A stretch of DNA of 64,000 nucleotides, from positions 1 through 64,000 of the forward strand of contig RDZH01000018.1 of NCBI GenBank assembly GCA_004293935.1, written 5' to 3'. Position 1 is the stretch's first letter. Every line of letters starts with the position of its first letter. This DNA comes from Alphaproteobacteria bacterium. Lineage in GTDB: Bacteria; Pseudomonadota; Alphaproteobacteria; Rickettsiales; UBA998. Under the pieces are notes generated by a model. It was not told the DNA's origin and did no database searches. It saw only the letters and a list, made by a program, of their open reading frames with translations. Made by a program: the position numbers and the translations under genes. This document shows positions 1-64,000 of this stretch, in pieces.

Positions 1-1
1 G

Positions 2-115
2 AAATTTATCTCACCCTACGATAAACTCGTTCAAGAATTTGACCAAAAACCCCATCTATTCAACATTAATCCAATCCATAAGTTGATGGGACTGAACACC
101 AGTCATATCTCATGA
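2..115 (+). CDS. 3' end of an unidentified gene (partial)
   Basis: An open frame enters from the left edge in frame 2 and ends at TGA 113-115, giving 37 residues that end GLNTSHIS. The composition (SPYDKLVQEF, NINPIHKL) looks like ordinary protein, while the other two plus frames close at once or give less protein-like sequence. The family cannot be recognised from this fragment, and a chance frame of this length is possible. Confidence 0.35.
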   Translation, partial: KFISPYDKLVQEFDQKPHLFNINPIHKLMGLNTSHIS

Positions 116-142
116 GGGGTGGTGAGATAAAGTTCACGCGCT

Positions 143-351
143 ATATAGCACTACTTGACTTTTTGATGAGAATATTCTATGAAATGAAGGCATCTATAGT
201 GCTTCCATTATATAATTACCGATTGATCGGCAATTATATAATGGAAAAAGCACTATAAATCATAGCGTTATAGTCGTTCTTTGACATAAAAAATGAGTAA
301 TTTTTTTGTCAAACGACTATAATGTGCAATCAAAAAGTCAAAGTGCTATAT
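143..351. repeat. Composite palindromic element (MITE-like), long copy
   Basis: Three inverted repeats are nested in about 209 bp. The outer arms are 143-167 and 329-351 (ATATAGCAC...ACTTTTTGAT, differing by a 2-nt indel). An inner hairpin lies at 195-219/231-256 (TATAGTGCTTCCATTATATA and its complement). A second hairpin lies at 269-286/307-321 (TATAGTCGTT.../...AACGACTATA). Parts recur at 25731-25812 and 8834-8885. No coding capacity is visible. The right outer arm ends 1 nt before the LysR start codon, and a TATAAT at 318-323 could serve as its -10 box. Confidence 0.75.
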
Positions 352-352
352 C

Positions 353-1246
353 ATGCTTGATTGGGATAAATTACGCGTATTTTATGTGGTCGCGCAAACG
401 AAAAACATCACCAAGGCAGGGGAACGGCTGAATGTTAGCCAATCCGCAGTCTCACGGCAGATTACGGCATTGGAGCATAGTTTGAATACGCCCCTATTTC
501 ACCGTCGCGCCCGTGGGTTATTGCTCACCGAACAAGGGGAAATTTTGCTCAAAACCGTGAGTGAGTTCTTCCAAAAACTCACCATCACCGAAAATGCCCT
601 CATGGAAGTGTCGGATCGCCCAAAGGGATTGCTGAAAGTCACTACCACTCATGCTTTTGGCGCAACATGGCTCACGCAACAGCTCAAAGAATTTGCGGAA
701 CTTTTTCCTGAAATCGCCATTGAACTGATTTTAGATGATGCGGAACTTGATTTAAGTATGGGGGAAGCTAATATCGCCATCCGTATGTATCCCTCGAAAA
801 ACCCTGATTTAGTGCAACGCCCCCTTGTGACGATTCATAGCGGGATTTACGCATCAAACGATTATTTGCGTGTGCATGGCATTCCGAAAACCTTGGCAGA
901 TTTAAGCGAGCATAAAATTATGGTCTATCGTGATGCAGGGCTTGGATCGGTGGAGCATTATAATTGGCTGCAGACGGAAGCAGAAAAACAAGGCGTGCCA
1001 CTCACTATCAACTTCACCGTGAATAATGTGATGGCAATGTTACGTGCCGTAAAAAATGGTATGGGTGTTGCGGTATTACCTGATTATATTGTGGAACGCG
1101 CCCGCCATGTCAGCCGTATTGTCGATGAAGTGCAGGGCGTACCGATGGATGCCTATATGGTGTATCCGTCTGATATGCGTGATTCAAAACGCATCCGCGC
1201 CTTCCGCCACTTTTTGCAGCGGAAACTCGCGGAATATACGTTCTAA
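353..1246 (+). CDS. LysR-family transcriptional regulator
   Basis: A 297-residue protein of typical LysR length. The N-terminal winged helix-turn-helix (about residues 3-62) shows the family pattern: FYVVAQTKNITKAGERLNVS, then QSAVSRQI and a PLFHRR wing. Residues from about 90 to 290 form the periplasmic-binding-protein-like effector domain. It should bind DNA as an oligomer and respond to a small ligand, but the ligand and targets cannot be read from sequence. It has no divergent partner; clpA is convergent downstream. The ATG at 353 directly abuts a palindromic repeat element, so the repeat forms its whole visible leader, and no clear Shine-Dalgarno is present. Confidence 0.9.
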   Translation: MLDWDKLRVFYVVAQTKNITKAGERLNVSQSAVSRQITALEHSLNTPLFHRRARGLLLTEQGEILLKTVSEFFQKLTITENALMEVSDRPKGLLKVTTTHAFGATWLTQQLKEFAELFPEIAIELILDDAELDLSMGEANIAIRMYPSKNPDLVQRPLVTIHSGIYASNDYLRVHGIPKTLADLSEHKIMVYRDAGLGSVEHYNWLQTEAEKQGVPLTINFTVNNVMAMLRAVKNGMGVAVLPDYIVERARHVSRIVDEVQGVPMDAYMVYPSDMRDSKRIRAFRHFLQRKLAEYTF

Positions 1247-1298
1247 GAAACCTCTGCATAACCCATAAAAGAAAATTGAGAGTTATACAGAACGCTTA

Positions 1299-3665
1299 TT
1301 ATGCCATCACCAACTCTTTTTTCTTTGTCTTTTTAGGATTCAGAGCTTTGCCCGTGCAATGCAATGTAAGCGCATCATCACGCATCCGCACATGCACCAC
1401 ACCACCGCCTTTGCTTAATGCACCAAACAGAATCTCATCGGCAAGTGGCTTTTTGATGTGATCCGCAATCAAGCGTGCCATAGGGCGTGCGCCATTATCA
1501 CGGCTATATCCATTCGCAATCAACCATTGCCGCGCTTCTGGTTCAAGCACTATAGAGATATTACGCTCACCTAATTGCGCTTCAAGACGAACAATAAACT
1601 TATCCACCACATGCACGATGACTTCTTCACTAAGATGGGCGAACGATATCACAGCATCAAGGCGGTTGCGAAACTCAGGTGAGAACATGCGCTTCAATGC
1701 GTCTGTATCTTCCCCTTCGCGCTTATCACGATTAAAGCCAATGGGAGCGCGTGCCATATCAGATGCACCTGCATTACTGGTCATAATCAAGATCACATTG
1801 CGGAAATCTACCGTGCGCCCATGTTGATCGGTCAGTTTACCATAATCCATGACTTGCAACAAAATGTTGTAAATATCAGGATGGGCTTTTTCGATTTCAT
1901 CCAACAAAACCACCGCATAAGGAGTTTTATTCACGGCATCGGTTAAGATGCCACCCTCCTCATGCCCAACATATCCAGGAGGTGCGCCAATCAACGCCGC
2001 AACGGAATGTTTTTCCATGTACTCAGACATATCAAAACGTAATAATTCCATACCCATTGCTTTGGCTAGTTGACTCGCAACCTCCGTCTTACCCACCCCA
2101 GTTGGCCCCGTGAAGAGATAGTTCCCTATCGGCTTCTCTGGTTCACGAAGCCCCGCACGCGCCACTTTAATGGCACTCGCTAATTGCTCTACGGCTTTGT
2201 CTTGTCCGAATACACTCAGCTTCAGGGTGGTTTCAAGATTCTTCAGTGTTGTAGCATCGTTCATTGTCACATTTTTGGATGGCATACGCGCCACCTTTGC
2301 TACAATCAATTCAATATCTTTAGGTGAAATAGTTTTCTTGCGTTTTTCAGCAGGGAGCAGCATTTGCGCTGCACCTGCTTCATCCAACACATCAATCGCT
2401 TTATCGGGCAGTTGACGATCATGGATGTAGCGCGAAGAAAGTTCTACCGCTGCGCGCACGGCAGCAGGAGTATAGCGCACTTGATGATGCTCCTCATAAT
2501 AAGGTTGCAACCCACGCAAGATTTTGACAGTTGTCTCAACATCAGGCTCAGCAACATCAATTTTTTGGAAGCGACGTGCAAGCGCACGGTCTTTTTCCAT
2601 ATGGTTGGTATATTCTCTAAAGGTTGTTGAACCCATGCAACGGAATTTACCCCGTGCAAGTGCTGGCTTCAGCAAATTACACGCATCCAACGCACCACCA
2701 GAGGTTGATCCTGCGCCAATAATGGTATGGATTTCATCGATAAATAATACGGCACTTGGGAGGCGTTCAATTTCTTTGATCACCGTTTTCATCCGTTCTT
2801 CAAAATCACCACGATAACGCGTTCCCGCCATGAGTGACCCCATATCAAGGGAGAAAATCACCGTATTGCGTAATACTGAAGGCACTTCCCCGCGTACAAT
2901 GCGTAGTGCTAGCCCTTCGGCAATGGCAGTTTTTCCTACCCCAGCCTCACCGACATACAGCGGATTATTTTTGGTACGACGTGCTAACACTTGAACGGTA
3001 CGCTCAATTTCTTCTTCGCGCCCTACCAATACATCCGTGCGCCCTTCAGCCGCTTTCTTATTGAGGTTCACACAATAATTTGCAAGCGCATCGCCCGATT
3101 CATCTTCCCCGCTGTGCGATCCATGCGATGATGGGGATGATCCCGATCCAAAGGCATTATCATCATCAGGGCTTATTTTTCTGCTTGGTTCAGTTGATCC
3201 ATGCAAGCGCATATAATCACCATGGCGTACAATCCCATGTGAGATATAATTCACCACATCCAAACGCGCTAGATTTTGTTCTGATAAGAAAAACACCGCA
3301 TGAGAATCTTTCTCAGAGAACATCGCAACCAGCACATTAGCTCCCGTCACTTCGTGTTTCCCAGCCGATTGCACGTGAATTGCAGCGCGATGTACAGCAC
3401 GTTGAAAACCTGCCGTAGGTTTTGCTTCAGCCATGCCATGCACGACAATACCTTGCAAATCATGATGAATGAAGTGCGTCAATTTACCACGCAAGATGGT
3501 AAGATTCACCCCACAGCCATCCATTACTGCATGTGCATCAGGATCATCAAGCAAAGCAAGCAACAAATGTTCCAAGGTCGCAAATTCATGATTGCGCTCC
3601 TTTGCAACACTTAATGCCCGATGTAGTGTGGATTCCAGATTTTTTGATAACATATGATTAAGCAT
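1299..3665 (-). CDS. clpA: ATP-dependent Clp protease ATP-binding subunit ClpA
   Basis: AAA+ unfoldase that feeds substrates to ClpP in the cytoplasm. An N-terminal Clp repeat domain (about 1-145) is followed by an acidic and Ser/Gly-rich linker (about 165-192). Then come AAA+ module D1 (Walker A GEAGVGKT at 239-246, Walker B VLFIDE at 306-311) and module D2 (Walker A GPTGVGKT at 520-527, FSPEFRNRLD later). An IGF tripeptide near residue 655 fits the ClpP-docking loop. At 788 residues it is full length. An in-frame ATG at 3653 is an alternative start; neither has ideal Shine-Dalgarno spacing. clpS lies just upstream on the same strand. Confidence 0.96.
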   Translation of the reverse strand: MLNHMLSKNLESTLHRALSVAKERNHEFATLEHLLLALLDDPDAHAVMDGCGVNLTILRGKLTHFIHHDLQGIVVHGMAEAKPTAGFQRAVHRAAIHVQSAGKHEVTGANVLVAMFSEKDSHAVFFLSEQNLARLDVVNYISHGIVRHGDYMRLHGSTEPSRKISPDDDNAFGSGSSPSSHGSHSGEDESGDALANYCVNLNKKAAEGRTDVLVGREEEIERTVQVLARRTKNNPLYVGEAGVGKTAIAEGLALRIVRGEVPSVLRNTVIFSLDMGSLMAGTRYRGDFEERMKTVIKEIERLPSAVLFIDEIHTIIGAGSTSGGALDACNLLKPALARGKFRCMGSTTFREYTNHMEKDRALARRFQKIDVAEPDVETTVKILRGLQPYYEEHHQVRYTPAAVRAAVELSSRYIHDRQLPDKAIDVLDEAGAAQMLLPAEKRKKTISPKDIELIVAKVARMPSKNVTMNDATTLKNLETTLKLSVFGQDKAVEQLASAIKVARAGLREPEKPIGNYLFTGPTGVGKTEVASQLAKAMGMELLRFDMSEYMEKHSVAALIGAPPGYVGHEEGGILTDAVNKTPYAVVLLDEIEKAHPDIYNILLQVMDYGKLTDQHGRTVDFRNVILIMTSNAGASDMARAPIGFNRDKREGEDTDALKRMFSPEFRNRLDAVISFAHLSEEVIVHVVDKFIVRLEAQLGERNISIVLEPEARQWLIANGYSRDNGARPMARLIADHIKKPLADEILFGALSKGGGVVHVRMRDDALTLHCTGKALNPKKTKKKELVMA

Positions 3666-3792
3666 CCCTCATGCAGTCGTTTTGTGGCATTTCCTCTAAA
3701 GCTCCTATGGGGTATAATACTCCATAGACATGAGGAAATGATTAATTTGTTGTATCATCTGCGTATGAACGATAAACAAAAATGTTTACCTT

Positions 3793-4119
3793 TTATACAT
3801 CAGGCGTTACTTCGCAACGAAGGGGATAATCATGTTGTTGAGCGATTGCTTCAACGATCTGCGCTTTAGTTTCCGCTATATCACGCGTAAACACACCGCA
3901 TACTCCTTTCCCATCATGATGCACTTGCAGCATGACTTGGGTAGCTTGTTCAAGGGACATATGAAATACTTCAGAAAGCACATGCACCACAAACTCCATA
4001 GGAGTAAAATCATCATTTAACATGAGAACTCTAAACATGTTTGGTCTTTGGACATTCGTCTTAGACACGAGAAGCAGCAAGTCGCCAGAATCTTCTTGTG
4101 GGTGAGTTCCCATAGTCAT
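3793..4119 (-). CDS. clpS: ClpS adaptor for the ClpAP protease
   Basis: Small adaptor that binds ClpA and presents N-degron substrates. The core VLMLNDDFTPMEFVVHVL is the ClpS signature, including the Asp pair and TPMEFV of the N-end binding pocket, followed by MLQVHHDGKGVCGVF. The frame is open back to an ATG at 4203, giving 136 residues, but ClpS proteins are usually about 100-110 residues. I therefore chose the ATG at 4119 (108 residues, starting MTMGTHPQ); the ATG at 4113 is equally possible and no Shine-Dalgarno decides. It sits about 127 bp upstream of clpA on the same strand, the usual alphaproteobacterial pairing. Confidence 0.93.
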   Translation of the reverse strand: MTMGTHPQEDSGDLLLLVSKTNVQRPNMFRVLMLNDDFTPMEFVVHVLSEVFHMSLEQATQVMLQVHHDGKGVCGVFTRDIAETKAQIVEAIAQQHDYPLRCEVTPDV

Positions 4120-4424
4120 GCTCAGAGTGTTATACCCTTCGAGACTAGGAAAACACTCATTGTTATAACTCTTATGTGTTTTCTTTGTCTGTATATACAT
4201 CATGCCACGAAAACGATAAAATCACGTTAAAACCCTATTTCTAAAGTATGTAGATCAAATAAAATATAGTTGCAAACATTGTGCCAATGCTGTGCCAATG
4301 ACGATTCTATATTCTATTGCACTGCATATAAACATATTTTACATAGTTTGTCATGCTTTTTTTAGTGAATGCCCCGCATCTTATCCCCAAAAAAACGATC
4401 TGCGCGATCTTTATCCAACAGGTT

Positions 4425-5408
4425 TTAGTAACGCGATGCCTCAGCAGCTCCCATACGCCCACGCAATGCATCACCAATACCGTGCCAAATCGCCTTAATT
4501 TTTGCAAAGCGATTCGCCTCAAAACAACTGATTTTGAACAAATCATACGCAATGGCGCACAAATCAAACAGCACATAGCACGGAAATGCCCCACCATGCT
4601 TTAACCATAGGCGCACACGATTGCGATAGATATAATAACGGCGCATCGGTTGATGATTCGTTGTAGTGATGGTGCTACCAAGTATATGATGATCATAACA
4701 TGCACCCAAACGATGCAATAAATGCGCATCACGCACGGCAAGAATCTTCCTGCCCGAACGTAAAACACGCAAGCTAAAGTCAAAATCCACATTATCAATA
4801 CATAAGGATTCATCCATCGCACCAATTTCTGCACATACGGCGGTGGGAATAAGCGAACCAGAGGCAATGGCAAGCATCACATCATCAAATACGGCACGAT
4901 CCTCAAACGGTGTGCGCGCATAACGCCAACGCGAACGCATCCGCACATAACGCGCCACACGGGTCGATTGCTGCTCAATGAGATTCGGCACAATCATACC
5001 AATCGGTTGATAGGAGGCGTGGTAATGATGCCGCAACAACATCTGCGCCACCATACCCTCCTCCGCAATGCTATCATGATCCATCAGCATCACCCACTCA
5101 TAGCCATGCATACAGGCATAATGAATCCCCAGATTTTGTGCCTTAGCCAGATTATTATGGGCATGTTCAATAATATGGCAACGCTCAGGGTGCGCATGGG
5201 CAAATTGCCAAAGGTAGGTGCATGTCGCATCGGAAGAAGCATTATCAATAATAACAATATGTTCCACTTGATGCACAATCGAATTCAGCACATGCAGCAC
5301 GTCCTGCCCGCGATTATGCGTCACCACAACGGCACAAATGCCACGATGCGCAACAACATCATCCAATGCAAAATCCGAGGGAGAAGTGGGAAGGCGTGAT
5401 AAATTCAT
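4425..5408 (-). CDS. Family 2 glycosyltransferase (rhamnosyltransferase-like)
   Basis: 327 residues with a GT-A fold glycosyltransferase pattern: AVVVTHNRG near residue 26, IIDNASSD near 53, a long stretch like NLGIHYA, and DHDS at 110-113 as the metal/nucleotide-sugar Asp motif. This spacing resembles dTDP-rhamnosyl transferases that build surface polysaccharide, but the donor sugar is not determined by sequence. It stands alone: clpS is upstream-facing on the same strand about 220 bp away, and rpmF diverges. The start at 5408 (MNLSRLPTSPSD) is the only early ATG. Confidence 0.85.
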   Translation of the reverse strand: MNLSRLPTSPSDFALDDVVAHRGICAVVVTHNRGQDVLHVLNSIVHQVEHIVIIDNASSDATCTYLWQFAHAHPERCHIIEHAHNNLAKAQNLGIHYACMHGYEWVMLMDHDSIAEEGMVAQMLLRHHYHASYQPIGMIVPNLIEQQSTRVARYVRMRSRWRYARTPFEDRAVFDDVMLAIASGSLIPTAVCAEIGAMDESLCIDNVDFDFSLRVLRSGRKILAVRDAHLLHRLGACYDHHILGSTITTTNHQPMRRYYIYRNRVRLWLKHGGAFPCYVLFDLCAIAYDLFKISCFEANRFAKIKAIWHGIGDALRGRMGAAEASRY

Positions 5409-5529
5409 ACGCCTTATATATCACAACTAAAAAAACTTCGCAATCACTTGATTTACTACTGGATTTATTCATCACATTCGCTATAGTGTCTCATTCTTAA
5501 CATAGTATCTTTTTTATGGAGATTATCCC

Positions 5530-5712
5530 ATGGCTGTACCTAAAAGAAAAACGTCCCCTTCACGTCGCGGTATGCGTCGCGCCCATGATGCACTTGGTAG
5601 TGTGATGGTGTCAGAAGACCAAACGACTGGTTCAATCAAGCGTCCGCATCATGTGAGCCCAGATGGATTTTATCGTGGTCGTCAAGTGACGACGGATCGC
5701 GTCAACATCTAA
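5530..5712 (+). CDS. rpmF: 50S ribosomal protein L32
   Basis: 60-residue basic protein starting [20 protein letters not shown], the standard L32 N-terminus, and including [14 protein letters not shown]. It is a structural protein of the large ribosomal subunit. The start is fixed by a GGAG Shine-Dalgarno about 8 nt upstream (GGAGATTATCCCATG). It begins the conserved rpmF-plsX-fabH group, which links ribosome and phospholipid/fatty-acid synthesis; plsX begins within about 16 nt of its stop. The zinc-binding cysteines found in some L32 proteins are absent. Confidence 0.97.
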
Positions 5713-5728
5713 GGCCTTGTGCGCGCAC

Positions 5729-6808
5729 ATGACCAATCAGCTTCCTCTTGCGATTGATGCTATGGGTGGTGATAGAGCTCCGAAAATTGTGATTCGTGGG
5801 CTTAAGATCATGCATCATAAGCAACCTCATCGTCGGTTTATGTTGTTTGGCAACGAAAAGGTGCTGAATCGCTATTTCATGAAAAAATCACTGCATAAAT
5901 TGCGTGCTTGTTGTGAAATCGTGCATACAGATGTTGTGGTTTCGAGCCATGAAAAACCTTCCGTTGCCTTGCGTCAAGCCAAGAACAGCTCTATGCGCTT
6001 GGCGATTGAGGCTGTGCGTGATGGCAGGGCTTCGGGCGTTGTCTCGTCAGGCAATACGGGGGCGTTTATGGCATTATCCAAGATGGTACTAAAAACCCTC
6101 CCCCACGTCTCACGCCCTGCGATTGTTGGTCTCATGCCCAATCGTGGCAGTAGTATTGTGATGCTTGACATTGGCGCAAATGTACAATGCGATGCAACGG
6201 ATTTATACCAGTTTGCGTTAATGGGAGAGGCTTTTTCCCGCATCATCCTCAACGAAACAAGCCCGCGTGTTGGTTTGCTCAATATTGGTTCTGAAGAAAT
6301 GAAGGGGCATGAAACATTGCATCTCGCTTCAGAAATGCTCAAGCAGAACCACGCCTTGAATTATGTTGGCTATGTTGAGGGCAATGATATTTGCAATGGC
6401 AACATTAATGTTGTCGTGACCGATGGATTCACAGGCAATGTCTCCCTAAAAACCTTAGAAGGCACGGCACGTTATTTCTCACAAGAATTGAAACGCGTCT
6501 TTATCGGCTCATGGACAGGGAAACTTAGCTATCTACTTGCAAAATCAGCATTTGTTGTGATGAAACGACGGCTTGATCCACGGCGTTATAATGGTGCGAT
6601 GTTTCTCGGATTGAACGGAATCGCCGTAAAAAGCCATGGCGGTGCGGATGGTTACGCCTTTTATCATGCAATGAAAACAGCCTATATCCTCATCGATGAA
6701 CAGATTAACACGCGCTTGGTTGAAGAACTAAGTCGCTATGATCTCTTATTTGGTCGCCAAGAAGATCAGGGAAGCGCAGGCACACTAATGGTAGGACAAG
6801 ACGCATGA
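5729..6808 (+). CDS. plsX: Phosphate acyltransferase PlsX
   Basis: Converts acyl-ACP to acyl-phosphate for the first acylation of glycerol-3-phosphate in phospholipid synthesis. Diagnostic segments are AIDAMGGDRAPK at the N-terminus, SSGNTGAFMALS, MLDIGANVQCD and NVVVTDGFTGNVSLKT. The frame is open from a TTG at 5717, but the ATG at 5729 (MTNQLPLAIDAMGG) matches the family start and gives 359 residues. It follows rpmF and overlaps fabH by four bases (ATGA), so the two are probably translationally coupled. Confidence 0.96.
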   Translation: MTNQLPLAIDAMGGDRAPKIVIRGLKIMHHKQPHRRFMLFGNEKVLNRYFMKKSLHKLRACCEIVHTDVVVSSHEKPSVALRQAKNSSMRLAIEAVRDGRASGVVSSGNTGAFMALSKMVLKTLPHVSRPAIVGLMPNRGSSIVMLDIGANVQCDATDLYQFALMGEAFSRIILNETSPRVGLLNIGSEEMKGHETLHLASEMLKQNHALNYVGYVEGNDICNGNINVVVTDGFTGNVSLKTLEGTARYFSQELKRVFIGSWTGKLSYLLAKSAFVVMKRRLDPRRYNGAMFLGLNGIAVKSHGGADGYAFYHAMKTAYILIDEQINTRLVEELSRYDLLFGRQEDQGSAGTLMVGQDA

Positions 6809-7797
6809 ATCATACGGCGCACGAAGCAACCATGCTGATGGGAGGAAACAGAATCATTGGTGTAGGATCATACCTTCCTAAGCGTCGCGTGAGCAATGAG
6901 ATGCTTGCCCAAACGCTTGATACCACCGATGAATGGATTCGTGAACGCACGGGTATTACCCAGCGTCATATTGCTGCTGAAGGTGAATATACCTCACATC
7001 TTGCTGCCGCTGCCGCACAGGCTGCATTAGCAGAAGCAGAGGTTGAGGCACATGAGATTGACCTGATTATCATTGCAACCGCAACGCCAGATACCTCTTT
7101 TCCTTCCACGGCAACGCATGTACAAAAATTGCTTGGTGCATCCCGTGCCGTAGCGATGGATGTCAACGCTGCATGTGCTGGTTTTGTCTATGCCTTACAT
7201 GTAGCCAATGCCCTCATGCATCATATAGGCTATCGTCATGCCCTTGTGATTGGTGCAGAAACCATGTCCCGCGTGACTGACTGGAATGATCGCCGTACCG
7301 CTATTTTGTTCGGCGACGGAGCGGGTGCATGTGTGCTACGTGCAACCAATGAACGAACACGGGGCATCCTTACTAGCACGATTGCCTCGGATGGCACGTA
7401 TACGGATTTATTGCATACCGATGGCGGAGTATCGACAACGCAAACGGCAGGTGTCTTATTTATGGAGGGCAAGGAAGTTTTTCGTCATGCTGTCGAAAAA
7501 ATGTGCCAATCTGTTGAGCTATGTTGTGCGCGTGCAGGCATTACCCCGAAAGAACTACGCTTATTAGTGCCGCATCAAGCCAATGCACGCATTTTGGCAG
7601 CATGTGCAAAACGCCTTGGTTTGCAGGATCATCAATGCGTCATGTCCGTTGAACATCATGCAAACACTTCCGCCGCATCTATTCCATTAGCACTTGATTT
7701 TGCCAAAAAAAATGTTATATTAGAGCAGGGTGATTATGTGATATTCACAGCTCTTGGGGCGGGCTTTACATGGGGGTCGTGCCTAGTGCGTTGGTAA
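6805..7797 (+). CDS. fabH: Beta-ketoacyl-ACP synthase III
   Basis: Condenses acetyl-CoA with malonyl-ACP to start fatty-acid synthesis. The catalytic triad is visible: Cys124 in NAACAGF, His257 in PHQAN and Asn287 in EHHANTSA. The tail TALGAGFTWGSCLVRW is the usual FabH C-terminus. At 330 residues it is full length, with about 10 extra residues before the usual GVGSYLP start region; the ATGs at 6832 and 6838 are alternative starts. The first ATG overlaps the plsX stop (ATGA). Confidence 0.96.
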   Translation: MNHTAHEATMLMGGNRIIGVGSYLPKRRVSNEMLAQTLDTTDEWIRERTGITQRHIAAEGEYTSHLAAAAAQAALAEAEVEAHEIDLIIIATATPDTSFPSTATHVQKLLGASRAVAMDVNAACAGFVYALHVANALMHHIGYRHALVIGAETMSRVTDWNDRRTAILFGDGAGACVLRATNERTRGILTSTIASDGTYTDLLHTDGGVSTTQTAGVLFMEGKEVFRHAVEKMCQSVELCCARAGITPKELRLLVPHQANARILAACAKRLGLQDHQCVMSVEHHANTSAASIPLALDFAKKNVILEQGDYVIFTALGAGFTWGSCLVRW

Positions 7798-7830
7798 TAT
7801 CTCACCTATATGCATCGCACATGCAGATGC

Positions 7831-7859
7831 GTATAGTCGTTTTGTCAAATAACGATATA
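7831..7859. repeat. Degenerate copy of the TATAGTCGTT inverted repeat
   Basis: TATAGTCGTTTTGTCAAAT followed by AACGATATA, in the fabH-ihfA gap. The left arm matches the family exactly and the right arm is diverged. It may be the remnant of an insertion. Confidence 0.45.
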
Positions 7860-7972
7860 TTCCTAGATGTTCTTCACATAAGAATGAATGCTAGAGAATC
7901 AGACAGTATTATAGAGTACTTCATTTGTGAGGTAACTACGTCAACCATTTACAATAATAAGGAAAAAAATAT

Positions 7973-8275
7973 ATGGCTGGATATACTGTTACACGTGCGG
8001 ATCTCTCTCATGCGGTCTATCAAGAATTGGGTGTTCCACTATCGGAAGCAAGTGATATGGTGGATGCATTTTTTGAAGAAATATCAGAAGCATTGGCAAA
8101 ACATGAAGAAGTGAAATTATCATCCTTTGGCACGTTTGGTATTCGTCACAAGAAAGCACGGATTGGTCGCAATCCCAAAACGGGCGTAGAAGTCGTGATT
8201 ACTCCACGCTCCGTCCTCTCCTTCACGGCATCAAACTTACTCAAAAAACGCATTAATAAAACGCTGAACAGCTAA
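7973..8275 (+). CDS. ihfA: Integration host factor subunit alpha
   Basis: 100-residue histone-like DNA-bending protein that pairs with IHF-beta. It shows TVTRADLSHAVY at the start, then LSSFGTFGIRHKKARIGRNPKTG, where RNPKTG is the DNA-intercalating arm with its conserved Pro. ITPRSVLSFTAS near the end is typical of the alpha subunit. AAGGA about 8 nt upstream of the ATG sets the start. It follows rpmF-plsX-fabH, a common alphaproteobacterial order, after a 175-bp gap carrying a degenerate palindromic repeat, so it may also have its own promoter. Confidence 0.95.
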   Translation: MAGYTVTRADLSHAVYQELGVPLSEASDMVDAFFEEISEALAKHEEVKLSSFGTFGIRHKKARIGRNPKTGVEVVITPRSVLSFTASNLLKKRINKTLNS

Positions 8276-8299
8276 ATGCGTTATCTATTGCTCTGATGA

Positions 8300-8328
8300 T
8301 TGACATTGTATGTTAGAGATAGTATAGT
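8300..8328 (+). promoter_or_regulatory. Strong sigma-70-type promoter
   Basis: TTGACA at 8300-8305, a 17-bp spacer and TATAGT at 8323-8328, about 25 bp before the ATG at 8353. The boxes and spacing are close to consensus. It should drive the orphan gene 8353-8796 separately from ihfA. Confidence 0.7.
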
Positions 8329-8352
8329 GAAAATTCACATTCTTTTACTGTC

Positions 8353-8796
8353 ATGAACAAAACATTTTTGGGTAATTTTTCTGATAAACTCAGCGCGATC
8401 GCTGATCTTGATCCCGAATTACAACGAGCAGCATTGGAGCAAGAATTTGGTGATTTACCGAACTTTGAGTCCCTTCTCGCCTTTTTGGAGTCCAATCACG
8501 AAGTCTCTAAAAATGGCGAACTAGAACTCAACCGCTTTATCCGTGAATTCGCTTCTCTTGCCGTGAGCGCACGCGCTCTACGTAAGAGGTACAACCATAC
8601 TATTTGCACCCCGTTAGGACGTGCAAAAATCACCCAAGCATCCATTGGGGAGGCGTTATGCCTGCCTACAAAAACTGTAGGGAAAATAGAAGCCCACATG
8701 GATGTCGCTCTTTCTAAGGGGCGGTCTATTGCCTTTGTTCCGCAAGAACTCATGGCATTCTATTTCAAACTCTATCGTGAGTTAGAGCAAATCTAG
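8353..8796 (+). CDS. Hypothetical protein with a possible helix-turn-helix
   Basis: 147-residue soluble protein of no family I recognise. The first half is acidic (DLDPELQRAALEQEFGDLP). A segment at about residues 95-120 (TQASIGEALCLPTKTVGKIE) has the length and pattern of a helix-turn-helix recognition unit, so DNA binding is possible but unproven. There is no signal peptide or membrane helix. It is a single-gene transcription unit, with a near-consensus promoter at 8300-8328 and a perfect intrinsic terminator at 8801-8829. MerR-type regulators often occupy this position after ihfA, but this sequence does not look like MerR. Confidence 0.7.
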   Translation: MNKTFLGNFSDKLSAIADLDPELQRAALEQEFGDLPNFESLLAFLESNHEVSKNGELELNRFIREFASLAVSARALRKRYNHTICTPLGRAKITQASIGEALCLPTKTVGKIEAHMDVALSKGRSIAFVPQELMAFYFKLYRELEQI

Positions 8797-8800
8797 GAAA

Positions 8801-8829
8801 AAAACACCTCACCTTGAGGTGTTTTTTTT
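8801..8829 (+). terminator. Intrinsic terminator
   Basis: A 9-bp perfect stem AACACCTCA/TGAGGTGTT (8803-8811/8815-8823) with a 3-nt loop and a run of T residues. It ends the orphan gene 8353-8796. Confidence 0.9.
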
Positions 8830-8833
8830 ATGG

Positions 8834-8885
8834 TATAGTCGTTTTTTCGTCAAACGACTATAAATCATAGTTTTATAGTGCTATT
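8834..8885 (-). repeat. Palindromic element, short inverted copy
   Basis: TATAGTCGTT...AACGACTATA (8834-8862) is followed by AATCATAG and TTATAGTGCT. This is the module order of the copies at 143-351 and 25731-25812 read in reverse, with the spacer shortened. It lies between a terminator and the 8917 gene. Confidence 0.65.
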
Positions 8886-8916
8886 AGATTCAGTAACAAT
8901 TTTCTGGAACTCTATC

Positions 8917-11427
8917 ATGCGCTTCATTCCATTTCTGTTTCTGTTAGGTATGTGTATCAGCTTATCACACACAGCAATCGCCACCGATACCGTGCGCCCA
9001 ACATTAATCACAGAACGTTTTTTCGGTCTGAGGCATAGTAATTTATATGGCTATGGAAACGAAGAACATGGAACGATCACTTGGGATAAGTTATTGAGTA
9101 GCATGGGGGTTGCAAAACCTTTGCCACAACCTGCCAAGCATTATGATGATGGGTATGGGTATGGGTATGGTTATAGTTACAATTATAATCGTTGTAACTA
9201 TCATCATGCAATCACTATATTAGAGGGGATTCGTAAGGAATTAGGTGCAGAACATCCTTATCAAAAAATATGGGCAACCAACCAGATGAAAACCTTTTCT
9301 GCTTGTGATATGCATGGTAGTCTATTTTCTCCGCCTGTGATGCCAAAAGAACCATCGCTTCCTTCGCGTGCAAAGAGCGACTATTTTTATCAAAAGGCAA
9401 GCTGGTATTTTTACCATGGTAATTATACGAATGCCAAATTATTTTACGACAAAGTGATCGCAATAGACGATGCCCCGATGCGCCCTTATGCGAGCTATAT
9501 GTCACTACGTTGCTTACGAGAACTCGATCAAGAACGAGAAGCCTATGATCACATTGATACTCTGTTACGCGACCCAACAATCCGCCCTGCACATGCGCTT
9601 ATCAATAATTATCGCTTTATTATGGGATGGGAACATTCTGGGCCCGATCCTGAAAAACATCTAAAATGGCTTTTATCCATGATTGAGGTAACACCTGAAA
9701 AAGCTACTGATTTTCACCAAAGTGTCAAAGATTATGATGATGCCATGTATCAGCTTAATGCATATTTCCCCTATTACGATAAGGAATCAAAAACGGTGGA
9801 TTGGTGGTTATCTGATGTGCCGCTTGATTCTAAACGTATGCTTGCCGTGCGAACACTCGCAAAAGAAAATGAAACAGTGGATTGGATGCAGGCAAAGTGG
9901 GCGTATAATGTTTTTGAAGATGATTGGCTCTGGTCATTGCATCAGCCCAATAATCCGTACTGGCAACAAAATCAGCATATTGTTCATCATGCATGGAAGC
10001 ATTGGCATAATGGCGATGGGTTAGAATGGTTGCATATCGCACTCAGTAGGGTACATCCCAACGATGCTCTAGCGGAGGATATTCTCAACGCCGCCATACC
10101 GTATTTGCATCGTGAATGGACACAGGAAACGCATGAATATCAGGCATGGCTACTTGAACTTTGGACACATGCCACGCGACTTTATCTTGGCAGAAACGAA
10201 CACACCAAGGCTATTGGCTTCATCAGCGAACATGGTGATTTTAGAAAACTCGCTCTAGCATTTCATCAAGGTTCTAATCAGAACGCATATAATGTAGTAT
10301 TGCATCGTACTTTGCGATGGCTGGTATATACAAACCATATCGATGAAGCGCGTGCAATATTACCTCATAACACGGCACAATATTGCGATGGTTTTGACCA
10401 TTGGCGTACTTTGCTTGCTCCGACCACAGAAGCATTGATTGATGCCAATAAAAAATGCCACAGCTCCGATTCACATGCACAAACTTTATGGCATAAGATA
10501 GTCAATAATTTTTCAACAAACGTCCTCTATAATCTAGCACGCGACCCATTGTTTGACGAAAAAGAGCGAACACTTATGTCTAGAGCTGCACTCACGCGAG
10601 CTATGTTGTTGCATGTAGCTAATGATGATCTGGATCGTTATGCCACGCTAGCCGCAGAACTTAACCCTACTTTCCGCGAGCGCATCCTACGCGTAACAGC
10701 ACATCATTCGCATGATGACTACATTGAATTTCTACTACGTCACCCTCGGTTTCGTCCAGTGGTGAATCTTGACTATATTGCACCAGCCCTTATATTCAGG
10801 CAGCAGGATGAAATGAATGCAGTGAATACTGATCTCACGAAAATTGATACAGTTCATCATAGTGACAATAATTGGTGGTGCCGGGTGGACGGCGAACAAC
10901 AGCAACACCGTGTCTATGATCAGGGAGTCATTGTTGCGGGAATTAATTCACCACCGTTTCATCATACCTATTATAACTATCCTTATGGTGCATTTTTTTC
11001 AAAAAATGAGGATGATCCTACGGAATTTGAACCCTACATTCAGCAACAAAAGGCATTTATCAATCAGCATCCTTATCATCAACTCATCGATGCATCGGAG
11101 CTAAAGGCACTTGAGGCATTACCGTCTGGACCAGAATATTTGACGAATGCCGCGATGAAGCAGGCACAGAATGATTGGTTCGGTGGATGGTGGCGTAGCG
11201 AACAATCAGAGATCATTGCTGCTAATCTTTTTTATGCCATACGCACCACGCGTTATGGCTGTCAAAGGAATGGCTCTCATGCAGATTATTCACGCAAAGC
11301 GTTTGACCTGCTGCATGATAAGTATGGTGATACTATTTGGGCTAAGGCAACGCCATATTGGTTCGGATGTGCGCATTTCAGGCACGAATGCCGAAAAACC
11401 AAAAGCCACACTCACTATGCACCCTAA
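8917..11427 (+). CDS. Large exported protein of unknown function with TPR-like helices
   Basis: 836 residues from the ATG at 8917, which begins a clear signal peptide (MRFIPFLFLLGMCISLSHTA, cleavage likely after AIA). Upstream in-frame codons from a GTG at 8878 lie in a repeat element and would put 13 residues before the signal. After the signal come a tyrosine/glycine run (GYGYGYGYSYNYN, from a GGGTAT tandem) and then repeated helical pairs such as YFYQKASWYFYHGNYTNAKLFYDKVI that resemble tetratricopeptide repeats. The protein is rich in His, Trp and Tyr. A periplasmic scaffold role is possible, but I recognise no enzyme motif. Its end lies 20 bp from the convergent metG. Confidence 0.75.
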   Translation: MRFIPFLFLLGMCISLSHTAIATDTVRPTLITERFFGLRHSNLYGYGNEEHGTITWDKLLSSMGVAKPLPQPAKHYDDGYGYGYGYSYNYNRCNYHHAITILEGIRKELGAEHPYQKIWATNQMKTFSACDMHGSLFSPPVMPKEPSLPSRAKSDYFYQKASWYFYHGNYTNAKLFYDKVIAIDDAPMRPYASYMSLRCLRELDQEREAYDHIDTLLRDPTIRPAHALINNYRFIMGWEHSGPDPEKHLKWLLSMIEVTPEKATDFHQSVKDYDDAMYQLNAYFPYYDKESKTVDWWLSDVPLDSKRMLAVRTLAKENETVDWMQAKWAYNVFEDDWLWSLHQPNNPYWQQNQHIVHHAWKHWHNGDGLEWLHIALSRVHPNDALAEDILNAAIPYLHREWTQETHEYQAWLLELWTHATRLYLGRNEHTKAIGFISEHGDFRKLALAFHQGSNQNAYNVVLHRTLRWLVYTNHIDEARAILPHNTAQYCDGFDHWRTLLAPTTEALIDANKKCHSSDSHAQTLWHKIVNNFSTNVLYNLARDPLFDEKERTLMSRAALTRAMLLHVANDDLDRYATLAAELNPTFRERILRVTAHHSHDDYIEFLLRHPRFRPVVNLDYIAPALIFRQQDEMNAVNTDLTKIDTVHHSDNNWWCRVDGEQQQHRVYDQGVIVAGINSPPFHHTYYNYPYGAFFSKNEDDPTEFEPYIQQQKAFINQHPYHQLIDASELKALEALPSGPEYLTNAAMKQAQNDWFGGWWRSEQSEIIAANLFYAIRTTRYGCQRNGSHADYSRKAFDLLHDKYGDTIWAKATPYWFGCAHFRHECRKTKSHTHYAP

Positions 11428-11446
11428 GCAAAAGGAACTACCCCCA

Positions 11447-12976
11447 CTACACCTCAAATCGTGGAAAAATTGGTTGCGGTTCAGGAACGGTTGCACCGCT
11501 ATGCAAACGATACTGAGCCGATGCGTGGATGCATAAACGTGCATCTTCTGCAACACCCAACTGTTCCAGCCATAAGGATGCCGCACGTGGCACAAAAGGT
11601 TGCAGGCAAATGCCCAAACAACGCAACCCTTCCATCAGCACATAAAGCACCGCTTCCATCCGTGGCACATCCGTTTTACGAAGATTCCACGGTGCTTGTG
11701 CATCAATATATTCATTGAGCAATCGCCCAAGCTCCATCATCAATTCCAAGGCATAATGAAACTTCAACCCTTCCATGGCAGGGCGCACTTTATTTATGAG
11801 GTCGTAGATAGCTGCCTCGATTGGGGCATCCACCGCCTCAATGCGCGCTGTATTGGAGGGTACGCATCCGCCTACATGCTTCTGCACCATCGCTAATGTG
11901 CGCTGCGCAAGATTACCAAGCGTATTCGCAAGTTCGCTATTAATACGCTGCACCATTGCCATGGAGGAAAAATTGCCATCATTACCAAACGGCACTTCCC
12001 GAAGGAGAAAATAGCGCGTTGCATCTAAGCCGTAGGTTTCCACCAGTTGCACAGGCTTGATGACATTGCCAATCGATTTCGATATTTTCTGCCCTTCATT
12101 CGTCCACCAGCCATGTGCAAAAACGCGATCCACCACGGGTACGCCTGCACTCATCAAGAAGGCTGGCCAATAGACAGTATGGAAGCGCAAAATATCTTTC
12201 CCTACCACATGAATGGTTTCCCCACTCCGCCAAAAATTGGTGAAGGTTGGATTATGCATATCAGGATAGCCAAGTTCGGTAAGATAATTCGTCAGTGCAT
12301 CCAGCCACACATACATCACATGCTCAGGCGCATTAGGTACGGGTACGCCCCATCCAAAGGTTGTGCGCGATACTGAGAGATCATGCAATCCGCCTTTGAC
12401 AAAACTAATCACTTCATTGCGTCGCCCTTCAGGCTGGATAAAGTCCGGATTCGCCTCATAGAACGCAAGCAATCGCTCTTGCCATGCGGATAAGCGAAAG
12501 AAATAGCTTGGCTCTTCCACCCATTCTACGGGCGCGCCTGTAGGGGCAAAACCATTCACCAATTCATCTTCCGCATAAAATGCCTCATCACGCACGGAAT
12601 ACCATCCCGCATAGCTTCCCAAATAAATATCGCCTTGCGCAATCAACGCATCCCACATGGCTTGCGCTGCCATAATATGACGAGGCTCTGTGGTGCGGAT
12701 AAAGCCATCATTGGATAGATTCAGCTCTTCAGTCAGTTCACGGAAGGATTCCGACACCATATCAACAAATTCTTGCGGTGTCACACCTGCGGTGATTGCA
12801 GATTTTTCTACCTTCTGCCCATGTTCATCTGTTCCCGTGAGAAAATGCACATCATAACCATCCAAACGCTTGAAACGTGCCAATGCATCACAGGCAATGG
12901 AGGTATAGGCATGACCAATATGTGGCTTATCATTGACATAATAAATAGGCGTAGTGATATAAAAATAGCGTGACAT
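11447..12976 (-). CDS. metG: Methionyl-tRNA synthetase
   Basis: Class I synthetase charging tRNA-Met in the cytoplasm. HIGH at residues 19-22 and KISKS near residue 297 form the ATP site. The long insertion VRDEAFYAEDELV in the connective domain lacks a four-cysteine zinc knuckle. At 509 residues it is the short form without the C-terminal EMAP-like tRNA-binding domain. It is alone on the minus strand between the convergent 8917 gene and dcd, which ends about 48 bp upstream of its start. Confidence 0.97.
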   Translation of the reverse strand: MSRYFYITTPIYYVNDKPHIGHAYTSIACDALARFKRLDGYDVHFLTGTDEHGQKVEKSAITAGVTPQEFVDMVSESFRELTEELNLSNDGFIRTTEPRHIMAAQAMWDALIAQGDIYLGSYAGWYSVRDEAFYAEDELVNGFAPTGAPVEWVEEPSYFFRLSAWQERLLAFYEANPDFIQPEGRRNEVISFVKGGLHDLSVSRTTFGWGVPVPNAPEHVMYVWLDALTNYLTELGYPDMHNPTFTNFWRSGETIHVVGKDILRFHTVYWPAFLMSAGVPVVDRVFAHGWWTNEGQKISKSIGNVIKPVQLVETYGLDATRYFLLREVPFGNDGNFSSMAMVQRINSELANTLGNLAQRTLAMVQKHVGGCVPSNTARIEAVDAPIEAAIYDLINKVRPAMEGLKFHYALELMMELGRLLNEYIDAQAPWNLRKTDVPRMEAVLYVLMEGLRCLGICLQPFVPRAASLWLEQLGVAEDARLCIHASAQYRLHSGATVPEPQPIFPRFEV

Positions 12977-13024
12977 GCATAATCCTTGATTCTATTAGGG
13001 TGAAGATACCTAGCATCTTATGTG

Positions 13025-13594
13025 CTATCCCTGCGTTCCCTCAACACGTGGCAACGTCACGCCTTGCTGCTTCATATATTTGCCCTTGCGCTCCCCATAA
13101 GAGAGTTCACACGGACTATCCGCTTTCAGAAACAAAAATTGACATGCACCTTCATGGGCATAAATACGTGCAGGAAGTGGCGTGGTATTCGAGAATTCCA
13201 ACGTCACATGCCCTTCCCATTCAGGTTCTAATGGGGTGACATTGACAATAATCCCACAACGCGCATAGGTTGATTTACCCACACAAATCACCAACACATC
13301 ACGAGGTATACGGAAATATTCCACGGTACGCGCAAGCGCAAAGCTGTTGGGTGGAATTGTACACATAGGAGTTTTGCGATCCACAAAACCTTCATCCGCA
13401 AAGTTTTTTGGATCAACAATCGCGGAATCGACATTGGTGAAAATCTTGAATTCATCCGACACCCGCGCATCATAGCCATAGGACGAAAGCCCATAGGAAA
13501 TCACGCCCGAACGCTCTAAGCGATCAACAAATGGTTCAATCATCCCATGCTTCAGCGCATGTTCACGTATCCAATGATCGGGAAGAATACCCAT
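13025..13594 (-). CDS. dcd: dCTP deaminase
   Basis: Deaminates dCTP to dUTP for thymidylate synthesis; active as a trimer. Family motifs include [20 protein letters not shown] and [25 protein letters not shown], with the catalytic Glu in the HEGACQFLF region. It has 189 residues, the usual length. It begins [13 protein letters not shown]. It precedes metG on the same strand, and the AT-rich orphan at 13613-14251 ends only 18 bp from its start, so that gene has been placed directly upstream of a housekeeping gene. Confidence 0.96.
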
Positions 13595-13612
13595 AGTTAT
13601 GCACTCTCTGGC

Positions 13613-14251
13613 CTAATATAAATTGTACTTATTTGTTTTTATATCATACTTATTTATTTTTACCTCTATTTTTTTAAGTATTTTATAGAAAAAATAGGTT
13701 ATAAGCATAAGTATAATATTATATAATAAAAAGCAAAATATTCTATAATCTCCCATACGATAATTAAAAGTCCATTCATACTCACGAAATCCAGCAATTA
13801 AGAAAAAGATTGTGTGACCCCAAAGAAAAATGGCAATAAATGGTTGGTCTTCTGTAATATTTTTATCTACAATATTCTTATAAACGATTTGTTTGTTTTT
13901 AAGTTTCTGAATACGCTCCCAAGAATCAAATATCTTATTTTTATAAAAAATGTAATAAGTACATAATCCTAAACTCAGGCATATTAGAATGGATATAACA
14001 GAAAAGATGCAACGTCCATATGCGGTATTTTCTCTACGGAATAATGTGGCGAATTCATTGATTTTTAAAATAAATTCAAATGGCTCTACAACCATTTCAA
14101 GTAGATGATAAACCAAAATTCCACTAACGACTCCAACGATAAAGGAAGCCATAATAGCAAAATATTTGCAATGCTTATGCTCTAGATAATTTTCTATAAA
14201 TTTATTTTCTATGTCATTTAATAACTTAGATTTATTGCTCACATTTATCAC
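13613..14251 (-). CDS. AT-rich orphan membrane protein
   Basis: 212 residues with about four hydrophobic helices (near 30-55, 82-105, 142-160 and 170-195) separated by Lys/Asn-rich loops. Codon choice is strongly biased to A/T (many AAA, AAT, ATA, TTT), unlike dcd and ribH on either side, which suggests recent acquisition. The C-terminus is a basic stretch (KKIEVKINKYDIKTNKY). I recognise no family. The frame is intact with an ATG at 14251. It could be the membrane component of a small defence or immunity module, but nothing in the sequence proves that. Confidence 0.7.
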   Translation of the reverse strand: MINVSNKSKLLNDIENKFIENYLEHKHCKYFAIMASFIVGVVSGILVYHLLEMVVEPFEFILKINEFATLFRRENTAYGRCIFSVISILICLSLGLCTYYIFYKNKIFDSWERIQKLKNKQIVYKNIVDKNITEDQPFIAIFLWGHTIFFLIAGFREYEWTFNYRMGDYRIFCFLLYNIILMLITYFFYKILKKIEVKINKYDIKTNKYNLY

Positions 14252-14276
14252 CCATCACTAAATTACACCAGATCCT

Positions 14277-14717
14277 TTACGCAGGCAGTTCCATCAATGC
14301 CGCTTGGCTGTGCGCAATATCAATCAAGGCAAGGCACGCCAACGCCGCATCACGCCCTTTATTTTTCTGGGCAGGATCAGCACGCACAATGGCTTGCGCA
14401 TGATTTTCGACTGTCAAAATCCCATTGCCAATCGGCAAAAGATGCTGCACTCCCAAATCCATCAAGGCACGCGCACTTTCATTACACACCGTATCATAGT
14501 GAGTAGTCTCACCCCGAATCACGCACCCAAGCGCGACATAGCCATCATAGCGATGGTGCAATGACGCAAAAGAGATGGCAGGAGGAATTTCTAATGCGCC
14601 CGGCACACGGATAATATCCACGTCATGCCCCGCATCATATAATGCTTTCGTCGCCCCTTGCTCTAACATGGTGGCAATATCAAGATAAAAGTCTGCAATA
14701 ATCACGGCTATTTTCAT
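14277..14717 (-). CDS. ribH: 6,7-dimethyl-8-ribityllumazine synthase
   Basis: Penultimate step of riboflavin synthesis, condensing the pyrimidine amine with dihydroxybutanone phosphate. Motifs are VPGALEIPPAI, ALGCVIRGETTHYDTV with the catalytic His in the TTHYD segment, and PIGNGILTVENHAQA. 146 residues, full length. No other rib gene or nusB lies next to it here, unlike many genomes where ribH-nusB are paired. The N-terminus MKIAVIIADFY is typical. Confidence 0.95.
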   Translation of the reverse strand: MKIAVIIADFYLDIATMLEQGATKALYDAGHDVDIIRVPGALEIPPAISFASLHHRYDGYVALGCVIRGETTHYDTVCNESARALMDLGVQHLLPIGNGILTVENHAQAIVRADPAQKNKGRDAALACLALIDIAHSQAALMELPA

Positions 14718-14926
14718 AATGTGTTTTGTACCCTTTTATGCATCTTTTGGCAATCAAAATTATTGCCATCACTATACTAAATATGTGCTGCATATGTCAC
14801 TTTTGCACCATGAATGTGCATGAAATCATGCTGCACAGCGAGATATGGGTGCATATGGAAGATTTTTTATATAGTGTGGTGTTGCTCTTTAAGAGATAGC
14901 ACAATTAAGATTTAAGGAATTGTATT
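14718..14926. other. Divergent intergenic region between ribH and the barrel gene
   Basis: About 209 bp with repeated TGCATATG/GTGCATATGG and TGCTGCA-like words (near 14790, 14815, 14830 and 14850) that could form operator-like palindromes. TATAGT at 14872-14877 may be a -10 box for the barrel gene, although no good -35 is visible. AAGGA at 14915-14919 is its Shine-Dalgarno. Confidence 0.3.
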
Positions 14927-15658
14927 ATGAATAAAATTTTCTCTAAAGCCTCATTGATGGCAACATTAATGACACTCACAACATTGGCATCTGCACCTGT
15001 TATGGCGCATTCGCATGATACTCACGAAGATCCCGGAATGAACTTCTCTATGGGCTTGGTTTCTGATACGTTCTTTGGCTTTGCGCCCTATGTGAATGGT
15101 AGCTATGATCTTGATGAAACAAAAGATTTGACTGTCTATGGTATTTTCTGGTCTGGTGGCACGGGTCAAGGCTGGGGCAACTGGGCAGAATTTGGTGGCG
15201 GTGTCAATTTCGATCTTGGTGATGGCATCACATTGAACCCGCAATTAGGATTCACCAGCGGTAATTTATTATCCAGCAGCGCAAATGGTCCTGCCGAAAT
15301 GGGTGACGGCATTGTGCCGAACTTTACGTTGAACGTAAACCAAGAAAAACTCGAAGCGCAAGTTTATGCAGGCTATTATGCACCGCTTCGTGATGAAGGC
15401 ACAACATCAAGTTTCTTGCATTATTGGGCAAGTGCTGGATATAAATTCAATAAACTTGTATCTGCGGGTGGTCATTTTGAACATTTACATGGCGGTCAAC
15501 AAGGCAACCGCGATGATGTCTATATGTGGGCAGGTCCGTATGTACAATTCACCGATTCTAAAGGTCGTGGATTCTTCCGCGTTGCTGGTGGTGTAGATTT
15601 AGAAGATACGCTTGGCAATGACACATTCTATAAAATGACGTTCGGTTTGAACTTCTAA
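14927..15658 (+). CDS. Outer-membrane beta-barrel protein of unknown role
   Basis: 243 residues with an N-terminal signal peptide ending ASAPVMA and a His-rich mature start (HSHDTHEDPG). The rest alternates short hydrophobic strands with Gly/Asn turns and ends in aromatic F (KMTFGLNF), the usual outer-membrane assembly signal. This gives roughly ten strands. Cargo is unknown; the histidines near the N-terminus might bind metal, which is inference. The start is set by AAGGAATTGTATTATG. A strong terminator follows, so it is a single-gene unit. Confidence 0.8.
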   Translation: MNKIFSKASLMATLMTLTTLASAPVMAHSHDTHEDPGMNFSMGLVSDTFFGFAPYVNGSYDLDETKDLTVYGIFWSGGTGQGWGNWAEFGGGVNFDLGDGITLNPQLGFTSGNLLSSSANGPAEMGDGIVPNFTLNVNQEKLEAQVYAGYYAPLRDEGTTSSFLHYWASAGYKFNKLVSAGGHFEHLHGGQQGNRDDVYMWAGPYVQFTDSKGRGFFRVAGGVDLEDTLGNDTFYKMTFGLNF

Positions 15659-15677
15659 TCACGCATTCATACCACAG

Positions 15678-15712
15678 AAAAAGGAGAGATCGATGCGTTC
15701 TCTCCTTTTTTT
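15678..15712 (+). terminator. Intrinsic terminator
   Basis: AAAAAGGAGAGA pairs with TCTCTCCTTTTT across an 8- to 9-nt loop, followed by T residues. It ends the barrel gene. Confidence 0.88.
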
Positions 15713-15817
15713 GTTGCATATTATCGTCACGAGCAAAGTAAGCACATGAATCATCCATCTTGTTGCTTGCGTTCTTGCAAGAATCTGCTACAAACTTGGT
15801 ATCTTCCTTAAAAAAAC

Positions 15818-15893
<76 letters not shown>

Positions 15894-16151
15894 TTCTTCA
15901 CTTTTGCCATGCTTCTGTAAGTGAAATTAAGGGTATATCTTACTCAAGAATACTCATCTTTTTCCACATGTAGATACTCCGCATCTTCATCTGCGATGAA
16001 TATACATTTTGAAACACGTGAAATCTAAACGATAATTTGCCCGAACATTTATTGCACTTTTCATCTGGCAGTGTATTGTAAAAAACACAAACAACTATAT
16101 TATAATGTGAATTATTTCGTCAAACGATTATCAATGACAGGGGATAAGTAA
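15894..16151. other. Leader region of the restriction-modification operon
   Basis: 258 bp without a gene. TATAAT at 16101-16106 is a good -10 box; the best -35 is TTGTAA at 16076-16081 with a long 19-bp spacer. A half-copy of the dispersed repeat (CGTCAAACGATTAT) lies at about 16118-16131. No copy of the tRNA-Arg 3' end is seen. Confidence 0.35.
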
Positions 16152-19100
16152 TTGGATATGGCACAACAGACAACACCAGCGTTTAATCAATTAACAGAAC
16201 AACTAAAAGAAATGTTTCAGATGGATCGGGGCGATCTCGATTTCGGTCTATACCGCATCATGAACCAAAAGCGCGATGAAGTAACCACATTCCTAGAAAA
16301 ACAGCTATTGCCACAGGTGCGAGCGGTTCTAAACGATTATCAGCGTGCTGGTAGCGCAGGCACACAGGCAGAATTGGATAAAGTGATTGCGAATCTGCAT
16401 GATGCGGGTGTTGACCCTGAAACATCCACCAAAGTGCAGGATCTTCGCGCCAAGCTGGGTGAATCGTTGGATATGAGCAGGATGGAGAATGAGATTTACT
16501 CTGATCTCTATAACTTCTTCAAACGCTATTATTGCGAAGGTGATTTCATGTCCATGCGCCGTTATAAGGAAGGCGTGTATGCTCTGCCCTATGAAGGCGA
16601 GGAAGTCAAGCTACATTGGGCGAACCACGATCAATATTATATCAAAACCACTGAAAATCTGAAAAACTACAGCTTCAAAACTGCTGAGGGCAAGCGCGTG
16701 CGCTTCGAGGTGGCGGCCGGTGGCACGGAAGTGGCGAATAACAAAGCCGCTGAGGGCAAGGAGCGTCGCTTCCTTCTCCATGCAGCCGCCCCCACATGTA
16801 CCACAGCCGATGAATTAACCATCCGCTTTGAATATCGCCCAGATGATGCCAAGCGCAAGCAGGATGACATCAACAAAGAAACGGTGGCACAGCTCTTTCA
16901 TTTGGCTGAAATACACAGCTTCGGTCTGAAGGCAAAAGCACCAACAGAAAAGAACGCTGATCGCACCCTGCTGGAAAAACACCTCAACGACTATACTGCT
17001 AAATGCAGCTTTGATTATTTCATACACAAGGATTTAGGGCGATTCCTACGTCGTGAGCTGGATTTTTACATCAAAAACGAAATCATGCATCTAGATGATA
17101 TTGAAAATGAAACCGCGCCGAGAGTGGAAACCTACCTTGCCAAGGTGAGAGCGATGCGCAAAGTGGCGGGAAAGATCATCCAATTCTTAGCGCAGTTGGA
17201 AGACTTCCAGAAAAAATTATGGCTGAAAAAGAAGTTTGTGCTAGAAACGCATTACTGCATCACGCTGGATCATATCATCGGCAGTGAGGCAGAAGATGAA
17301 TTGCTTCCCATCATCACAGCAAATGAACAACAGCGCGAAGAATGGGTAAAATTATTCGCCATTCATGAACTGGAGGGCTACAGCACGCCGCTAAAACCAG
17401 CCTTCCTCAAGAGCAATGACAAGCTGTTGGTGGACACCAAATTTTTTGATCCTGCCTTCAAATATAGCTTGCTTGGTTTGTTTGATAATCTGGATGAGCA
17501 AACCGATGGCGTGATGATCAACAGCGAAAATTTTCAAGCACTGAACCTGCTGCAAGCGAGGTATAAGGAGAAGATTGGAGCAATAATTACAGATCCGCCT
17601 TATAACACTGAAGATGATAGTTTTTGTTACAAAGACAATTACCAACATTCTTCATGGATATCTATGATCAATGATCGCATTGCCATTATTAAGAGACTTC
17701 TTAATAATGAAGCGTGGGTCTCAATAAATATCAATGACATAGAAATAAAAAATTTACTGGGAATTTTAGAGCAAAACGGCTTGTCTCCAGCTTCAACTAT
17801 TGTCGCTAAAATGTCGCACATGAGTGGAATGAAAATGAGTCATGCGGACAGAAAACCCCCTAAAATTAAAGAGTATATAACAATCTCAAATGCCTCGGAA
17901 TCCTCAAGAATAACACCAATCTATGAACAGTGTTCATGGGATGATGCTTTTGACCGCTATGATAGTTTCCTGTTCAAAAACAATTCAGATAACCCTGAAG
18001 ATTGGACCAGAACATCTTTAAGAGAAGCAGCTATTCAGCATGGGGTGAATGTCAAAGACGACAAAGATGCTTATGACGATTTTTGTATCAAAAATGCAGA
18101 GTACATATATCAACGTGCCAAAAATGATAGCCTATACGATTTGCCCCGAGATGGCGTTTTTAGGAAAGTAAAAACTGCTACAGGTCTTGATAAAATCGCG
18201 CTAAATGGCAAAGAGGTTCTTTTTGCAGCAAACTATTTCAAAGAATTTGAAGGGAAAAAGATTCCCGCCCAGATTAAAGGAGATATTTGGGATGATATAG
18301 GGATTAATAATTCGCATAATGAGGGCGGCGTTTCATTCGAGAGTGGTAAGAAGCCTGTAAAATTATTTGAGCGACTCGTAGAAATGCTGGCTAAGAGAGA
18401 TGATACCATTCTTGATATATTTGCAGGTTCAGGAACGCTTGCTCATGCAGTGCTAAATTGCAATAGAAAAGGAAACAAAAGAAAATTTATTTTGTGTGAA
18501 ATGGGTGAGTACTTCGACAGCATTTTGAAAAAAAGGGTATCAAAAGTAATTTTTTCATCTGATTGGCAAAGTGGCAAGCCTATAAAATCTGGTATTTCAT
18601 CAAGTGCATTGCTCAAATACATGGCACTAGAGCAATATGAAGACACGCTGGATAATCTTGGCGATGCACAAGGCAATTTTGGGCGCACAGAGCAGCAAGA
18701 GTTGGCTTTGCAACACGCAAACCGTTATGATAATCAACAACGCTTTTACGAGGGCTATATGCTCAGCTATATGCTGGATGTGGAAAGCCGTGGATCGCAG
18801 TCACTGCTGAACATTGATGCCTTTGCTGATCCGTTTGCGTACAAACTCCGCATCACCCGTAATGATGATACGCAGATGGTGAATGTCGATCTGGTTGAAA
18901 CCTTCAATTATTTGCTTGGCCTTACCATCCGCACAGTGCATCGGGATAAAAAAGGGATTGTTACCGTCACTGGCAAAAATGCTTCGGCTGAGAGTTGCCT
19001 CATCATCTGGCGCAACACCCTTGAGGTGGATAATACCACACTAGATACATGGTTTGGCACGCGCTATCCTTCAAAGGATTTTGAATTTGATGCCATTTAT

Positions 19101-19211
19101 GTGAATGGCGATAACAACATCGAAAACATGAAGCTGACTGAGGATCACTGGAAAGTGCGGCTGATTGAAGCGGAATTCAAACGCCTCATGTTTGATGTAC
19201 AAGACGTTTAG
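16152..19211 (+). CDS. Type III-like DNA adenine methyltransferase (Mod), long form
   Basis: 1019 residues. The methyltransferase motif IV DPPYNT is at 481-486 and the AdoMet-binding FAGSG is at 757-761. This order (IV before I) is that of beta-class N6-adenine methylases such as type III Mod subunits. The flanking pattern DNYQHSSWISMINDR also fits Mod. It is longer than classical Mod (about 650) because some 470 residues precede motif IV and about 240 follow motif I; these probably hold target recognition and Res contacts. AGGGG 8 nt before the TTG at 16152 supports that start, with ATG at 16158 as an alternative. The Res gene follows after 11 bp, so the pair is one operon. Confidence 0.9.
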   Translation: MDMAQQTTPAFNQLTEQLKEMFQMDRGDLDFGLYRIMNQKRDEVTTFLEKQLLPQVRAVLNDYQRAGSAGTQAELDKVIANLHDAGVDPETSTKVQDLRAKLGESLDMSRMENEIYSDLYNFFKRYYCEGDFMSMRRYKEGVYALPYEGEEVKLHWANHDQYYIKTTENLKNYSFKTAEGKRVRFEVAAGGTEVANNKAAEGKERRFLLHAAAPTCTTADELTIRFEYRPDDAKRKQDDINKETVAQLFHLAEIHSFGLKAKAPTEKNADRTLLEKHLNDYTAKCSFDYFIHKDLGRFLRRELDFYIKNEIMHLDDIENETAPRVETYLAKVRAMRKVAGKIIQFLAQLEDFQKKLWLKKKFVLETHYCITLDHIIGSEAEDELLPIITANEQQREEWVKLFAIHELEGYSTPLKPAFLKSNDKLLVDTKFFDPAFKYSLLGLFDNLDEQTDGVMINSENFQALNLLQARYKEKIGAIITDPPYNTEDDSFCYKDNYQHSSWISMINDRIAIIKRLLNNEAWVSININDIEIKNLLGILEQNGLSPASTIVAKMSHMSGMKMSHADRKPPKIKEYITISNASESSRITPIYEQCSWDDAFDRYDSFLFKNNSDNPEDWTRTSLREAAIQHGVNVKDDKDAYDDFCIKNAEYIYQRAKNDSLYDLPRDGVFRKVKTATGLDKIALNGKEVLFAANYFKEFEGKKIPAQIKGDIWDDIGINNSHNEGGVSFESGKKPVKLFERLVEMLAKRDDTILDIFAGSGTLAHAVLNCNRKGNKRKFILCEMGEYFDSILKKRVSKVIFSSDWQSGKPIKSGISSSALLKYMALEQYEDTLDNLGDAQGNFGRTEQQELALQHANRYDNQQRFYEGYMLSYMLDVESRGSQSLLNIDAFADPFAYKLRITRNDDTQMVNVDLVETFNYLLGLTIRTVHRDKKGIVTVTGKNASAESCLIIWRNTLEVDNTTLDTWFGTRYPSKDFEFDAIYVNGDNNIENMKLTEDHWKVRLIEAEFKRLMFDVQDV

Positions 19212-19222
19212 GAGAATGAGCC

Positions 19223-22200
19223 ATGCCACCAAAAAAAACAAAACGCATCCCCTTGGCGTTCAACAAACGTCTGGTTCTTCATCGCTACCTGCTCAGCTTA
19301 TTTGGAGCAAAAGATTTTGAGAATCTTTCTATCTATGTCAACAAGATGGAATATGAAGGACTAACGGAAGATCGCATATCCAAATTTCACTATTCTGTGG
19401 TGCAAGCATTGCCACTAGACGGCGCAGAGCTAAACAAAGATACGCTGCTTGCCTATGACCAAAACATTGTTTCACACACATTGGCGATTCAGGGAAAACG
19501 GTCAGAGCCGATCCGCTGGAAGTATTTCCAATATCTTGCATTGCTGTTCACGGAAATCTATCTTGACCGCTATATGAACAACCGTGAAGCATTCCTTAAG
19601 GCACTCAATGCCTATTGCCATGATTTTAATGCACCGCTGCATAAGGACGATCATATTGACCTGTTCACCGAAGATGATCTGCGCAAGGTGGCGTTCTGGA
19701 GTGCAACCGGATCAGGCAAGACGCTGATCATGCATATGAACATTAAGCAATATCTGCATCACCTTACGAAATCTGGACGCTTGCGTGAGTTAAACCGTAT
19801 TCTGCTGGTGACACCGAATGAAGGGCTTTCCAAACAGCATAAGGAAGAATTCGAAAAGTCTGGCATCCACGCCGATGTATTTTCCCCGCAAGGTGACATT
19901 TTTAAGGGTAAAGCGGTGGAGATCATCGAAATTACCAAGCTAACCGAAACATCTGGCGATAAGACGATTGCAGTAGAGGCATTTGAAAGCAATAATCTGG
20001 TGCTGGTCGATGAAGGGCATCGCGGCTCTAGCGGATTAGTTTGGTCAAAGAATAGAAAAAAACTGGCGAACAAAGGCTTCACTTTTGAATATTCCGCGAC
20101 ATTGGGGCAAGCCGTCGCGGGCAATCATTCCCTTACGCAGGAATATGCCAAATCCATTTTGTTTGATTACTCCTACCGCTATTTTTACAGCGATGGTTAC
20201 GGCAAAGACTACCGCATTTTGAACCTAGCTGATGACAAGGATAAAAAGGTGCGCAAGCTTTACTTAACCGCCTGCCTGCTCACCTTCTACCAGCAAAAAA
20301 TCCTGTTCAAGGATCCATGCACTAAGGTGAAGCACTTCAATATTGACAACCCACTATGGGTGTTTGTGGGTGGCAGCGTAACCAAATCTACAAACGAAAA
20401 GGATATTTCCGATATAATCGATATTCTATCATTTCTTGCCCGATTTACATCTTCTGCACATAAGCACGATGTGCTTCAAGACATTGAAAAGGCAATTAGC
20501 GGTGATACAGGATTACTCAGTGCCACAGGTCAAGATATTTTTGCTAATGTATTCCCCTATTTAGGTAATAACACGCACAGCGCTGCACAGGTTTATGACG
20601 GCATTCTAAAGGACATTTTCAATGCACGCAGCAATGCCTCTTTGCGTGTGGAAGAGTTGAAAGGCACGGATGGCGAGATCGCCCTACGTTTAGGCGATCA
20701 TAATCCATTCGGTATTATCAACGTGGGTGATGCCTCAAAATTATGCACGCTTTGTAAAAAACATGATCTATTGATCGTAACAGAGAAGAATTTTAGTGAT
20801 TCGCTCTTCCACGCCATCAATAAAGAGCATTCCACGATTAACATCCTTATCGGCTCAAAGAAATTCACGGAAGGCTGGAGTAGCTGGCGCGTGAGTACCA
20901 TGGGGTTGATGAATGTTGGTCGTGGCGAAGGCTCGCAGATCATCCAGCTATTTGGTCGTGGAGTACGTCTCAAAGGATATGAAAACACACTGAAACGTCA
21001 CAGCACTCTCTTTGAGCAAGGCATTGAGCATAACAAGCATGTTGCACAGATGGAGACACTCAATATTTTCGGTATCCGTGCTGACTATATGGAGCAGTTT
21101 AAGGCGTATCTCGAAGCCGCAGGCGTTCCTCCAGAAGATAATATGGAGAAAATCACCATCCCAATTATCCCAAATCTTGGAAAACAGAAGCTGAAAACTG
21201 TCCGTTTGAAGAAAGGTCTGGATTATAAACGAGATGGCGAAAAACCTACACTGAAACTACGTGATGACCTTCAACGCACGCAAGTGATTCAGGATTATTA
21301 TCCTCGTATTCAAGCACAAATTGCTATGGGTCTTCGTGTTAATCAAGATCAAGCTGAAAAGAATAAGGGCAAGCTTACAGAAGGGCATATTGATTTTCTT
21401 GATATGGATGCGATCTTTTTTGATCTGCAAACGTTGAAAAATGAACGCGCTTGGTTCAATCTTAACATAAATAAAGCACAGATCAAATCTATTCTCTTGG
21501 ATACGTCATGGTATGAACTACTCATCCCAAAAGAACAGTTGCAATTTGACGAATTTGCGAAGGTTCATATGTGGCAGAATATAGCTTCTAGCTTGATCCA
21601 AAAATACTGTGACCGTTTTTATAAGACGTGCAGGAACGAGTGGGAAGCACCGCACCGTGAATATCGTGATCTTGAGCAAACTAATCCCAATTTCATTTCT
21701 GAACATACGGTGCTGATTCATAAATCTCAGCAACAAATAATCAACCAATTACACACTATCAAAGAGAGCATTGAGAGCGGTCACATGCCCACCGCAGACT
21801 TAAATTTCGGGCAAGGGCGTGCGCTTATCTTTCATCGTCATTTGTACCAACCGCTACTCTATACAGAGGGGCGCGAAATTCAAATTACGCCCGTAGCCTT
21901 AAATAAAGGCGAGAAAACTTTTGTTGAAGATCTGAACAACTTCTACCAACAAAATAAGGAGTTCTTCGAGAGCAAAGAGCTATACCTACTGCGGAATATG
22001 AGCAAAGGACGCGGCGTAGGCTTCTTTGAAGCAAGTAACTTCTACCCTGATTTTGTTCTCTGGCTTTTTGATGGTGCGAAGCAGTATGTGTCTTTTGTTG
22101 ACCCCAAAGGTATAGTTCACCTTGCTCCTAACGATCCGAAGATTGAATTTTACAAAACTATCAAGAACATCGAGAAGCAGCTTGGCGATAAGAATGTAAT

Positions 22201-22369
22201 CCTTAATTCGTTTATCATTTCGGTTACGCCGTATCATAGAGTGCGCGACAGCCATGGTGCTGAATCACAGGAAGAATTCGCCTCAAGGCATATATTTTTC
22301 CAAGAGGATGCAAGCTATATACACCGTCTTTTCAAATTCATTGGAAACAACGTGATGGATGTGCATTGA
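19223..22369 (+). CDS. Type III-like restriction helicase-nuclease (Res)
   Basis: 1048 residues. The superfamily 2 helicase core shows Walker A ATGSGKT at 161-167, DEGH (DEAH-type motif II) at 263-266, a SATLG motif III, and a GRGVRLKG motif VI-like segment. The C-terminus carries a PD-(D/E)XK nuclease signature: PD at 942-943 and D-P-K at 960-962. It should translocate or scan DNA and cleave unmodified sites together with the upstream Mod. AGGAGAA about 7 nt before the ATG fixes the start. Together the genes make a complete intact defence unit between tRNA-Arg and leuC. Confidence 0.9.
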   Translation: MPPKKTKRIPLAFNKRLVLHRYLLSLFGAKDFENLSIYVNKMEYEGLTEDRISKFHYSVVQALPLDGAELNKDTLLAYDQNIVSHTLAIQGKRSEPIRWKYFQYLALLFTEIYLDRYMNNREAFLKALNAYCHDFNAPLHKDDHIDLFTEDDLRKVAFWSATGSGKTLIMHMNIKQYLHHLTKSGRLRELNRILLVTPNEGLSKQHKEEFEKSGIHADVFSPQGDIFKGKAVEIIEITKLTETSGDKTIAVEAFESNNLVLVDEGHRGSSGLVWSKNRKKLANKGFTFEYSATLGQAVAGNHSLTQEYAKSILFDYSYRYFYSDGYGKDYRILNLADDKDKKVRKLYLTACLLTFYQQKILFKDPCTKVKHFNIDNPLWVFVGGSVTKSTNEKDISDIIDILSFLARFTSSAHKHDVLQDIEKAISGDTGLLSATGQDIFANVFPYLGNNTHSAAQVYDGILKDIFNARSNASLRVEELKGTDGEIALRLGDHNPFGIINVGDASKLCTLCKKHDLLIVTEKNFSDSLFHAINKEHSTINILIGSKKFTEGWSSWRVSTMGLMNVGRGEGSQIIQLFGRGVRLKGYENTLKRHSTLFEQGIEHNKHVAQMETLNIFGIRADYMEQFKAYLEAAGVPPEDNMEKITIPIIPNLGKQKLKTVRLKKGLDYKRDGEKPTLKLRDDLQRTQVIQDYYPRIQAQIAMGLRVNQDQAEKNKGKLTEGHIDFLDMDAIFFDLQTLKNERAWFNLNINKAQIKSILLDTSWYELLIPKEQLQFDEFAKVHMWQNIASSLIQKYCDRFYKTCRNEWEAPHREYRDLEQTNPNFISEHTVLIHKSQQQIINQLHTIKESIESGHMPTADLNFGQGRALIFHRHLYQPLLYTEGREIQITPVALNKGEKTFVEDLNNFYQQNKEFFESKELYLLRNMSKGRGVGFFEASNFYPDFVLWLFDGAKQYVSFVDPKGIVHLAPNDPKIEFYKTIKNIEKQLGDKNVILNSFIISVTPYHRVRDSHGAESQEEFASRHIFFQEDASYIHRLFKFIGNNVMDVH

Positions 22370-22384
22370 ACTGCATCGCAATCA

Positions 22385-23782
22385 TTAAAGATCACGCACA
22401 TCGGTGAGCTTGCCCGTAATGGCTGCAGCAACCGCCATAGCAGGACTCACCAAATGCGTGCGCCCGCCACGCCCCTGACGGCCTTCAAAATTACGATTTG
22501 AGGTGGAAGCGCAACGCTCCCCCGCTTCCAACTTATCAGCATTCATCGCAAGGCACATGGAGCATCCCGGCTCGCGCCATTCAAAGCCCGCCTCGATGAA
22601 AACCTTATCCAACCCCTCACGTTCTGCTTGCTCTTTCACCAGCCCCGAACCGGGAACGACCATCGCTAATTTGATAGAAGATGCCACTTTGCGCCCTTGC
22701 GCCACAGCAGCAGCAGCACGGAAATCTTCAATACGCCCATTGGTACATGAGCCAATAAACACCTTGTCAATCACCACATCACTGAGTTTTTGCCCTTCCT
22801 GAAGCCCCATATATTCTAAGGAACGCGCCACCGCTGCACGGCGGTTTTCATCAGCAAAATCATGAAGTTTCGGCACATTCGCGGTAATAGGCAAGACATC
22901 CTGCGGGCTTGTTCCCCATGTCACTTGTGGGGCAATATCTGCAGCATTGAGGATAATTTCCGCATCAAATTGCGCGTCATCATCACTCACAAACTGATTC
23001 CAATAGGCAATAGCAGCATCCATATCGCTTGGGGACATCGGGCGACCACGCACATATTCATAAGTAATCGCATCAGGCGCGATAAGCCCTGCCCTCGCCC
23101 CTGCTTCAATCGACATATTACACACTGTCATGCGCCCTTCCATCGAAAGATTGCGAATGGCTTCCCCTGCATATTCAATCACATAGCCCGTACCACCTGC
23201 AGTTCCAAGCACACCAATAATTGCCAGCACCATATCTTTTGCCGTCACACCATAAGGCAACGCACCATCAACACGCACACGCATATTTTTTGCTTTACTT
23301 AGGCGCAATGTTTGCGTCGCAAGCACATGTTCCACTTCGCTCGTGCCAATACCAAAAGCAAGCGCGCCAAACGCCCCGTGGGTGGAAGTGTGCGAATCAC
23401 CACACACAATCGTCATGGCAGGTTGTGTGAATCCTTGTTCCGGCCCCACCACATGGACAATACCTTGACGTACATCATCCATCGGATAATAACGCACCCC
23501 AAATTCAGCGCAATTCTGCTCCAATGTTTCCACCTGAATACGCGATGTTTCATCCTTAATGCCCTGTGCGCGATCGGGTGTGGTGGGAACATTATGATCC
23601 GCAACGGCTAAAGTGGCATCAGGACGGCGCACCGTGCGCCCTGCAACGCGCAATCCCTCAAAGGCTTGCGGGCTGGTCACTTCATGCACCATATGACGAT
23701 CAATATAAATGAGTGCTGAACCGTCTGCATCTTGATGAACCAGATGCGCATCCCAGATTTTGTCATAAAGTGTTTTAGCCAT
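22385..23782 (-). CDS. leuC: 3-isopropylmalate dehydratase large subunit
   Basis: Aconitase-family enzyme of leucine synthesis that isomerises 2- to 3-isopropylmalate with LeuD. The [4Fe-4S] ligands are visible in IGSCTNGR and [31 protein letters not shown] is partly visible as the substrate loop, and it starts [12 protein letters not shown]. 465 residues, full length. leuD and leuB are not in the window. It lies downstream of rplS, separated by that gene's terminator, so it probably has its own promoter in the 88-bp gap. Confidence 0.96.
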
Positions 23783-23802
23783 AGTGAATACTCCGTCATG
23801 TT

Positions 23803-23843
23803 AAAAAAACAATGCCCTGCCTTAGAAAAAAGCAGAGCATTGC
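23803..23843 (-). terminator. Intrinsic terminator after rplS
   Basis: On the minus strand CAATGCTCTGC pairs with GCAGGGCATTG (one G-U pair), followed by a run of seven T residues. It closes the trmD-rplS unit ahead of leuC. Confidence 0.85.
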
Positions 23844-23870
23844 GTTTCATGGTATCATTGATCGCTTATC

Positions 23871-24248
23871 TTACGCTTCTCTGCGATAATCTTTTTTCTC
23901 TTTAATACGAGCAGCTTTACCCGTTAATCCACGCAAATAATAGAGTTTCGCACGGCGCACATCGCCTAAGCGGATATTTTCTACGCTTTCCACACGTGGT
24001 GAATAAAGCGGGAATACACGCTCCACACCCTCACCATGGCTGAGTTTGCGCACGGTAAATGATGATTGTAAACCGCGATTTTTGCGACCAATGCACACGC
24101 CTTCAAACGCCTGAATACGCTCATTTGCACCTTCGATAATGCGCACATTGACACGCACAGTATCACCAGGGCGGAAATTATCGATACGTTTATTCTCTGA
24201 TAATTTTGCTACTTGTTCTAGCTCAATCTGTTGCAAAAGATTTGTCAT
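23871..24248 (-). CDS. rplS: 50S ribosomal protein L19
   Basis: 125-residue large-subunit protein at the 30S-50S interface. Family segments are [36 protein letters not shown] and [21 protein letters not shown]. The open frame extends to a TTG at 24260, but GGAGG overlaps that codon and lies about 6 nt before the ATG at 24248, which is therefore the start ([12 protein letters not shown]). trmD lies 66 bp upstream on the same strand, as in many bacteria. A strong terminator follows. Confidence 0.97.
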
Positions 24249-24313
24249 ACTTGCCTCCAACGCACATCGTTTATTCTGTTGTGATGCTATGCATCGTTAT
24301 TTCTTGGTTTTCA

Positions 24314-25042
24314 TCATGTCGTTTTACCACGCTGCGCGCAATAAGCCTCCCACAAATCCTTACGCCGTAACTCCGTTACACGCTCTGCTTGCGCCCAACG
24401 CCACGCATGAATATGCTGATGATGCCCTGATAGAAGAACTTCAGGCACTGACCTTCCGTTCCACAAAGGAGGCTTAGTATAGTGCGGGTATTCAAGAAGG
24501 CAAGCATTTTCTGCACCTAAAGCGAAACTTTCTTCATCTGTGGTCTGTTGATTACCCAAAACACCGCGATGATGACGCACCATCGCCTCCATCACCACCT
24601 GCGCTGCCACTTCCCCACCAAACAGCACATAATCACCAATACTCACCTCAATCGGTTGATAGACATCAATAATACGCTCATCTATCCCCTCAAACCGCCC
24701 ACACAGAATGATATAATCCTGCACATGATCATCATGCATCCATGCGTGAATATGCGCTTGCTGCAACACATGCCCACGTGGTGTCATAAACATTAAGCGC
24801 GCTTCAGGCATCCATCTTTGTGCATCATCAATGGCATCGGCAAGCACTTGTGGCTTCATCACCATGCCCGCACCGCCACCATACGGTGTGTCATCGACAG
24901 TACGGTGCTTATCGAGTGCATAATCGCGGATATTGCGCACCTCCATCGACCATCGCCCTTCACGCAGGGCTGCACCTGCAAGCGCGTGTCCCAGAACCCC
25001 CGGAAACATTTCAGGATAGATGGTGAGAATACAAAAACGCAC
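24314..25042 (-). CDS. trmD: tRNA (guanine-N1)-methyltransferase TrmD
   Basis: SPOUT methylase that makes m1G37 in tRNAs and prevents frameshifting. Motifs include ILTIYPEMFPG at the start, DDTPYGGGAGMVMKP, LCGRFEGIDERI and the knot segment SIGDYVLFGGEVAAQVVMEA. 242 residues, usual length. It is followed by rplS in the standard order; rimM, which often precedes trmD, is absent here and a zinc-protease-like gene takes that place 10 bp upstream. Confidence 0.97.
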   Translation of the reverse strand: MRFCILTIYPEMFPGVLGHALAGAALREGRWSMEVRNIRDYALDKHRTVDDTPYGGGAGMVMKPQVLADAIDDAQRWMPEARLMFMTPRGHVLQQAHIHAWMHDDHVQDYIILCGRFEGIDERIIDVYQPIEVSIGDYVLFGGEVAAQVVMEAMVRHHRGVLGNQQTTDEESFALGAENACLLEYPHYTKPPLWNGRSVPEVLLSGHHQHIHAWRWAQAERVTELRRKDLWEAYCAQRGKTT

Positions 25043-25051
25043 CCGAGACTC

Positions 25052-25609
25052 TTAATTCTGCTCTAAATCTTCTTTGGCTGCATCAGGTGATACGCAATTA
25101 GGCTTGGTGGTAAATTCCACAGAAGAATCCACTGCAAAATGGGCTTGTTTTAGCATATTGCGCCCGACCAACACATCATAATTGAAGCGTTCACGGTTTG
25201 CTAGATTCACTTCACCTGTCACCAATTTTCCTGCCATGCAGAACGTCATTTCAACCACGGGGCGGTGCAGATAGCCTTTGCTACCCCGCGCAATAATCCG
25301 CACCATGCGAATCAGCGGTTTGCGAATATGGCTACTCTTACCATCCTGTGACGAAATGTCAAAAATCACATAACCGCCTTTGCCACCTTTTTTCTTTGGC
25401 TCTTGCAATTCGATGATTTCGGCGTGCAGCGAGGAAGTATCCGCGCCCGTATCCAATTTTGCCTTATATTCTTTGTCAATATGCTGCACCACCACACGCT
25501 CAAGATAACCGACAATTTGCGGCTTATCCTTAGCAGAATCTTGATCTTTAGCATACGCCATGCTCGTACACATCACGGCAATTAAGCTACTATAAAGTAC
25601 ATATCTCAT
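25052..25609 (-). CDS. Exported retropepsin-like zinc-protease family protein
   Basis: 185 residues from the ATG at 25609, which begins a signal peptide (MRYVLYSSLIAVMCTSMAYA). An in-frame ATG at 25702 would bury the signal. KAKLDTGADTSSLHA is the Asp-Thr-Gly-Ala motif of the PF05618 family, annotated as ATP-dependent zinc protease but with a retropepsin-like fold. Later segments NRERFNYDVLVGRNML and FAVDSS also match. It probably acts in the periplasm. The substrate is unknown. It ends 10 bp from trmD. Confidence 0.75.
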   Translation of the reverse strand: MRYVLYSSLIAVMCTSMAYAKDQDSAKDKPQIVGYLERVVVQHIDKEYKAKLDTGADTSSLHAEIIELQEPKKKGGKGGYVIFDISSQDGKSSHIRKPLIRMVRIIARGSKGYLHRPVVEMTFCMAGKLVTGEVNLANRERFNYDVLVGRNMLKQAHFAVDSSVEFTTKPNCVSPDAAKEDLEQN

Positions 25610-25730
25610 ATCATTTATCCAAAAAACTATCGTAGACGCAAGTGCAGCATGATAAACACACAGTATTTTTGTGCAAAAAGCATAAAATCTTGCAAATTGC
25701 AATAAAAATATATAGCACGCACCACAGCGA

Positions 25731-25812
25731 CTATAGTGCTTCCATTATAAATCATAGTGTTATAGTCGTTCTTTAACATAAAAAAATGAGTATTTTTTGT
25801 CAAACGACTATA
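25731..25812. repeat. Palindromic element, internally deleted copy
   Basis: Matches 194-321 of the long copy nearly base for base (CTATAGTGCTTCCATTATA, AATCATAG-GTTATAGTCGTTC, AAATGAGTA, TTTTTTGTCAAACGACTATA), except that about 45 bp of the AT-rich hairpin is missing at a shared TATA. It lies between the zinc-protease gene and the 25822 gene. Confidence 0.75.
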
Positions 25813-25821
25813 TATCCAGAA

Positions 25822-26202
25822 TCAGCGCACACGCACTAATAATGCATCGACATTGCGCCCTTCTGAACGCAAGACATTAAACGTGCGACACGCCGCCCCC
25901 GTATTCATCACATCAAGAATGATACCATGCTGTGCTTTGAGCGTGCGGTGGATATGAGGCGCAAGTAATTGATGCTGCGCCCCCGTACCCACTAGAATCA
26001 TCTCACTCACAGGTGGTATAAGAAATGGGGCATAGGTTGCCACATCACTAAACCGCTCCCACGCATCATCAGGATAGACCGTTACGTGATTCCCACGAAT
26101 CATGATAGTGGAATCATAGGTCACACCCTGCACCACAAAGCCACTCGCACCATAAGATTCGATGCGTATCATCCCTTCTTCATGTCGTGGCGTAATATCC
26201 AT
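25822..26202 (-). CDS. Mth938-like domain protein (DUF498)
   Basis: 126-residue soluble protein of the Mth938/NDUFAF3-like family (PF04430). The pattern IESYGASGFVVQGVTYDSTIMI, LVGTGAQHQLLAPHI and the terminal MNTGAACRTFNVLRSEGRNV are typical. Eukaryotic relatives assist respiratory complex I assembly; the bacterial role is not settled. It follows pgi with 3 bp between them, so the two are co-transcribed. The start at 26202 is the first ATG after the pgi stop. Confidence 0.82.
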   Translation of the reverse strand: MDITPRHEEGMIRIESYGASGFVVQGVTYDSTIMIRGNHVTVYPDDAWERFSDVATYAPFLIPPVSEMILVGTGAQHQLLAPHIHRTLKAQHGIILDVMNTGAACRTFNVLRSEGRNVDALLVRVR

Positions 26203-26205
26203 AGA

Positions 26206-27498
26206 TTATGCACCAAGCACTTTCTTCGCACGAATCTTGCTGTCTTCTACGGCAGGCTGATCAAAAGCATTCACTTCCATCATATCCGCAATCAGAATGG
26301 TTTCAATCATGATATGCATCAGCAATGCCCCAAGATGGTAAGCATCCACAACTGGCACATGCAAAGTGCGCACAGGGCGACCAGCCGCTTGCAGGGAAGC
26401 GATTGTACCTTGCTGGAAGGCATCCATCACATCACCGAGCGGTTTATCTGCAAGATAGGATAGCCCCGCAACATCAGCCAATTTTTTACTTATCTTCGTG
26501 CCTACGCCATGTTGATGGGTGGTGATCACCGTGAAAAATTGCTGATCCATCCCATCAAGCATTAATTGCAACATGGAATGCTGATCGACTGTACCTAGAG
26601 CCGCAAGCGGGGTAATGCCCTTGCCATCTTTGCCTAAACTCTCACTGATAAGTTGTCTGCACCATGCAGAAAGAAATTCCAAACGATCAACATATGGCAT
26701 AATGGTGTGAATAGTACGCCCCAACGCCGCATGACGCATCGCATACAACGCCCCTTGTATCGCAAGATTATGCTCCGCTTCCGTATGCAGGGCATGATGC
26801 AAAACATCACGCATCCCGCGACGCACCGCACGCACATCAACGCCACATACCGCCGCAGGTACAAGCCCAATATTCGCAGCACAGCTCCAACGCCCCCCAA
26901 GCAACGGATCATGCGTAATGCGCATCATGCCATAATGATCCGCCAATTTTGCAAGTGACGAACTTGTCGGTTCGGTACATGCATAACAACGCGCCCGAAT
27001 GCCCTCCGCACCAATCTCATGCTCCAGCCAATCCAGCACCAACATCACTTGCGTCACGGTTTCTAATGTGCCTCCCGATTTACTAATGAACAACCATGAA
27101 GTACGATCAGGATGCACCGTTTGTTGCATCTGCGCAAAACTTTCTGGATCAGGATTATCCATCACCATCAAACGCACCGAATGATTGGCAGAACGCAGCG
27201 CAACCAACGCCTCTGCACCCAAAGATGATCCACCAATGCCCACCAGCACCAGCACATCAGATTGTGCCGTAATACGCTGTGCAAGCGTTTCAATTTCCGC
27301 CAAATCTTCTTCGCTATCAACGATAGAGAACAAGGCAAGAGGTTGTTCATACAGCCCACGAAGCGCGGTTAATGCACGCGCAGCAAGCGCAGCATCATGA
27401 GGTGCATGATGCACCGTACCTTGAGGTTCAACGATATTAGTTTGAATCGGGTTCATGTGTTGTACTTGTGTGTTTTTTGTTGCTTGTGCTTGGTTCAT
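26206..27498 (-). CDS. pgi: Glucose-6-phosphate isomerase (short form)
   Basis: Interconverts glucose-6-phosphate and fructose-6-phosphate. Signature segments are LVGIGGSSLGAEAL, ISKSGGTLETVTQV and LGGRWSCAANIGLVP. At 430 residues it belongs to the shorter Pgi class rather than the 550-residue enterobacterial type, so it need not be truncated. TAGGAG 9 nt before the ATG at 27498 supports that start, although it overlaps the upstream M16 gene by 62 bp in another frame; ATG 27456 would reduce the overlap but has no ribosome site. Confidence 0.92.
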   Translation of the reverse strand: MNQAQATKNTQVQHMNPIQTNIVEPQGTVHHAPHDAALAARALTALRGLYEQPLALFSIVDSEEDLAEIETLAQRITAQSDVLVLVGIGGSSLGAEALVALRSANHSVRLMVMDNPDPESFAQMQQTVHPDRTSWLFISKSGGTLETVTQVMLVLDWLEHEIGAEGIRARCYACTEPTSSSLAKLADHYGMMRITHDPLLGGRWSCAANIGLVPAAVCGVDVRAVRRGMRDVLHHALHTEAEHNLAIQGALYAMRHAALGRTIHTIMPYVDRLEFLSAWCRQLISESLGKDGKGITPLAALGTVDQHSMLQLMLDGMDQQFFTVITTHQHGVGTKISKKLADVAGLSYLADKPLGDVMDAFQQGTIASLQAAGRPVRTLHVPVVDAYHLGALLMHIMIETILIADMMEVNAFDQPAVEDSKIRAKKVLGA

Positions 27499-28807
27499 AT
27501 GGCTTTTCTCCTACCCAAATAATAAGCGATTGTTGAAGATTGATAGCTAGTTTAGCAGCTTCTTGCATATCCTGCAAAGTCACACTACGAATATGATCAT
27601 TACGTTTCTCTAAATAATCCGTACCGAGCTTATGGCGTTGCATCAAAGACAAATAAGCGACCTTTTCACTATTGCTATCCAAGGATAATGCAAATGACCC
27701 TGTGAGATAATCTTGTGCGGCGCGCAATTCCTGTTCACTCACGCCCTTTTCTATGACATCACGCAAAACGGCAAGTGCCGCCTCATACCCTTCGGTAGCA
27801 CGTTGCGTTTGTGTACTAAACCCTACGGAAAACCACGGGCTATATTCTAAAGCCCGCAAGGCTGAGTACACGCCATAGGTCAAGCCACGTTTTTCGCGCA
27901 ATTCTTCCCCTAAGCGCGATGAAAGCGTCCCGCCACCAACGATATGATTCAGCACATATGCCGCATAAAAAAGTTTGTGGTGACGATCAATCGAGGGAGT
28001 CGCAATCAGAATCTTGGTTTGTGGTTCATCCAGTTGCACAAAGATCGGCTCTTTATGGTTTTTCACCATAATAGGTTGCAAAAGTGCTGCAGGCTCTGTA
28101 CGTGCTTGCGGCACATCGCTCATGCTCTTCGTGAGGAAGCCTTGCAACTGCTTCACGGTGACATCACCTGAACAGGAAACTTCCATGCTATCACGCGCTA
28201 AAACACGCTGCAAAAAATCTTGCATCGCATCGGGAGTGATGCGCTCTAAGGTTGAGCGTGTGCCATTGATAGGATGACCATAAGGATGCCCCTCAAACGC
28301 CGTTTTAATGAAAGCCTGACTCAAACGCGATGAAGGTTGCGTTTCGGCACGCTTAAAGGCTTCATATTGTCTATCGCGTAGACGATTCCATTCCGCATCA
28401 TCAAAACGCGGCTGCGTCATGATGGCTGCCACCGTTTGCCACGCTTCCTCTTGATACTGAGACAAGGAGGTGAAACTTATATTCATATCATCGCGTGAAA
28501 CGAAACTATCCATCGCAATCGCATAACGATCTAGGTGCGCACGAAATGCCGTAGCATCACGATCCCCCGCGCCTTCCATCAGCATTTTTGCAGTGAAGGA
28601 GGCAAGCCCCGCATCATCGGGGTGTTCATAGGCACTTCCAGCATGTTTGATGCGCACATGGCACGTCACCATCGGCACGGAATGATCTTCGATGAGCAAG
28701 CCAGAAATAGATGCAGCATTGAGGGTCTGCACCTTAGGAACGGCCGCATAGGAAGGCGCACTCACACACCACACCCCCATCATGACAGAACATAACCAAC
28801 GCCTCAT
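27437..28807 (-). CDS. M16 peptidase family protein, non-catalytic partner
   Basis: 456 residues with a signal peptide (MRRWLCSVMMGVWCVSAPSYAA). The fold segments of pitrilysin-like peptidases are present (LASFTAKMLMEGAGDRDA, GGGTLSSRLGEELREKRGLTYGVYSAL), but the zinc motif HxxEH is absent where expected. The Arg-Tyr substrate-binding pair in RGLTYGVY is kept. Such subunits pair with a catalytic M16 protein, here encoded immediately upstream with a 4-bp overlap (ATGA-type). It is exported, probably periplasmic. The last residues are low complexity and overlap the pgi start. Confidence 0.9.
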   Translation of the reverse strand: MRRWLCSVMMGVWCVSAPSYAAVPKVQTLNAASISGLLIEDHSVPMVTCHVRIKHAGSAYEHPDDAGLASFTAKMLMEGAGDRDATAFRAHLDRYAIAMDSFVSRDDMNISFTSLSQYQEEAWQTVAAIMTQPRFDDAEWNRLRDRQYEAFKRAETQPSSRLSQAFIKTAFEGHPYGHPINGTRSTLERITPDAMQDFLQRVLARDSMEVSCSGDVTVKQLQGFLTKSMSDVPQARTEPAALLQPIMVKNHKEPIFVQLDEPQTKILIATPSIDRHHKLFYAAYVLNHIVGGGTLSSRLGEELREKRGLTYGVYSALRALEYSPWFSVGFSTQTQRATEGYEAALAVLRDVIEKGVSEQELRAAQDYLTGSFALSLDSNSEKVAYLSLMQRHKLGTDYLEKRNDHIRSVTLQDMQEAAKLAINLQQSLIIWVGEKPYEPSTSNKKHTSTTHEPDSN

Positions 28808-30231
28808 AATGTTTCTCCTTTTGACGGTGATGGATTCTCCTTCGGCACGGCATAACCCGTGACATGATGGTCATTATTCATCACAAAACGCATCCAATGA
28901 CGCACATCTTCCGCCTTCACCCGTTTCAATTCTGCTTCCCAACTATTTATCCATGCAGGATCAGCACCGATCATCATTAATGTAGCCAGAAGCGATGCCA
29001 TGCCTTGCAAATCATCACGCGCAAAGATAGCAGCGGCTTGCATTTGTGCGCGCACACGTTGCATATCTTCTTCGGAAATGTCACGCTTTTGCGCCTCCAT
29101 CACCGCCTCTTCATAGGCTTTCTCAATCTCATCTCTATGCACACCCTCAACAGGATGAATCACCACGGCTAAGCTCCCCTCACCACGCGAAAATGGATAA
29201 TAGGAAATAGAAACGGAACTTGCTAATTTCTTGCGACGCACCAAGGATTCATAAAGCCAACCAGTTTCGCCATCACCAAGCAATTCTTCCACATAGAGCA
29301 ACGCCATATAGGAAGATGCAGGTGGCTTTTTCGCTGTTTTAGCCACGGGCTGTGCGAGGCTTGATCCCAAAGTAGGCGCACGATAGAAGCGCATCCACAC
29401 GGGAAGGCGCACACGCGCATCAGGCAACATCACCCGCTCAGAACTACGTGCAGGAGGGTCTTGCGTCCACACACGCGGCGGTGTTTTCTCGCCACGCCAT
29501 CCACCATAATAACGGCGCACCAAGCGCATGGCTTGTGCAGGCTGTACATCACCCACTAATAATAGGGTCATATTGGAAGGCGTATAATAACGTCGCCAAA
29601 ATCCACGCATATCTTCGGGGCTTAATTGCTGCATTTCGTGCATCCATCCAATAATCGGCATCCCATAGGGATGATGAGGATGCAAAACGCGTCGCATCTT
29701 CTCAACAAGAAGTGCGGTAGGCGATGATTCTGTACGCAAACGACGCTCTTCTAAAATCACCTCACGCTCTTTAAGAAAAGCATCGGGGCTTGGTTGGATA
29801 TTTTGCATCCGATCCGCCTCTAGGCGCATCACTTGCTCAAGATGTTCGCTGGCAATCGTCACATAATAGCCCGTCATATCCGACGAAGTGTAGGCATTAT
29901 GCACGCCCCCTAATCCTTGGATGATTTTATCATACGAACCTTCGGGAAAACGTGGCGTACCCTTGAACATCATATGTTCCAAATAATGCGCCAAACCTGA
30001 CGCGCCTCGCGGATCATCCGCTGCCCCTGCTGCCACCAACAGATTATGCGACACGACGGGCGCACGATGATTCGGCACAATCACCACCTTCAAGCCATTA
30101 TCCAGCGTTTCACGATAAAAGGTGATCGGCTGCGCTGCTTGCGCCACCCATGCCATCATAATGAGGATGAGTGCAACAATGGTACGAATACGCCATTGGC
30201 GGACTTTAGAACGAAAAACAGGCGCATTCAT
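28804..30231 (-). CDS. M16 zinc peptidase, catalytic subunit
   Basis: 475 residues from the ATG at 30231. The membrane/signal segment IRTIVALILIMMAWVAQAA is followed by the inverted zinc motif HYLEH at about residues 82-86, with downstream Glu residues in EREVILEERR. The substrate should be short peptides or unfolded proteins in the periplasm. The start overlaps the lipoprotein stop by one base (TGATG), and an in-frame TTG at 30243 is less likely. With the non-catalytic partner downstream it forms the common alphaproteobacterial M16 pair. Confidence 0.93.
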   Translation of the reverse strand: MNAPVFRSKVRQWRIRTIVALILIMMAWVAQAAQPITFYRETLDNGLKVVIVPNHRAPVVSHNLLVAAGAADDPRGASGLAHYLEHMMFKGTPRFPEGSYDKIIQGLGGVHNAYTSSDMTGYYVTIASEHLEQVMRLEADRMQNIQPSPDAFLKEREVILEERRLRTESSPTALLVEKMRRVLHPHHPYGMPIIGWMHEMQQLSPEDMRGFWRRYYTPSNMTLLLVGDVQPAQAMRLVRRYYGGWRGEKTPPRVWTQDPPARSSERVMLPDARVRLPVWMRFYRAPTLGSSLAQPVAKTAKKPPASSYMALLYVEELLGDGETGWLYESLVRRKKLASSVSISYYPFSRGEGSLAVVIHPVEGVHRDEIEKAYEEAVMEAQKRDISEEDMQRVRAQMQAAAIFARDDLQGMASLLATLMMIGADPAWINSWEAELKRVKAEDVRHWMRFVMNNDHHVTGYAVPKENPSPSKGETL

Positions 30232-30842
30232 CAAAACAACCAATCAAGGACAGGGTTTATTTGCTCTTTCTTTTCTGGCACAGCACCATCATTGACGGCG
30301 CGCCCTTTTTGTTTATTCTCAATCAAACGCTTGCGCTCTTTTTGCGCATCCACAACGGTTTCTCCATCCATAATGGGGGCTTGCAATCGATCAAGTACGC
30401 TCATTTTTTCAGGGGATGCTTGCTTTGCTTCCTCTTCTAATGTTTTACGAATGGCTGGGTCTGCCTTAGACGCGCCCAATTTCGTTAAAAAAGTACGCTC
30501 AGAGACGGTCGGCAAATCGCTTGCTCCCACAGGAGCTAATGCCGTCTCTACTTTACCACGCGGCGCATCCGTCTTGTAATGTTGCGTATAATCATAGGCG
30601 TTTCCTGATTCAAACAAGGCTTTTTTTGCCGCATCTTTCATAGGCTGCACACCTCGTTCTTTAGCTTCATCGGGTGGATAAAGATAAAACTCCTCAGGAA
30701 CACTCAAAGGCGGGCGCGACACCACACGAAATTCATCAGGAGCTTTCTTGTCCAATCCCAATGTATCACGTACCCCGCCATCACAGGCAGCAAGGCAGAG
30801 CAGCGCGCTCAATGCGCAAAAACCATATTTTATACAATTCAT
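30231..30842 (-). CDS. DUF3035-type lipoprotein
   Basis: 203 residues with a lipoprotein signal: hydrophobic ALSALLCLAAC, where the Cys after LAA is the lipidation site. The mature part holds LGLDKKAPDEFRVVSRPPLSVPEEFYLYPP, the typical opening of the DUF3035 family, followed by a charged, helical tail. Its function is unknown; it is usually found next to the lspA/M16 region in alphaproteobacteria. Here it is followed by two M16 genes through a 1-bp overlap, so all three are likely one operon. Confidence 0.82.
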   Translation of the reverse strand: MNCIKYGFCALSALLCLAACDGGVRDTLGLDKKAPDEFRVVSRPPLSVPEEFYLYPPDEAKERGVQPMKDAAKKALFESGNAYDYTQHYKTDAPRGKVETALAPVGASDLPTVSERTFLTKLGASKADPAIRKTLEEEAKQASPEKMSVLDRLQAPIMDGETVVDAQKERKRLIENKQKGRAVNDGAVPEKKEQINPVLDWLF

Positions 30843-30872
30843 TCTATCCTCATAGCTGTGGTGTATGTAGTG

Positions 30873-32057
30873 CTATTTTCTGCAAAGAAAAGGGGTAGCA
30901 CGTGCAAATGCTTGTTCTAGGTCAGCAATCACATCACGTGGGTCTTCCAAACCAATATGCATACGTATGCACCATGGGTCGGATTCCCATTTTTGCGCCG
31001 TTGCCGTGCGTACTTCTTTCGGACGGAATGGCACGATTAGACTCTCATAGCCACCCCAACTAAAGCCCATACCAAATAACTTCAATGCATCGCACCAAGC
31101 ACGCGTTGCTTCATGCGTAAAGGATGGGTTCAATACTAAGGCACACAACGATGCCCCCCCGCTCATATGCTTTTTCCATAGGCTATGCCCTGCATCATCG
31201 GGATGCGGAGGATAGAGAATCTCAGCAATTTCAGGGCGTTGCTTCAACCATGCTAACACCTCCATGATATTTTTTTGCTGTTGCTCAATGCGTACTTTCA
31301 TGCTACGCAATCCGCGTAACGCAAGAGCCGCTTCATCGCCCGTTACATAATTGCCAAGCATTGCTGCCATTTTGCTAATCGCGTGAAAATGTTGCGTGCG
31401 CGCACTCACTGCCCCCATCACCACATCAGAATGCCCCGCAACATATTTGGTTACGGCTTGAATCGCCACATCCACCCCAAGGGCAAAAGGCTTAATATAG
31501 AGGGGTGTTGCCCATGTATAATCCAGCATCGTAATGCAGCCATGCTTATGTGCTACGGCGCATACACCAGCAATATCTTGCATTTCAATCGTCATCGACC
31601 CCGGAGCTTCAAGAAACACAAGGCGCGTATTCGGACGTATCAGTGCTTCCAGATCATCAGGCGTAATCATCGGATTATAATAGGTTGTTTCAATGCCCAT
31701 TTTATGCAGCACATGATCACACATGGCACGCGTTGGACCGTACACCGCATCCGCAACCAACACATGATCCCCTTGCCTTAACAACGCAAGAAGCGGGATG
31801 GTGACGGCAGATAGCCCCGATGAAGTGAGAACCGTATGCTCCGCATCAATCAATGCACCAAGCGCATCACGCAACGCAAATACAGTTGGGTTGCCTTGAC
31901 GCGCATAGGCAGGAGTGGTACGCCCATAATAGCCTTCACAAAAACCATCAAATGAATCGAATAAAATTGTCGAAGCGCGGTAAATAGGGGGATTGACCGA
32001 GCCAAACCCTTCATGAGTTCGCCCCGCCGTGACCAATGAAGTAGCAATATGTGTCAT
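30873..32057 (-). CDS. metC: Cystathionine beta-lyase
   Basis: PLP enzyme of the Cys/Met metabolism family, probably cleaving cystathionine to homocysteine. Visible are TSSGLSAVT near 79-86, the PLP-binding Asp179 in LDYTWATP, and the Schiff-base Lys204 in AVTKYVAGHSD. The bulky Tyr/Trp-containing LDYTWATP and SWGGYESL segments are typical of MetC rather than MetB. 394 residues, complete. A role in cystathionine gamma-synthesis cannot be fully excluded. It is transcribed alone, with a repeat-rich 445-bp region upstream. Confidence 0.88.
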   Translation of the reverse strand: MTHIATSLVTAGRTHEGFGSVNPPIYRASTILFDSFDGFCEGYYGRTTPAYARQGNPTVFALRDALGALIDAEHTVLTSSGLSAVTIPLLALLRQGDHVLVADAVYGPTRAMCDHVLHKMGIETTYYNPMITPDDLEALIRPNTRLVFLEAPGSMTIEMQDIAGVCAVAHKHGCITMLDYTWATPLYIKPFALGVDVAIQAVTKYVAGHSDVVMGAVSARTQHFHAISKMAAMLGNYVTGDEAALALRGLRSMKVRIEQQQKNIMEVLAWLKQRPEIAEILYPPHPDDAGHSLWKKHMSGGASLCALVLNPSFTHEATRAWCDALKLFGMGFSWGGYESLIVPFRPKEVRTATAQKWESDPWCIRMHIGLEDPRDVIADLEQAFARATPFLCRK

Positions 32058-32175
32058 AGTTCAACCACCATCGAATAAGAAGCAATGCATATGACACCCT
32101 AGCAGGATATAGAAAAAATGCAATCCACTTTTCTAAAATTTTCGACAGAAACTATGATCCTTGATGTGCGACCCT

Positions 32176-32201
32176 AGTGAGAGCTTGGTATAACTCTCAC
32201 T
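32176..32201. repeat. Short perfect hairpin
   Basis: AGTGAGAG (32176-32183) pairs with CTCTCACT (32194-32201) across a 10-nt loop. It lies upstream of metC next to a larger palindrome. No T run follows, so it is not an obvious terminator. Confidence 0.5.
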
Positions 32202-32207
32202 TCGGTT

Positions 32208-32278
32208 GTCATAGCCGAGGAGGCGGGTATCCAGAACATACGACTGACAATGGATTCCTGCCTTACGCCAAGAATGAC
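32208..32278. repeat. Dispersed palindrome of the GTCAT...GGATTCC type
   Basis: GTCATAGCCGAGGAGGCGGG (32208 on) to CCAG 32234 is complementary with mismatches to TGGATTCCTGCC...AGAATGAC (32251-32278). The arms resemble intergenic palindromes ending GTCAT and CCAG that are common in many proteobacteria. Only one copy is seen in this window. Confidence 0.5.
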
Positions 32279-32284
32279 GAGTAT

Positions 32285-32326
32285 AAAAAAAAACACAAAG
32301 CCCGTTCCCTATTCGAGAACGAGCCT
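32285..32326 (-). terminator. Probable intrinsic terminator downstream of the phasin gene
   Basis: On the minus strand GGCTCGTTC pairs with GAACGGGCT (one G-U) and is followed by TTGTG and nine T residues. It lies about 170 bp past the phasin stop, separated from it by a repeat element that may have been inserted between gene and terminator. Confidence 0.55.
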
Positions 32327-32329
32327 TGC

Positions 32330-32478
32330 TAGGGCGTATTAACACTATCTACTATGGCGTGCTGCAAACAACGGTTTCCTGCGCGCACCAAAACTCATGT
32401 ACTTCTATGTACACTCCGTTGCGGTTCTCGCAAACCATTGTTTTCGCTATGCCCTAGCGATAGTGTCAATACGCCCTA
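32330..32478. repeat. Inverted-repeat element with conserved core (copy 1)
   Basis: The terminal arms 32330-32349 (TAGGGCGTATTAACACTATC) and 32459-32478 are complementary at 19 of 20 positions. Inside, 32393-32432 holds a core (ACTCATGTAC...GTACACTCCGTTGC, then GGTTCTCGCA) that recurs in the other orientation at 34845-34883. There is no coding potential. Confidence 0.75.
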
Positions 32479-32502
32479 ATTACGCACAACATATACGTGA
32501 TA

Positions 32503-33186
32503 TTACTCCGTAAACGCCTTAGTAAGACGATGTGCAGCATCATTGATGCTGTCACTAATTGGCTCTGATGCTTCCGCCGTCATGGTACACCAGCTATTGG
32601 AAAAACGCGATATACTGCCCAACATGCGCTCCATATTCATCTGCATCACACGACTTTGCAACGAAAACACATCACGAGCAGTACGGCACGCGAACAATTC
32701 TTTAGATACATCGACATTTTCAGCAATCGCTTTTTGGGTTGAACTCATCCACTCTTCATAGAGTTTGCTCACACAATTTGTTGCCACGGCACGCGCTTGA
32801 GAAGCTGCTTCCATCTGAGTGCGTCCAATTTCCACCGTTTCATTCATTGCACGCTGCACACGTTCTGCCATATGGGCGAGTTGCTGCGCACCTTCTTGGC
32901 TACGTTCCACCAACTGCTCCGTGATGCTCACGATTGGTGATTCCACATCGTCTTGTTTGATCACTACAATATTGGTAGGGTCTTGAGTAGCTGCCACCTG
33001 TTCTTGTGGGGCTTTATAGACTTTTTGTGTAGCATTTTTCTGAGGCTGATTCATAATAGCTCCTTCTTGAGTTGATAAAGTTTTATTTTGATGGGGTCGT
33101 TGATGACGCAGTTTCATCGAAGATGATGATCCATGTTTGGTACTCTGTTCTGATTTAGGTGTATCGCTACTATTCATCCATGGCAC
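32503..33186 (-). CDS. Phasin-family protein
   Basis: 227 residues. A basic, Ser/Gln-rich N-terminal part (1-70) is followed by a long amphipathic helical region typical of phasins: EGAQQLAHMAERVQRAMNE, KLYEEWMSSTQKAIAEN, FSLQSRVMQMNMERML. Phasins coat polyhydroxyalkanoate granules and regulate their size; no PHA synthase gene is in the window. An internal ATG at 33054 (MNQPQKNATQKVYKAP), preceded by AAGGAG, could be the real start, giving 183 residues. It is transcribed alone. Confidence 0.78.
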   Translation of the reverse strand: MPWMNSSDTPKSEQSTKHGSSSSMKLRHQRPHQNKTLSTQEGAIMNQPQKNATQKVYKAPQEQVAATQDPTNIVVIKQDDVESPIVSITEQLVERSQEGAQQLAHMAERVQRAMNETVEIGRTQMEAASQARAVATNCVSKLYEEWMSSTQKAIAENVDVSKELFACRTARDVFSLQSRVMQMNMERMLGSISRFSNSWCTMTAEASEPISDSINDAAHRLTKAFTE

Positions 33187-33330
33187 TCCTTGTGAGTATG
33201 CATATACATAACAAGACTATCGCGGATTGATTGCGATTGTCAACCTATTAACGAGCTTTATTGAAACTTACCATCCAACAGCATCATAATTATGACAAAT
33301 ATGACAGATTTGTCAACATGAAATACATCC

Positions 33331-33771
33331 TTAGGTAGAAATAAGATTCGCTAAAGCGTCAATCGCAAAAATATAGCCCACAGGACCAAGACCACAAATC
33401 ACCCCTGTTGCCACCCCGCTGATAAACGATACCGAACGGAATTGCTCACGCGCATGGATATTGCTGATATGCACCTCGATAATCGGCACTTTATGCATGG
33501 TAAGTGCATCACGCAACGCCACTGATGTATGCGAAAAGCCTCCCGCATTAATGATAATGCCACGCACTGCCCCATAGGCATCACATAATTTATCAATCAA
33601 CTCACCTTCATGGTTGCTTTGAAAGCATTCAACTGTTAGATTATGCGCTGTCGCACGTACACCGCATTGCACTTCAATGGCTTCTAGTGTAGTATGACCA
33701 TAAATCTCAGGCTGTCTTAAACCTAACATACTGAGATTCGGACCATTTATTAATAAAATATCATATTCCAT
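33331..33771 (-). CDS. aroQ: 3-dehydroquinate dehydratase, type II
   Basis: Shikimate-pathway enzyme forming 3-dehydroshikimate. Family motifs are LLINGPNLSMLGLRQPEIYG with the active-site Asn and Tyr, QSNHEGELIDKL, INAGGFSHTSVALRDAL with the catalytic His, and VEVHISNIHAREQFR (here IEVHISN). From the ATG at 33771 it has 146 residues, the family norm. The frame runs back to 33807 but that would overlap thiS. It diverges from thiS with only 12 bp between start codons. Confidence 0.95.
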   Translation of the reverse strand: MEYDILLINGPNLSMLGLRQPEIYGHTTLEAIEVQCGVRATAHNLTVECFQSNHEGELIDKLCDAYGAVRGIIINAGGFSHTSVALRDALTMHKVPIIEVHISNIHAREQFRSVSFISGVATGVICGLGPVGYIFAIDALANLIST

Positions 33772-33783
33772 GCCCCGTAGCTT

Positions 33784-34005
33784 ATGAAAAAAAACAACTA
33801 TACTCAAATAACTTTGAATGGATCAGCAAAAGAATTGCCGAATCAATCCATGACTGTTGCCGATTTGTTAGCATCGCTGCATATCGACCCAACGCAAGTG
33901 GCATTAGAAAAGAATTTACAGATCATCCCTAAATCACGTTATGCCCAATGCATGATTGACGATGGGGATAAGATTGAATTAGTCGAATTTGTTGGAGGGG
34001 GCTGA
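33784..34005 (+). CDS. thiS: Thiamine biosynthesis sulfur carrier ThiS
   Basis: 73-residue ubiquitin-like protein ending VEFVGGG; the C-terminal Gly is thiocarboxylated and donates sulfur for the thiazole ring. [21 protein letters not shown] is the family core. It overlaps thiG by one base (TGATG), so both are coupled. No TPP riboswitch can fit between it and the divergent aroQ, because only 12 bp separate the start codons. No clear Shine-Dalgarno is seen. Confidence 0.92.
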
Positions 34006-34811
34006 TGTCGCATACATTATCATTAGATGAACCAGAAGATAGGCTTTGCATTGCAGGCATGTATTTTAACTCGCGCTTATTGGTAGGAACGGGCAAATAC
34101 CCTTCTGCCGGCATTGCGCAACAAGCCATTCGTGCTAGTGGCGCAGAGATTATCACCGTTGCGCTTAGACGGATCGACATGTCGCGCCCCTATGCCGATT
34201 CCATCATCCGCACGCTTCCACCGCACAGCTATAGCTACCTACCCAATACGGCGGGCTGTTACACGGCTGCGGATGCGGTACGCACGCTCAGGCTTGCGCG
34301 GGAGATTGAGGAATTCTCGCTTGTAAAACTTGAGGTGATAGGCGACAAAACCTTTCTCTATCCCGATGTGATTGAAACCATCAATGCTGCAGAACAACTC
34401 ATTGCGGATGGCTTCAAGGTGATGGCATACACCAATGATGATCCGCTCATTGCCGCACGGCTTGAAGAAGTCGGATGCGTTGCCATTATGCCGCTTGGTG
34501 CGCCCATAGGATCAGGGCTTGGTATCCAGAACAAACTCAACATACGTGCGATTGTGGAACAATCTTCTGTACCTGTCATTCTTGATGCAGGCATAGGTAC
34601 GGCATCTGATGCAGCAATAGCGATGGAATTAGGGTGCGATGGCGTATTGCTTAACACGGCGATTGCGCTCGCGCAAAACCCTGTTCTCATGGCGCGTGCA
34701 ATGAAAAACGCCGTGGAAGCAGGGCGCGATGCCTACCTCGCGGGAAGAATGCCACGCCGTGCGCACGCCTCCGCTTCGTCCCCCACCATGCATATGTTAG
34801 AACCTGCTTAG
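34005..34811 (+). CDS. thiG: Thiazole synthase ThiG
   Basis: Makes the thiamine thiazole phosphate from deoxyxylulose phosphate, dehydroglycine and ThiS thiocarboxylate. [33 protein letters not shown] with the catalytic Lys, [12 protein letters not shown] and [12 protein letters not shown] are the family segments. 268 residues, complete. thiS is directly upstream. Other thi genes (thiO/H, thiC, thiE) are not in the window. Its stop codon lies in the left arm of an inverted repeat that reaches the convergent proB stop. Confidence 0.95.
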
Positions 34812-34945
34812 AATCTTTTTATTATGAGGCGAAAATGGCAGATTTGCGAGAACCGCAACGGAGTGTACTTAAGGTACATGAGTAGCGGAAGCACAGCAAA
34901 ACCCCATTTGCAGCCCATAAGAGAGAGATTCGGGGCAGGTTCTTA
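34801..34945. repeat. Inverted-repeat element with conserved core (copy 2)
   Basis: The arms AACCTG-TTAGAATCT (34801-34816) and AGATTCGGGGCAGGTT (34926-34941) are partly complementary. Each arm overlaps the end of a convergent gene (thiG or proB). The core at 34845-34883 (TGCGAGAACCGCAACGGAGT, then GTAC...GTACATGAGT) matches 32393-32432 reversed. The structure may also serve as a bidirectional terminator. Confidence 0.65.
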
Positions 34946-36061
34946 GATCATCATCACTAAATCATCACGATGAATAGCAACATCACCGCGTTCATACCCT
35001 AAGGCTTCAACAATCTGCGCGCTTTGCATCCCCACAATAGCGCGCATCTCATGATCAGGATAACAAACTAGCCCTTTCGCAATCACGTTCCCTGTGAAGG
35101 ATCGCACCACCATCACCACATCACCACGTTGAAATGTTCCGCGCACTTCAACAACACCAACGGGTAATAGGCTTGTGCCACGTTGCAATGCTGCGCACGC
35201 GCCTTCATCAATCACCAACATACCGGATGGAGAAAACACCCCCGCAATCCATTCTTTGCGCGCTTTCAGTGGGGATGTCTGTGCGTGAAATAATGTATGC
35301 TTGCCTCCTGCGTGCAGTGCATTAATCGGACGGTGGATCGCCCCTTGCGCTAAGATCATATGACATCCACTAGAAGTTGCCATCATGGCGGCTTCGATCT
35401 TAGTGATCATTCCCCCCGTCCCCACACGTGAACTAGGTGGCGCAGCATAGTTACAAATCTGCTCAGTAATATGCGGGACATCAGCAATGAAGCGCGCTTC
35501 AGGGTTTTTGCTTGGATCAGCGGTATAAAGCCCATCAATATCGGAGAGCAAAATCAACACATCGGCACTGATCATTTGCGCCACACGCGCTGCCAAACGA
35601 TCATTATCCCCCACACGTAGCTCGGCCGTGGCAACCGTATCATTTTCATTGACGATAGGAATAACGCCATGGGCAAGCAAGGCATTGAGAGTGGTGCGCG
35701 CATTCAGATAACGCTTGCGTGATTCGCTATCATCGAGCGTGAGTAATAATTGCGCGACTTTTATCCCATCTTCGGCAAACACGTTCTGCCATTCATGCAT
35801 TAATAAAAATTGCCCACATGCAGCCGCAGCTTGCTTATCAACCAATGTTAATGGCTTTGCATCAAAACCTAAAATCCCTCGTCCAAGTGCCACCGCCCCT
35901 GAGGTCACAATCACCACTTCCTTACCATCGCGTCGAAGTGCAGCAATATCTTGTGCCAGCCCCGCCATCCAATAATGGCGTGCCTTTCCCTGCTCCTTAT
36001 GCGCGATAAGGGATGAACCAACTTTGATGATAATGCGTTGCGCAGATGTTAAAATATGCAT
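34943..36061 (-). CDS. proB: Glutamate 5-kinase
   Basis: First step of proline synthesis, phosphorylating glutamate. The N-terminal amino-acid-kinase domain (about 1-260) shows IIIKVGSSLIAH, VTSGAVALGRG, NENDTVAT and VGTGGMITKIEAA. A C-terminal PUA domain (about 285-365, SLLPVGVVEVRGTFQRGDVV) follows, as in the full-length 372-residue form. proA is not adjacent, although many alphaproteobacteria carry proB with obg and proA. Convergent with thiG. Confidence 0.95.
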   Translation of the reverse strand: MHILTSAQRIIIKVGSSLIAHKEQGKARHYWMAGLAQDIAALRRDGKEVVIVTSGAVALGRGILGFDAKPLTLVDKQAAAACGQFLLMHEWQNVFAEDGIKVAQLLLTLDDSESRKRYLNARTTLNALLAHGVIPIVNENDTVATAELRVGDNDRLAARVAQMISADVLILLSDIDGLYTADPSKNPEARFIADVPHITEQICNYAAPPSSRVGTGGMITKIEAAMMATSSGCHMILAQGAIHRPINALHAGGKHTLFHAQTSPLKARKEWIAGVFSPSGMLVIDEGACAALQRGTSLLPVGVVEVRGTFQRGDVVMVVRSFTGNVIAKGLVCYPDHEMRAIVGMQSAQIVEALGYERGDVAIHRDDLVMMI

Positions 36062-36114
36062 AGCGCCATGCTACGAGCAAATCACATCATGCGCAAGAAA
36101 AAAATCGGCGAAAC

Positions 36115-37026
36115 TTATGCTATACGCACCCCTGATGCTTGACTTGCCTGTTCCGTGAATCGGCGTTGCATTTCTGCATTTGCCCAGCTATCTTGGGTAT
36201 GCGTTGCTTGGCGTGCTGCTGGTATGATGGTGTTAATCGGAGAATGCTGCACAATACCACGCTCTTGCGCTGCTTCCCGCACTGCTTGCACCGCAGGATG
36301 TTCAAGCGGGCGATCATTATAAGGGGGTGTCACGCCACCATGGGCAACATTTTGTTCCACCTTTTGTTCTTGCTGCACCAACGCCGCATAAAGGGGAGGA
36401 TTAGTACGCGCTAGGTGCAAATGAAATGCTTCTTCCACACCCGTAAGAAATGCAGAATCATCACGTTTCAAAGCATAGGGGCGTGTTTTGGGTTCATCAA
36501 TATAGGTTTGCTGCGAAACATTGTGTAGAAATCCCGTAGTGATGGTGATACTGCCATTTTCAGGGTTGACATCCAGTGACGGCTCTTTATTTTGTTCAAT
36601 GAAGATGGCAGAAGGCTTCGTGCCGTATTTTTTTGCTGCATATTCCACGCCATCAGCAAAATTTTTGCAATAATCTGCAATATTTTCAACCTGTTGGGTG
36701 TTGATGCCCTTTTCCCGCAAAAGTTGCAAGGCGGGTTCATCTTTGCGCATCACTTCACGGAATGTCTCAATAGAATCAAGCGATAATTTTTTTGGTAAAG
36801 CAATTTGCGATGTATCTTCAGGGTTAAGAACGCCACTATGGGGATGCTGTGCTTGCTCTTGCTTTTTTGCTTCATCTGCACTACCCAGACGGCTTTTAAC
36901 ATCGGTTAGAAGATTTTTAATTTCTTCTTGTTTTTTTGCATCAGATGCACGTTCAAAATCATGCTCTGCATCATTTGCAAGCAAATATGAAAAAATAAAC
37001 AAAAGCATTGGTTCCATACGACACAC
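36115..37026 (-). CDS. Hypothetical protein, orphan
   Basis: 303 residues of no family I recognise. A short hydrophobic stretch near the N-terminus (MLLFIFSYLLAN) is followed by charged helices (DAKKQEEIKNLLTDVKSRLG, about residues 27-55, coiled-coil-like). A folded middle includes SITITTGFLHNVSQQTYIDEP and FLTGVEEAFHLHLARTN, and the tail is low complexity and Gln/Ala-rich. The Glu-Glu-x-x-His-x-His segment might bind metal, but it is not a known protease motif. The start could also be the ATG 15 nt later (MEPMLLF). The segment between proB and der looks accessory. Confidence 0.6.
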   Translation of the reverse strand: MCRMEPMLLFIFSYLLANDAEHDFERASDAKKQEEIKNLLTDVKSRLGSADEAKKQEQAQHPHSGVLNPEDTSQIALPKKLSLDSIETFREVMRKDEPALQLLREKGINTQQVENIADYCKNFADGVEYAAKKYGTKPSAIFIEQNKEPSLDVNPENGSITITTGFLHNVSQQTYIDEPKTRPYALKRDDSAFLTGVEEAFHLHLARTNPPLYAALVQQEQKVEQNVAHGGVTPPYNDRPLEHPAVQAVREAAQERGIVQHSPINTIIPAARQATHTQDSWANAEMQRRFTEQASQASGVRIA

Positions 37027-37085
37027 ACTCCAAATTTCAAATTTACTAATTAATAGTATAATGCAATAAATCTCAAATTGAGCGA

Positions 37086-37376
37086 TTAGTCAAGCTTTAA
37101 ATTCGCATCAAATGGCTTGGTAGAATACGAAGTTTTAACGAATCCTTCGCCTTCATTGAAGACAATTTCAGCAAACCGTCGTGCCGTTACTGGGTCTTTG
37201 AAAATCCCAATAATGGCTTTGCCGCCGTGCTTGCCAAGAACGCCTTCTTTGCAAAAGTAGGATTGCACAATCGGCACTAAAGCACGATTATCATCCGCTA
37301 ATACAAAGTAAACTTTACCTTTGATAGCCCGATCATTACCCGAGCGAACAATCAAGAACACATCACAACCATTCAT
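37086..37376 (-). CDS. Small hypothetical protein
   Basis: 96 residues starting MNGCDVFLIVRSGND. A mix of short strands and helices (GKVYFVLADDNRALVPIVQ, AIIGIFKDPVTARRFAEIVF) suggests a small alpha/beta domain. There is no signal peptide, no membrane helix and no motif I can name. It lies 59 bp upstream of the 303-residue orphan on the same strand, so the two may be co-transcribed. Codon usage looks similar to its neighbours. Confidence 0.5.
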   Translation of the reverse strand: MNGCDVFLIVRSGNDRAIKGKVYFVLADDNRALVPIVQSYFCKEGVLGKHGGKAIIGIFKDPVTARRFAEIVFNEGEGFVKTSYSTKPFDANLKLD

Positions 37377-37424
37377 GCAACAACAAAAACGACATTTTGC
37401 ATTAAATTTTATTCACAAAGCATA

Positions 37425-37499
37425 CGCGCTATAGTCTCTATGTTTATAGCGCGACCTAGCCGATAGGTTCTTTAACGCACCTATCGCTACGCGCTATAC
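37425..37499. repeat. Tandem hairpins downstream of der
   Basis: CGCGCTATA (37425-37433) pairs with TATAGCGCG (37445-37453), and CGATAGGT (37461-37468) pairs with ACCTATCG (37479-37486). CGCGCTATA then recurs at 37490-37498, ending at the der stop. It could be a palindromic repeat or part of the der 3' end structure; there is no strong T run. Confidence 0.55.
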
Positions 37500-38911
37500 T
37501 ATTTCTTCCCCGCATACGGGTTTTTTCCTGTGCGCAATAAAAAGCGTATGGGTACGCCGGGAAGGTCAAAATCCTTACGTAATTGATTCGTCAAATACCG
37601 AATATAAGAATCTGGCACTTCCTTGCTCATATTACAAAACACCACAAAGGTTGGCGGACGTGCCTTTGTTTGTGTCATGTACCGAAATTTCAACCTGCGA
37701 TTATTCACCAAAGGCGGAGAATGCATCTCCATCATCTGATAGAGCCAATCATTAAGTTTGCTTGTAGAAATGCGCTTATTCCACACTTCATACATATGCA
37801 CCACTTCGCGCATTAGTTCCGCATTCCCCTCACCTTTAATGGCAACCATGGGGATAATGGGGATATTTTGCATTTGCGGCACAACATCTTTCAAACGATG
37901 GTAAAATGCTTTTAAGTATCCCTCATTCACATCAATTTGATCGGCTTTATTCAGCGCAATCACACATGCACGCCCTTCGCGTTCAATCAACCCTGCAAGG
38001 GTATTATCTTGCTTTTCCAACGGCTGCGTCGCATCCAGCATCAATACCGCCACATCCGCATAACGCAATGCTTGCAATGTTGAGGATACGGCAAGCTGTT
38101 CTAAATCTTCCTCAATGCGGGATTTACGGCGCAACCCTGCCGTATCCACTAAATAAAAAGGGCGTTCTCGCCATGTGAGTTCCATGCCAATCGCATCACG
38201 CGTCATCCCCGCTTCCGGGCCTGTGAGTACCCGATCTTCACCAAGCAACCCATTAACTAAGGTTGATTTTCCAACATTTGGTCGCCCAACAATCACAAAA
38301 CGGATCGGACGTTGTACGTCTTCTTCTTCCTCTGCATCTTCCTCGTGAGGCGTACCCTCTTCATATTCATCCGCGTCCTCGTCTTCGTCTTCGTCGTCAT
38401 CGTGCGACATAAAAGAGCGGATAACTTCATAAATATGCGTCATGCCATCGCCATGCTCAGCGGAAACGGGGACTGCCTCACCCAAGCCAAGACGCGCACT
38501 ATCAATAAGGTTAGCTTCCACAGCGCGAGGATTTTCTGATTTATTCGCCAAGACCACAATCGGCTTGCCCACTTTGCGAATCATGCGCACCAGCACTTCA
38601 TCATCGCTCGTGACCCCTGAACGCCCATCAATCACAAAAAAGATCACGTCCGCATCATCCAATGCTTTGAGGCTTTGCTCACTCATGCGCCCTGCAAGAG
38701 ATTGCTTCCCAATATCCGCTAAGCCGGGCGTATCAATAATCTCAAACTCCAAATCCGCAAGCGAGGCTTTACCATATTTGCGATCACGTGTGACTCCTGC
38801 TTCATTATGCACAATGGCATCTTTTCGCCCTGTAAGTCTATTATATAATGTGGATTTCCCCACATTAGGCCGCCCAACAATCGCAATGCGTACCCCTGTT
38901 TCTCTATTCAT
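37499..38911 (-). CDS. der: Ribosome biogenesis GTPase Der
   Basis: Double Era-like GTPase needed for 50S assembly. G1 of domain 1 is GRPNVGKS at 13-20 with DTPGLAD later. Domain 2 G1 is GRPNVGKS at 209-216 with DTAGLRR. A KH-like C-terminal domain follows (RPPTFVVFCN, PIRFLLRTGKNPY). The linker between the G domains (about 171-199) is unusually acidic: about 21 of 30 residues are Asp or Glu. 470 residues. Its start overlaps the bamB stop by one base (TAATG), so it is co-translated with the bamB-type gene upstream. Confidence 0.96.
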   Translation of the reverse strand: MNRETGVRIAIVGRPNVGKSTLYNRLTGRKDAIVHNEAGVTRDRKYGKASLADLEFEIIDTPGLADIGKQSLAGRMSEQSLKALDDADVIFFVIDGRSGVTSDDEVLVRMIRKVGKPIVVLANKSENPRAVEANLIDSARLGLGEAVPVSAEHGDGMTHIYEVIRSFMSHDDDEDEDEDADEYEEGTPHEEDAEEEEDVQRPIRFVIVGRPNVGKSTLVNGLLGEDRVLTGPEAGMTRDAIGMELTWRERPFYLVDTAGLRRKSRIEEDLEQLAVSSTLQALRYADVAVLMLDATQPLEKQDNTLAGLIEREGRACVIALNKADQIDVNEGYLKAFYHRLKDVVPQMQNIPIIPMVAIKGEGNAELMREVVHMYEVWNKRISTSKLNDWLYQMMEMHSPPLVNNRRLKFRYMTQTKARPPTFVVFCNMSKEVPDSYIRYLTNQLRKDFDLPGVPIRFLLRTGKNPYAGKK

Positions 38912-40293
38912 TATTCTACCTCAAGAAGATCACCATCATAGGTGATGATGTAGGCATAAGCACCCGCAAAAGATGGGGAAGACGCAATCGATTCATCCAA
39001 ATCAGAACCATTTTTTCTTGTCCCTTTCAGCGGATCATGACGGAAAATGCTTCCATCCGCCATCACCGTCACCAGCCTATGGTTGATAAGAAACGGTCCA
39101 TAACTACGTATGGCATAGTCATCTTCATCCACACGTGGCAAAGGTTTCTTCCACCCTATTTGCCCACGTTGACGGGCTATACCCAATAATTCTCTGCGAT
39201 CACTCACCATGAACAACAATTCGTCATCCATCCATGGGGTATGGCGCGTACCGACTGGAATATCCCACAAACGCATCCCGTTGCGCGCATCATCCGCGAC
39301 AAATAAGCCAGATGTTGCCGCTGCATAAATGACGCGCCCGTCACTCACGGGATTTGCATCAACGCCCGCAAACAACCCTGTTGCCATGGTGCGACGTGGA
39401 CGCGTCAACGTATCTGACCACACCATAGAGCCTGAATTATTATCCAACATATAGAAATCACCCGATGCATAGGCAATAAGGACATAATTTCCTAAGATGG
39501 TGGGCAGCGATGTGCCGAATAAGCCTTTCGCATCACCAACCCCTTGATGTTCCCATAATAATGAACCATTATAGAGGCTTAAACATAATAGACGACTATC
39601 TGCCGTCACCACATACATCCGATTATCCATAATGCGCACCGAAGAACGCAACGGCTCGCCTAAATCACGAGACCATAATTTTTTGCCGTTTTTCTCATCC
39701 AATGATGCAATGAAGCCACGTCCCGTTGCAATATAAATGCGCCCATCCGCTGCCGCAATGCCCCCAGTAAGTAGCGCACTATCGCTTTGTGCCACATGGC
39801 TCACCCATAATGATTCTTCTATATCACGACGTGAATGCGCACTGACCACCCCCATTCCGTCCATCGCAATCACCGACTTAGGGGTAACGATAGGAGATGG
39901 AGCAAGAGCCGCGTGAATCCACTGCGCACCATCGCCTGCCGTTGCCCTGCGTGTCACTTCTTCAAAGCTACTGCCTTTGATGTGCTTGGTGGGCTGCATC
40001 ACTCCGCCACCTTCTTGCATCCAATCATCGACACGCATTGGATCAGAAAGAACAATACCATCCAAGGCAGTAGGATGCACGCTTACATGCGTTCCTTCTG
40101 CGATCACCGAAATGAATTTACTATCTTCATCATCCTTTTTTTCTTGCACATCAACGGTTTGCGCTTCATGCTCATCATCATCGAACATACCGAATATATT
40201 CAATAGATTAAACGTCACCGTATCTTCAGCGCATCCTGATAACCCGCCTATCATCATCATGGTTGCGAATAGAGGATGATAGATGCGTCTCAT
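38911..40293 (-). CDS. bamB: BamB-like outer-membrane lipoprotein (PQQ-type beta-propeller)
   Basis: 460 residues. A lipoprotein signal with LSGC places it on the outer membrane. Repeated WD-like/PQQ blades follow, for example AADGRIYIATGRGFIASLDEKNGK, DNRMYVVTADSRLLCLSLYNG and DGRVIYAAATSGLFVADD, making a beta-propeller that assists the BAM complex. Residues 35-55 form an acidic linker. Order YfgM-like, bamB, der matches enterobacteria, which supports the assignment. It overlaps the YfgM-like gene by 4 bp and der by 1 bp. Confidence 0.88.
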   Translation of the reverse strand: MRRIYHPLFATMMMIGGLSGCAEDTVTFNLLNIFGMFDDDEHEAQTVDVQEKKDDEDSKFISVIAEGTHVSVHPTALDGIVLSDPMRVDDWMQEGGGVMQPTKHIKGSSFEEVTRRATAGDGAQWIHAALAPSPIVTPKSVIAMDGMGVVSAHSRRDIEESLWVSHVAQSDSALLTGGIAAADGRIYIATGRGFIASLDEKNGKKLWSRDLGEPLRSSVRIMDNRMYVVTADSRLLCLSLYNGSLLWEHQGVGDAKGLFGTSLPTILGNYVLIAYASGDFYMLDNNSGSMVWSDTLTRPRRTMATGLFAGVDANPVSDGRVIYAAATSGLFVADDARNGMRLWDIPVGTRHTPWMDDELLFMVSDRRELLGIARQRGQIGWKKPLPRVDEDDYAIRSYGPFLINHRLVTVMADGSIFRHDPLKGTRKNGSDLDESIASSPSFAGAYAYIITYDGDLLEVE

Positions 40294-40949
40294 GGTGTAC
40301 CCTTCTCAATGCTACTTTTAAGCGCATCCTTATCTTCTTTATCCGCTCCATATGCCTGAAGAATAAAAGCTGCACGCTCACGCACGCCAGAAGGCGCACG
40401 ATCATCCTTAAGTATCTGACGATACGCATCAAGCATCTTCTCAACCCCGCCTTGCTCAAACTGAACCAAGGCATCACGCTCTGCTTGCGTTGCTTGAAAA
40501 CTCACATCACTGGAAGTCTCAGTGCGAGGAAGGTATAATCCGAACCAATCATGATAGGGCTTATAAATCTGCAAATGAAATTTTTTGCGTGCTTCGCGTG
40601 CGAGTGTTGCTGCCTCTGCACTCTTGCCCGCTTGTGCCTCAAGTTTAACACGCCACATATACGCCATCATCCCAATAGCATCATCATCCGATTGGGATAA
40701 ATGCACAAATGCTTCGCGCGCTTCATCATTCTGCCCCTGCTGCACCATCTCTATGGCGTGATATAATTTCAAGGTTTCATGCTCATAGCCTTGCTCAGTA
40801 TTGGCACGGGTTAATACATATCCTACCGTGATAAAAATAATAATCGCAATAATGACAATGATATATTTACCAAAGACCCCAAAGATTTTCTGCCATTGCT
40901 CTTGCCGCATAGCATCATTAACTTCTCTGAAAAGCTCTTGTGAATCCAT
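40290..40949 (-). CDS. YfgM-like membrane-anchored TPR protein
   Basis: 219 residues. The N-terminal cytoplasmic segment EVNDAMRQEQWQKIFGVFGKY is followed by one strong membrane helix (about 29-47, IIVIIAIIIFITVGYVL) and a periplasmic helical domain with TPR-like repeats (EMVQQGQNDEAREAFVHL, VKLEAQAGKSAEAATLA). This matches the YfgM/TPR_21 family, which binds SecYEG and periplasmic chaperones. It is the first gene of the operon with bamB and der. guaA ends 27 bp upstream on the same strand. Confidence 0.82.
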   Translation of the reverse strand: MDSQELFREVNDAMRQEQWQKIFGVFGKYIIVIIAIIIFITVGYVLTRANTEQGYEHETLKLYHAIEMVQQGQNDEAREAFVHLSQSDDDAIGMMAYMWRVKLEAQAGKSAEAATLAREARKKFHLQIYKPYHDWFGLYLPRTETSSDVSFQATQAERDALVQFEQGGVEKMLDAYRQILKDDRAPSGVRERAAFILQAYGADKEDKDALKSSIEKGTP

Positions 40950-40976
40950 ATTATACTCCCCGTGTACGCCCTGCGT

Positions 40977-42545
40977 TTATTCCCACTCAATCGTTCCCGG
41001 AGGTTTGCTGGTGATGTCATAAACCACCCGATTAATCCCTGATACTTCATTGATGATACGGTTCGCAACGGCACTTAAAAATTCATGCGAGAAATGATAA
41101 TAGTCCGCCGTCATCCCATCAACAGAAGTAACAGCGCGCAACGCACATACATGATCATAGGTGCGATTATCCCCCATCACACCCACGGTGCGCACAGGCA
41201 ATAACACGGCAAATGCTTGCCAAATCTCACCATATAATCCCGCTTTGCGGATTTCATCCAAATAAATAGTATCGGCTTTTTGCAAAATAGCTACTTTCTC
41301 CGCCGTGACTTCCCCCGGAATGCGAATAGCAAGACCCGGCCCCGGAAAAGGATGACGCATCACCATGCGCTCTGATAATCCTAGTTCTAATCCAAGGGCG
41401 CGCACTTCATCCTTAAATAATTCCCGCAACGGCTCAACTAAGCGGAGCTTCATGCGCTCTGGCAACCCCCCAACATTATGATGCGATTTAATCGTCACAC
41501 TAGGGCCGCCATGAAAAGATATGGACTCAATCACATCAGGATATAACGTGCCTTGCGCTAAAAATTGTGCATCACCTACTTTCTCCGCCTCACGCTCGAA
41601 TAATTCGATAAATAATGCCCCAATAATCTTGCGTTTGCGCTCAGGATCATCCACACCTGCTAAAGCCGTGAAAAACTGCTCTTGCGCATCAACTTTAATC
41701 AGATTAATGCCAAATTGATCAAACATTTCAAGCACATCATGCGCTTCTGCTGCCCGCAAAAGCCCTGTATCAATAAAAATACATGTCACACGATGCCCCA
41801 ATGCTTCATGCAACAAGGCTGCTACCACCGAACTATCAACACCGCCACTCACGCCCGCGATCACCTTGCCTTCACCGACATACGCGCATATGCTATCAAT
41901 GGCTTGTTGCTTAAAGGATGCCATGCTCCACGAACCCGTACATCCGCAAATATGATGCGCAAAATTGCGCAGCAATGCTGCACCATCAGGTGTATGCATC
42001 ACTTCAGGATGAAACTGCACGGCATAAATGCGTTTTGCTTCATGAGCCACCGCAGCATAAGGAGCAGACGGCGTATGCGCCACCACAGCAAAGCCCTCAG
42101 GCAATGCCGCAACACGATCACCGTGGCTCATCCACACGACATAGGATTGCCCTGCATTCCACACGCCTTCAAATAAGGCACATGACCGCGCCACTTCCAC
42201 ATGTGCGCGCCCAAACTCACGGTGCGTTGACGGCACGACACTGCCCCCTAAATGCTGACATAAAAGCTGCATCCCATAGCAAATACCCAAAATAGGTACG
42301 CCTTGCTGCAACACAGCATCCGAGAGATGCGGCGAAAAATCTTCATGCACGGAGGCAGGACCACCCGATAAAATAATCCCCCGAATGGGCGCATGATGGG
42401 AACGCGCTTGCTCCAGATAGTCATCAACCTTGTTAAAGGGGACAATCTCACTATACACACCAGATTCACGCACACGACGTGCGATAAGTTGTGTCACTTG
42501 CGATCCAAAATCAACAATAAGAATCTTATCAACGGAATGTGTCAT
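40977..42545 (-). CDS. guaA: GMP synthase (glutamine-hydrolysing)
   Basis: Converts XMP to GMP. The class I glutamine amidotransferase domain has the nucleophile Cys89 in GICYGMQL and a His-Glu pair in [11 protein letters not shown]. The ATP-pyrophosphatase domain follows with [15 protein letters not shown], then the dimerisation tail ending [16 protein letters not shown], the invariant C-terminus. 522 residues, complete. It lies just upstream of the YfgM-like gene, so guaA may be co-transcribed with yfgM-bamB-der. guaB is not in the window. Confidence 0.97.
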
Positions 42546-42695
42546 ATATATCTTGTAGTGGCTTTCACGCTTTGATAATCAAGAATGAAAAGCTATCGGA
42601 TTAGGTATAGTAGTGCGTAGTGCCGCCTAAATTATGAAGAATGCACTATCATCATAGGATGCATAGCGCAAATCTTCATCATCAAACATCACCCA

Positions 42696-43370
42696 TTAGA
42701 AACGGAAGCGTGCGCCCGCTTCAATATTGTGTGTATTATAATCATGCTCAAAATTCCGACCTGCCGTATCAGCAAAAGAAGGGGACGTAGTCGCGTGATA
42801 ACGATAGCCCACTTGCAACACTGTGTTCAACAAAGATTCAGGCTGCCATCCCAAACCAACCATCGCTTGATACGCAAATACGTTATCTTCATCTTCAATC
42901 GAAAGCGTTGATGATTCCAACGTCATCGTACTCAAACCAAGACCACCACCAACATAGGGACTCACACGCGTTTGTGTATCAAAATCAAAAAAGACGTTTG
43001 CCATATAGCTGTAGGATTTCACTTCACCCGATATTCTATCATAGCGACCACCTGCTGCAAAATTCTCCAAATCATTCATGCGATGCCCAATTTCAAACTC
43101 AAAGCGCGTATAATCAAGCAATGTTCCTGATGGTCCCGGCGTATAACCAATCGATCCAGCAAGACCATAGCCATCTTGGAATGCCACAGTACCCACGCCT
43201 CTATTGCCCAACGTCACATCTGAATCACTCACAAAATTCATCGATCCTGTCAAGCCCACATACCAATGTGGCCAGCGATGTTGCCCAAATTGCCCTCCAT
43301 CATACCCTGCATGGGATGCACCAGCAAACAAAGAACCTACCAATAATGTAGAGAGAAACAATTTTTTCAT
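42696..43370 (-). CDS. Outer-membrane beta-barrel protein (small porin/Opa-like)
   Basis: 224 residues with a signal peptide MKKLFLSTLLVGSLFAGASHA. The mature protein has about eight alternating strands with Gly/Asp turns (WYVGLTGSMNFV, YTRFEFEIGHRMND, SPYVGGGLGLS) and ends HNIEAGARFRF with a terminal Phe. This fits an eight-stranded OmpA/Opa-like barrel. The role is unknown; such proteins often serve as surface antigens. TAGGA about 7 nt before the ATG supports the start. Confidence 0.83.
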   Translation of the reverse strand: MKKLFLSTLLVGSLFAGASHAGYDGGQFGQHRWPHWYVGLTGSMNFVSDSDVTLGNRGVGTVAFQDGYGLAGSIGYTPGPSGTLLDYTRFEFEIGHRMNDLENFAAGGRYDRISGEVKSYSYMANVFFDFDTQTRVSPYVGGGLGLSTMTLESSTLSIEDEDNVFAYQAMVGLGWQPESLLNTVLQVGYRYHATTSPSFADTAGRNFEHDYNTHNIEAGARFRF

Positions 43371-43406
43371 AACGAATCCTACTTATAATGAACAATTTAA
43401 TAGCAC

Positions 43407-43436
43407 CATATAGAATGAATCCACAAATAATTTCAA
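43407..43436 (-). promoter_or_regulatory. Possible promoter of the small barrel gene
   Basis: On the minus strand TTGAAA (43431-43436), an 18-bp spacer and TATATG (43407-43412), about 37 bp before the ATG at 43370. The spacing is good but the boxes are moderate. Confidence 0.4.
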
Positions 43437-43496
43437 CAAAAATACGCACAAAAATCACACTTAATCACTTTTCTTGCATTTCCATGCTATTTTGCG

Positions 43497-43526
43497 TTGT
43501 ATTTCACAAGGAATTATGTCTATAGT
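43497..43526 (+). promoter_or_regulatory. Probable tRNA-Leu promoter
   Basis: TTGTAT (43497-43502), an 18-bp spacer and TATAGT (43521-43526), ending 16 bp before the tRNA 5' end at 43543. Confidence 0.5.
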
Positions 43527-43542
43527 GCAGCCATAGGGAATG

Positions 43543-43626
43543 GCCCCCGTGGCGGAATGGTAGACGCTGCGGACTTAAAATCCGTTGACTTCGGTCGTGC
43601 CAGTTCAAGTCTGGCCGGGGGCACCA
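43543..43626 (+). tRNA. tRNA-Leu (anticodon TAA)
   Basis: 84 nt, class II with a variable arm (TGACTTCGGTCG region). The acceptor stem is GCCCCCG/CGGGGGC, the discriminator is A and CCA is encoded at 43624-43626. The anticodon stem is GCGGA/TCCGT with loop CTTAAAA, giving TAA for UUA codons. The T arm is GCCAG-TTCAAGT-CTGGC. A 21-bp direct repeat begins 25 bp downstream. Confidence 0.96.
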
Positions 43627-43650
43627 TCACGTAGAGAAAATTGCGTTGAG

Positions 43651-43671
43651 AAAGCGAAGTGCATCATGACA
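43651..43671 (+). repeat. 21-bp direct repeat, left copy
   Basis: AAAGCGAAGTGCATCATGAC followed by A is identical to 46803-46823. This copy lies between tRNA-Leu and the P450 stop codon. Together the copies bracket the three-gene P450 operon. The left copy resembles a stranded translation start: its ATGACA matches the first two codons of the old-yellow-enzyme gene. Confidence 0.8.
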
Positions 43672-43674
43672 CGA

Positions 43675-45027
43675 CTATATACGCCTATTCCATCTCACTA
43701 TCATTTTCCCCGCTGGTCGCAATGAGAATCGTGGCGAAGGCTGAGGCAATGCGGTGATGACTTCAGGTTGATAGTGCTGAAGAAGAGTCACAGCAGTAAG
43801 CATCACTTCCATCATGCCAAATGATTGCCCAATGCATAGGCGAGGTCCTGCACCAAACGGGATGTAGGCATAACGAGACGCTAGGGGGTCTGACGTAAGA
43901 AAACGATCAGGCATGAAGCGTGTTGGTTGATGAAACCAGCGAGGATCACGATGCGTCACATACGGTATCAACTGAATCAAATCCCCTGCCTTGATCGATA
44001 TATCTCCACAATAGAAGTCGTGTGTAGCCCTACGGCAGAATAAAGCGTAGGCCGCAGGATAGAGCCGCATAGTTTCTTGCAAACAGGCATACATATAGGG
44101 AAGCTGTGCCATATGCCCATAATGTATGCTCCCTTGCCCAATCACGTGATCAATTTCTTTCTGCACGCGTTCTAGTGCTTTGGGGTGATGTGCAAGCAGT
44201 AAAAGCAGCCACGTTAGGGTAGCTCCACTCGTTTCATGACCTGCAATCAGTAACGACATCACATCTTCTTCTATACTCGTCTGGTTACCTTCATGATGGG
44301 TCGTAAGTATAGAAAGTAAATCCGTATAGTTTCCATCACGTTCTTGCAGACGTGCGCTCACAATGGCACTTATTGTACCTTTCATACGTGCAATCACCTG
44401 ACGTTTTTCCTTCTTGCGGAACAACGAAAACCCGTGCGATGCAGGAAATAAGGATGTTGCTTCACGGTAGGCAATCTCTGAAAGCGCATGTACTGCATGA
44501 CCAATCACTTCCGATTGCGAACCTAATTGTTTGCCGAATAGGGTAATGCCTGCAATATCAAGTGCATGGGATGCCATGTCACGATCCAGATCACAGACAT
44601 ACACACCATCAACGCTCTTTTCCATCCAACGTTGAACCAATGCGTGTGTATGATGTATCACCATCTGTGCATAATCAGGCATCGCTTCTTGTCTAAACGC
44701 AGGCAGCACCTTTCGACGACGGATTTTCCAAGATTCCCCCTCAGCAATAAGCAGACTTTCACCATTCCATTGTCGTAATATCTGCATCAGCCGTTCAAAA
44801 CGTACAATATTGACCGCCTGTTTGGTCAGTATCTGCTCGATATGATCGGGATGAAAAAGAAACCAACAGCGATAAGGACCTAAACGCACTGGAACTGCAT
44901 CACCATAATGATGATGTAGGGATTCATAATAGCCAAGGGCGTTTCTACGAATGTGCCATAATGCATCCAATCCAAGAAGCCATGATTTGGGATGTATGAC
45001 GTGAATATCAGGCGTTCTATAATCCAT
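43675..45027 (-). CDS. Cytochrome P450
   Basis: 450-residue soluble-type P450 without a signal or membrane anchor. The oxygen-binding I-helix motif is AGHETSG at 262-268, ExxR is E318-R321, and the haem loop is FGAGPRLCIG with the thiolate Cys398. The general pattern is nearest to CYP4/CYP102-like or CYP110-like bacterial fatty-acid and terpene hydroxylases; the substrate cannot be read. Its start overlaps the upstream methyltransferase-like gene by 11 bp, so they are one operon. No ferredoxin or reductase gene is adjacent. The 3' end lies 3 bp from a direct repeat. Confidence 0.93.
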   Translation of the reverse strand: MDYRTPDIHVIHPKSWLLGLDALWHIRRNALGYYESLHHHYGDAVPVRLGPYRCWFLFHPDHIEQILTKQAVNIVRFERLMQILRQWNGESLLIAEGESWKIRRRKVLPAFRQEAMPDYAQMVIHHTHALVQRWMEKSVDGVYVCDLDRDMASHALDIAGITLFGKQLGSQSEVIGHAVHALSEIAYREATSLFPASHGFSLFRKKEKRQVIARMKGTISAIVSARLQERDGNYTDLLSILTTHHEGNQTSIEEDVMSLLIAGHETSGATLTWLLLLLAHHPKALERVQKEIDHVIGQGSIHYGHMAQLPYMYACLQETMRLYPAAYALFCRRATHDFYCGDISIKAGDLIQLIPYVTHRDPRWFHQPTRFMPDRFLTSDPLASRYAYIPFGAGPRLCIGQSFGMMEVMLTAVTLLQHYQPEVITALPQPSPRFSLRPAGKMIVRWNRRI

Positions 45028-46276
45028 CTACGTCTCCTGTATCTTTCCATCCTCGCCGTCTTATCCACTGCCACGGTAGCACCATAAGAAGCCCGAATGA
45101 ACCAATCCATGCAGTCAAAAAATTAATATGAAATAGCACGCACAAGGCAGCAGCACTCCCATCAAAAAGCAGCCCGCGATTACCATCCTTATAGGATAGA
45201 CCATGGCTGCTTTGGATTATTTCCAACCCTATTGGATGACAACGCTGCACCCATGAACGATAGCATGTATGCAATGGCACGTCTGGATTATAGGTAAGCG
45301 TTGAGACATGCTTGATCCACGGTTTCCAACGTGGCACCCAATCGGGTACGTGCTGTTTATATTCCAACCACCCCTCAGGGAAACGCACCGCAAGATCATG
45401 CCGATGATGCCATCGTACCAATCCTTGCACAAAAATAAACGCCATGACCGCAGCTAGAGCGATGAACATATTCTGCAAAAATAGACCAATGATCATCCAT
45501 GATACAGCACTACATAACTGCATCGGATTCGTAATATACGCATAGATACCACTACGTACCAAATATTTAGTTCTATCGAACGGTATGGGCGTACCTTCTC
45601 CATGAATCACAAACATTTGCACCGCACTGAGTCCAAGCACCATCCATGGAGCGAGTGCAAAGAATATAAGTGCGATAGCGCATAACGAATAGCGATCCAA
45701 CTGCCATGCACCCCCCATAGCGTGCATAATCAGTGTCGGTAATACAAAAAAAGCGAGAAAGCCAAACCCCCACGCCAATAAGGCAGCTCGTTGTGGCAAG
45801 CACACATCCTGTGCCGTCCAGCGTGCTAGGTACAGTGCAGGTATATGCACGATGCCAAAAATGATTATCACGCCCACAAACCATCCTTCTCCAGCAATGA
45901 CCAAAGGCGCAAGCGAATGAAATGTGAGTGCTTGCACTAAAATGCAACCAACCGTAAAAACCAACGGACTCAACCGTGGAAAAGCGAAAAAGATAGCAGG
46001 ACCAAATAACAGCGATCCCGCAAACCAAATATCAGCAGGCATACCAAGCAGCATAAGAGTATCGCCTCCATAATGCCACATACCCAATTCTATTGCCAAT
46101 ACATGCATGGGCAACAGCAATCCTATAGTGTACAGAAAGGAAAATAATCCAGCAATGAGCATCCGTGGATGATTATGGTACTTCCAACCAAGCAAAAGTG
46201 TTCCCAACCACGGAGCTAAAAAAAGCATGGCGCGCACGAGCATCAAGAAATCGTAGGAAAGACCAAGATTTATCAT
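45017..46276 (-). CDS. Polytopic membrane protein with isoprenylcysteine-methyltransferase-like domain
   Basis: 419 residues with about nine hydrophobic helices. The segment RSGIYAYITNP (241-251), together with EYKQHVPDWVPRWKPW (305-320), matches the two conserved AdoMet-binding blocks of isoprenylcysteine carboxyl/phospholipid methyltransferases. The N-terminal part (ELGMWHYGG near 63-71, LLGMPADIWF near 76-85) faintly resembles lycopene-cyclase-type membrane domains. The C-terminus (327-410) faintly resembles a DCC/DUF393 domain lacking its CxxC. The last two comparisons are inference. It overlaps the small membrane gene by 4 bp and the P450 by 11 bp; I infer modification of a membrane lipid or isoprenoid. 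Confidence 0.7.
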   Translation of the reverse strand: MINLGLSYDFLMLVRAMLFLAPWLGTLLLGWKYHNHPRMLIAGLFSFLYTIGLLLPMHVLAIELGMWHYGGDTLMLLGMPADIWFAGSLLFGPAIFFAFPRLSPLVFTVGCILVQALTFHSLAPLVIAGEGWFVGVIIIFGIVHIPALYLARWTAQDVCLPQRAALLAWGFGFLAFFVLPTLIMHAMGGAWQLDRYSLCAIALIFFALAPWMVLGLSAVQMFVIHGEGTPIPFDRTKYLVRSGIYAYITNPMQLCSAVSWMIIGLFLQNMFIALAAVMAFIFVQGLVRWHHRHDLAVRFPEGWLEYKQHVPDWVPRWKPWIKHVSTLTYNPDVPLHTCYRSWVQRCHPIGLEIIQSSHGLSYKDGNRGLLFDGSAAALCVLFHINFLTAWIGSFGLLMVLPWQWIRRRGWKDTGDVDGL

Positions 46277-46650
46277 GCAACCACCAACCGTTCAAGTGGA
46301 TCAGCTATATGCTGCGGCATATTCATCATGTACAGCTCAACCACAAGAAACACAACAGGAAAACCTAATGCGAGATATAGAGCGAAAGAAGGAATATAGA
46401 GCATCAATAACAAGTGCAGGATTGTACCAAAGCGCATCAGCAGCCCTTCTTTTGTGTACGTTGGTGGCATCAAAAGAAGCAACCATGCGAGACTCGCAGG
46501 GAAAACAACAATGAATGCATAAGAAAGCAGTGGGTTATCTATTCCTTGCTGCCAACTATCCATCGCCCCTATGAACCGCACGATCATTACCCATGCCAAC
46601 AGCATCACCACAACATACTTCATCTGCTTGCGTATCGCGTATCTCATCAC
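46273..46650 (-). CDS. Small membrane protein of the P450 operon
   Basis: 125 residues with about four hydrophobic helices (near 10-30, 42-62, 72-92 and 93-110) and a short polar C-terminus. I recognise no family. It is the first gene of the three-gene operon with the methyltransferase-like protein and the P450, joined by a 4-bp overlap (ATGA). It could be a subunit or an isoprenoid-handling partner of the next protein; this is inferred only from position. An in-frame ATG 24 nt in is an alternative start. Confidence 0.65.
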   Translation of the reverse strand: MMRYAIRKQMKYVVVMLLAWVMIVRFIGAMDSWQQGIDNPLLSYAFIVVFPASLAWLLLLMPPTYTKEGLLMRFGTILHLLLMLYIPSFALYLALGFPVVFLVVELYMMNMPQHIADPLERLVVA

Positions 46651-46817
46651 ATGTACTCACCAACGCCCTTGAACCTCTTAAGCTGTCTAGTTCATTTTTC
46701 TTATGGCATATCTTATAGCATATGTTATAACGGACTCAAGGAATTAAATAGCTATAATTCCTCATCAATCCAGCCCCATACGTTCATGGGACTAAACAGA
46801 AAAAAGCGAAGTGCATC
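46651..46817. other. Divergent region between the P450 operon and the OYE gene
   Basis: 167 bp with AT-rich palindromic words around 46710-46730 (GGCATATCTTATAGCATATGTTATAAC) that include TATAAC and could hold divergent promoters or an operator. The right direct-repeat copy begins at 46803 and covers the OYE start codon. Confidence 0.35.
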
Positions 46818-46823
46818 ATGACA
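46803..46823 (+). repeat. 21-bp direct repeat, right copy
   Basis: Identical to 43651-43671. It spans the ATG (46818-46820) and second codon of the old-yellow-enzyme gene. The copies are 3152 bp apart. Confidence 0.8.
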
Positions 46824-47873
46824 ACCATATTCGACCCTCTCACTCTTGGATCACTCACCTTACCCAACCGCATCATCATGGCACCACTCACACGTGGACG
46901 CGCCGATGCAGGAGGCATCCCGGGTGCGATGATGGCAGAATATTACGCCTTGCGCGCTGATGCAGGGCTGATAATCAGCGAGGCAACCGCGATCACGCCA
47001 CAAGGCTATGGCTGGCTCGGCGCACCGGGCATATGGAATGACGCACAGATGGAAGGTTGGCAGATTGTCACTGAAGCGGTGCATAACAAGGGCGGGCGTA
47101 TCTTTATGCAGCTTTGGCATATGGGACGCATCTCGCACCCTGATTTTCTTGGTGGTGAACTGCCTGTTGCCCCGTCCGCTATTGCTGCGATCGGGCAAAC
47201 CAACACGCCTTTGGGTAAAAAAGATTATGTCATCCCGCGCCCCCTCACCTTAGAAGAAATTAAAGCATTACCGCACATCTACGCTGAGGCGGCACAACGC
47301 GCCATCGATGCTGGATTCGATGGCGTAGAAATCCACGCCGCTAATGGTTATTTGCTCGATGAGTTTATCCGCGATGGCTCTAATCAACGTACAGATGCCT
47401 ATGGCGGATCAATCGATAACCGACTCCGCCTTATGCTTGAAGTAGTATCGGCTGTATGTACTGCCATTGGATCGGATAAAGTCGGTATACGCTTCTCCCC
47501 CATGAGCGGGCATAATAGCATGGTCGATTCTGACCCTGTTGCGACTTTTAGCCACGCTGCCGAACAACTCAATGCATTTGGGATTGCCTATGTGCATATA
47601 ATTGAGCCATTTGCAGGGCATCGTATGTATCGTGAAGGGGAACGTGTCACACCGCATATACGCACGATGTTCACGGGCATCATGATTGCCAATGGTGGCT
47701 ACAGCAAGGATTTAGCCAATGATATGATAAGCACCAATGACATGGACGCTGTCTCTTTTGGGATGATGTATATCGCCAATCCTGATCTGGTGACGCGCCT
47801 ACGTCATGATCATCCATTGAACGCACCGAATATGGAGACGCTTTATAGTGGTGGCCGAGTGGGGTATATATAG
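46818..47873 (+). CDS. Old-yellow-enzyme family flavin oxidoreductase (NemA-like alkene reductase)
   Basis: 351-residue FMN-dependent TIM-barrel enzyme that reduces activated C=C bonds with NAD(P)H. Visible are NRIIMAPLTRGRADAGG, MQLWHMGRISHP with the FMN-contacting Gln/His, GVEIHAANGYLLDEFIRD with the substrate-binding His-Asn pair, SNQRTDAYGGSIDNRLR, and MIANGGYSKD near the phosphate site. Natural substrate unknown. It is divergent from the P450 operon, and a duplicated 21-bp segment covers its start, so its original leader may now lie next to tRNA-Leu. The TpsB gene follows on the same strand. Confidence 0.93.
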   Translation: MTTIFDPLTLGSLTLPNRIIMAPLTRGRADAGGIPGAMMAEYYALRADAGLIISEATAITPQGYGWLGAPGIWNDAQMEGWQIVTEAVHNKGGRIFMQLWHMGRISHPDFLGGELPVAPSAIAAIGQTNTPLGKKDYVIPRPLTLEEIKALPHIYAEAAQRAIDAGFDGVEIHAANGYLLDEFIRDGSNQRTDAYGGSIDNRLRLMLEVVSAVCTAIGSDKVGIRFSPMSGHNSMVDSDPVATFSHAAEQLNAFGIAYVHIIEPFAGHRMYREGERVTPHIRTMFTGIMIANGGYSKDLANDMISTNDMDAVSFGMMYIANPDLVTRLRHDHPLNAPNMETLYSGGRVGYI

Positions 47874-47974
47874 TCGGTTACCTCTTGCCACTGAATGCCT
47901 CCTATGGTATAGGTAGCGTGCATTACATGGTCTCAATCCACTGTACCTTCAACCTATTATTTGCTAGCACAACT

Positions 47975-49675
47975 ATGACGACAAAGCCTATGAGCAGAAA
48001 AGAATGGTATAAGGTCGCCCCTATCGTCACCTTGATGATCATGCTTAGTGCTTCTGCCACATGGGCGCAAAATCTCCCCAGCTCTGCCGATCCAAGCCGC
48101 ATTGAACCTTTTGCATCTTCCCCCGTTCCAACCCAGCCACCATCTAAAATCATCGTTCCTGAAGCGCAATCCACCCCACAGATTCCTGAGAATGCCAAAG
48201 ACATTACATTCACTTTAACGCAACTCGATATTCACGGCGCAACCCTATTTTCATCAAAGCAACTAAAAAAATTATACCAATCCTATGTGAATAAGGAAAT
48301 ACCACTGAGCCATCTATGGAAGATTGCCGAACAGATCACGCAACTATATCAGCAAAAAGGCTATTTTCTCTGTCGCGCCTATGTTCCCGCACAAGAAATT
48401 GATGATGGCAAAGTCACGCTTGAGGTTGTAGAAGGTTCTATTACCGAAGTGACAATCGAAGATAGTGCATTAACGGAATATACGCTGGTAGATGCACTTA
48501 TTGAACGCCTCAAGCAACAAAAACCAATCAGTGCCTACCAGCTTGAATCCTTCATGTTGCAGATGAATGCTTTGCCCGGAGTTGAATTTCGTGCTTTCGT
48601 TGAACCTGCACAGGGCAAAGAAGCAGGCATGACGCGCCTATCCTTGCGCCCCACAACCAAAAAAGGCACAGGCTCAGTCAGTGTGGATAATTTTGGATCA
48701 CGCTTTTTAGGTCCGTATCAAACCACCGCAACCTATCACGATAGCTTCATCCCCCTACAACAAACCACCCTCTCCGCAATGAGCAGCATACCCAGCGATG
48801 AACTGCGCTTTATTGCCTTCCGCCACGCCACCCCCATCTATCCTGATTGGCAAATTGAGCTAGCAGGGCATTATGTTGATGCCACTCCCGGTGCGTCATT
48901 AGCCCCGAATGATATTCAAAGCAATGCGCTAGAATTGGGAATCGGCATCAGTTGGCAACCCATCCGTCAACGACAAGAAAATCTTACGACTTCGCTTGAA
49001 TTAACAGGGCAAAACAGCAATGGCGATATTTTTGGTGATAATCCTCTCACCCGTGATCGTATCCGTGCAGCACGCCTATTCCTACATTATGACACGGCGG
49101 ATGCATGGTCTGGTTATAATTATCTCAGCCTTACGGTGAATCAAGGGATCAGCATACTTGGTGCGAACGCGCAACAAGATAGCCATCTTTCTCGCGCTGA
49201 AGCAGACCCAACATTTACCTCAATGCAATTCAACTATATGCGCCAACAAGCCATGATGAGCGAGTTTATGGCAATTAGTCAGTTTGCAAGCCAGATCGCT
49301 TCAGGTTCACTCTATGCTGCTGAAGAATTTGGTTTTGGTGGGCAGGCTTTTGGGCGCGCTTATGATCCATCAGAAATGACGGGCGATCATGGAGTTGCAG
49401 CGAGTTTTGAGCTACGCTATCTTGGCTTTGCGCCACAGCAAGACATTACTTTTGCGCCTTACGGATTCTATGATATTGGCAAAGTGTGGAATGAGGAAGC
49501 AGGTGGCATTGATGAGTTGGGCATGTCCGCAGGCTTCGGACTACGGCTCGATCACCCTACGGGACTCGCAGGAAATCTTGGTCTTGCATGGCCACTCGAT
49601 CACGCCATCAGCAACCCCATCTATGGCAATGGCAAAAACCCACGTCTCTTAATGCAGATGTCTTATGGGTTTTAA
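47975..49675 (+). CDS. Two-partner secretion transporter (TpsB, ShlB/FhaC family)
   Basis: 566 residues from the ATG at 47975, which precedes the signal peptide (VAPIVTLMIMLSASATWA). The open frame begins at 47885, but the earlier codons do not look like a signal. A proline-rich linker is followed by a POTRA_2-type domain (FTLTQLDIHGATLFSSKQL to LYQQKGYFLCRAYVPAQ, about residues 70-140), a second POTRA (VVEGSITEVTI) and a 16-strand-type barrel ending LLMQMSYGF. It should export a TpsA protein across the outer membrane; the likely partner is at 55490-60379. The ATG at 47990 is an alternative start. Confidence 0.88.
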   Translation: MTTKPMSRKEWYKVAPIVTLMIMLSASATWAQNLPSSADPSRIEPFASSPVPTQPPSKIIVPEAQSTPQIPENAKDITFTLTQLDIHGATLFSSKQLKKLYQSYVNKEIPLSHLWKIAEQITQLYQQKGYFLCRAYVPAQEIDDGKVTLEVVEGSITEVTIEDSALTEYTLVDALIERLKQQKPISAYQLESFMLQMNALPGVEFRAFVEPAQGKEAGMTRLSLRPTTKKGTGSVSVDNFGSRFLGPYQTTATYHDSFIPLQQTTLSAMSSIPSDELRFIAFRHATPIYPDWQIELAGHYVDATPGASLAPNDIQSNALELGIGISWQPIRQRQENLTTSLELTGQNSNGDIFGDNPLTRDRIRAARLFLHYDTADAWSGYNYLSLTVNQGISILGANAQQDSHLSRAEADPTFTSMQFNYMRQQAMMSEFMAISQFASQIASGSLYAAEEFGFGGQAFGRAYDPSEMTGDHGVAASFELRYLGFAPQQDITFAPYGFYDIGKVWNEEAGGIDELGMSAGFGLRLDHPTGLAGNLGLAWPLDHAISNPIYGNGKNPRLLMQMSYGF

Positions 49676-49746
49676 TGATCGGGGGCTATAATGCTTGCGA
49701 GATGTGACGCAATGTGGTATGAATAAAGGGAACAGTAGGTTTTTTT

Positions 49747-50142
49747 ATGGTAGATGAGCAAAAGAATAATCAAGAAGCGCAACGGACTGAAGGCGTGGAT
49801 TGGAAAGCTGTTGCAACGGCAGCGGGTGGTGGTTTTGCGGTGGGGTTTTTAGCTCAATATGGATTAATGGTAGCAGGTATGGCGCAAAAAGCCATAACAA
49901 ACAATGATGCAATCAATCGTTTTAATGATACATTAGATGCCCATTGCACGAAAGTGTTTCCCTTTCTTGTGTCTGATGCGCGTTTTTTCGTGATTGGTTC
50001 TGCGTGTGCAGCACTTGCTGTTATCCCTGCATATATGCATCAACGCTCCATTCAACAAGATACACCTTCTGGTTTTGCGGATCGCGAGGCGAAAAAAAAG
50101 GAGCAATCTGTTATGATTGCTCCTGAAACTAAGAGATTTTAG
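49747..50142 (+). CDS. Small two-helix membrane protein, orphan
   Basis: 131 residues. A charged N-terminus is followed by two hydrophobic stretches (about 24-45, ATAAGGGFAVGFLAQYGLMVAG, and 78-95, FFVIGSACAALAVIPAYM) and a polar, Lys-rich tail. I recognise no family. AGG stands 8 nt before the ATG, and a TATAAT at 49687-49692 may be its -10. Its last codons contain the intrinsic terminator of the convergent gene, which forces a Lys-rich tail read from A-rich DNA. Confidence 0.55.
   Translation: MVDEQKNNQEAQRTEGVDWKAVATAAGGGFAVGFLAQYGLMVAGMAQKAITNNDAINRFNDTLDAHCTKVFPFLVSDARFFVIGSACAALAVIPAYMHQRSIQQDTPSGFADREAKKKEQSVMIAPETKRF
50092..50123 (-). terminator. Intrinsic terminator embedded in a convergent coding region
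   Basis: On the minus strand a perfect 9-bp stem GGAGCAATC/GATTGCTCC with a 6-nt loop is followed by eight T residues. It lies inside the plus-strand gene 49747-50142 and serves the minus-strand gene ending at 50145. Confidence 0.85.
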
Positions 50143-50153
50143 TCTTAGTTTTT
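50126..50153 (+). terminator. Second hairpin at the convergent stop codons
   Basis: AAACTAAGA (50126-50134) pairs with TCTTAGTTT (50143-50151), followed by T residues. The loop contains the TAG stop of the plus gene, and the minus gene's stop is in the right arm. It can act in both directions. Confidence 0.7.
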
Positions 50154-50846
50154 AATGGTCTTCAAAAAACCAGAAGGCGGAAGTGCTATGCCAAATTTGG
50201 CATTATAATACACTTCGGCAACATCAGCAATGCTCCATGTAATCCAAGCATTCACCGATCCATTCAATGCTGAGGGCAAAAATGGAATGATCCACCCGAA
50301 TCCATGCGACACAAGCTTGCCTGCTAGTTTAGCAACCAGCTTAGCGGCAATCTTCTTGGCAGCAGTAGCTGAAATAGTCGCGTGGGCAAAAACCCCTACT
50401 TTGGGAATTGCTTTTGCAGCCATAGAGCCAACCGCAACATTAAGATTGCCAAAAATTATTGCCTGCTTAGCAGCCACATCAAGCATTGCCTCAGGCATTC
50501 CAGCCCAAAGAAGCAACACATCGACATAGTCTTGCGCATCCAATGCTCGGGCATCTAAACCATTGCGAGATGCAATAGCAGAACCCACGGAAAAACTTGC
50601 TTTTGCCATTCCTTCGAGTAAACCCACTACATCCCAAGCTATTCCCGCGATAGGAACAAACACAGAACCCGCTCCAGCTATAGCACTCAAGCCACAATTT
50701 ATGTTGCGTGCTTCAGCGACGCTCCAACCTTTTGCAAGATCGTAGATTTTTGCCACATCAAAACCTCGCTGTTCTATCAGCCAGATTAAGGTATCGCGCA
50801 CTTTGTTTTCCGACTCGCCTGTATTAGAAGCAGATGAAGTTGCCAT
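50145..50846 (-). CDS. EcsC-family-like hydrophobic protein
   Basis: 233 residues, rich in Ala, Gly and Val. After a polar N-terminus come hydrophobic, glycine-patterned helices: GAGSVFVPIAGIAWDVVGLLEG near 60-80, then KKIAAKLVAKLAGKLVSHGFGW and IPFLPSALNGSVNAWITW near 165-210. This resembles the EcsC family (PF12787), whose members have a small-residue-rich hydrophobic core and a C-terminal GGxxN-like segment; here the ALNGSVNAW segment fits. The role of EcsC proteins is poorly known. No signal peptide. A pore-forming or membrane-associated effector is an alternative reading. Confidence 0.5.
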   Translation of the reverse strand: MATSSASNTGESENKVRDTLIWLIEQRGFDVAKIYDLAKGWSVAEARNINCGLSAIAGAGSVFVPIAGIAWDVVGLLEGMAKASFSVGSAIASRNGLDARALDAQDYVDVLLLWAGMPEAMLDVAAKQAIIFGNLNVAVGSMAAKAIPKVGVFAHATISATAAKKIAAKLVAKLAGKLVSHGFGWIIPFLPSALNGSVNAWITWSIADVAEVYYNAKFGIALPPSGFLKTIKN

Positions 50847-50980
50847 AATCGTAAAACCTCGTCATGTGTAAACATCAAAAACCGAGATGAAGTCGCCTTT
50901 TTTAGAAAGACGATAAAGATCAAAAACAAATGGTTGGCGTAGGTCTGCACCCTTAAAAAAAGCACAACCAGAGCCGTAGA

Positions 50981-51017
50981 ATACATCTTTATTTACAGGG
51001 GTAAATAATGGATGTAT
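50981..51017. repeat. Long AT-rich hairpin
   Basis: ATACATC-TTTATTTAC (50981-50996) and GTAAATAATGGATGTAT (51001-51017) pair over about 15 bp with one bulge and a 4-nt loop. It lies in the 257-bp gap between maiA and the EcsC-like gene. There is no T run on either side, so it may be an operator or repeat remnant. Confidence 0.55.
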
Positions 51018-51103
51018 CAAGGTTCGTTGATGGTTATAGCAAAAAAAAAAGGGGGTACGTCAAGAAAAAATTTATGCTTATATGCATTTTTTTATGGAAC
51101 GCA

Positions 51104-51742
51104 CTATACGGCATCCATTTGCGCCTCAGGTGCAGCCTTTTGAAATGCCTCTAAGCTAAGGCAATGCGCTTCAATCGCTAATAATTTCGGATAAGCATCA
51201 AGCGGGAACTGAAACCGCCGTGCATTATAGAGCTGCGGTACCATGCAGCAATCTGCCATGGAAAGTTGCCCGCCTATTAAAAAGCGACTCCCATATTCCG
51301 CGTGCCGTTCTAAATTATCAAGCCCTAATTTTAACCAATGATGATACCATGCGTTTTTCATTGCATCATCAGCCCCATAGGATAGAGCAAGATGCTGCAA
51401 CACACGTAGATTCACCAACGGATGAGTATCACACGCAATCACCATAGATAATTGTCGAATCTTCGCACGCATCAACGCATCGCCAAAAATCAGTGGCGGA
51501 TTGGGATGCATTTCCTCCAGATATTCCATGGCAGCCAGTGATTGCGCCATCACCCCCTCCCCATCGATCAATGTCGGAACAAGCTCTTGCGGATTAATGG
51601 CAGCATAATCCGCATGGTGTTGTTGCCCACCATCTTTGAGCAAATGGATGGGGATCACCTCAAACGGCAGTCCTTTCCAGTGCAACGCCACCCGCACACG
51701 ATACGCCGCAGAAGAACGCCAATAGCTGTATAATTGCATCAT
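51104..51742 (-). CDS. maiA: Maleylacetoacetate isomerase
   Basis: Zeta-class glutathione S-transferase that isomerises maleylacetoacetate to fumarylacetoacetate in tyrosine breakdown. The active-site motif SYWRSSAAYRVR matches the zeta signature SSCSWRVR with Ala-Ala in place of Cys-Ser. NPQELVPTLIDGEGVMAQSLAAMEYLEE is the glutathione-binding region. The ATG at 51742 gives 212 residues, the family norm, and has GAGGGG just upstream; longer in-frame starts overlap the previous gene. Last gene of the homogentisate operon. Confidence 0.92.
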   Translation of the reverse strand: MMQLYSYWRSSAAYRVRVALHWKGLPFEVIPIHLLKDGGQQHHADYAAINPQELVPTLIDGEGVMAQSLAAMEYLEEMHPNPPLIFGDALMRAKIRQLSMVIACDTHPLVNLRVLQHLALSYGADDAMKNAWYHHWLKLGLDNLERHAEYGSRFLIGGQLSMADCCMVPQLYNARRFQFPLDAYPKLLAIEAHCLSLEAFQKAAPEAQMDAV

Positions 51743-51749
51743 GCTCCCC

Positions 51750-52766
51750 TCACCCTTTATAACGCGCCACCCGCTGATCAATCGCCCCAAAGATGGATGC
51801 ACCATGATCATCTACCATTTCAATACGCACATGATCACCAAAGCGCAAAAATTCAGTGCTTGGTTTGCCCTGTTGGATGGTTTCAATCATACGTAATTCC
51901 GCAATGCAACTATACCCCACACCACCCTCCGCAATAGGCTTGCCTGCTTCACCATCCATTTTGTTAGATACCGTTCCAGAGCCAATAATGCACCCTGCCG
52001 TAAGTTTACGTGTTTTTGCTGCATGGGCGATCAGTTGCGTAAAATCAAACGTCATATCCGTGCCTGCATTGGGTGATCCAAAAAGCGCACCATTCACATA
52101 ACTAAGCAATGGCAAGGTGACTTTATGATCACGCCAATGCGCGCCGAGTTCATCAGGGGTCACCGCCACAGGGGCAAAACTACTGGAGGGTTTTGAGTGA
52201 AAAAATCCAAATCCTTTTGCCAATTCATCGGGGATAAGCCCACGCAAACTCACATCATTCACAACCATCACCAGACGGATATGCTGCGATGCATCTACTG
52301 GCGTAATGCCCATCGGTACATCTCCCGTCACCACGGCGATCTCCGCTTCAAAATCCACTCCCCACAATGCATCTTCCGCAAGCTGAATATCCGCGTGGGG
52401 ATCAAGAAAGCAATCACTCCCGCCTTGATAGATCAACGGGTCATGCCAAAAACTTTCGGGCATAGGGGCATTGCGTGCTTTGCGCACCAATTCCACATGA
52501 TTCACATAGGCAGAGCCATCCGCCCATTGATAGGCACGTGGCAAAGGAGAGGCACAGGCACGCATATCAAAAGGCAGTGCGTGTTGCACCTTCCCCGCAT
52601 TGAGATCATCATAGAGTGCCAAGAGTTTAGGGGCGCATTGCTCCCACTCATCCAATGCCGCTTGCATAGTCGGGGCAATGGCAGTGGCATGAACATAGGT
52701 TGTAAGATCGCGTGCGACAACCACTAATTGTCCATCGCGCCCTGATTTTAGTGATGCAAGTTTCAT
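51750..52766 (-). CDS. Fumarylacetoacetate hydrolase family protein
   Basis: 338 residues. It splits fumarylacetoacetate to fumarate and acetoacetate, the last step of tyrosine degradation. The FAH fold is shown by DALWGVDFEAEIAVVTGDVP with acidic metal ligands, LVMVVNDVSLRGLIPDE, KPSSSFAPVAVTPDEL, and IIGSGTVSN. It is the shorter bacterial form compared with the 420-residue mammalian enzyme. Position between hmgA and maiA fixes the role. It ends 8 bp before maiA begins and starts 9 bp after hmgA ends. Confidence 0.92.
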   Translation of the reverse strand: MKLASLKSGRDGQLVVVARDLTTYVHATAIAPTMQAALDEWEQCAPKLLALYDDLNAGKVQHALPFDMRACASPLPRAYQWADGSAYVNHVELVRKARNAPMPESFWHDPLIYQGGSDCFLDPHADIQLAEDALWGVDFEAEIAVVTGDVPMGITPVDASQHIRLVMVVNDVSLRGLIPDELAKGFGFFHSKPSSSFAPVAVTPDELGAHWRDHKVTLPLLSYVNGALFGSPNAGTDMTFDFTQLIAHAAKTRKLTAGCIIGSGTVSNKMDGEAGKPIAEGGVGYSCIAELRMIETIQQGKPSTEFLRFGDHVRIEMVDDHGASIFGAIDQRVARYKG

Positions 52767-52775
52767 AAGTACGCC

Positions 52776-53906
52776 TTATATTTTGTTATTTTTCCAACTA
52801 TCAACATATTCTTTCAATTCCACATCCGCCATGCGTTCCCCAACATGCAGCGCGTCCCGCGTATCCAACATGACGGCATATTCATCGGTAGCAGGTTTGC
52901 TTTGCTTGAGCATATTTTTCAATGCTTTCGGGTGTGGTCCATGCGTAAAGCCACATGGATGATACGTCATCATCCCTGCCTCAATATGATCACGGCTAAA
53001 GAAATCCCCTGCATGATAAAATAATACTTCATCATAATCATCATTATTATGAAAAAATGGAATTTTAATCGCACCTGCATCTCCTTCAAAAGGACGCGGT
53101 GCAAAGGTACATACCACAAAACGATCCGTTACAAAGGTTGTATGCACGGACGGTGGCACATGATACCGATCACTCAAAATAGGACGAATATGACGAACAT
53201 TCAGGCGCACAACGCATAAATCACCATGCCATCCAATCGCATCCAGCGGATTATACGGATAGGTTGCCACGGATACTACGCCTAGTTTTTTGATCTCGAC
53301 ACGCGTTTGCCGATCATGTTTTTGTGCGACAAATGCATCATTCATCTGCGGAATATCCAACATGGCAGGGTCAAAAATGGCATGTCCCCCCAGCAAGCCT
53401 TTATCAGGCAGTTTATAATGATTGTTGGTTGCCTCAATCATCAACATTTCCGTGACGGTGTGCGGTTCTAAACGCCACATCGTACTGCGCGGAATCATGA
53501 TATAATCCCCCGTTTCATAGGCAAGATGCCCATAATCGCAATAGAGATCACCGTCACCACGATGAATGAATAAAAGCTGATCGCCATCAGCATTGCGTAC
53601 CAAGGAAGGCATGACTGCATCGAGCGTCCAATAACGCACTTCCGTATGGGCATTATATAAGATGCGATCCGTATGCCATGGGGAATGCTGCATCACACCG
53701 ATCTTCGTTAAATCAAACGCCCGTGGTCTGAGCGGTCCTTCAAACGCACTCCAACCCGTAGGTGGCTTGGGATGATACATAAAGGAAGCCGGCCCAAAAA
53801 AGCCCTCTTTACTAATTTCTCGCTCATACGTGCCTTCAGGCAAATCCGCATGGGCTTGCCGTGATGCCGTGCCTTGTACCAAAGGAAAGGATATGTATTT
53901 TTTCAT
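52776..53906 (-). CDS. hmgA: Homogentisate 1,2-dioxygenase
   Basis: Non-haem Fe(II) enzyme opening the homogentisate ring to maleylacetoacetate. The cupin-type segments HRGDGDLYCDYGHLAYETGDYIMIP and FFHNNDDYDEVLFYHAGDFFSRD carry the expected His and Glu iron ligands, and FTHGPHP supplies the last His. At 376 residues it is shorter than the 430-440-residue classical form, but the catalytic half is complete. It follows hpd by 12 bp in one operon with the hydrolase and isomerase. Confidence 0.92.
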   Translation of the reverse strand: MKKYISFPLVQGTASRQAHADLPEGTYEREISKEGFFGPASFMYHPKPPTGWSAFEGPLRPRAFDLTKIGVMQHSPWHTDRILYNAHTEVRYWTLDAVMPSLVRNADGDQLLFIHRGDGDLYCDYGHLAYETGDYIMIPRSTMWRLEPHTVTEMLMIEATNNHYKLPDKGLLGGHAIFDPAMLDIPQMNDAFVAQKHDRQTRVEIKKLGVVSVATYPYNPLDAIGWHGDLCVVRLNVRHIRPILSDRYHVPPSVHTTFVTDRFVVCTFAPRPFEGDAGAIKIPFFHNNDDYDEVLFYHAGDFFSRDHIEAGMMTYHPCGFTHGPHPKALKNMLKQSKPATDEYAVMLDTRDALHVGERMADVELKEYVDSWKNNKI

Positions 53907-53918
53907 AACCCACCCTAT

Positions 53919-54974
53919 TTATGCGCGATCAAGCACGCCACGGCGTATTTGATCTTCTTCAATGGATTCAAACAAGGCTTGAAAGTTCCCTTCGCCAAAA
54001 CCATCATTGCCTTTGCGTTGAATGATTTCAAAAAAGATTGGACCAATGGCTTCTTGGGTGAAGATTTGCAGCAATATCCCTGTACCTTCCACGGGCGCGC
54101 CATCAATCAAAATATTACGGGCGCGTAACTCATCCAATGGCTCACCATGATCTTTCACACGTATATCGACCTTGTCATAATACGAAGAAGGAGTGGTTTG
54201 AAAGGGAATACCATGATCACGAAGCGCATCAACACTACGATAAATATCATCCGTACCAAGCGCGATATGCTGTATGCCCTCACCATTATAATGGTGCAAA
54301 AATTCCTCTATTTGCGATTTTTCATCTTGGCTTTCATTAATCGGAATACGGATTTTACCGCATGGACTTGTCATGGCTTTAGACAATAAGCCCGTAAGTT
54401 TCCCTTCAATGTCAAAATAACGGATTTCACGGAAGTTAAAAATACGCTCATAAAATTCTGCCCATTTCGCCATATTGCCACGATACACATTATGCGTCAG
54501 ATGATCCACATAGGTTAGACCGCAACTTGGTTGATGACCGCCCGTAATTGGGTGAAAATCCACTTCATAGATCGTTTGCGCATCATAGCGATCCACAAAA
54601 TAAATAATGAGTCCACCAATGCCTTCAATAGCAGGTATATTCAGCTCCATCGGACCCACCTTGCCTTCGATACGCTTCGCCCCGCGCTTCACGGCTTCAT
54701 TAATCGCATGGCGTGCATCCTTGACACGAAACGCCATCGCATTCGCACTTGGACCATGCGCCCCTGCAAAATCCGCTGCTTGTGAATTAGGTTCACGATT
54801 AAGGATAAAATTAATATCATTTTGCTTAAAATGGATAATATCCTTACTGCGATGCTTGCCCACGGCAGAAAAACCAAGGCTTAAAAATAAGGCTTCCAGC
54901 TTTTCGGGTTCTTTGCTGGTGAATTCTACAAATTCAAAACCGTCTGTGCCTATGGGATTGATAGAGTCGTTCAT
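53919..54974 (-). CDS. hpd: 4-hydroxyphenylpyruvate dioxygenase
   Basis: Fe(II) enzyme that converts 4-hydroxyphenylpyruvate to homogentisate. Two vicinal-oxygen-chelate halves are visible. The second (about 150-340) has VDHLTHNVYRG with an iron-ligand His, GIQHIALGTDDI with the second, and FFEIIQRKGNDGFGEGNFQALFESIE with the Glu ligand and the typical C-terminal helix. 351 residues, complete. First gene of the catabolic operon; the divergent marR lies 88 bp away. Confidence 0.95.
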   Translation of the reverse strand: MNDSINPIGTDGFEFVEFTSKEPEKLEALFLSLGFSAVGKHRSKDIIHFKQNDINFILNREPNSQAADFAGAHGPSANAMAFRVKDARHAINEAVKRGAKRIEGKVGPMELNIPAIEGIGGLIIYFVDRYDAQTIYEVDFHPITGGHQPSCGLTYVDHLTHNVYRGNMAKWAEFYERIFNFREIRYFDIEGKLTGLLSKAMTSPCGKIRIPINESQDEKSQIEEFLHHYNGEGIQHIALGTDDIYRSVDALRDHGIPFQTTPSSYYDKVDIRVKDHGEPLDELRARNILIDGAPVEGTGILLQIFTQEAIGPIFFEIIQRKGNDGFGEGNFQALFESIEEDQIRRGVLDRA

Positions 54975-55013
54975 ATGTGCTACCTCGTCATTCTTATTGC
55001 ATATTCACCACAA

Positions 55014-55039
55014 TATAGTATCATATGAAACTAATTTCA
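55014..55039. promoter_or_regulatory. Possible MarR operator and promoter in the hpd-marR gap
   Basis: The palindrome TGAAA-CTAA-TTTCA (55026-55039) lies next to TATAGT (55015-55020) in the 88-bp divergent gap. A short AT-rich palindrome in this place suits autoregulation and control of hpd by the adjacent MarR protein. Confidence 0.45.
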
Positions 55040-55062
55040 AGAAAAATTACTGATACACAACT

Positions 55063-55518
55063 ATGCCCATGAACAAGCCATCCTCACACATTGATGAATT
55101 TCAGTTACAACGATTTTATCCCTACCGTTTTTCGGTGCTAAGCAACATGATGAGTGCGCATATTGCTGAGTGCTATAAATCCTTTGACATCACCATCCCT
55201 GAATGGCGCGTCTTGGCAGTGCTTGGCGAATTTCCTCACAGCACCGCAACAGAAATTGCCACCAAAACCGCGATGGATAAAGCGGCGATCACACGCGCCG
55301 TACAACGATTAATTCATGCCGAATATATTCTACGCCACGCCTCGCAACAAGACGGGCGCACAAGCCATCTCGACATGACGGCTAAAGGCAGGGATATGTA
55401 TAATAAAATCATTCCCATGGCACTTGCCTATGAGGCGCATATGCTCGAGTCATTAAGTGAGGAAGAAACACAGATGTTGGATCTGTTGCTTAACAAAATC
55501 GGTTATCATGTTCTTTAG
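55063..55518 (+). CDS. MarR-family transcriptional regulator
   Basis: 151-residue winged-helix regulator. The core is PEWRVLAVLGEFPHSTATEIA followed by the recognition helix region MDKAAITRAVQRLIHAEYI and the wing HASQQDGRTSHLDMTAKG, all standard for MarR. It is divergent from the homogentisate operon and so probably represses it, with homogentisate or a related aromatic as inducer; this is inference from position. Its last 29 bases overlap the 3' end of the convergent adhesin gene. Confidence 0.9.
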   Translation: MPMNKPSSHIDEFQLQRFYPYRFSVLSNMMSAHIAECYKSFDITIPEWRVLAVLGEFPHSTATEIATKTAMDKAAITRAVQRLIHAEYILRHASQQDGRTSHLDMTAKGRDMYNKIIPMALAYEAHMLESLSEEETQMLDLLLNKIGYHVL

Positions 55519-58500
55519 TGCGTCGCTTAGTGCGTCGCTTATAGCCACAATCACGTTTTATCTTAAACAGATCGATAAGGCTCTGATGAAACTCTACAAT
55601 CCCACTGCGCACAGATTGCATCTGTGATGGCAGCACCTGTGGGAGCATAGCCGTCAGATCATTGGGCGCGCCAAGCAGCTCCATGCCGCCAGAACGAGCA
55701 TTTTGCGATACGATTATCACCGTATTGGGTAGCCCTTCCACGCGAGGCGGTGGTGGGGGTGGCGGTATGATGGCGGGTGGTAGCGGTGGAACAATGCGAG
55801 GTGGTGGCGGCGGAGGCGGAACAATGCGAGGTGGCGGCGGAGGAATAACGGGCGGTGGCGGTGGTGATGCGGGGGGCGATATACTAGGCGCACCTCGAAC
55901 GGTCAACACACCTGATTGATAGAAAAAATCATAATTTGTCGCGCTGCCACCTGCAATATCAATAGCATATGTTCCTGCAGGACTCACACTATCCGCCAAG
56001 GTACTCGCACTCGGAATCGTCGTAAGGTTCGCAACTGTTTCTCCCGTGGCAAAGCCTGAATATTGCAGCGCAAATAATGGATTGCCTTCTCCCACCAGCC
56101 GTGTCGGGGCGGGATCAATCAAGGATACATTCAAAAGAGCGGGCGTGATATTCGCACTAAGCCCTGTCGGTTGCGTCAAAAGATAACCATGATCATCACC
56201 AGAAAGCGTAAAACCTGAAGCTGTGATTGTGCGCCCAACACCAACATTAAAATTATCAAAGCTATAGCTTGCACCTGCGGTGTTCAATGGCGTGATCGGG
56301 TCATTATAGAGCAAACCATTCAATGTAGCAGTTCCCGTCACCGTAGCATCCGCTGTGCCATCATAGGTTCTATGCACTCCTGTAAGCCCTGCGATAGAAA
56401 GCGTAGGCACATGGGCAAAGAAAAATCCATTACCACTCGTTGGAATATTCGTTGTTGCCGCGCATAAAGCTGCACCTGCATTATAGCTACATCCATAACG
56501 ATTAAAACCTACAAGATTATCTTTAGCAATGGTAGCACTGGCATTATTCCCATTAAAAACACGCCAACGCCCGCTACCCCCAACAGATAAACCCATTGCG
56601 CCCGCCTGATTGATGAAATTTCTCCCTGCCACTAAAGTCAATGCCTCCCCTACGCCTGAGGCACTCACCACGCTTCCAAGCGCAAGGGTAATATCTGCTG
56701 TGCTGGCTGTCGTCTGTGCTAAAATCGTTGCAGCACTTACAGCACCTGAGAAAATCAGCGGTGCAGCATTCGTCAATGCCAATGCGCCATTTGAGGTGAT
56801 CGCACCGACACCCAATGCAGCACTATTATGCAAGGTGAAATTCCCTATTGTGCCTGAACTTGCAAGATTACTCACCGCATTTGCTCCCGTGAGGTTCACC
56901 GTCCCAAGCCCCGTATGGCTAAGAGTGTTTGCTGTGATCACACCCGTTCCATTGAGGGTCGCACCGTTTGCAACCGAAGTCGTTGCCGTCCCTCCCCCAA
57001 CATTCCAGCTACCATTTATCGCTAATGTTCCCGCTGAAACAGTGGTTGCACCCGTATAATTATTCGCCCCCGTGAGGGTCACTGTGCCACTACTTTGCTT
57101 TGTGAGCGTTCCTGTCCCTGAGATAGTATTATTCACGGTCATATTATTGGATCGGTCAAAAACAAGTGCAGCATTATTCGTCACATCACCAGATCCTAAA
57201 TTTCCCGTAGTTCCATTATTACCAATACGCAACGTACCAGCAGTAATCAATGTCTGCCCCGTATAACTATTATTCCCTGTAAGAAAAACAGTTTTAAGAG
57301 CCTGCTGCATGGTTAATGTTCCTGTTCCTGAAATATTATTGCTGACCACAAACAGATTAGCCGACGGTCTAAAAACAAGCGATCCATTATTAATAACATC
57401 CCCAGTCCCCAACCTACCTGGGCTATCAGCACCTATTTGCAGCACCCCTTGATTGATCGTGGTTGTCCCCGTATAACTATTATTTCCCCGAAGCACAATC
57501 GTTGAGGCGCGTTCTTTGATGACTGAACCTGTACCTGAAATATCATTATCCACCGTTAAATTATTGGAGCGATTAAAAATCAATGTGCCATTATTGATAA
57601 TACTCCCACCTGCTAATCCTCCCGTTGTGCCATTATTACCCAAGCGCAACGTACCACCATTCGCGATCGTGGTTGTACCCGTAATCGTATTATTACCTGT
57701 GAGGGTAAGCATTCCTGCCCCTGCTTTCACTAAATTACCCGCACCACTGATAACAGAAGCAATAAGATTGTTCGATCCCCCATCATTTAGGGTAAGCGTT
57801 TTTCCTAAAGCAATAGCAGTTGAATTGTTGATATTCAATGCGCCACCGCCTGTGTTGAGGGTAAGATCATCATTGATGTCTATACCATTGGTGGCATTCA
57901 GCGTGATATTAGCATTCGCCGTATTTATCGTACCGACCGATTGGTTGATGATTTTATCACCTGCGGTAAGCGTAAAGGAACGTGCTGGTGCGACATTCAG
58001 ACTATCATTTTTAAGATCAAGCGTAATGTTTTGAGTCGCTTGCAGATGAATATCTGCTGATTGGCTCAAGCGTTCAAGATAATCCTTTGTGAACACCGAA
58101 TAACCGTTGCTAGCACGATCGGTGGGGGCTGCGCCATTATGTGCCATGGCTTCCGCTGCTTCCGTACCCGCCCCAGCGATCGGATCAAGTGTCACCCCCC
58201 ATTTGACGGCTTGGTATTGATCCACAAGATTACGATGCGCCTCGGATAGATTGGTATCATAGACAATCACATCACTTACATATCCAAACCAATGGCGATT
58301 ATTATAATTGTTACTTACACTATATTGAAATGATTGTGTAGAACTTGCATTAGCATTAACGAGATGCCATGTGTCAAATGACGATGTTGTCGTAGCAATA
58401 CCATTGACCCGATAATCTGCATCAAAAGCAAAATCATCGCCATTATCATGTCCATAATTACTAGAACCAACAGCCGATCGAACATTCAAATCAGCACCAT

Positions 58501-60379
58501 AACTTCCCCATAATTGAGCGCAACAAGGTCCTGATATAGCATCAAGATAGGCTGTGGCAAAAAAACTACGCCATGATCCCGTAGCCCCTACAAGTACATC
58601 CCCCATACCATCAAACAACACAGAATCTAAGCCATTGACGATGTTACTCATAAAGCGCGGGCGGTTCGCTACGATAGATTGCGTAGCATGGCGGGCATTG
58701 CCTGATTTATCACGCCACGTCCCCACGCAGGTGATGGCACTGCCACAATCACCTACCCCCGTAAACAAACCTGCTTCGGCATTGTCTTCAGAGATACCAT
58801 CGCCATCAATATCATCGGCATCCAGCCACAATGCCAGATTGCTGCCAAGATTCACAGAACCATGGATGCTTTGGAAGGTTGGATCAACCTCCCCATAAAT
58901 AAAGATATTCTCCGGATCAAGCAAATATGTGCCACGATTGCCATTGCTCGCCGTGAGATCAACATACCCCAGCGCATCAAGATGGATTTTGCCCGAAGTC
59001 TCGACAAAACCGCCATGACCATAATGCCCTCCTCCCGTGGCGTTCCATGTCTGCGCATCAATTTGCCTACCACCAAGAGCGCGAGCATAGACATTCCCGT
59101 AAAATTGCGTGCGATCATCTGCCCAAAAGATGGTACGCCCTGCATCCCCTGCATGAAGCGCATCATTGATAAATAATGCCCCTGCATCAACATAAAGATG
59201 GGTTGCTGTGGGCGTATCCCCTTGCCCCAAATAATCCCCGCCGATCTTAATACTTCCCCCTGCGCGCTGTGGATGCGCCAAGAACTCCGCTTCTGCACGC
59301 ACCTCTTTATCGTGACTAAGCGTTGCACTGCCCTGTGCTGAAATATCTGGCTTAAGCCTAGGCACTGGTGCAGAATGCCCCGATGCATCCATCAGCGTAT
59401 TCTTCATAATGCCAATGCGATCCGCCGTGAGGCTTATCGATCCACCTTGCTCACCCGCATCACGACCAGACACATCAAGATGCGCATTATTCACAATGAG
59501 GGTACTCGTGCCGTCCTTAACCCCTTTATCTGCGCTATTATTACCCGCAACCGCATTGCTTCCTTGTGCCGCGATGATGATTTTTCCTGCTTTTTTATCA
59601 ATGGTGGGAGCTTTCAGTTCGCCCTCAATATGAATCAGCGAGTTGACAATTTCACGCCCTGAGGCAGCCGTGATGGCAATCGTGCCACCCTCTGCGTTAA
59701 TGCTTCCCGTCTGTTCGACTAATTGCCGTGTCACCTTGTCACTCACTTTAATTTCATACAGCCCATCGCCATACATATCGACCATGACATGATCGCCTGA
59801 TGCTAATTCTACGCGCCCAAACTTCGCATTGATCACGCCATGATTCGCCACGTTCGGGGCAACCAATGCCACGAGTCCCGCTTCCTTCGCGGTAATACTC
59901 CCCTTATTCACCACGGCAGCATTGGGATTTTCTGCAGGAGTAAACTGTAGCTTGCCTGCCATAAAATCTTGATTCGTCATGTTCGATGTGGTGGCAATCA
60001 AGCCATTCACATCTACCTTGGCACTCTTTTCAAACACAACACCATTCGGATTCACCACCACCACATTGCCATTGGCAGAGAGCTTCCCTGCAATCACCGA
60101 AGGATTCGGGCTTGCAACGCGATTAAGCACCATTGAACGGCTGGATGGTTGATGAAATTGCGTATGTTCATGCGGTTTAATATCAAAATTACGCCAATCA
60201 ATCACCGCACGATCACTATGTTGATGCACATCCATTTTATTGCCCTGCGCCTGTATCGTTGCAAATCCAGCAACCACTTGCCCACCTTCAGGGTTCGCAT
60301 ACGCCGCATGGCTTATCGTACATGCCAGCATACTGACGCTACATAAAGTAAAATTTTTGAAGATGCGGCGTTGGCTCAT
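55490..60379 (-). CDS. Filamentous-haemagglutinin-type adhesin (TpsA) with lectin-like insert
   Basis: 1629 residues from the ATG at 60379, which begins a signal peptide (FTLCSVSMLACTISHAAYA); the longer frame overlaps the upstream gene. The TPS/haemagglutination-activity domain (about 30-300) contains VVVVNPNGVVF. A LamG-like insert (about 500-730) carries ALWLDADDIDGDG and WRDKSGNARHATQ. Then come autotransporter-type strand repeats (NNSYTGTTTINQGVLQIG and similar), an MBG-like domain (LLNVSLIDPAPTRLVGEGNP), a proline-rich stretch and a basic tail. It should be secreted by a TpsB; the only one here is at 47975-49675. There is no C-terminal barrel. Confidence 0.88.
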   Translation of the reverse strand: MSQRRIFKNFTLCSVSMLACTISHAAYANPEGGQVVAGFATIQAQGNKMDVHQHSDRAVIDWRNFDIKPHEHTQFHQPSSRSMVLNRVASPNPSVIAGKLSANGNVVVVNPNGVVFEKSAKVDVNGLIATTSNMTNQDFMAGKLQFTPAENPNAAVVNKGSITAKEAGLVALVAPNVANHGVINAKFGRVELASGDHVMVDMYGDGLYEIKVSDKVTRQLVEQTGSINAEGGTIAITAASGREIVNSLIHIEGELKAPTIDKKAGKIIIAAQGSNAVAGNNSADKGVKDGTSTLIVNNAHLDVSGRDAGEQGGSISLTADRIGIMKNTLMDASGHSAPVPRLKPDISAQGSATLSHDKEVRAEAEFLAHPQRAGGSIKIGGDYLGQGDTPTATHLYVDAGALFINDALHAGDAGRTIFWADDRTQFYGNVYARALGGRQIDAQTWNATGGGHYGHGGFVETSGKIHLDALGYVDLTASNGNRGTYLLDPENIFIYGEVDPTFQSIHGSVNLGSNLALWLDADDIDGDGISEDNAEAGLFTGVGDCGSAITCVGTWRDKSGNARHATQSIVANRPRFMSNIVNGLDSVLFDGMGDVLVGATGSWRSFFATAYLDAISGPCCAQLWGSYGADLNVRSAVGSSNYGHDNGDDFAFDADYRVNGIATTTSSFDTWHLVNANASSTQSFQYSVSNNYNNRHWFGYVSDVIVYDTNLSEAHRNLVDQYQAVKWGVTLDPIAGAGTEAAEAMAHNGAAPTDRASNGYSVFTKDYLERLSQSADIHLQATQNITLDLKNDSLNVAPARSFTLTAGDKIINQSVGTINTANANITLNATNGIDINDDLTLNTGGGALNINNSTAIALGKTLTLNDGGSNNLIASVISGAGNLVKAGAGMLTLTGNNTITGTTTIANGGTLRLGNNGTTGGLAGGSIINNGTLIFNRSNNLTVDNDISGTGSVIKERASTIVLRGNNSYTGTTTINQGVLQIGADSPGRLGTGDVINNGSLVFRPSANLFVVSNNISGTGTLTMQQALKTVFLTGNNSYTGQTLITAGTLRIGNNGTTGNLGSGDVTNNAALVFDRSNNMTVNNTISGTGTLTKQSSGTVTLTGANNYTGATTVSAGTLAINGSWNVGGGTATTSVANGATLNGTGVITANTLSHTGLGTVNLTGANAVSNLASSGTIGNFTLHNSAALGVGAITSNGALALTNAAPLIFSGAVSAATILAQTTASTADITLALGSVVSASGVGEALTLVAGRNFINQAGAMGLSVGGSGRWRVFNGNNASATIAKDNLVGFNRYGCSYNAGAALCAATTNIPTSGNGFFFAHVPTLSIAGLTGVHRTYDGTADATVTGTATLNGLLYNDPITPLNTAGASYSFDNFNVGVGRTITASGFTLSGDDHGYLLTQPTGLSANITPALLNVSLIDPAPTRLVGEGNPLFALQYSGFATGETVANLTTIPSASTLADSVSPAGTYAIDIAGGSATNYDFFYQSGVLTVRGAPSISPPASPPPPPVIPPPPPRIVPPPPPPPRIVPPLPPAIIPPPPPPPRVEGLPNTVIIVSQNARSGGMELLGAPNDLTAMLPQVLPSQMQSVRSGIVEFHQSLIDLFKIKRDCGYKRRTKRRTKEHDNRFC
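55515..55538. repeat. Perfect 12-bp tandem duplication
   Basis: TTAGTGCGTCGC occurs twice in a row (55515-55526 and 55527-55538). The first copy holds the marR stop codon. On the other strand it encodes the RRTKRRTK repeat in the adhesin tail. Confidence 0.8.
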
Positions 60380-60383
60380 AGCA

Positions 60384-61130
60384 TTATTCCAACCTATGGC
60401 GCGTTGCATCAATACGCATCTGTTGTTTTCGCAATAAATCCTCCACTTCATCAAGGCGTTTAGCGCGTTCTTCCATAAAATACCGCATATAATTTAATTC
60501 TGCTTGCGATAAATCATTACTCTTTTCCAGCATATGGCGCATAATCTGATAGGCATCTTCAAATTCACCACGTTGCTCATGTACAAACGCAGGCATTTGT
60601 TGCGCCCAATGCGGGATGCCCTCCACACCTTGCAAATATTTTGCAATCTCAAGGGCGCGATCATTATCCTTCATTTTATGCATGGCAATATAGGTTGCTT
60701 GCGTGAGCCACCACCAGCGTTCATGCGGACGATCTTTGCTACTTTCCACCAGATAATCCACCATATAACGTACATCTTCTGGTTTTTGCGTTTGGCTAAA
60801 ATAATAGGCAGCCATCGCTGCGGGGTGATTAGATTGATTATCTAAGCCATCCATCAAGGTGAACCATTGATAGACTTTATGCAGATCATAATCCTTCAAG
60901 GCAGAAAACCGTCCAAACGTATCCCCCATATTATTCATCCGAAAGGCAATCACTCGAAAAGCGAGTTCTTCATCTCCGAATGAAAGCATCTGTAGTTCTT
61001 CTGCGCTTGGCACTTCGGGTACAATCCCTAAATCAGGAAGCGTCCCACGCGCATGGATAATAAAGCCCACTTGCAGCACAAAACACATCCATGCGATGAA
61101 GATGGGAACACGCCGTTGATTCACATGCAT
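60384..61130 (-). CDS. Membrane-anchored helical-repeat (TPR-like) protein
   Basis: 248 residues from the ATG at 61130, preceded by a G-rich GGGGGTGATGAG ribosome site; the longer frame to 61169 overlaps the permease. An N-terminal hydrophobic helix (PIFIAWMCFVLQVGFIIHA) anchors or exports it. The rest is helical with TPR-like pairs (AAMAAYYFSQTQKPEDVRYM, ALEIAKYLQGVEGIPHWAQQ, EDAYQIMRHMLEKSND). It ends 4 bp before the adhesin start, so it is co-transcribed with it and may help its assembly. No specific family recognised. Confidence 0.72.
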   Translation of the reverse strand: MHVNQRRVPIFIAWMCFVLQVGFIIHARGTLPDLGIVPEVPSAEELQMLSFGDEELAFRVIAFRMNNMGDTFGRFSALKDYDLHKVYQWFTLMDGLDNQSNHPAAMAAYYFSQTQKPEDVRYMVDYLVESSKDRPHERWWWLTQATYIAMHKMKDNDRALEIAKYLQGVEGIPHWAQQMPAFVHEQRGEFEDAYQIMRHMLEKSNDLSQAELNYMRYFMEERAKRLDEVEDLLRKQQMRIDATRHRLE

Positions 61131-61146
61131 CTCATCACCCCCCCCC

Positions 61147-61917
61147 TTAAAATTGCTTACGATGCACATCGATCAGCGTAAGCCCCAAAAGAAACGGAAT
61201 AAAAATCACCGTTTGAATCGCTGCAAGCATAATATGTTCGTGATAGGGCGCAACGCCATAAACAAGCCATGCACTATCCGCAAATAAATCAAGGCGGGGC
61301 ATCAGCACCGATAATGCTTCAACAAGATAGCGCAATGCATCATGCAATAATGGTGTTTCAAAGACGCGCCGCGCATTGGCGGTTGCGACAAAAAACGCCA
61401 TTAATCGCCCCAACGTATAGAAGGTAAGTGATATAAGCACCGAGCTTACTGCACTTTTATTGCTGAGGGATGCAAACATGGCAATCGCAATCACCAGCAG
61501 ACATTCCCATCCCACTGAGGCACTCCACACCAATAAGCTAAGCAATGATGGTACACCAACAACCAGCAACACCACCATTTCCGCACATACCAGCATTGCA
61601 GCCACTGCAGCAAAACCAAGCCACAATCCCAATACCAGTTGGGTACGTGATACCGGGCGCGAGAGAATCACATCCATCTCTTTTTGGTCAAACATTGCAC
61701 GAATATGAAAGCAGACAAACAACATCACCCCCATCACCAGCACAATACGCGTCACACCTGCACTCATCGCCACATGCATGGCATGTTCTTCAATCATCGC
61801 GGTTTCAGAAAGTGCTAGGGTAATGCCCGTGATTAACACGATCAACGCAATGATTGCAGGAAATAAGCGATCACGTACAGCGGTTAAAAGAATAAATAAT
61901 GCTGTTGCCTTCATCAA
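61147..61917 (-). CDS. ABC-2-like transport permease
   Basis: 256 residues with six hydrophobic segments (about 8-32, 52-70, 95-120, 125-150, 160-180 and 225-248). Between helices 2 and 3 stands EMDVILSRPVSRTQLVLGLWLG, the cytoplasmic pattern of ABC-2 type permeases (gene neighbours of NatB/NosY type). No ATP-binding subunit is in the window, so the substrate and partner are unknown. It lies between the secretin and the TPR-like gene on the same strand with gaps of 21 and 16 bp. Confidence 0.72.
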   Translation of the reverse strand: MMKATALFILLTAVRDRLFPAIIALIVLITGITLALSETAMIEEHAMHVAMSAGVTRIVLVMGVMLFVCFHIRAMFDQKEMDVILSRPVSRTQLVLGLWLGFAAVAAMLVCAEMVVLLVVGVPSLLSLLVWSASVGWECLLVIAIAMFASLSNKSAVSSVLISLTFYTLGRLMAFFVATANARRVFETPLLHDALRYLVEALSVLMPRLDLFADSAWLVYGVAPYHEHIMLAAIQTVIFIPFLLGLTLIDVHRKQF

Positions 61918-61938
61918 TCACACTCACAAATTCTTATG

Positions 61939-63822
61939 TTAAAAAGCAATGGGACGAGGATCATCGCTAAATTTCTCATAGACGCGCTTATCAGCTTCAT
62001 AGACACTACCTTGTGAGGACACAATAGTAGCTTTAATGAAAATGATCAATTCACGGTTGGCAGATTCTTTATTCACCCCCTTAAAGGCATTGCCCAAAAA
62101 TGGTATACCACTCAAGAAGGGAACACCTGTATCACGATTCACCCCGACTTGTTCCATCAATCCACCAATGACCATCACTTGCCCACTACGAAGGCGCATA
62201 ATTGAATCCAATTCCCGCACTTCGACAATCGGAACAGTGTTGGTAAAACGCCGTTCCGCATCAGGAATCAATATCTCTGAAGCAAATGCCGACCCCGGAT
62301 CTACCACTTCACCCACTTGACGTGTGAGTGTTGGGCGAACACTTAACGTGACTTCGTTCGTCTCTAGGTTCACTGAAGGCAGAATGGTCATGATAATACC
62401 CAAAGGAATCGATCGCCGTTGCGTCATCACCGAGAGCTGCCCGGGGCGAACACCACCGTTGGAATCAAAAATATCAGGTTGTTGCGTCAACTGCACTTCA
62501 AAAAATACTTTATTCTCTGCGAATGTGAGTACGGCAGGTTGATTATTAATAGCATGAAGGCGCGGGCTAGATAATGTCCGTGTTGTGCCGAATTCCTCCG
62601 TGAGATTCAGCAATGCATTGATGTTGGCATTATCATCCCCCGGATTCAGTGCAAAGCGCAATACATCATTGGCACGATTTTCAGGAACAAAGGAAGAACC
62701 TACACTCCAATTCCCACTACCAATTTTTGCTTGCAGCACATTCCAATCAATCCCTGTTTGGAACAATTCATCCAATTCCACCTCAACCACTTTCGCTTCA
62801 ATGATAACTTGCGCGGTGGCATTACGTTTCAGATTTTTTAAATATTGTTCAATGCTATCATGCTGACGTTCGGTTGCAGCAATAGAAAGAAGCCCTGCCT
62901 GACGGTTCGACACCACAAACATATTATCCCCCACCATCGTCACTTGACCACCCCCCCCCGGTTGCGGAGGCGGAGCTTGACGCGTGCGCCCTTGCGTGTT
63001 CAATGCGCCGACACCGTTCGCACCCGAGACAAAATCGGCTGATTCATGCATTAAAATTGCTTGGATATTGCTTTCTAACGCTACCCAGAAATCATCATTC
63101 ACTTGGCTATTGATGGTTGTGGTTGATCCTGTTGAAATCCCCATACCGCCGCCACCAGCACCGCCGCCAGCACCGCCACCAGCACCACCGCCTCCGCCAG
63201 CACCACCAGCACCACCACCCGCGCCTCCTGCTTGCCCACCTGCGGCATTAGTCAAAGAGAGTACATCCGTGGTAATATTCACATTACCTTGGCTAGAACG
63301 CACTACATTCAAGAAATCGAGGGGATAATTTTTGATATACGGCACATCACGTTCCACACGCAACACACCGCGTTTGTAGGAATAACGCAACCCACCTAAA
63401 TTAGCAATACGCTCCACCACTTCATTGAAGGGGCGTTCTTTGGTACGAAACGAAATTCCTCCTTGAATGTTGGAATCTAATTCTAAATCGACATCCGCAA
63501 GGCGCGCCAATTCGATAAATACATCTTTCAGCGGCACATCATCTGTCACGGCAATGGATACCAATTTTGTTTCACCAATTTTCGGAGGGCGTGGTGCTGC
63601 TAATATCGGTGCTAAAGGCGGAATAATACCTGATCCTTTAGTGAGAACAGGATCAGTGATTGGTTTCTTTTTTTCATCATACATATCACGATAATCACCA
63701 CGATCCAACCCCTTGGCGCGGTCAATAGGATCGCCATCAGCAAAACGATCCCATCCTGTTTGATCACAGCCGAGTAAAGCACAGCATAGCAAAACATAAC
63801 GTAATGAAGCGTAGGTTCGCAT
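61939..63822 (-). CDS. Outer-membrane secretin (PilN/MshL/GspD family)
   Basis: 627 residues. A lipoprotein signal with LLGC is followed by an N-terminal STN-like domain (VSIAVTDDVPLKDVFIELARLADVDLEL). An N1-like domain is interrupted by a Gly/Ala-rich stretch (about residues 195-230). The secretin domain has VIIEAKVVEVELDELFQTGIDW, the GSxxF/SSPRLHAINNQPAVL core and PFLSGIPFLGNAFKGVNKE near the end. The lipid anchor and layout suit type IVb pilus (PilN/MshL) or Tad-like secretins. No pilus ATPase or pilin gene is in view; these would lie beyond the right edge. Confidence 0.85.
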   Translation of the reverse strand: MRTYASLRYVLLCCALLGCDQTGWDRFADGDPIDRAKGLDRGDYRDMYDEKKKPITDPVLTKGSGIIPPLAPILAAPRPPKIGETKLVSIAVTDDVPLKDVFIELARLADVDLELDSNIQGGISFRTKERPFNEVVERIANLGGLRYSYKRGVLRVERDVPYIKNYPLDFLNVVRSSQGNVNITTDVLSLTNAAGGQAGGAGGGAGGAGGGGGAGGGAGGGAGGGGMGISTGSTTTINSQVNDDFWVALESNIQAILMHESADFVSGANGVGALNTQGRTRQAPPPQPGGGGQVTMVGDNMFVVSNRQAGLLSIAATERQHDSIEQYLKNLKRNATAQVIIEAKVVEVELDELFQTGIDWNVLQAKIGSGNWSVGSSFVPENRANDVLRFALNPGDDNANINALLNLTEEFGTTRTLSSPRLHAINNQPAVLTFAENKVFFEVQLTQQPDIFDSNGGVRPGQLSVMTQRRSIPLGIIMTILPSVNLETNEVTLSVRPTLTRQVGEVVDPGSAFASEILIPDAERRFTNTVPIVEVRELDSIMRLRSGQVMVIGGLMEQVGVNRDTGVPFLSGIPFLGNAFKGVNKESANRELIIFIKATIVSSQGSVYEADKRVYEKFSDDPRPIAF

Positions 63823-63883
63823 AATTTTTTCCCAATGAACAATGTAGTAGTTTAACTTTTATGATCAGACATTTCATTTGTGG

Positions 63884-64000
63884 ATGAAAAATCTTAAGAA
63901 TACGTCTATGAAAGATAAAAATATAGCTAGACTCGTTGTTTTAACTGTTGCGAAAAGAGACAAAATACGACACATTACATCATTATGGATGAATCACGCC
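63884..64000 (+). CDS. Possible 5' end of a divergent gene (partial)
   Basis: An ATG at 63884 opens a frame with no stop for 39 codons to the window edge (begins MKNLKNTSMKDKNIARL). GTGG stands just upstream. The minus-strand frames here all close, so the secretin operon begins at 63822. This could equally be a chance frame in AT-rich intergenic DNA. Confidence 0.25.
   Translation, partial: MKNLKNTSMKDKNIARLVVLTVAKRDKIRHITSLWMNHA

Follow-up and report, generated by a model that had tools for sequence, protein, structure and literature searches.

In the stretch of DNA analysed here (64,000 nucleotides, hereafter called the window), three genes encoding a cytochrome P450, a methyltransferase-like membrane protein and a small membrane protein lie between two identical 21-bp direct repeats, downstream of a tRNA-Leu(TAA) gene and upstream of a gene for an old yellow enzyme (OYE). 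The reading preferred here, with moderate confidence, is that this module was inserted at a tRNA-Leu hotspot in the common ancestor of the window's species and its congener, with the start of the OYE gene as the target, and that 21 bp were left on both sides. The whole is judged to be of a familiar type and not a novel class of mobile element: a module acquired horizontally at a tRNA hotspot, with decay through an insertion sequence (IS) afterwards. As such it would be a readable trace of how a small metabolic module came into a streamlined alphaproteobacterial genome at such a hotspot, with later decay visible as an IS deletion in the sister species. The most interesting content is the uncharacterised three-gene P450 module itself, which is conserved across classes and offers a clean target for biochemistry.

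The 21-bp repeat and the genes it encloses

The sequence AAAGCGAAGTGCATCATGACA was found twice in a repeat search of the window (Table 1), in the same orientation, with 100 % identity, as the first-pass annotation had reported, and with a spacing of 3152 bp. It is the longest exact direct repeat within the 64-kb window. A search of the 1,729,837-base genome that tolerated as many as 3 mismatches gave no third copy; the 21-mer is not a common repeat, a possibility which the genome-wide search proposed in the first-pass annotation was to decide. No exact match to the 21-mer was found on viral contigs, and none was found in 100 shuffles of the window. The longest repeat in 100 windows simulated with an order-2 Markov model, which keeps the triplet make-up of the real window, was 14-20 bp and never 21 bp, and an exact word of at least 12 bp was common to pairs of random 80-bp stretches with a frequency of 0.0009.

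Table 1 Coordinates of the features discussed, with the basis of each assignment or a remark
Feature	Position in window	Strand	Basis or remark
tRNA-Leu (TAA)	43543..43626	+	ARAGORN; presumed insertion hotspot
Left repeat copy	43651..43671	+	putative relic of the OYE leader with its start codon
Cytochrome P450, 450 aa	43675..45027	-	Pfam PF00067, E=1.3e-79, 268.6 bits
Segment missing in G001, with a pair of IS ends instead	44921..46718	.	comparison with contigs C18 and C23
Integral membrane protein, 419 aa, with weak PEMT/isoprenylcysteine-methyltransferase-like C-terminal domain	45017..46276	-	
Small membrane protein, 125 aa, first gene of the operon, without known family	46273..46650	-	ORF and family searches
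Right repeat copy	46803..46823	+	leader and start codon of OYE; 19/21 bp kept in G001
OYE / N-ethylmaleimide-reductase-like flavin oxidoreductase, 351 aa	46818..47873	+	PF00724, E=4.7e-83

The left copy begins after a gap of 24 bp from the end of tRNA-Leu (43626) and ends 3 bp short of the P450 stop codon (outer base 43675), while the OYE start codon (46818) falls inside the right copy. The right copy thus carries the start of a gene and the left copy runs into the 3' end of P450, as had been claimed from the first reading. The DNA from tRNA-Leu to the left copy occurs nowhere else in the genome, and hence is not a dispersed element. Relatives of the OYE protein have N-termini of the form M[S/T]xLF, which makes OYE the most likely original owner of the ATG-ACA and the leader before it; the right copy would then be the native OYE leader and start, and the left copy the derived one. 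Upstream of OYE, a stretch of approximately 40 bp (46754-46797) that contains a TATAAT-like hexamer and a CCCAT/ATGGG hairpin is absent in the congener.

An extension of the left copy beyond 21 bp as a relic of OYE was considered, its ORF reading MTRLYTPI.. compared with OYE starts such as MSALFTPI (in L007). Past the left copy, 9 of 18 bases agree with the OYE of the congener, a score equalled by about 2 % of the 18-mers of the window, and a relic continuing there would be a weak lead. The sequence ACGACTATA at the 3' end of P450 was considered as a part of a dispersed hairpin element, the match being just 9 bp and taken as chance. A dispersed palindromic element, GTTATAGTCGTT..GTCAAACGACTATAA, is present in the window at 267-330, 8833-8863 and 25731-25813, at two of these sites beside CTATAGTGCTTCCATTATA. 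With 1 mismatch, AACGACTATAA has 9 occurrences, compared with 0.66 expected.

Between the repeat copies there are three overlapping minus-strand genes and nothing else. The first-pass annotation was right that the repeat encloses only these genes and that no integrase is among them: the family search of the three ORFs gave no recombinase or transposase, and the repeat search gave no terminal inverted repeats at the edges of the module. The motifs of the P450 are intact (heme-binding FGAGPRLCIG with the Cys ligand, AGHETS of the I-helix and ETMR as the ExxR motif). The 419-aa membrane protein scored 21.2 bits with PF04191, under the 25-bit cut-off, and matched NCBIfam LmtA and ICMT weakly; its structure model (pLDDT 42) was unusably poor. 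Since the gene ends overlap, and do so also in two distant relatives, the arrangement suggests one unit of transcription and translation.

The GC content of the module (45.7 %) equals that of the window (45.9 %) and the synonymous divergence of the P450 gene is no higher than that of its flanks, so that the module is not marked as foreign by composition or divergence. Judged by family membership alone, the probable role of the module is the synthesis or modification of a small lipid- or terpenoid-like molecule, through P450 oxidation and membrane methylation. No described function for the three-gene P450 module was found in the literature, which also gave nothing specific on the module or on integrase-free inserts bracketed by repeats.

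The locus in the congener and in other relatives

One congener was compared, an alphaproteobacterial MAG (record RDXO01000030, the same as L049), hereafter called G001, the genome containing the window being G000. Contig C18 of G001 contains the gene for an outer membrane protein (OMP), tRNA-Leu and P450 in the same order as in the window, and the OYE gene, which has the same leader and a product 93 % identical to that of the window, is found at the start of contig C23. The 12-mer core of the repeat, TGCATCATGACA, is present in exactly two copies per genome, at orthologous sites in G000 and G001. In the left copy of G001, 20 of the 21 bases are found in order, split by two small insertions (AAGC-aca-GAAG-ataa-TGCATCATGACA); AAGC and GAAG were placed likewise in 0.4 % of composition shuffles of that stretch. 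Because the core occupies the same two sites and the left copy of G001 retains these 20 bases, the simplest reading is that the duplication and the insertion are older than the split of the two species and that the left copy is decaying. The insertion event is accordingly dated, from these two genomes, as old and not recent.

The P450 sequences of G000 and G001 are about 96 % identical (93 % in the alignment with other relatives), with a synonymous divergence of 0.18 (0.22-0.31 in flanking genes) and a dN/dS of about 0.09. From the synonymous divergence and the dN/dS, the P450 is most likely a long-inherited gene maintained by selection, and not a recent arrival in the window's species. Counted by sites, the synonymous differences were 45.5 of 282 in P450 and about 24 % in the flanking genes (five pooled, OMP excluded). 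The lower divergence of P450 could be a sign that the lineages exchanged it later.

In G001, 1.8 kb of the module is gone, including the small membrane protein gene, the methyltransferase gene and the first codons of P450. Contig C18 ends inside the 5' end of P450, in the IS end TGTCCATCCCCGTCAAGTTGG, and contig C23 starts with the opposite, matching end of that IS, where a frame, judged by its translation, resembles the terminal part of an IS3/IS481-type transposase. A search of G001 (85 % completeness, IS copies unassembled) gave no methyltransferase, and it is possible that the missing genes were displaced to an unbinned contig. The IS with the ends TGTCCATCCCCGTCARGTTGG lies at the ends of many contigs in the two MAGs (12 matches in G000 and 28 in G001), which explains much of their fragmentation. 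Further downstream in G000, two ORFs without a known family (131 and 233 aa; 49747-50846) follow the two-partner secretion transporter, and in G001 a related small ORF is found instead between OYE and this transporter.

The OMP gene precedes tRNA-Leu(TAA) in G001, G004, G007, G008 and G009, and the DNA 3' of the tRNA is unrelated in each genome of the family in which it was readable: G006 has phage terminase and DNA methylase genes there, G007 has a serine recombinase, G004 has polysaccharide genes and G009 has a beta-helix protein. With the OMP side conserved and the downstream DNA different every time, the 3' side of tRNA-Leu(TAA) looks like an insertion hotspot. The frame of the serine recombinase in G007 (L064:5039-6685) runs antisense across the tRNA gene. 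A second copy of the tRNA-Leu 3' end was not found in the window. OYE was not found next to tRNA-Leu in the relatives of the order whose OYE flanks were read; it is located elsewhere in the one other member of the family having OYE, and in G006 it is followed by tRNA-Phe. The empty site predicted by the first-pass annotation, a single 21-bp copy with tRNA-Leu directly before OYE, was thus not found: the sole congener has P450 at the same place, and no member of the family examined has tRNA-Leu adjacent to OYE. With a single congener in the comparison, there was little chance of finding such a site.

A scan of contigs with the P450 sequence gave L049 (G001), L050 and L051, and a scan with the methyltransferase gave no match. 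The same three genes, with the same order, strand and overlaps, were found in Micavibrio sp. UBA1672 (L050) and in a gammaproteobacterial Granulosicoccaceae MAG (L051) and in no others. The identities with these were 45-62 % over the module genes, being 45-46 % for the small membrane protein, 61 % for the methyltransferase-like protein and, in an alignment, 55-58 % for P450. In L050 the module is part of a longer cluster with a tRNA 3' fragment on one side and a tyrosine integrase on the other; this context is suggestive only, because no second copy of the tRNA fragment is present on that contig. The 21-bp repeat is absent from both L050 and L051, and hence is a feature of the host locus, not of the module's ends.

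No full-length homologue of the methyltransferase was found in 54 relatives of the order, and G000 was the sole match both in a sample of 385 genomes of the class and in a sample of 398 genomes of the phylum. The methyltransferase had no homologue on viral contigs and distant matches only on plasmids, the P450 matches listed for plasmids had approximately 30-32 % identity (all <60 %), and the small membrane protein had no plasmid matches. This distribution supports the view of the module as a discrete, rare, patchy and horizontally distributed unit.

Origin of the arrangement

In the preferred reading, a module of approximately 3.13 kb would have entered just past tRNA-Leu(TAA), where the 5' end of OYE, the probable target gene, would have lain, in the ancestor of the G000 species and G001. 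A crossover within the approximately 21 bp spanning the ribosome-binding region and the first two codons of OYE would have placed this stretch on both sides, the right copy preserving OYE intact and the left copy becoming a non-functional relic that abuts the 3' end of P450. This presupposes that OYE formerly adjoined tRNA-Leu and that the module came as a circular or island-borne fragment, the 21 bp having been used for strand exchange either by a recombinase which has since been lost or by short-homology recombination. These two routes are inseparable, as there is no recombinase, no inverted repeat and no repeat of the tRNA end. The proposal that a cassette was inserted at the OYE start, made from the first reading, is in keeping with the discrete module, the repeat belonging to the host locus and the variable tRNA flank, and lacks the empty site. 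Its further part, that the target was duplicated, holds in so far as one host stretch is present on both sides, but not as a duplication of the transposon type: an att core or the integration of a circle by short homology explains the arrangement at least equally well. The least likely mechanism is target duplication by a classical transposon, since 21 bp exceeds the usual lengths of such duplications and there are neither terminal inverted repeats nor a recombinase.

As a special case of such an insertion, the 21-bp repeat could be an att core and the module the remnant of a larger integrase island, from which the recombinase and other cargo have been deleted. Typical att cores are of this length, the Micavibrio copy has a tyrosine integrase on one side and the 3' fragment of a tRNA on the other, and the tRNA-Leu flank bears phage genes (G006) or a serine recombinase (G007) in members of the family; with the tRNA 3' end outside the repeat and without a copy in the window, and with the operon alone between the repeats in G000, this remains a tentative suggestion. 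It is also conceivable, but unlikely, that the locus is a mosaic in which OYE and the P450 operon came separately and the left 21 bp were templated later from the OYE start through short homology. The left flank differs by several indels between the G000 and G001 species, which marks the spot as prone to rearrangement, and relatives are without the tRNA-Leu–OYE adjacency; against this, the left copy of G001, whose 20 ordered bases are interrupted by two small insertions, points to an ancestral full-length copy that both species shared. An integrase-free mobile cassette, spreading among distant proteobacteria by an undescribed route with a target duplication of about 21 bp, is very improbable, and a chance similarity of the two copies is hardly credible at all. 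Some repeat must be the longest in a scan of a whole window, and one of the 100 simulations gave 20 bp, but the repeat is unique in the genome, lies exactly at the edges of the module and is seen at both of these sites in another species.

Comparison with known systems

The insertion preferred here resembles the target-site duplications of transposons in that one host sequence is found on either side of the insert. Usual transposon target duplications are shorter than 21 bp, and the locus differs from them in this length and in having no terminal inverted repeats and no transposase. With tRNA-associated genomic islands having att repeats it shares a foreign module 3' of a tRNA, surrounded by a short perfect direct repeat, and a tRNA flank that holds phage and recombinase genes in members of the family; it is unlike them in that a gap of 24 bp separates the repeat from the tRNA, whose 3' end is not part of it, and in having no integrase inside. 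Illegitimate or homology-facilitated integration through short homology is alike in needing no mobility gene, and the integration of a circle can leave a short host repeat; this route leaves no diagnostic enzyme behind. The SMP-PEMT-P450 operon of L050 and L051 has no 21-bp repeat and neither OYE nor tRNA-Leu nearby, and in L050 it is accompanied by extra DCC, DUF2269, DUF4166 and saccharopine-dehydrogenase-like genes and the integrase, but it is like the module of the window in its three genes, their order and strand, and their overlapping starts.
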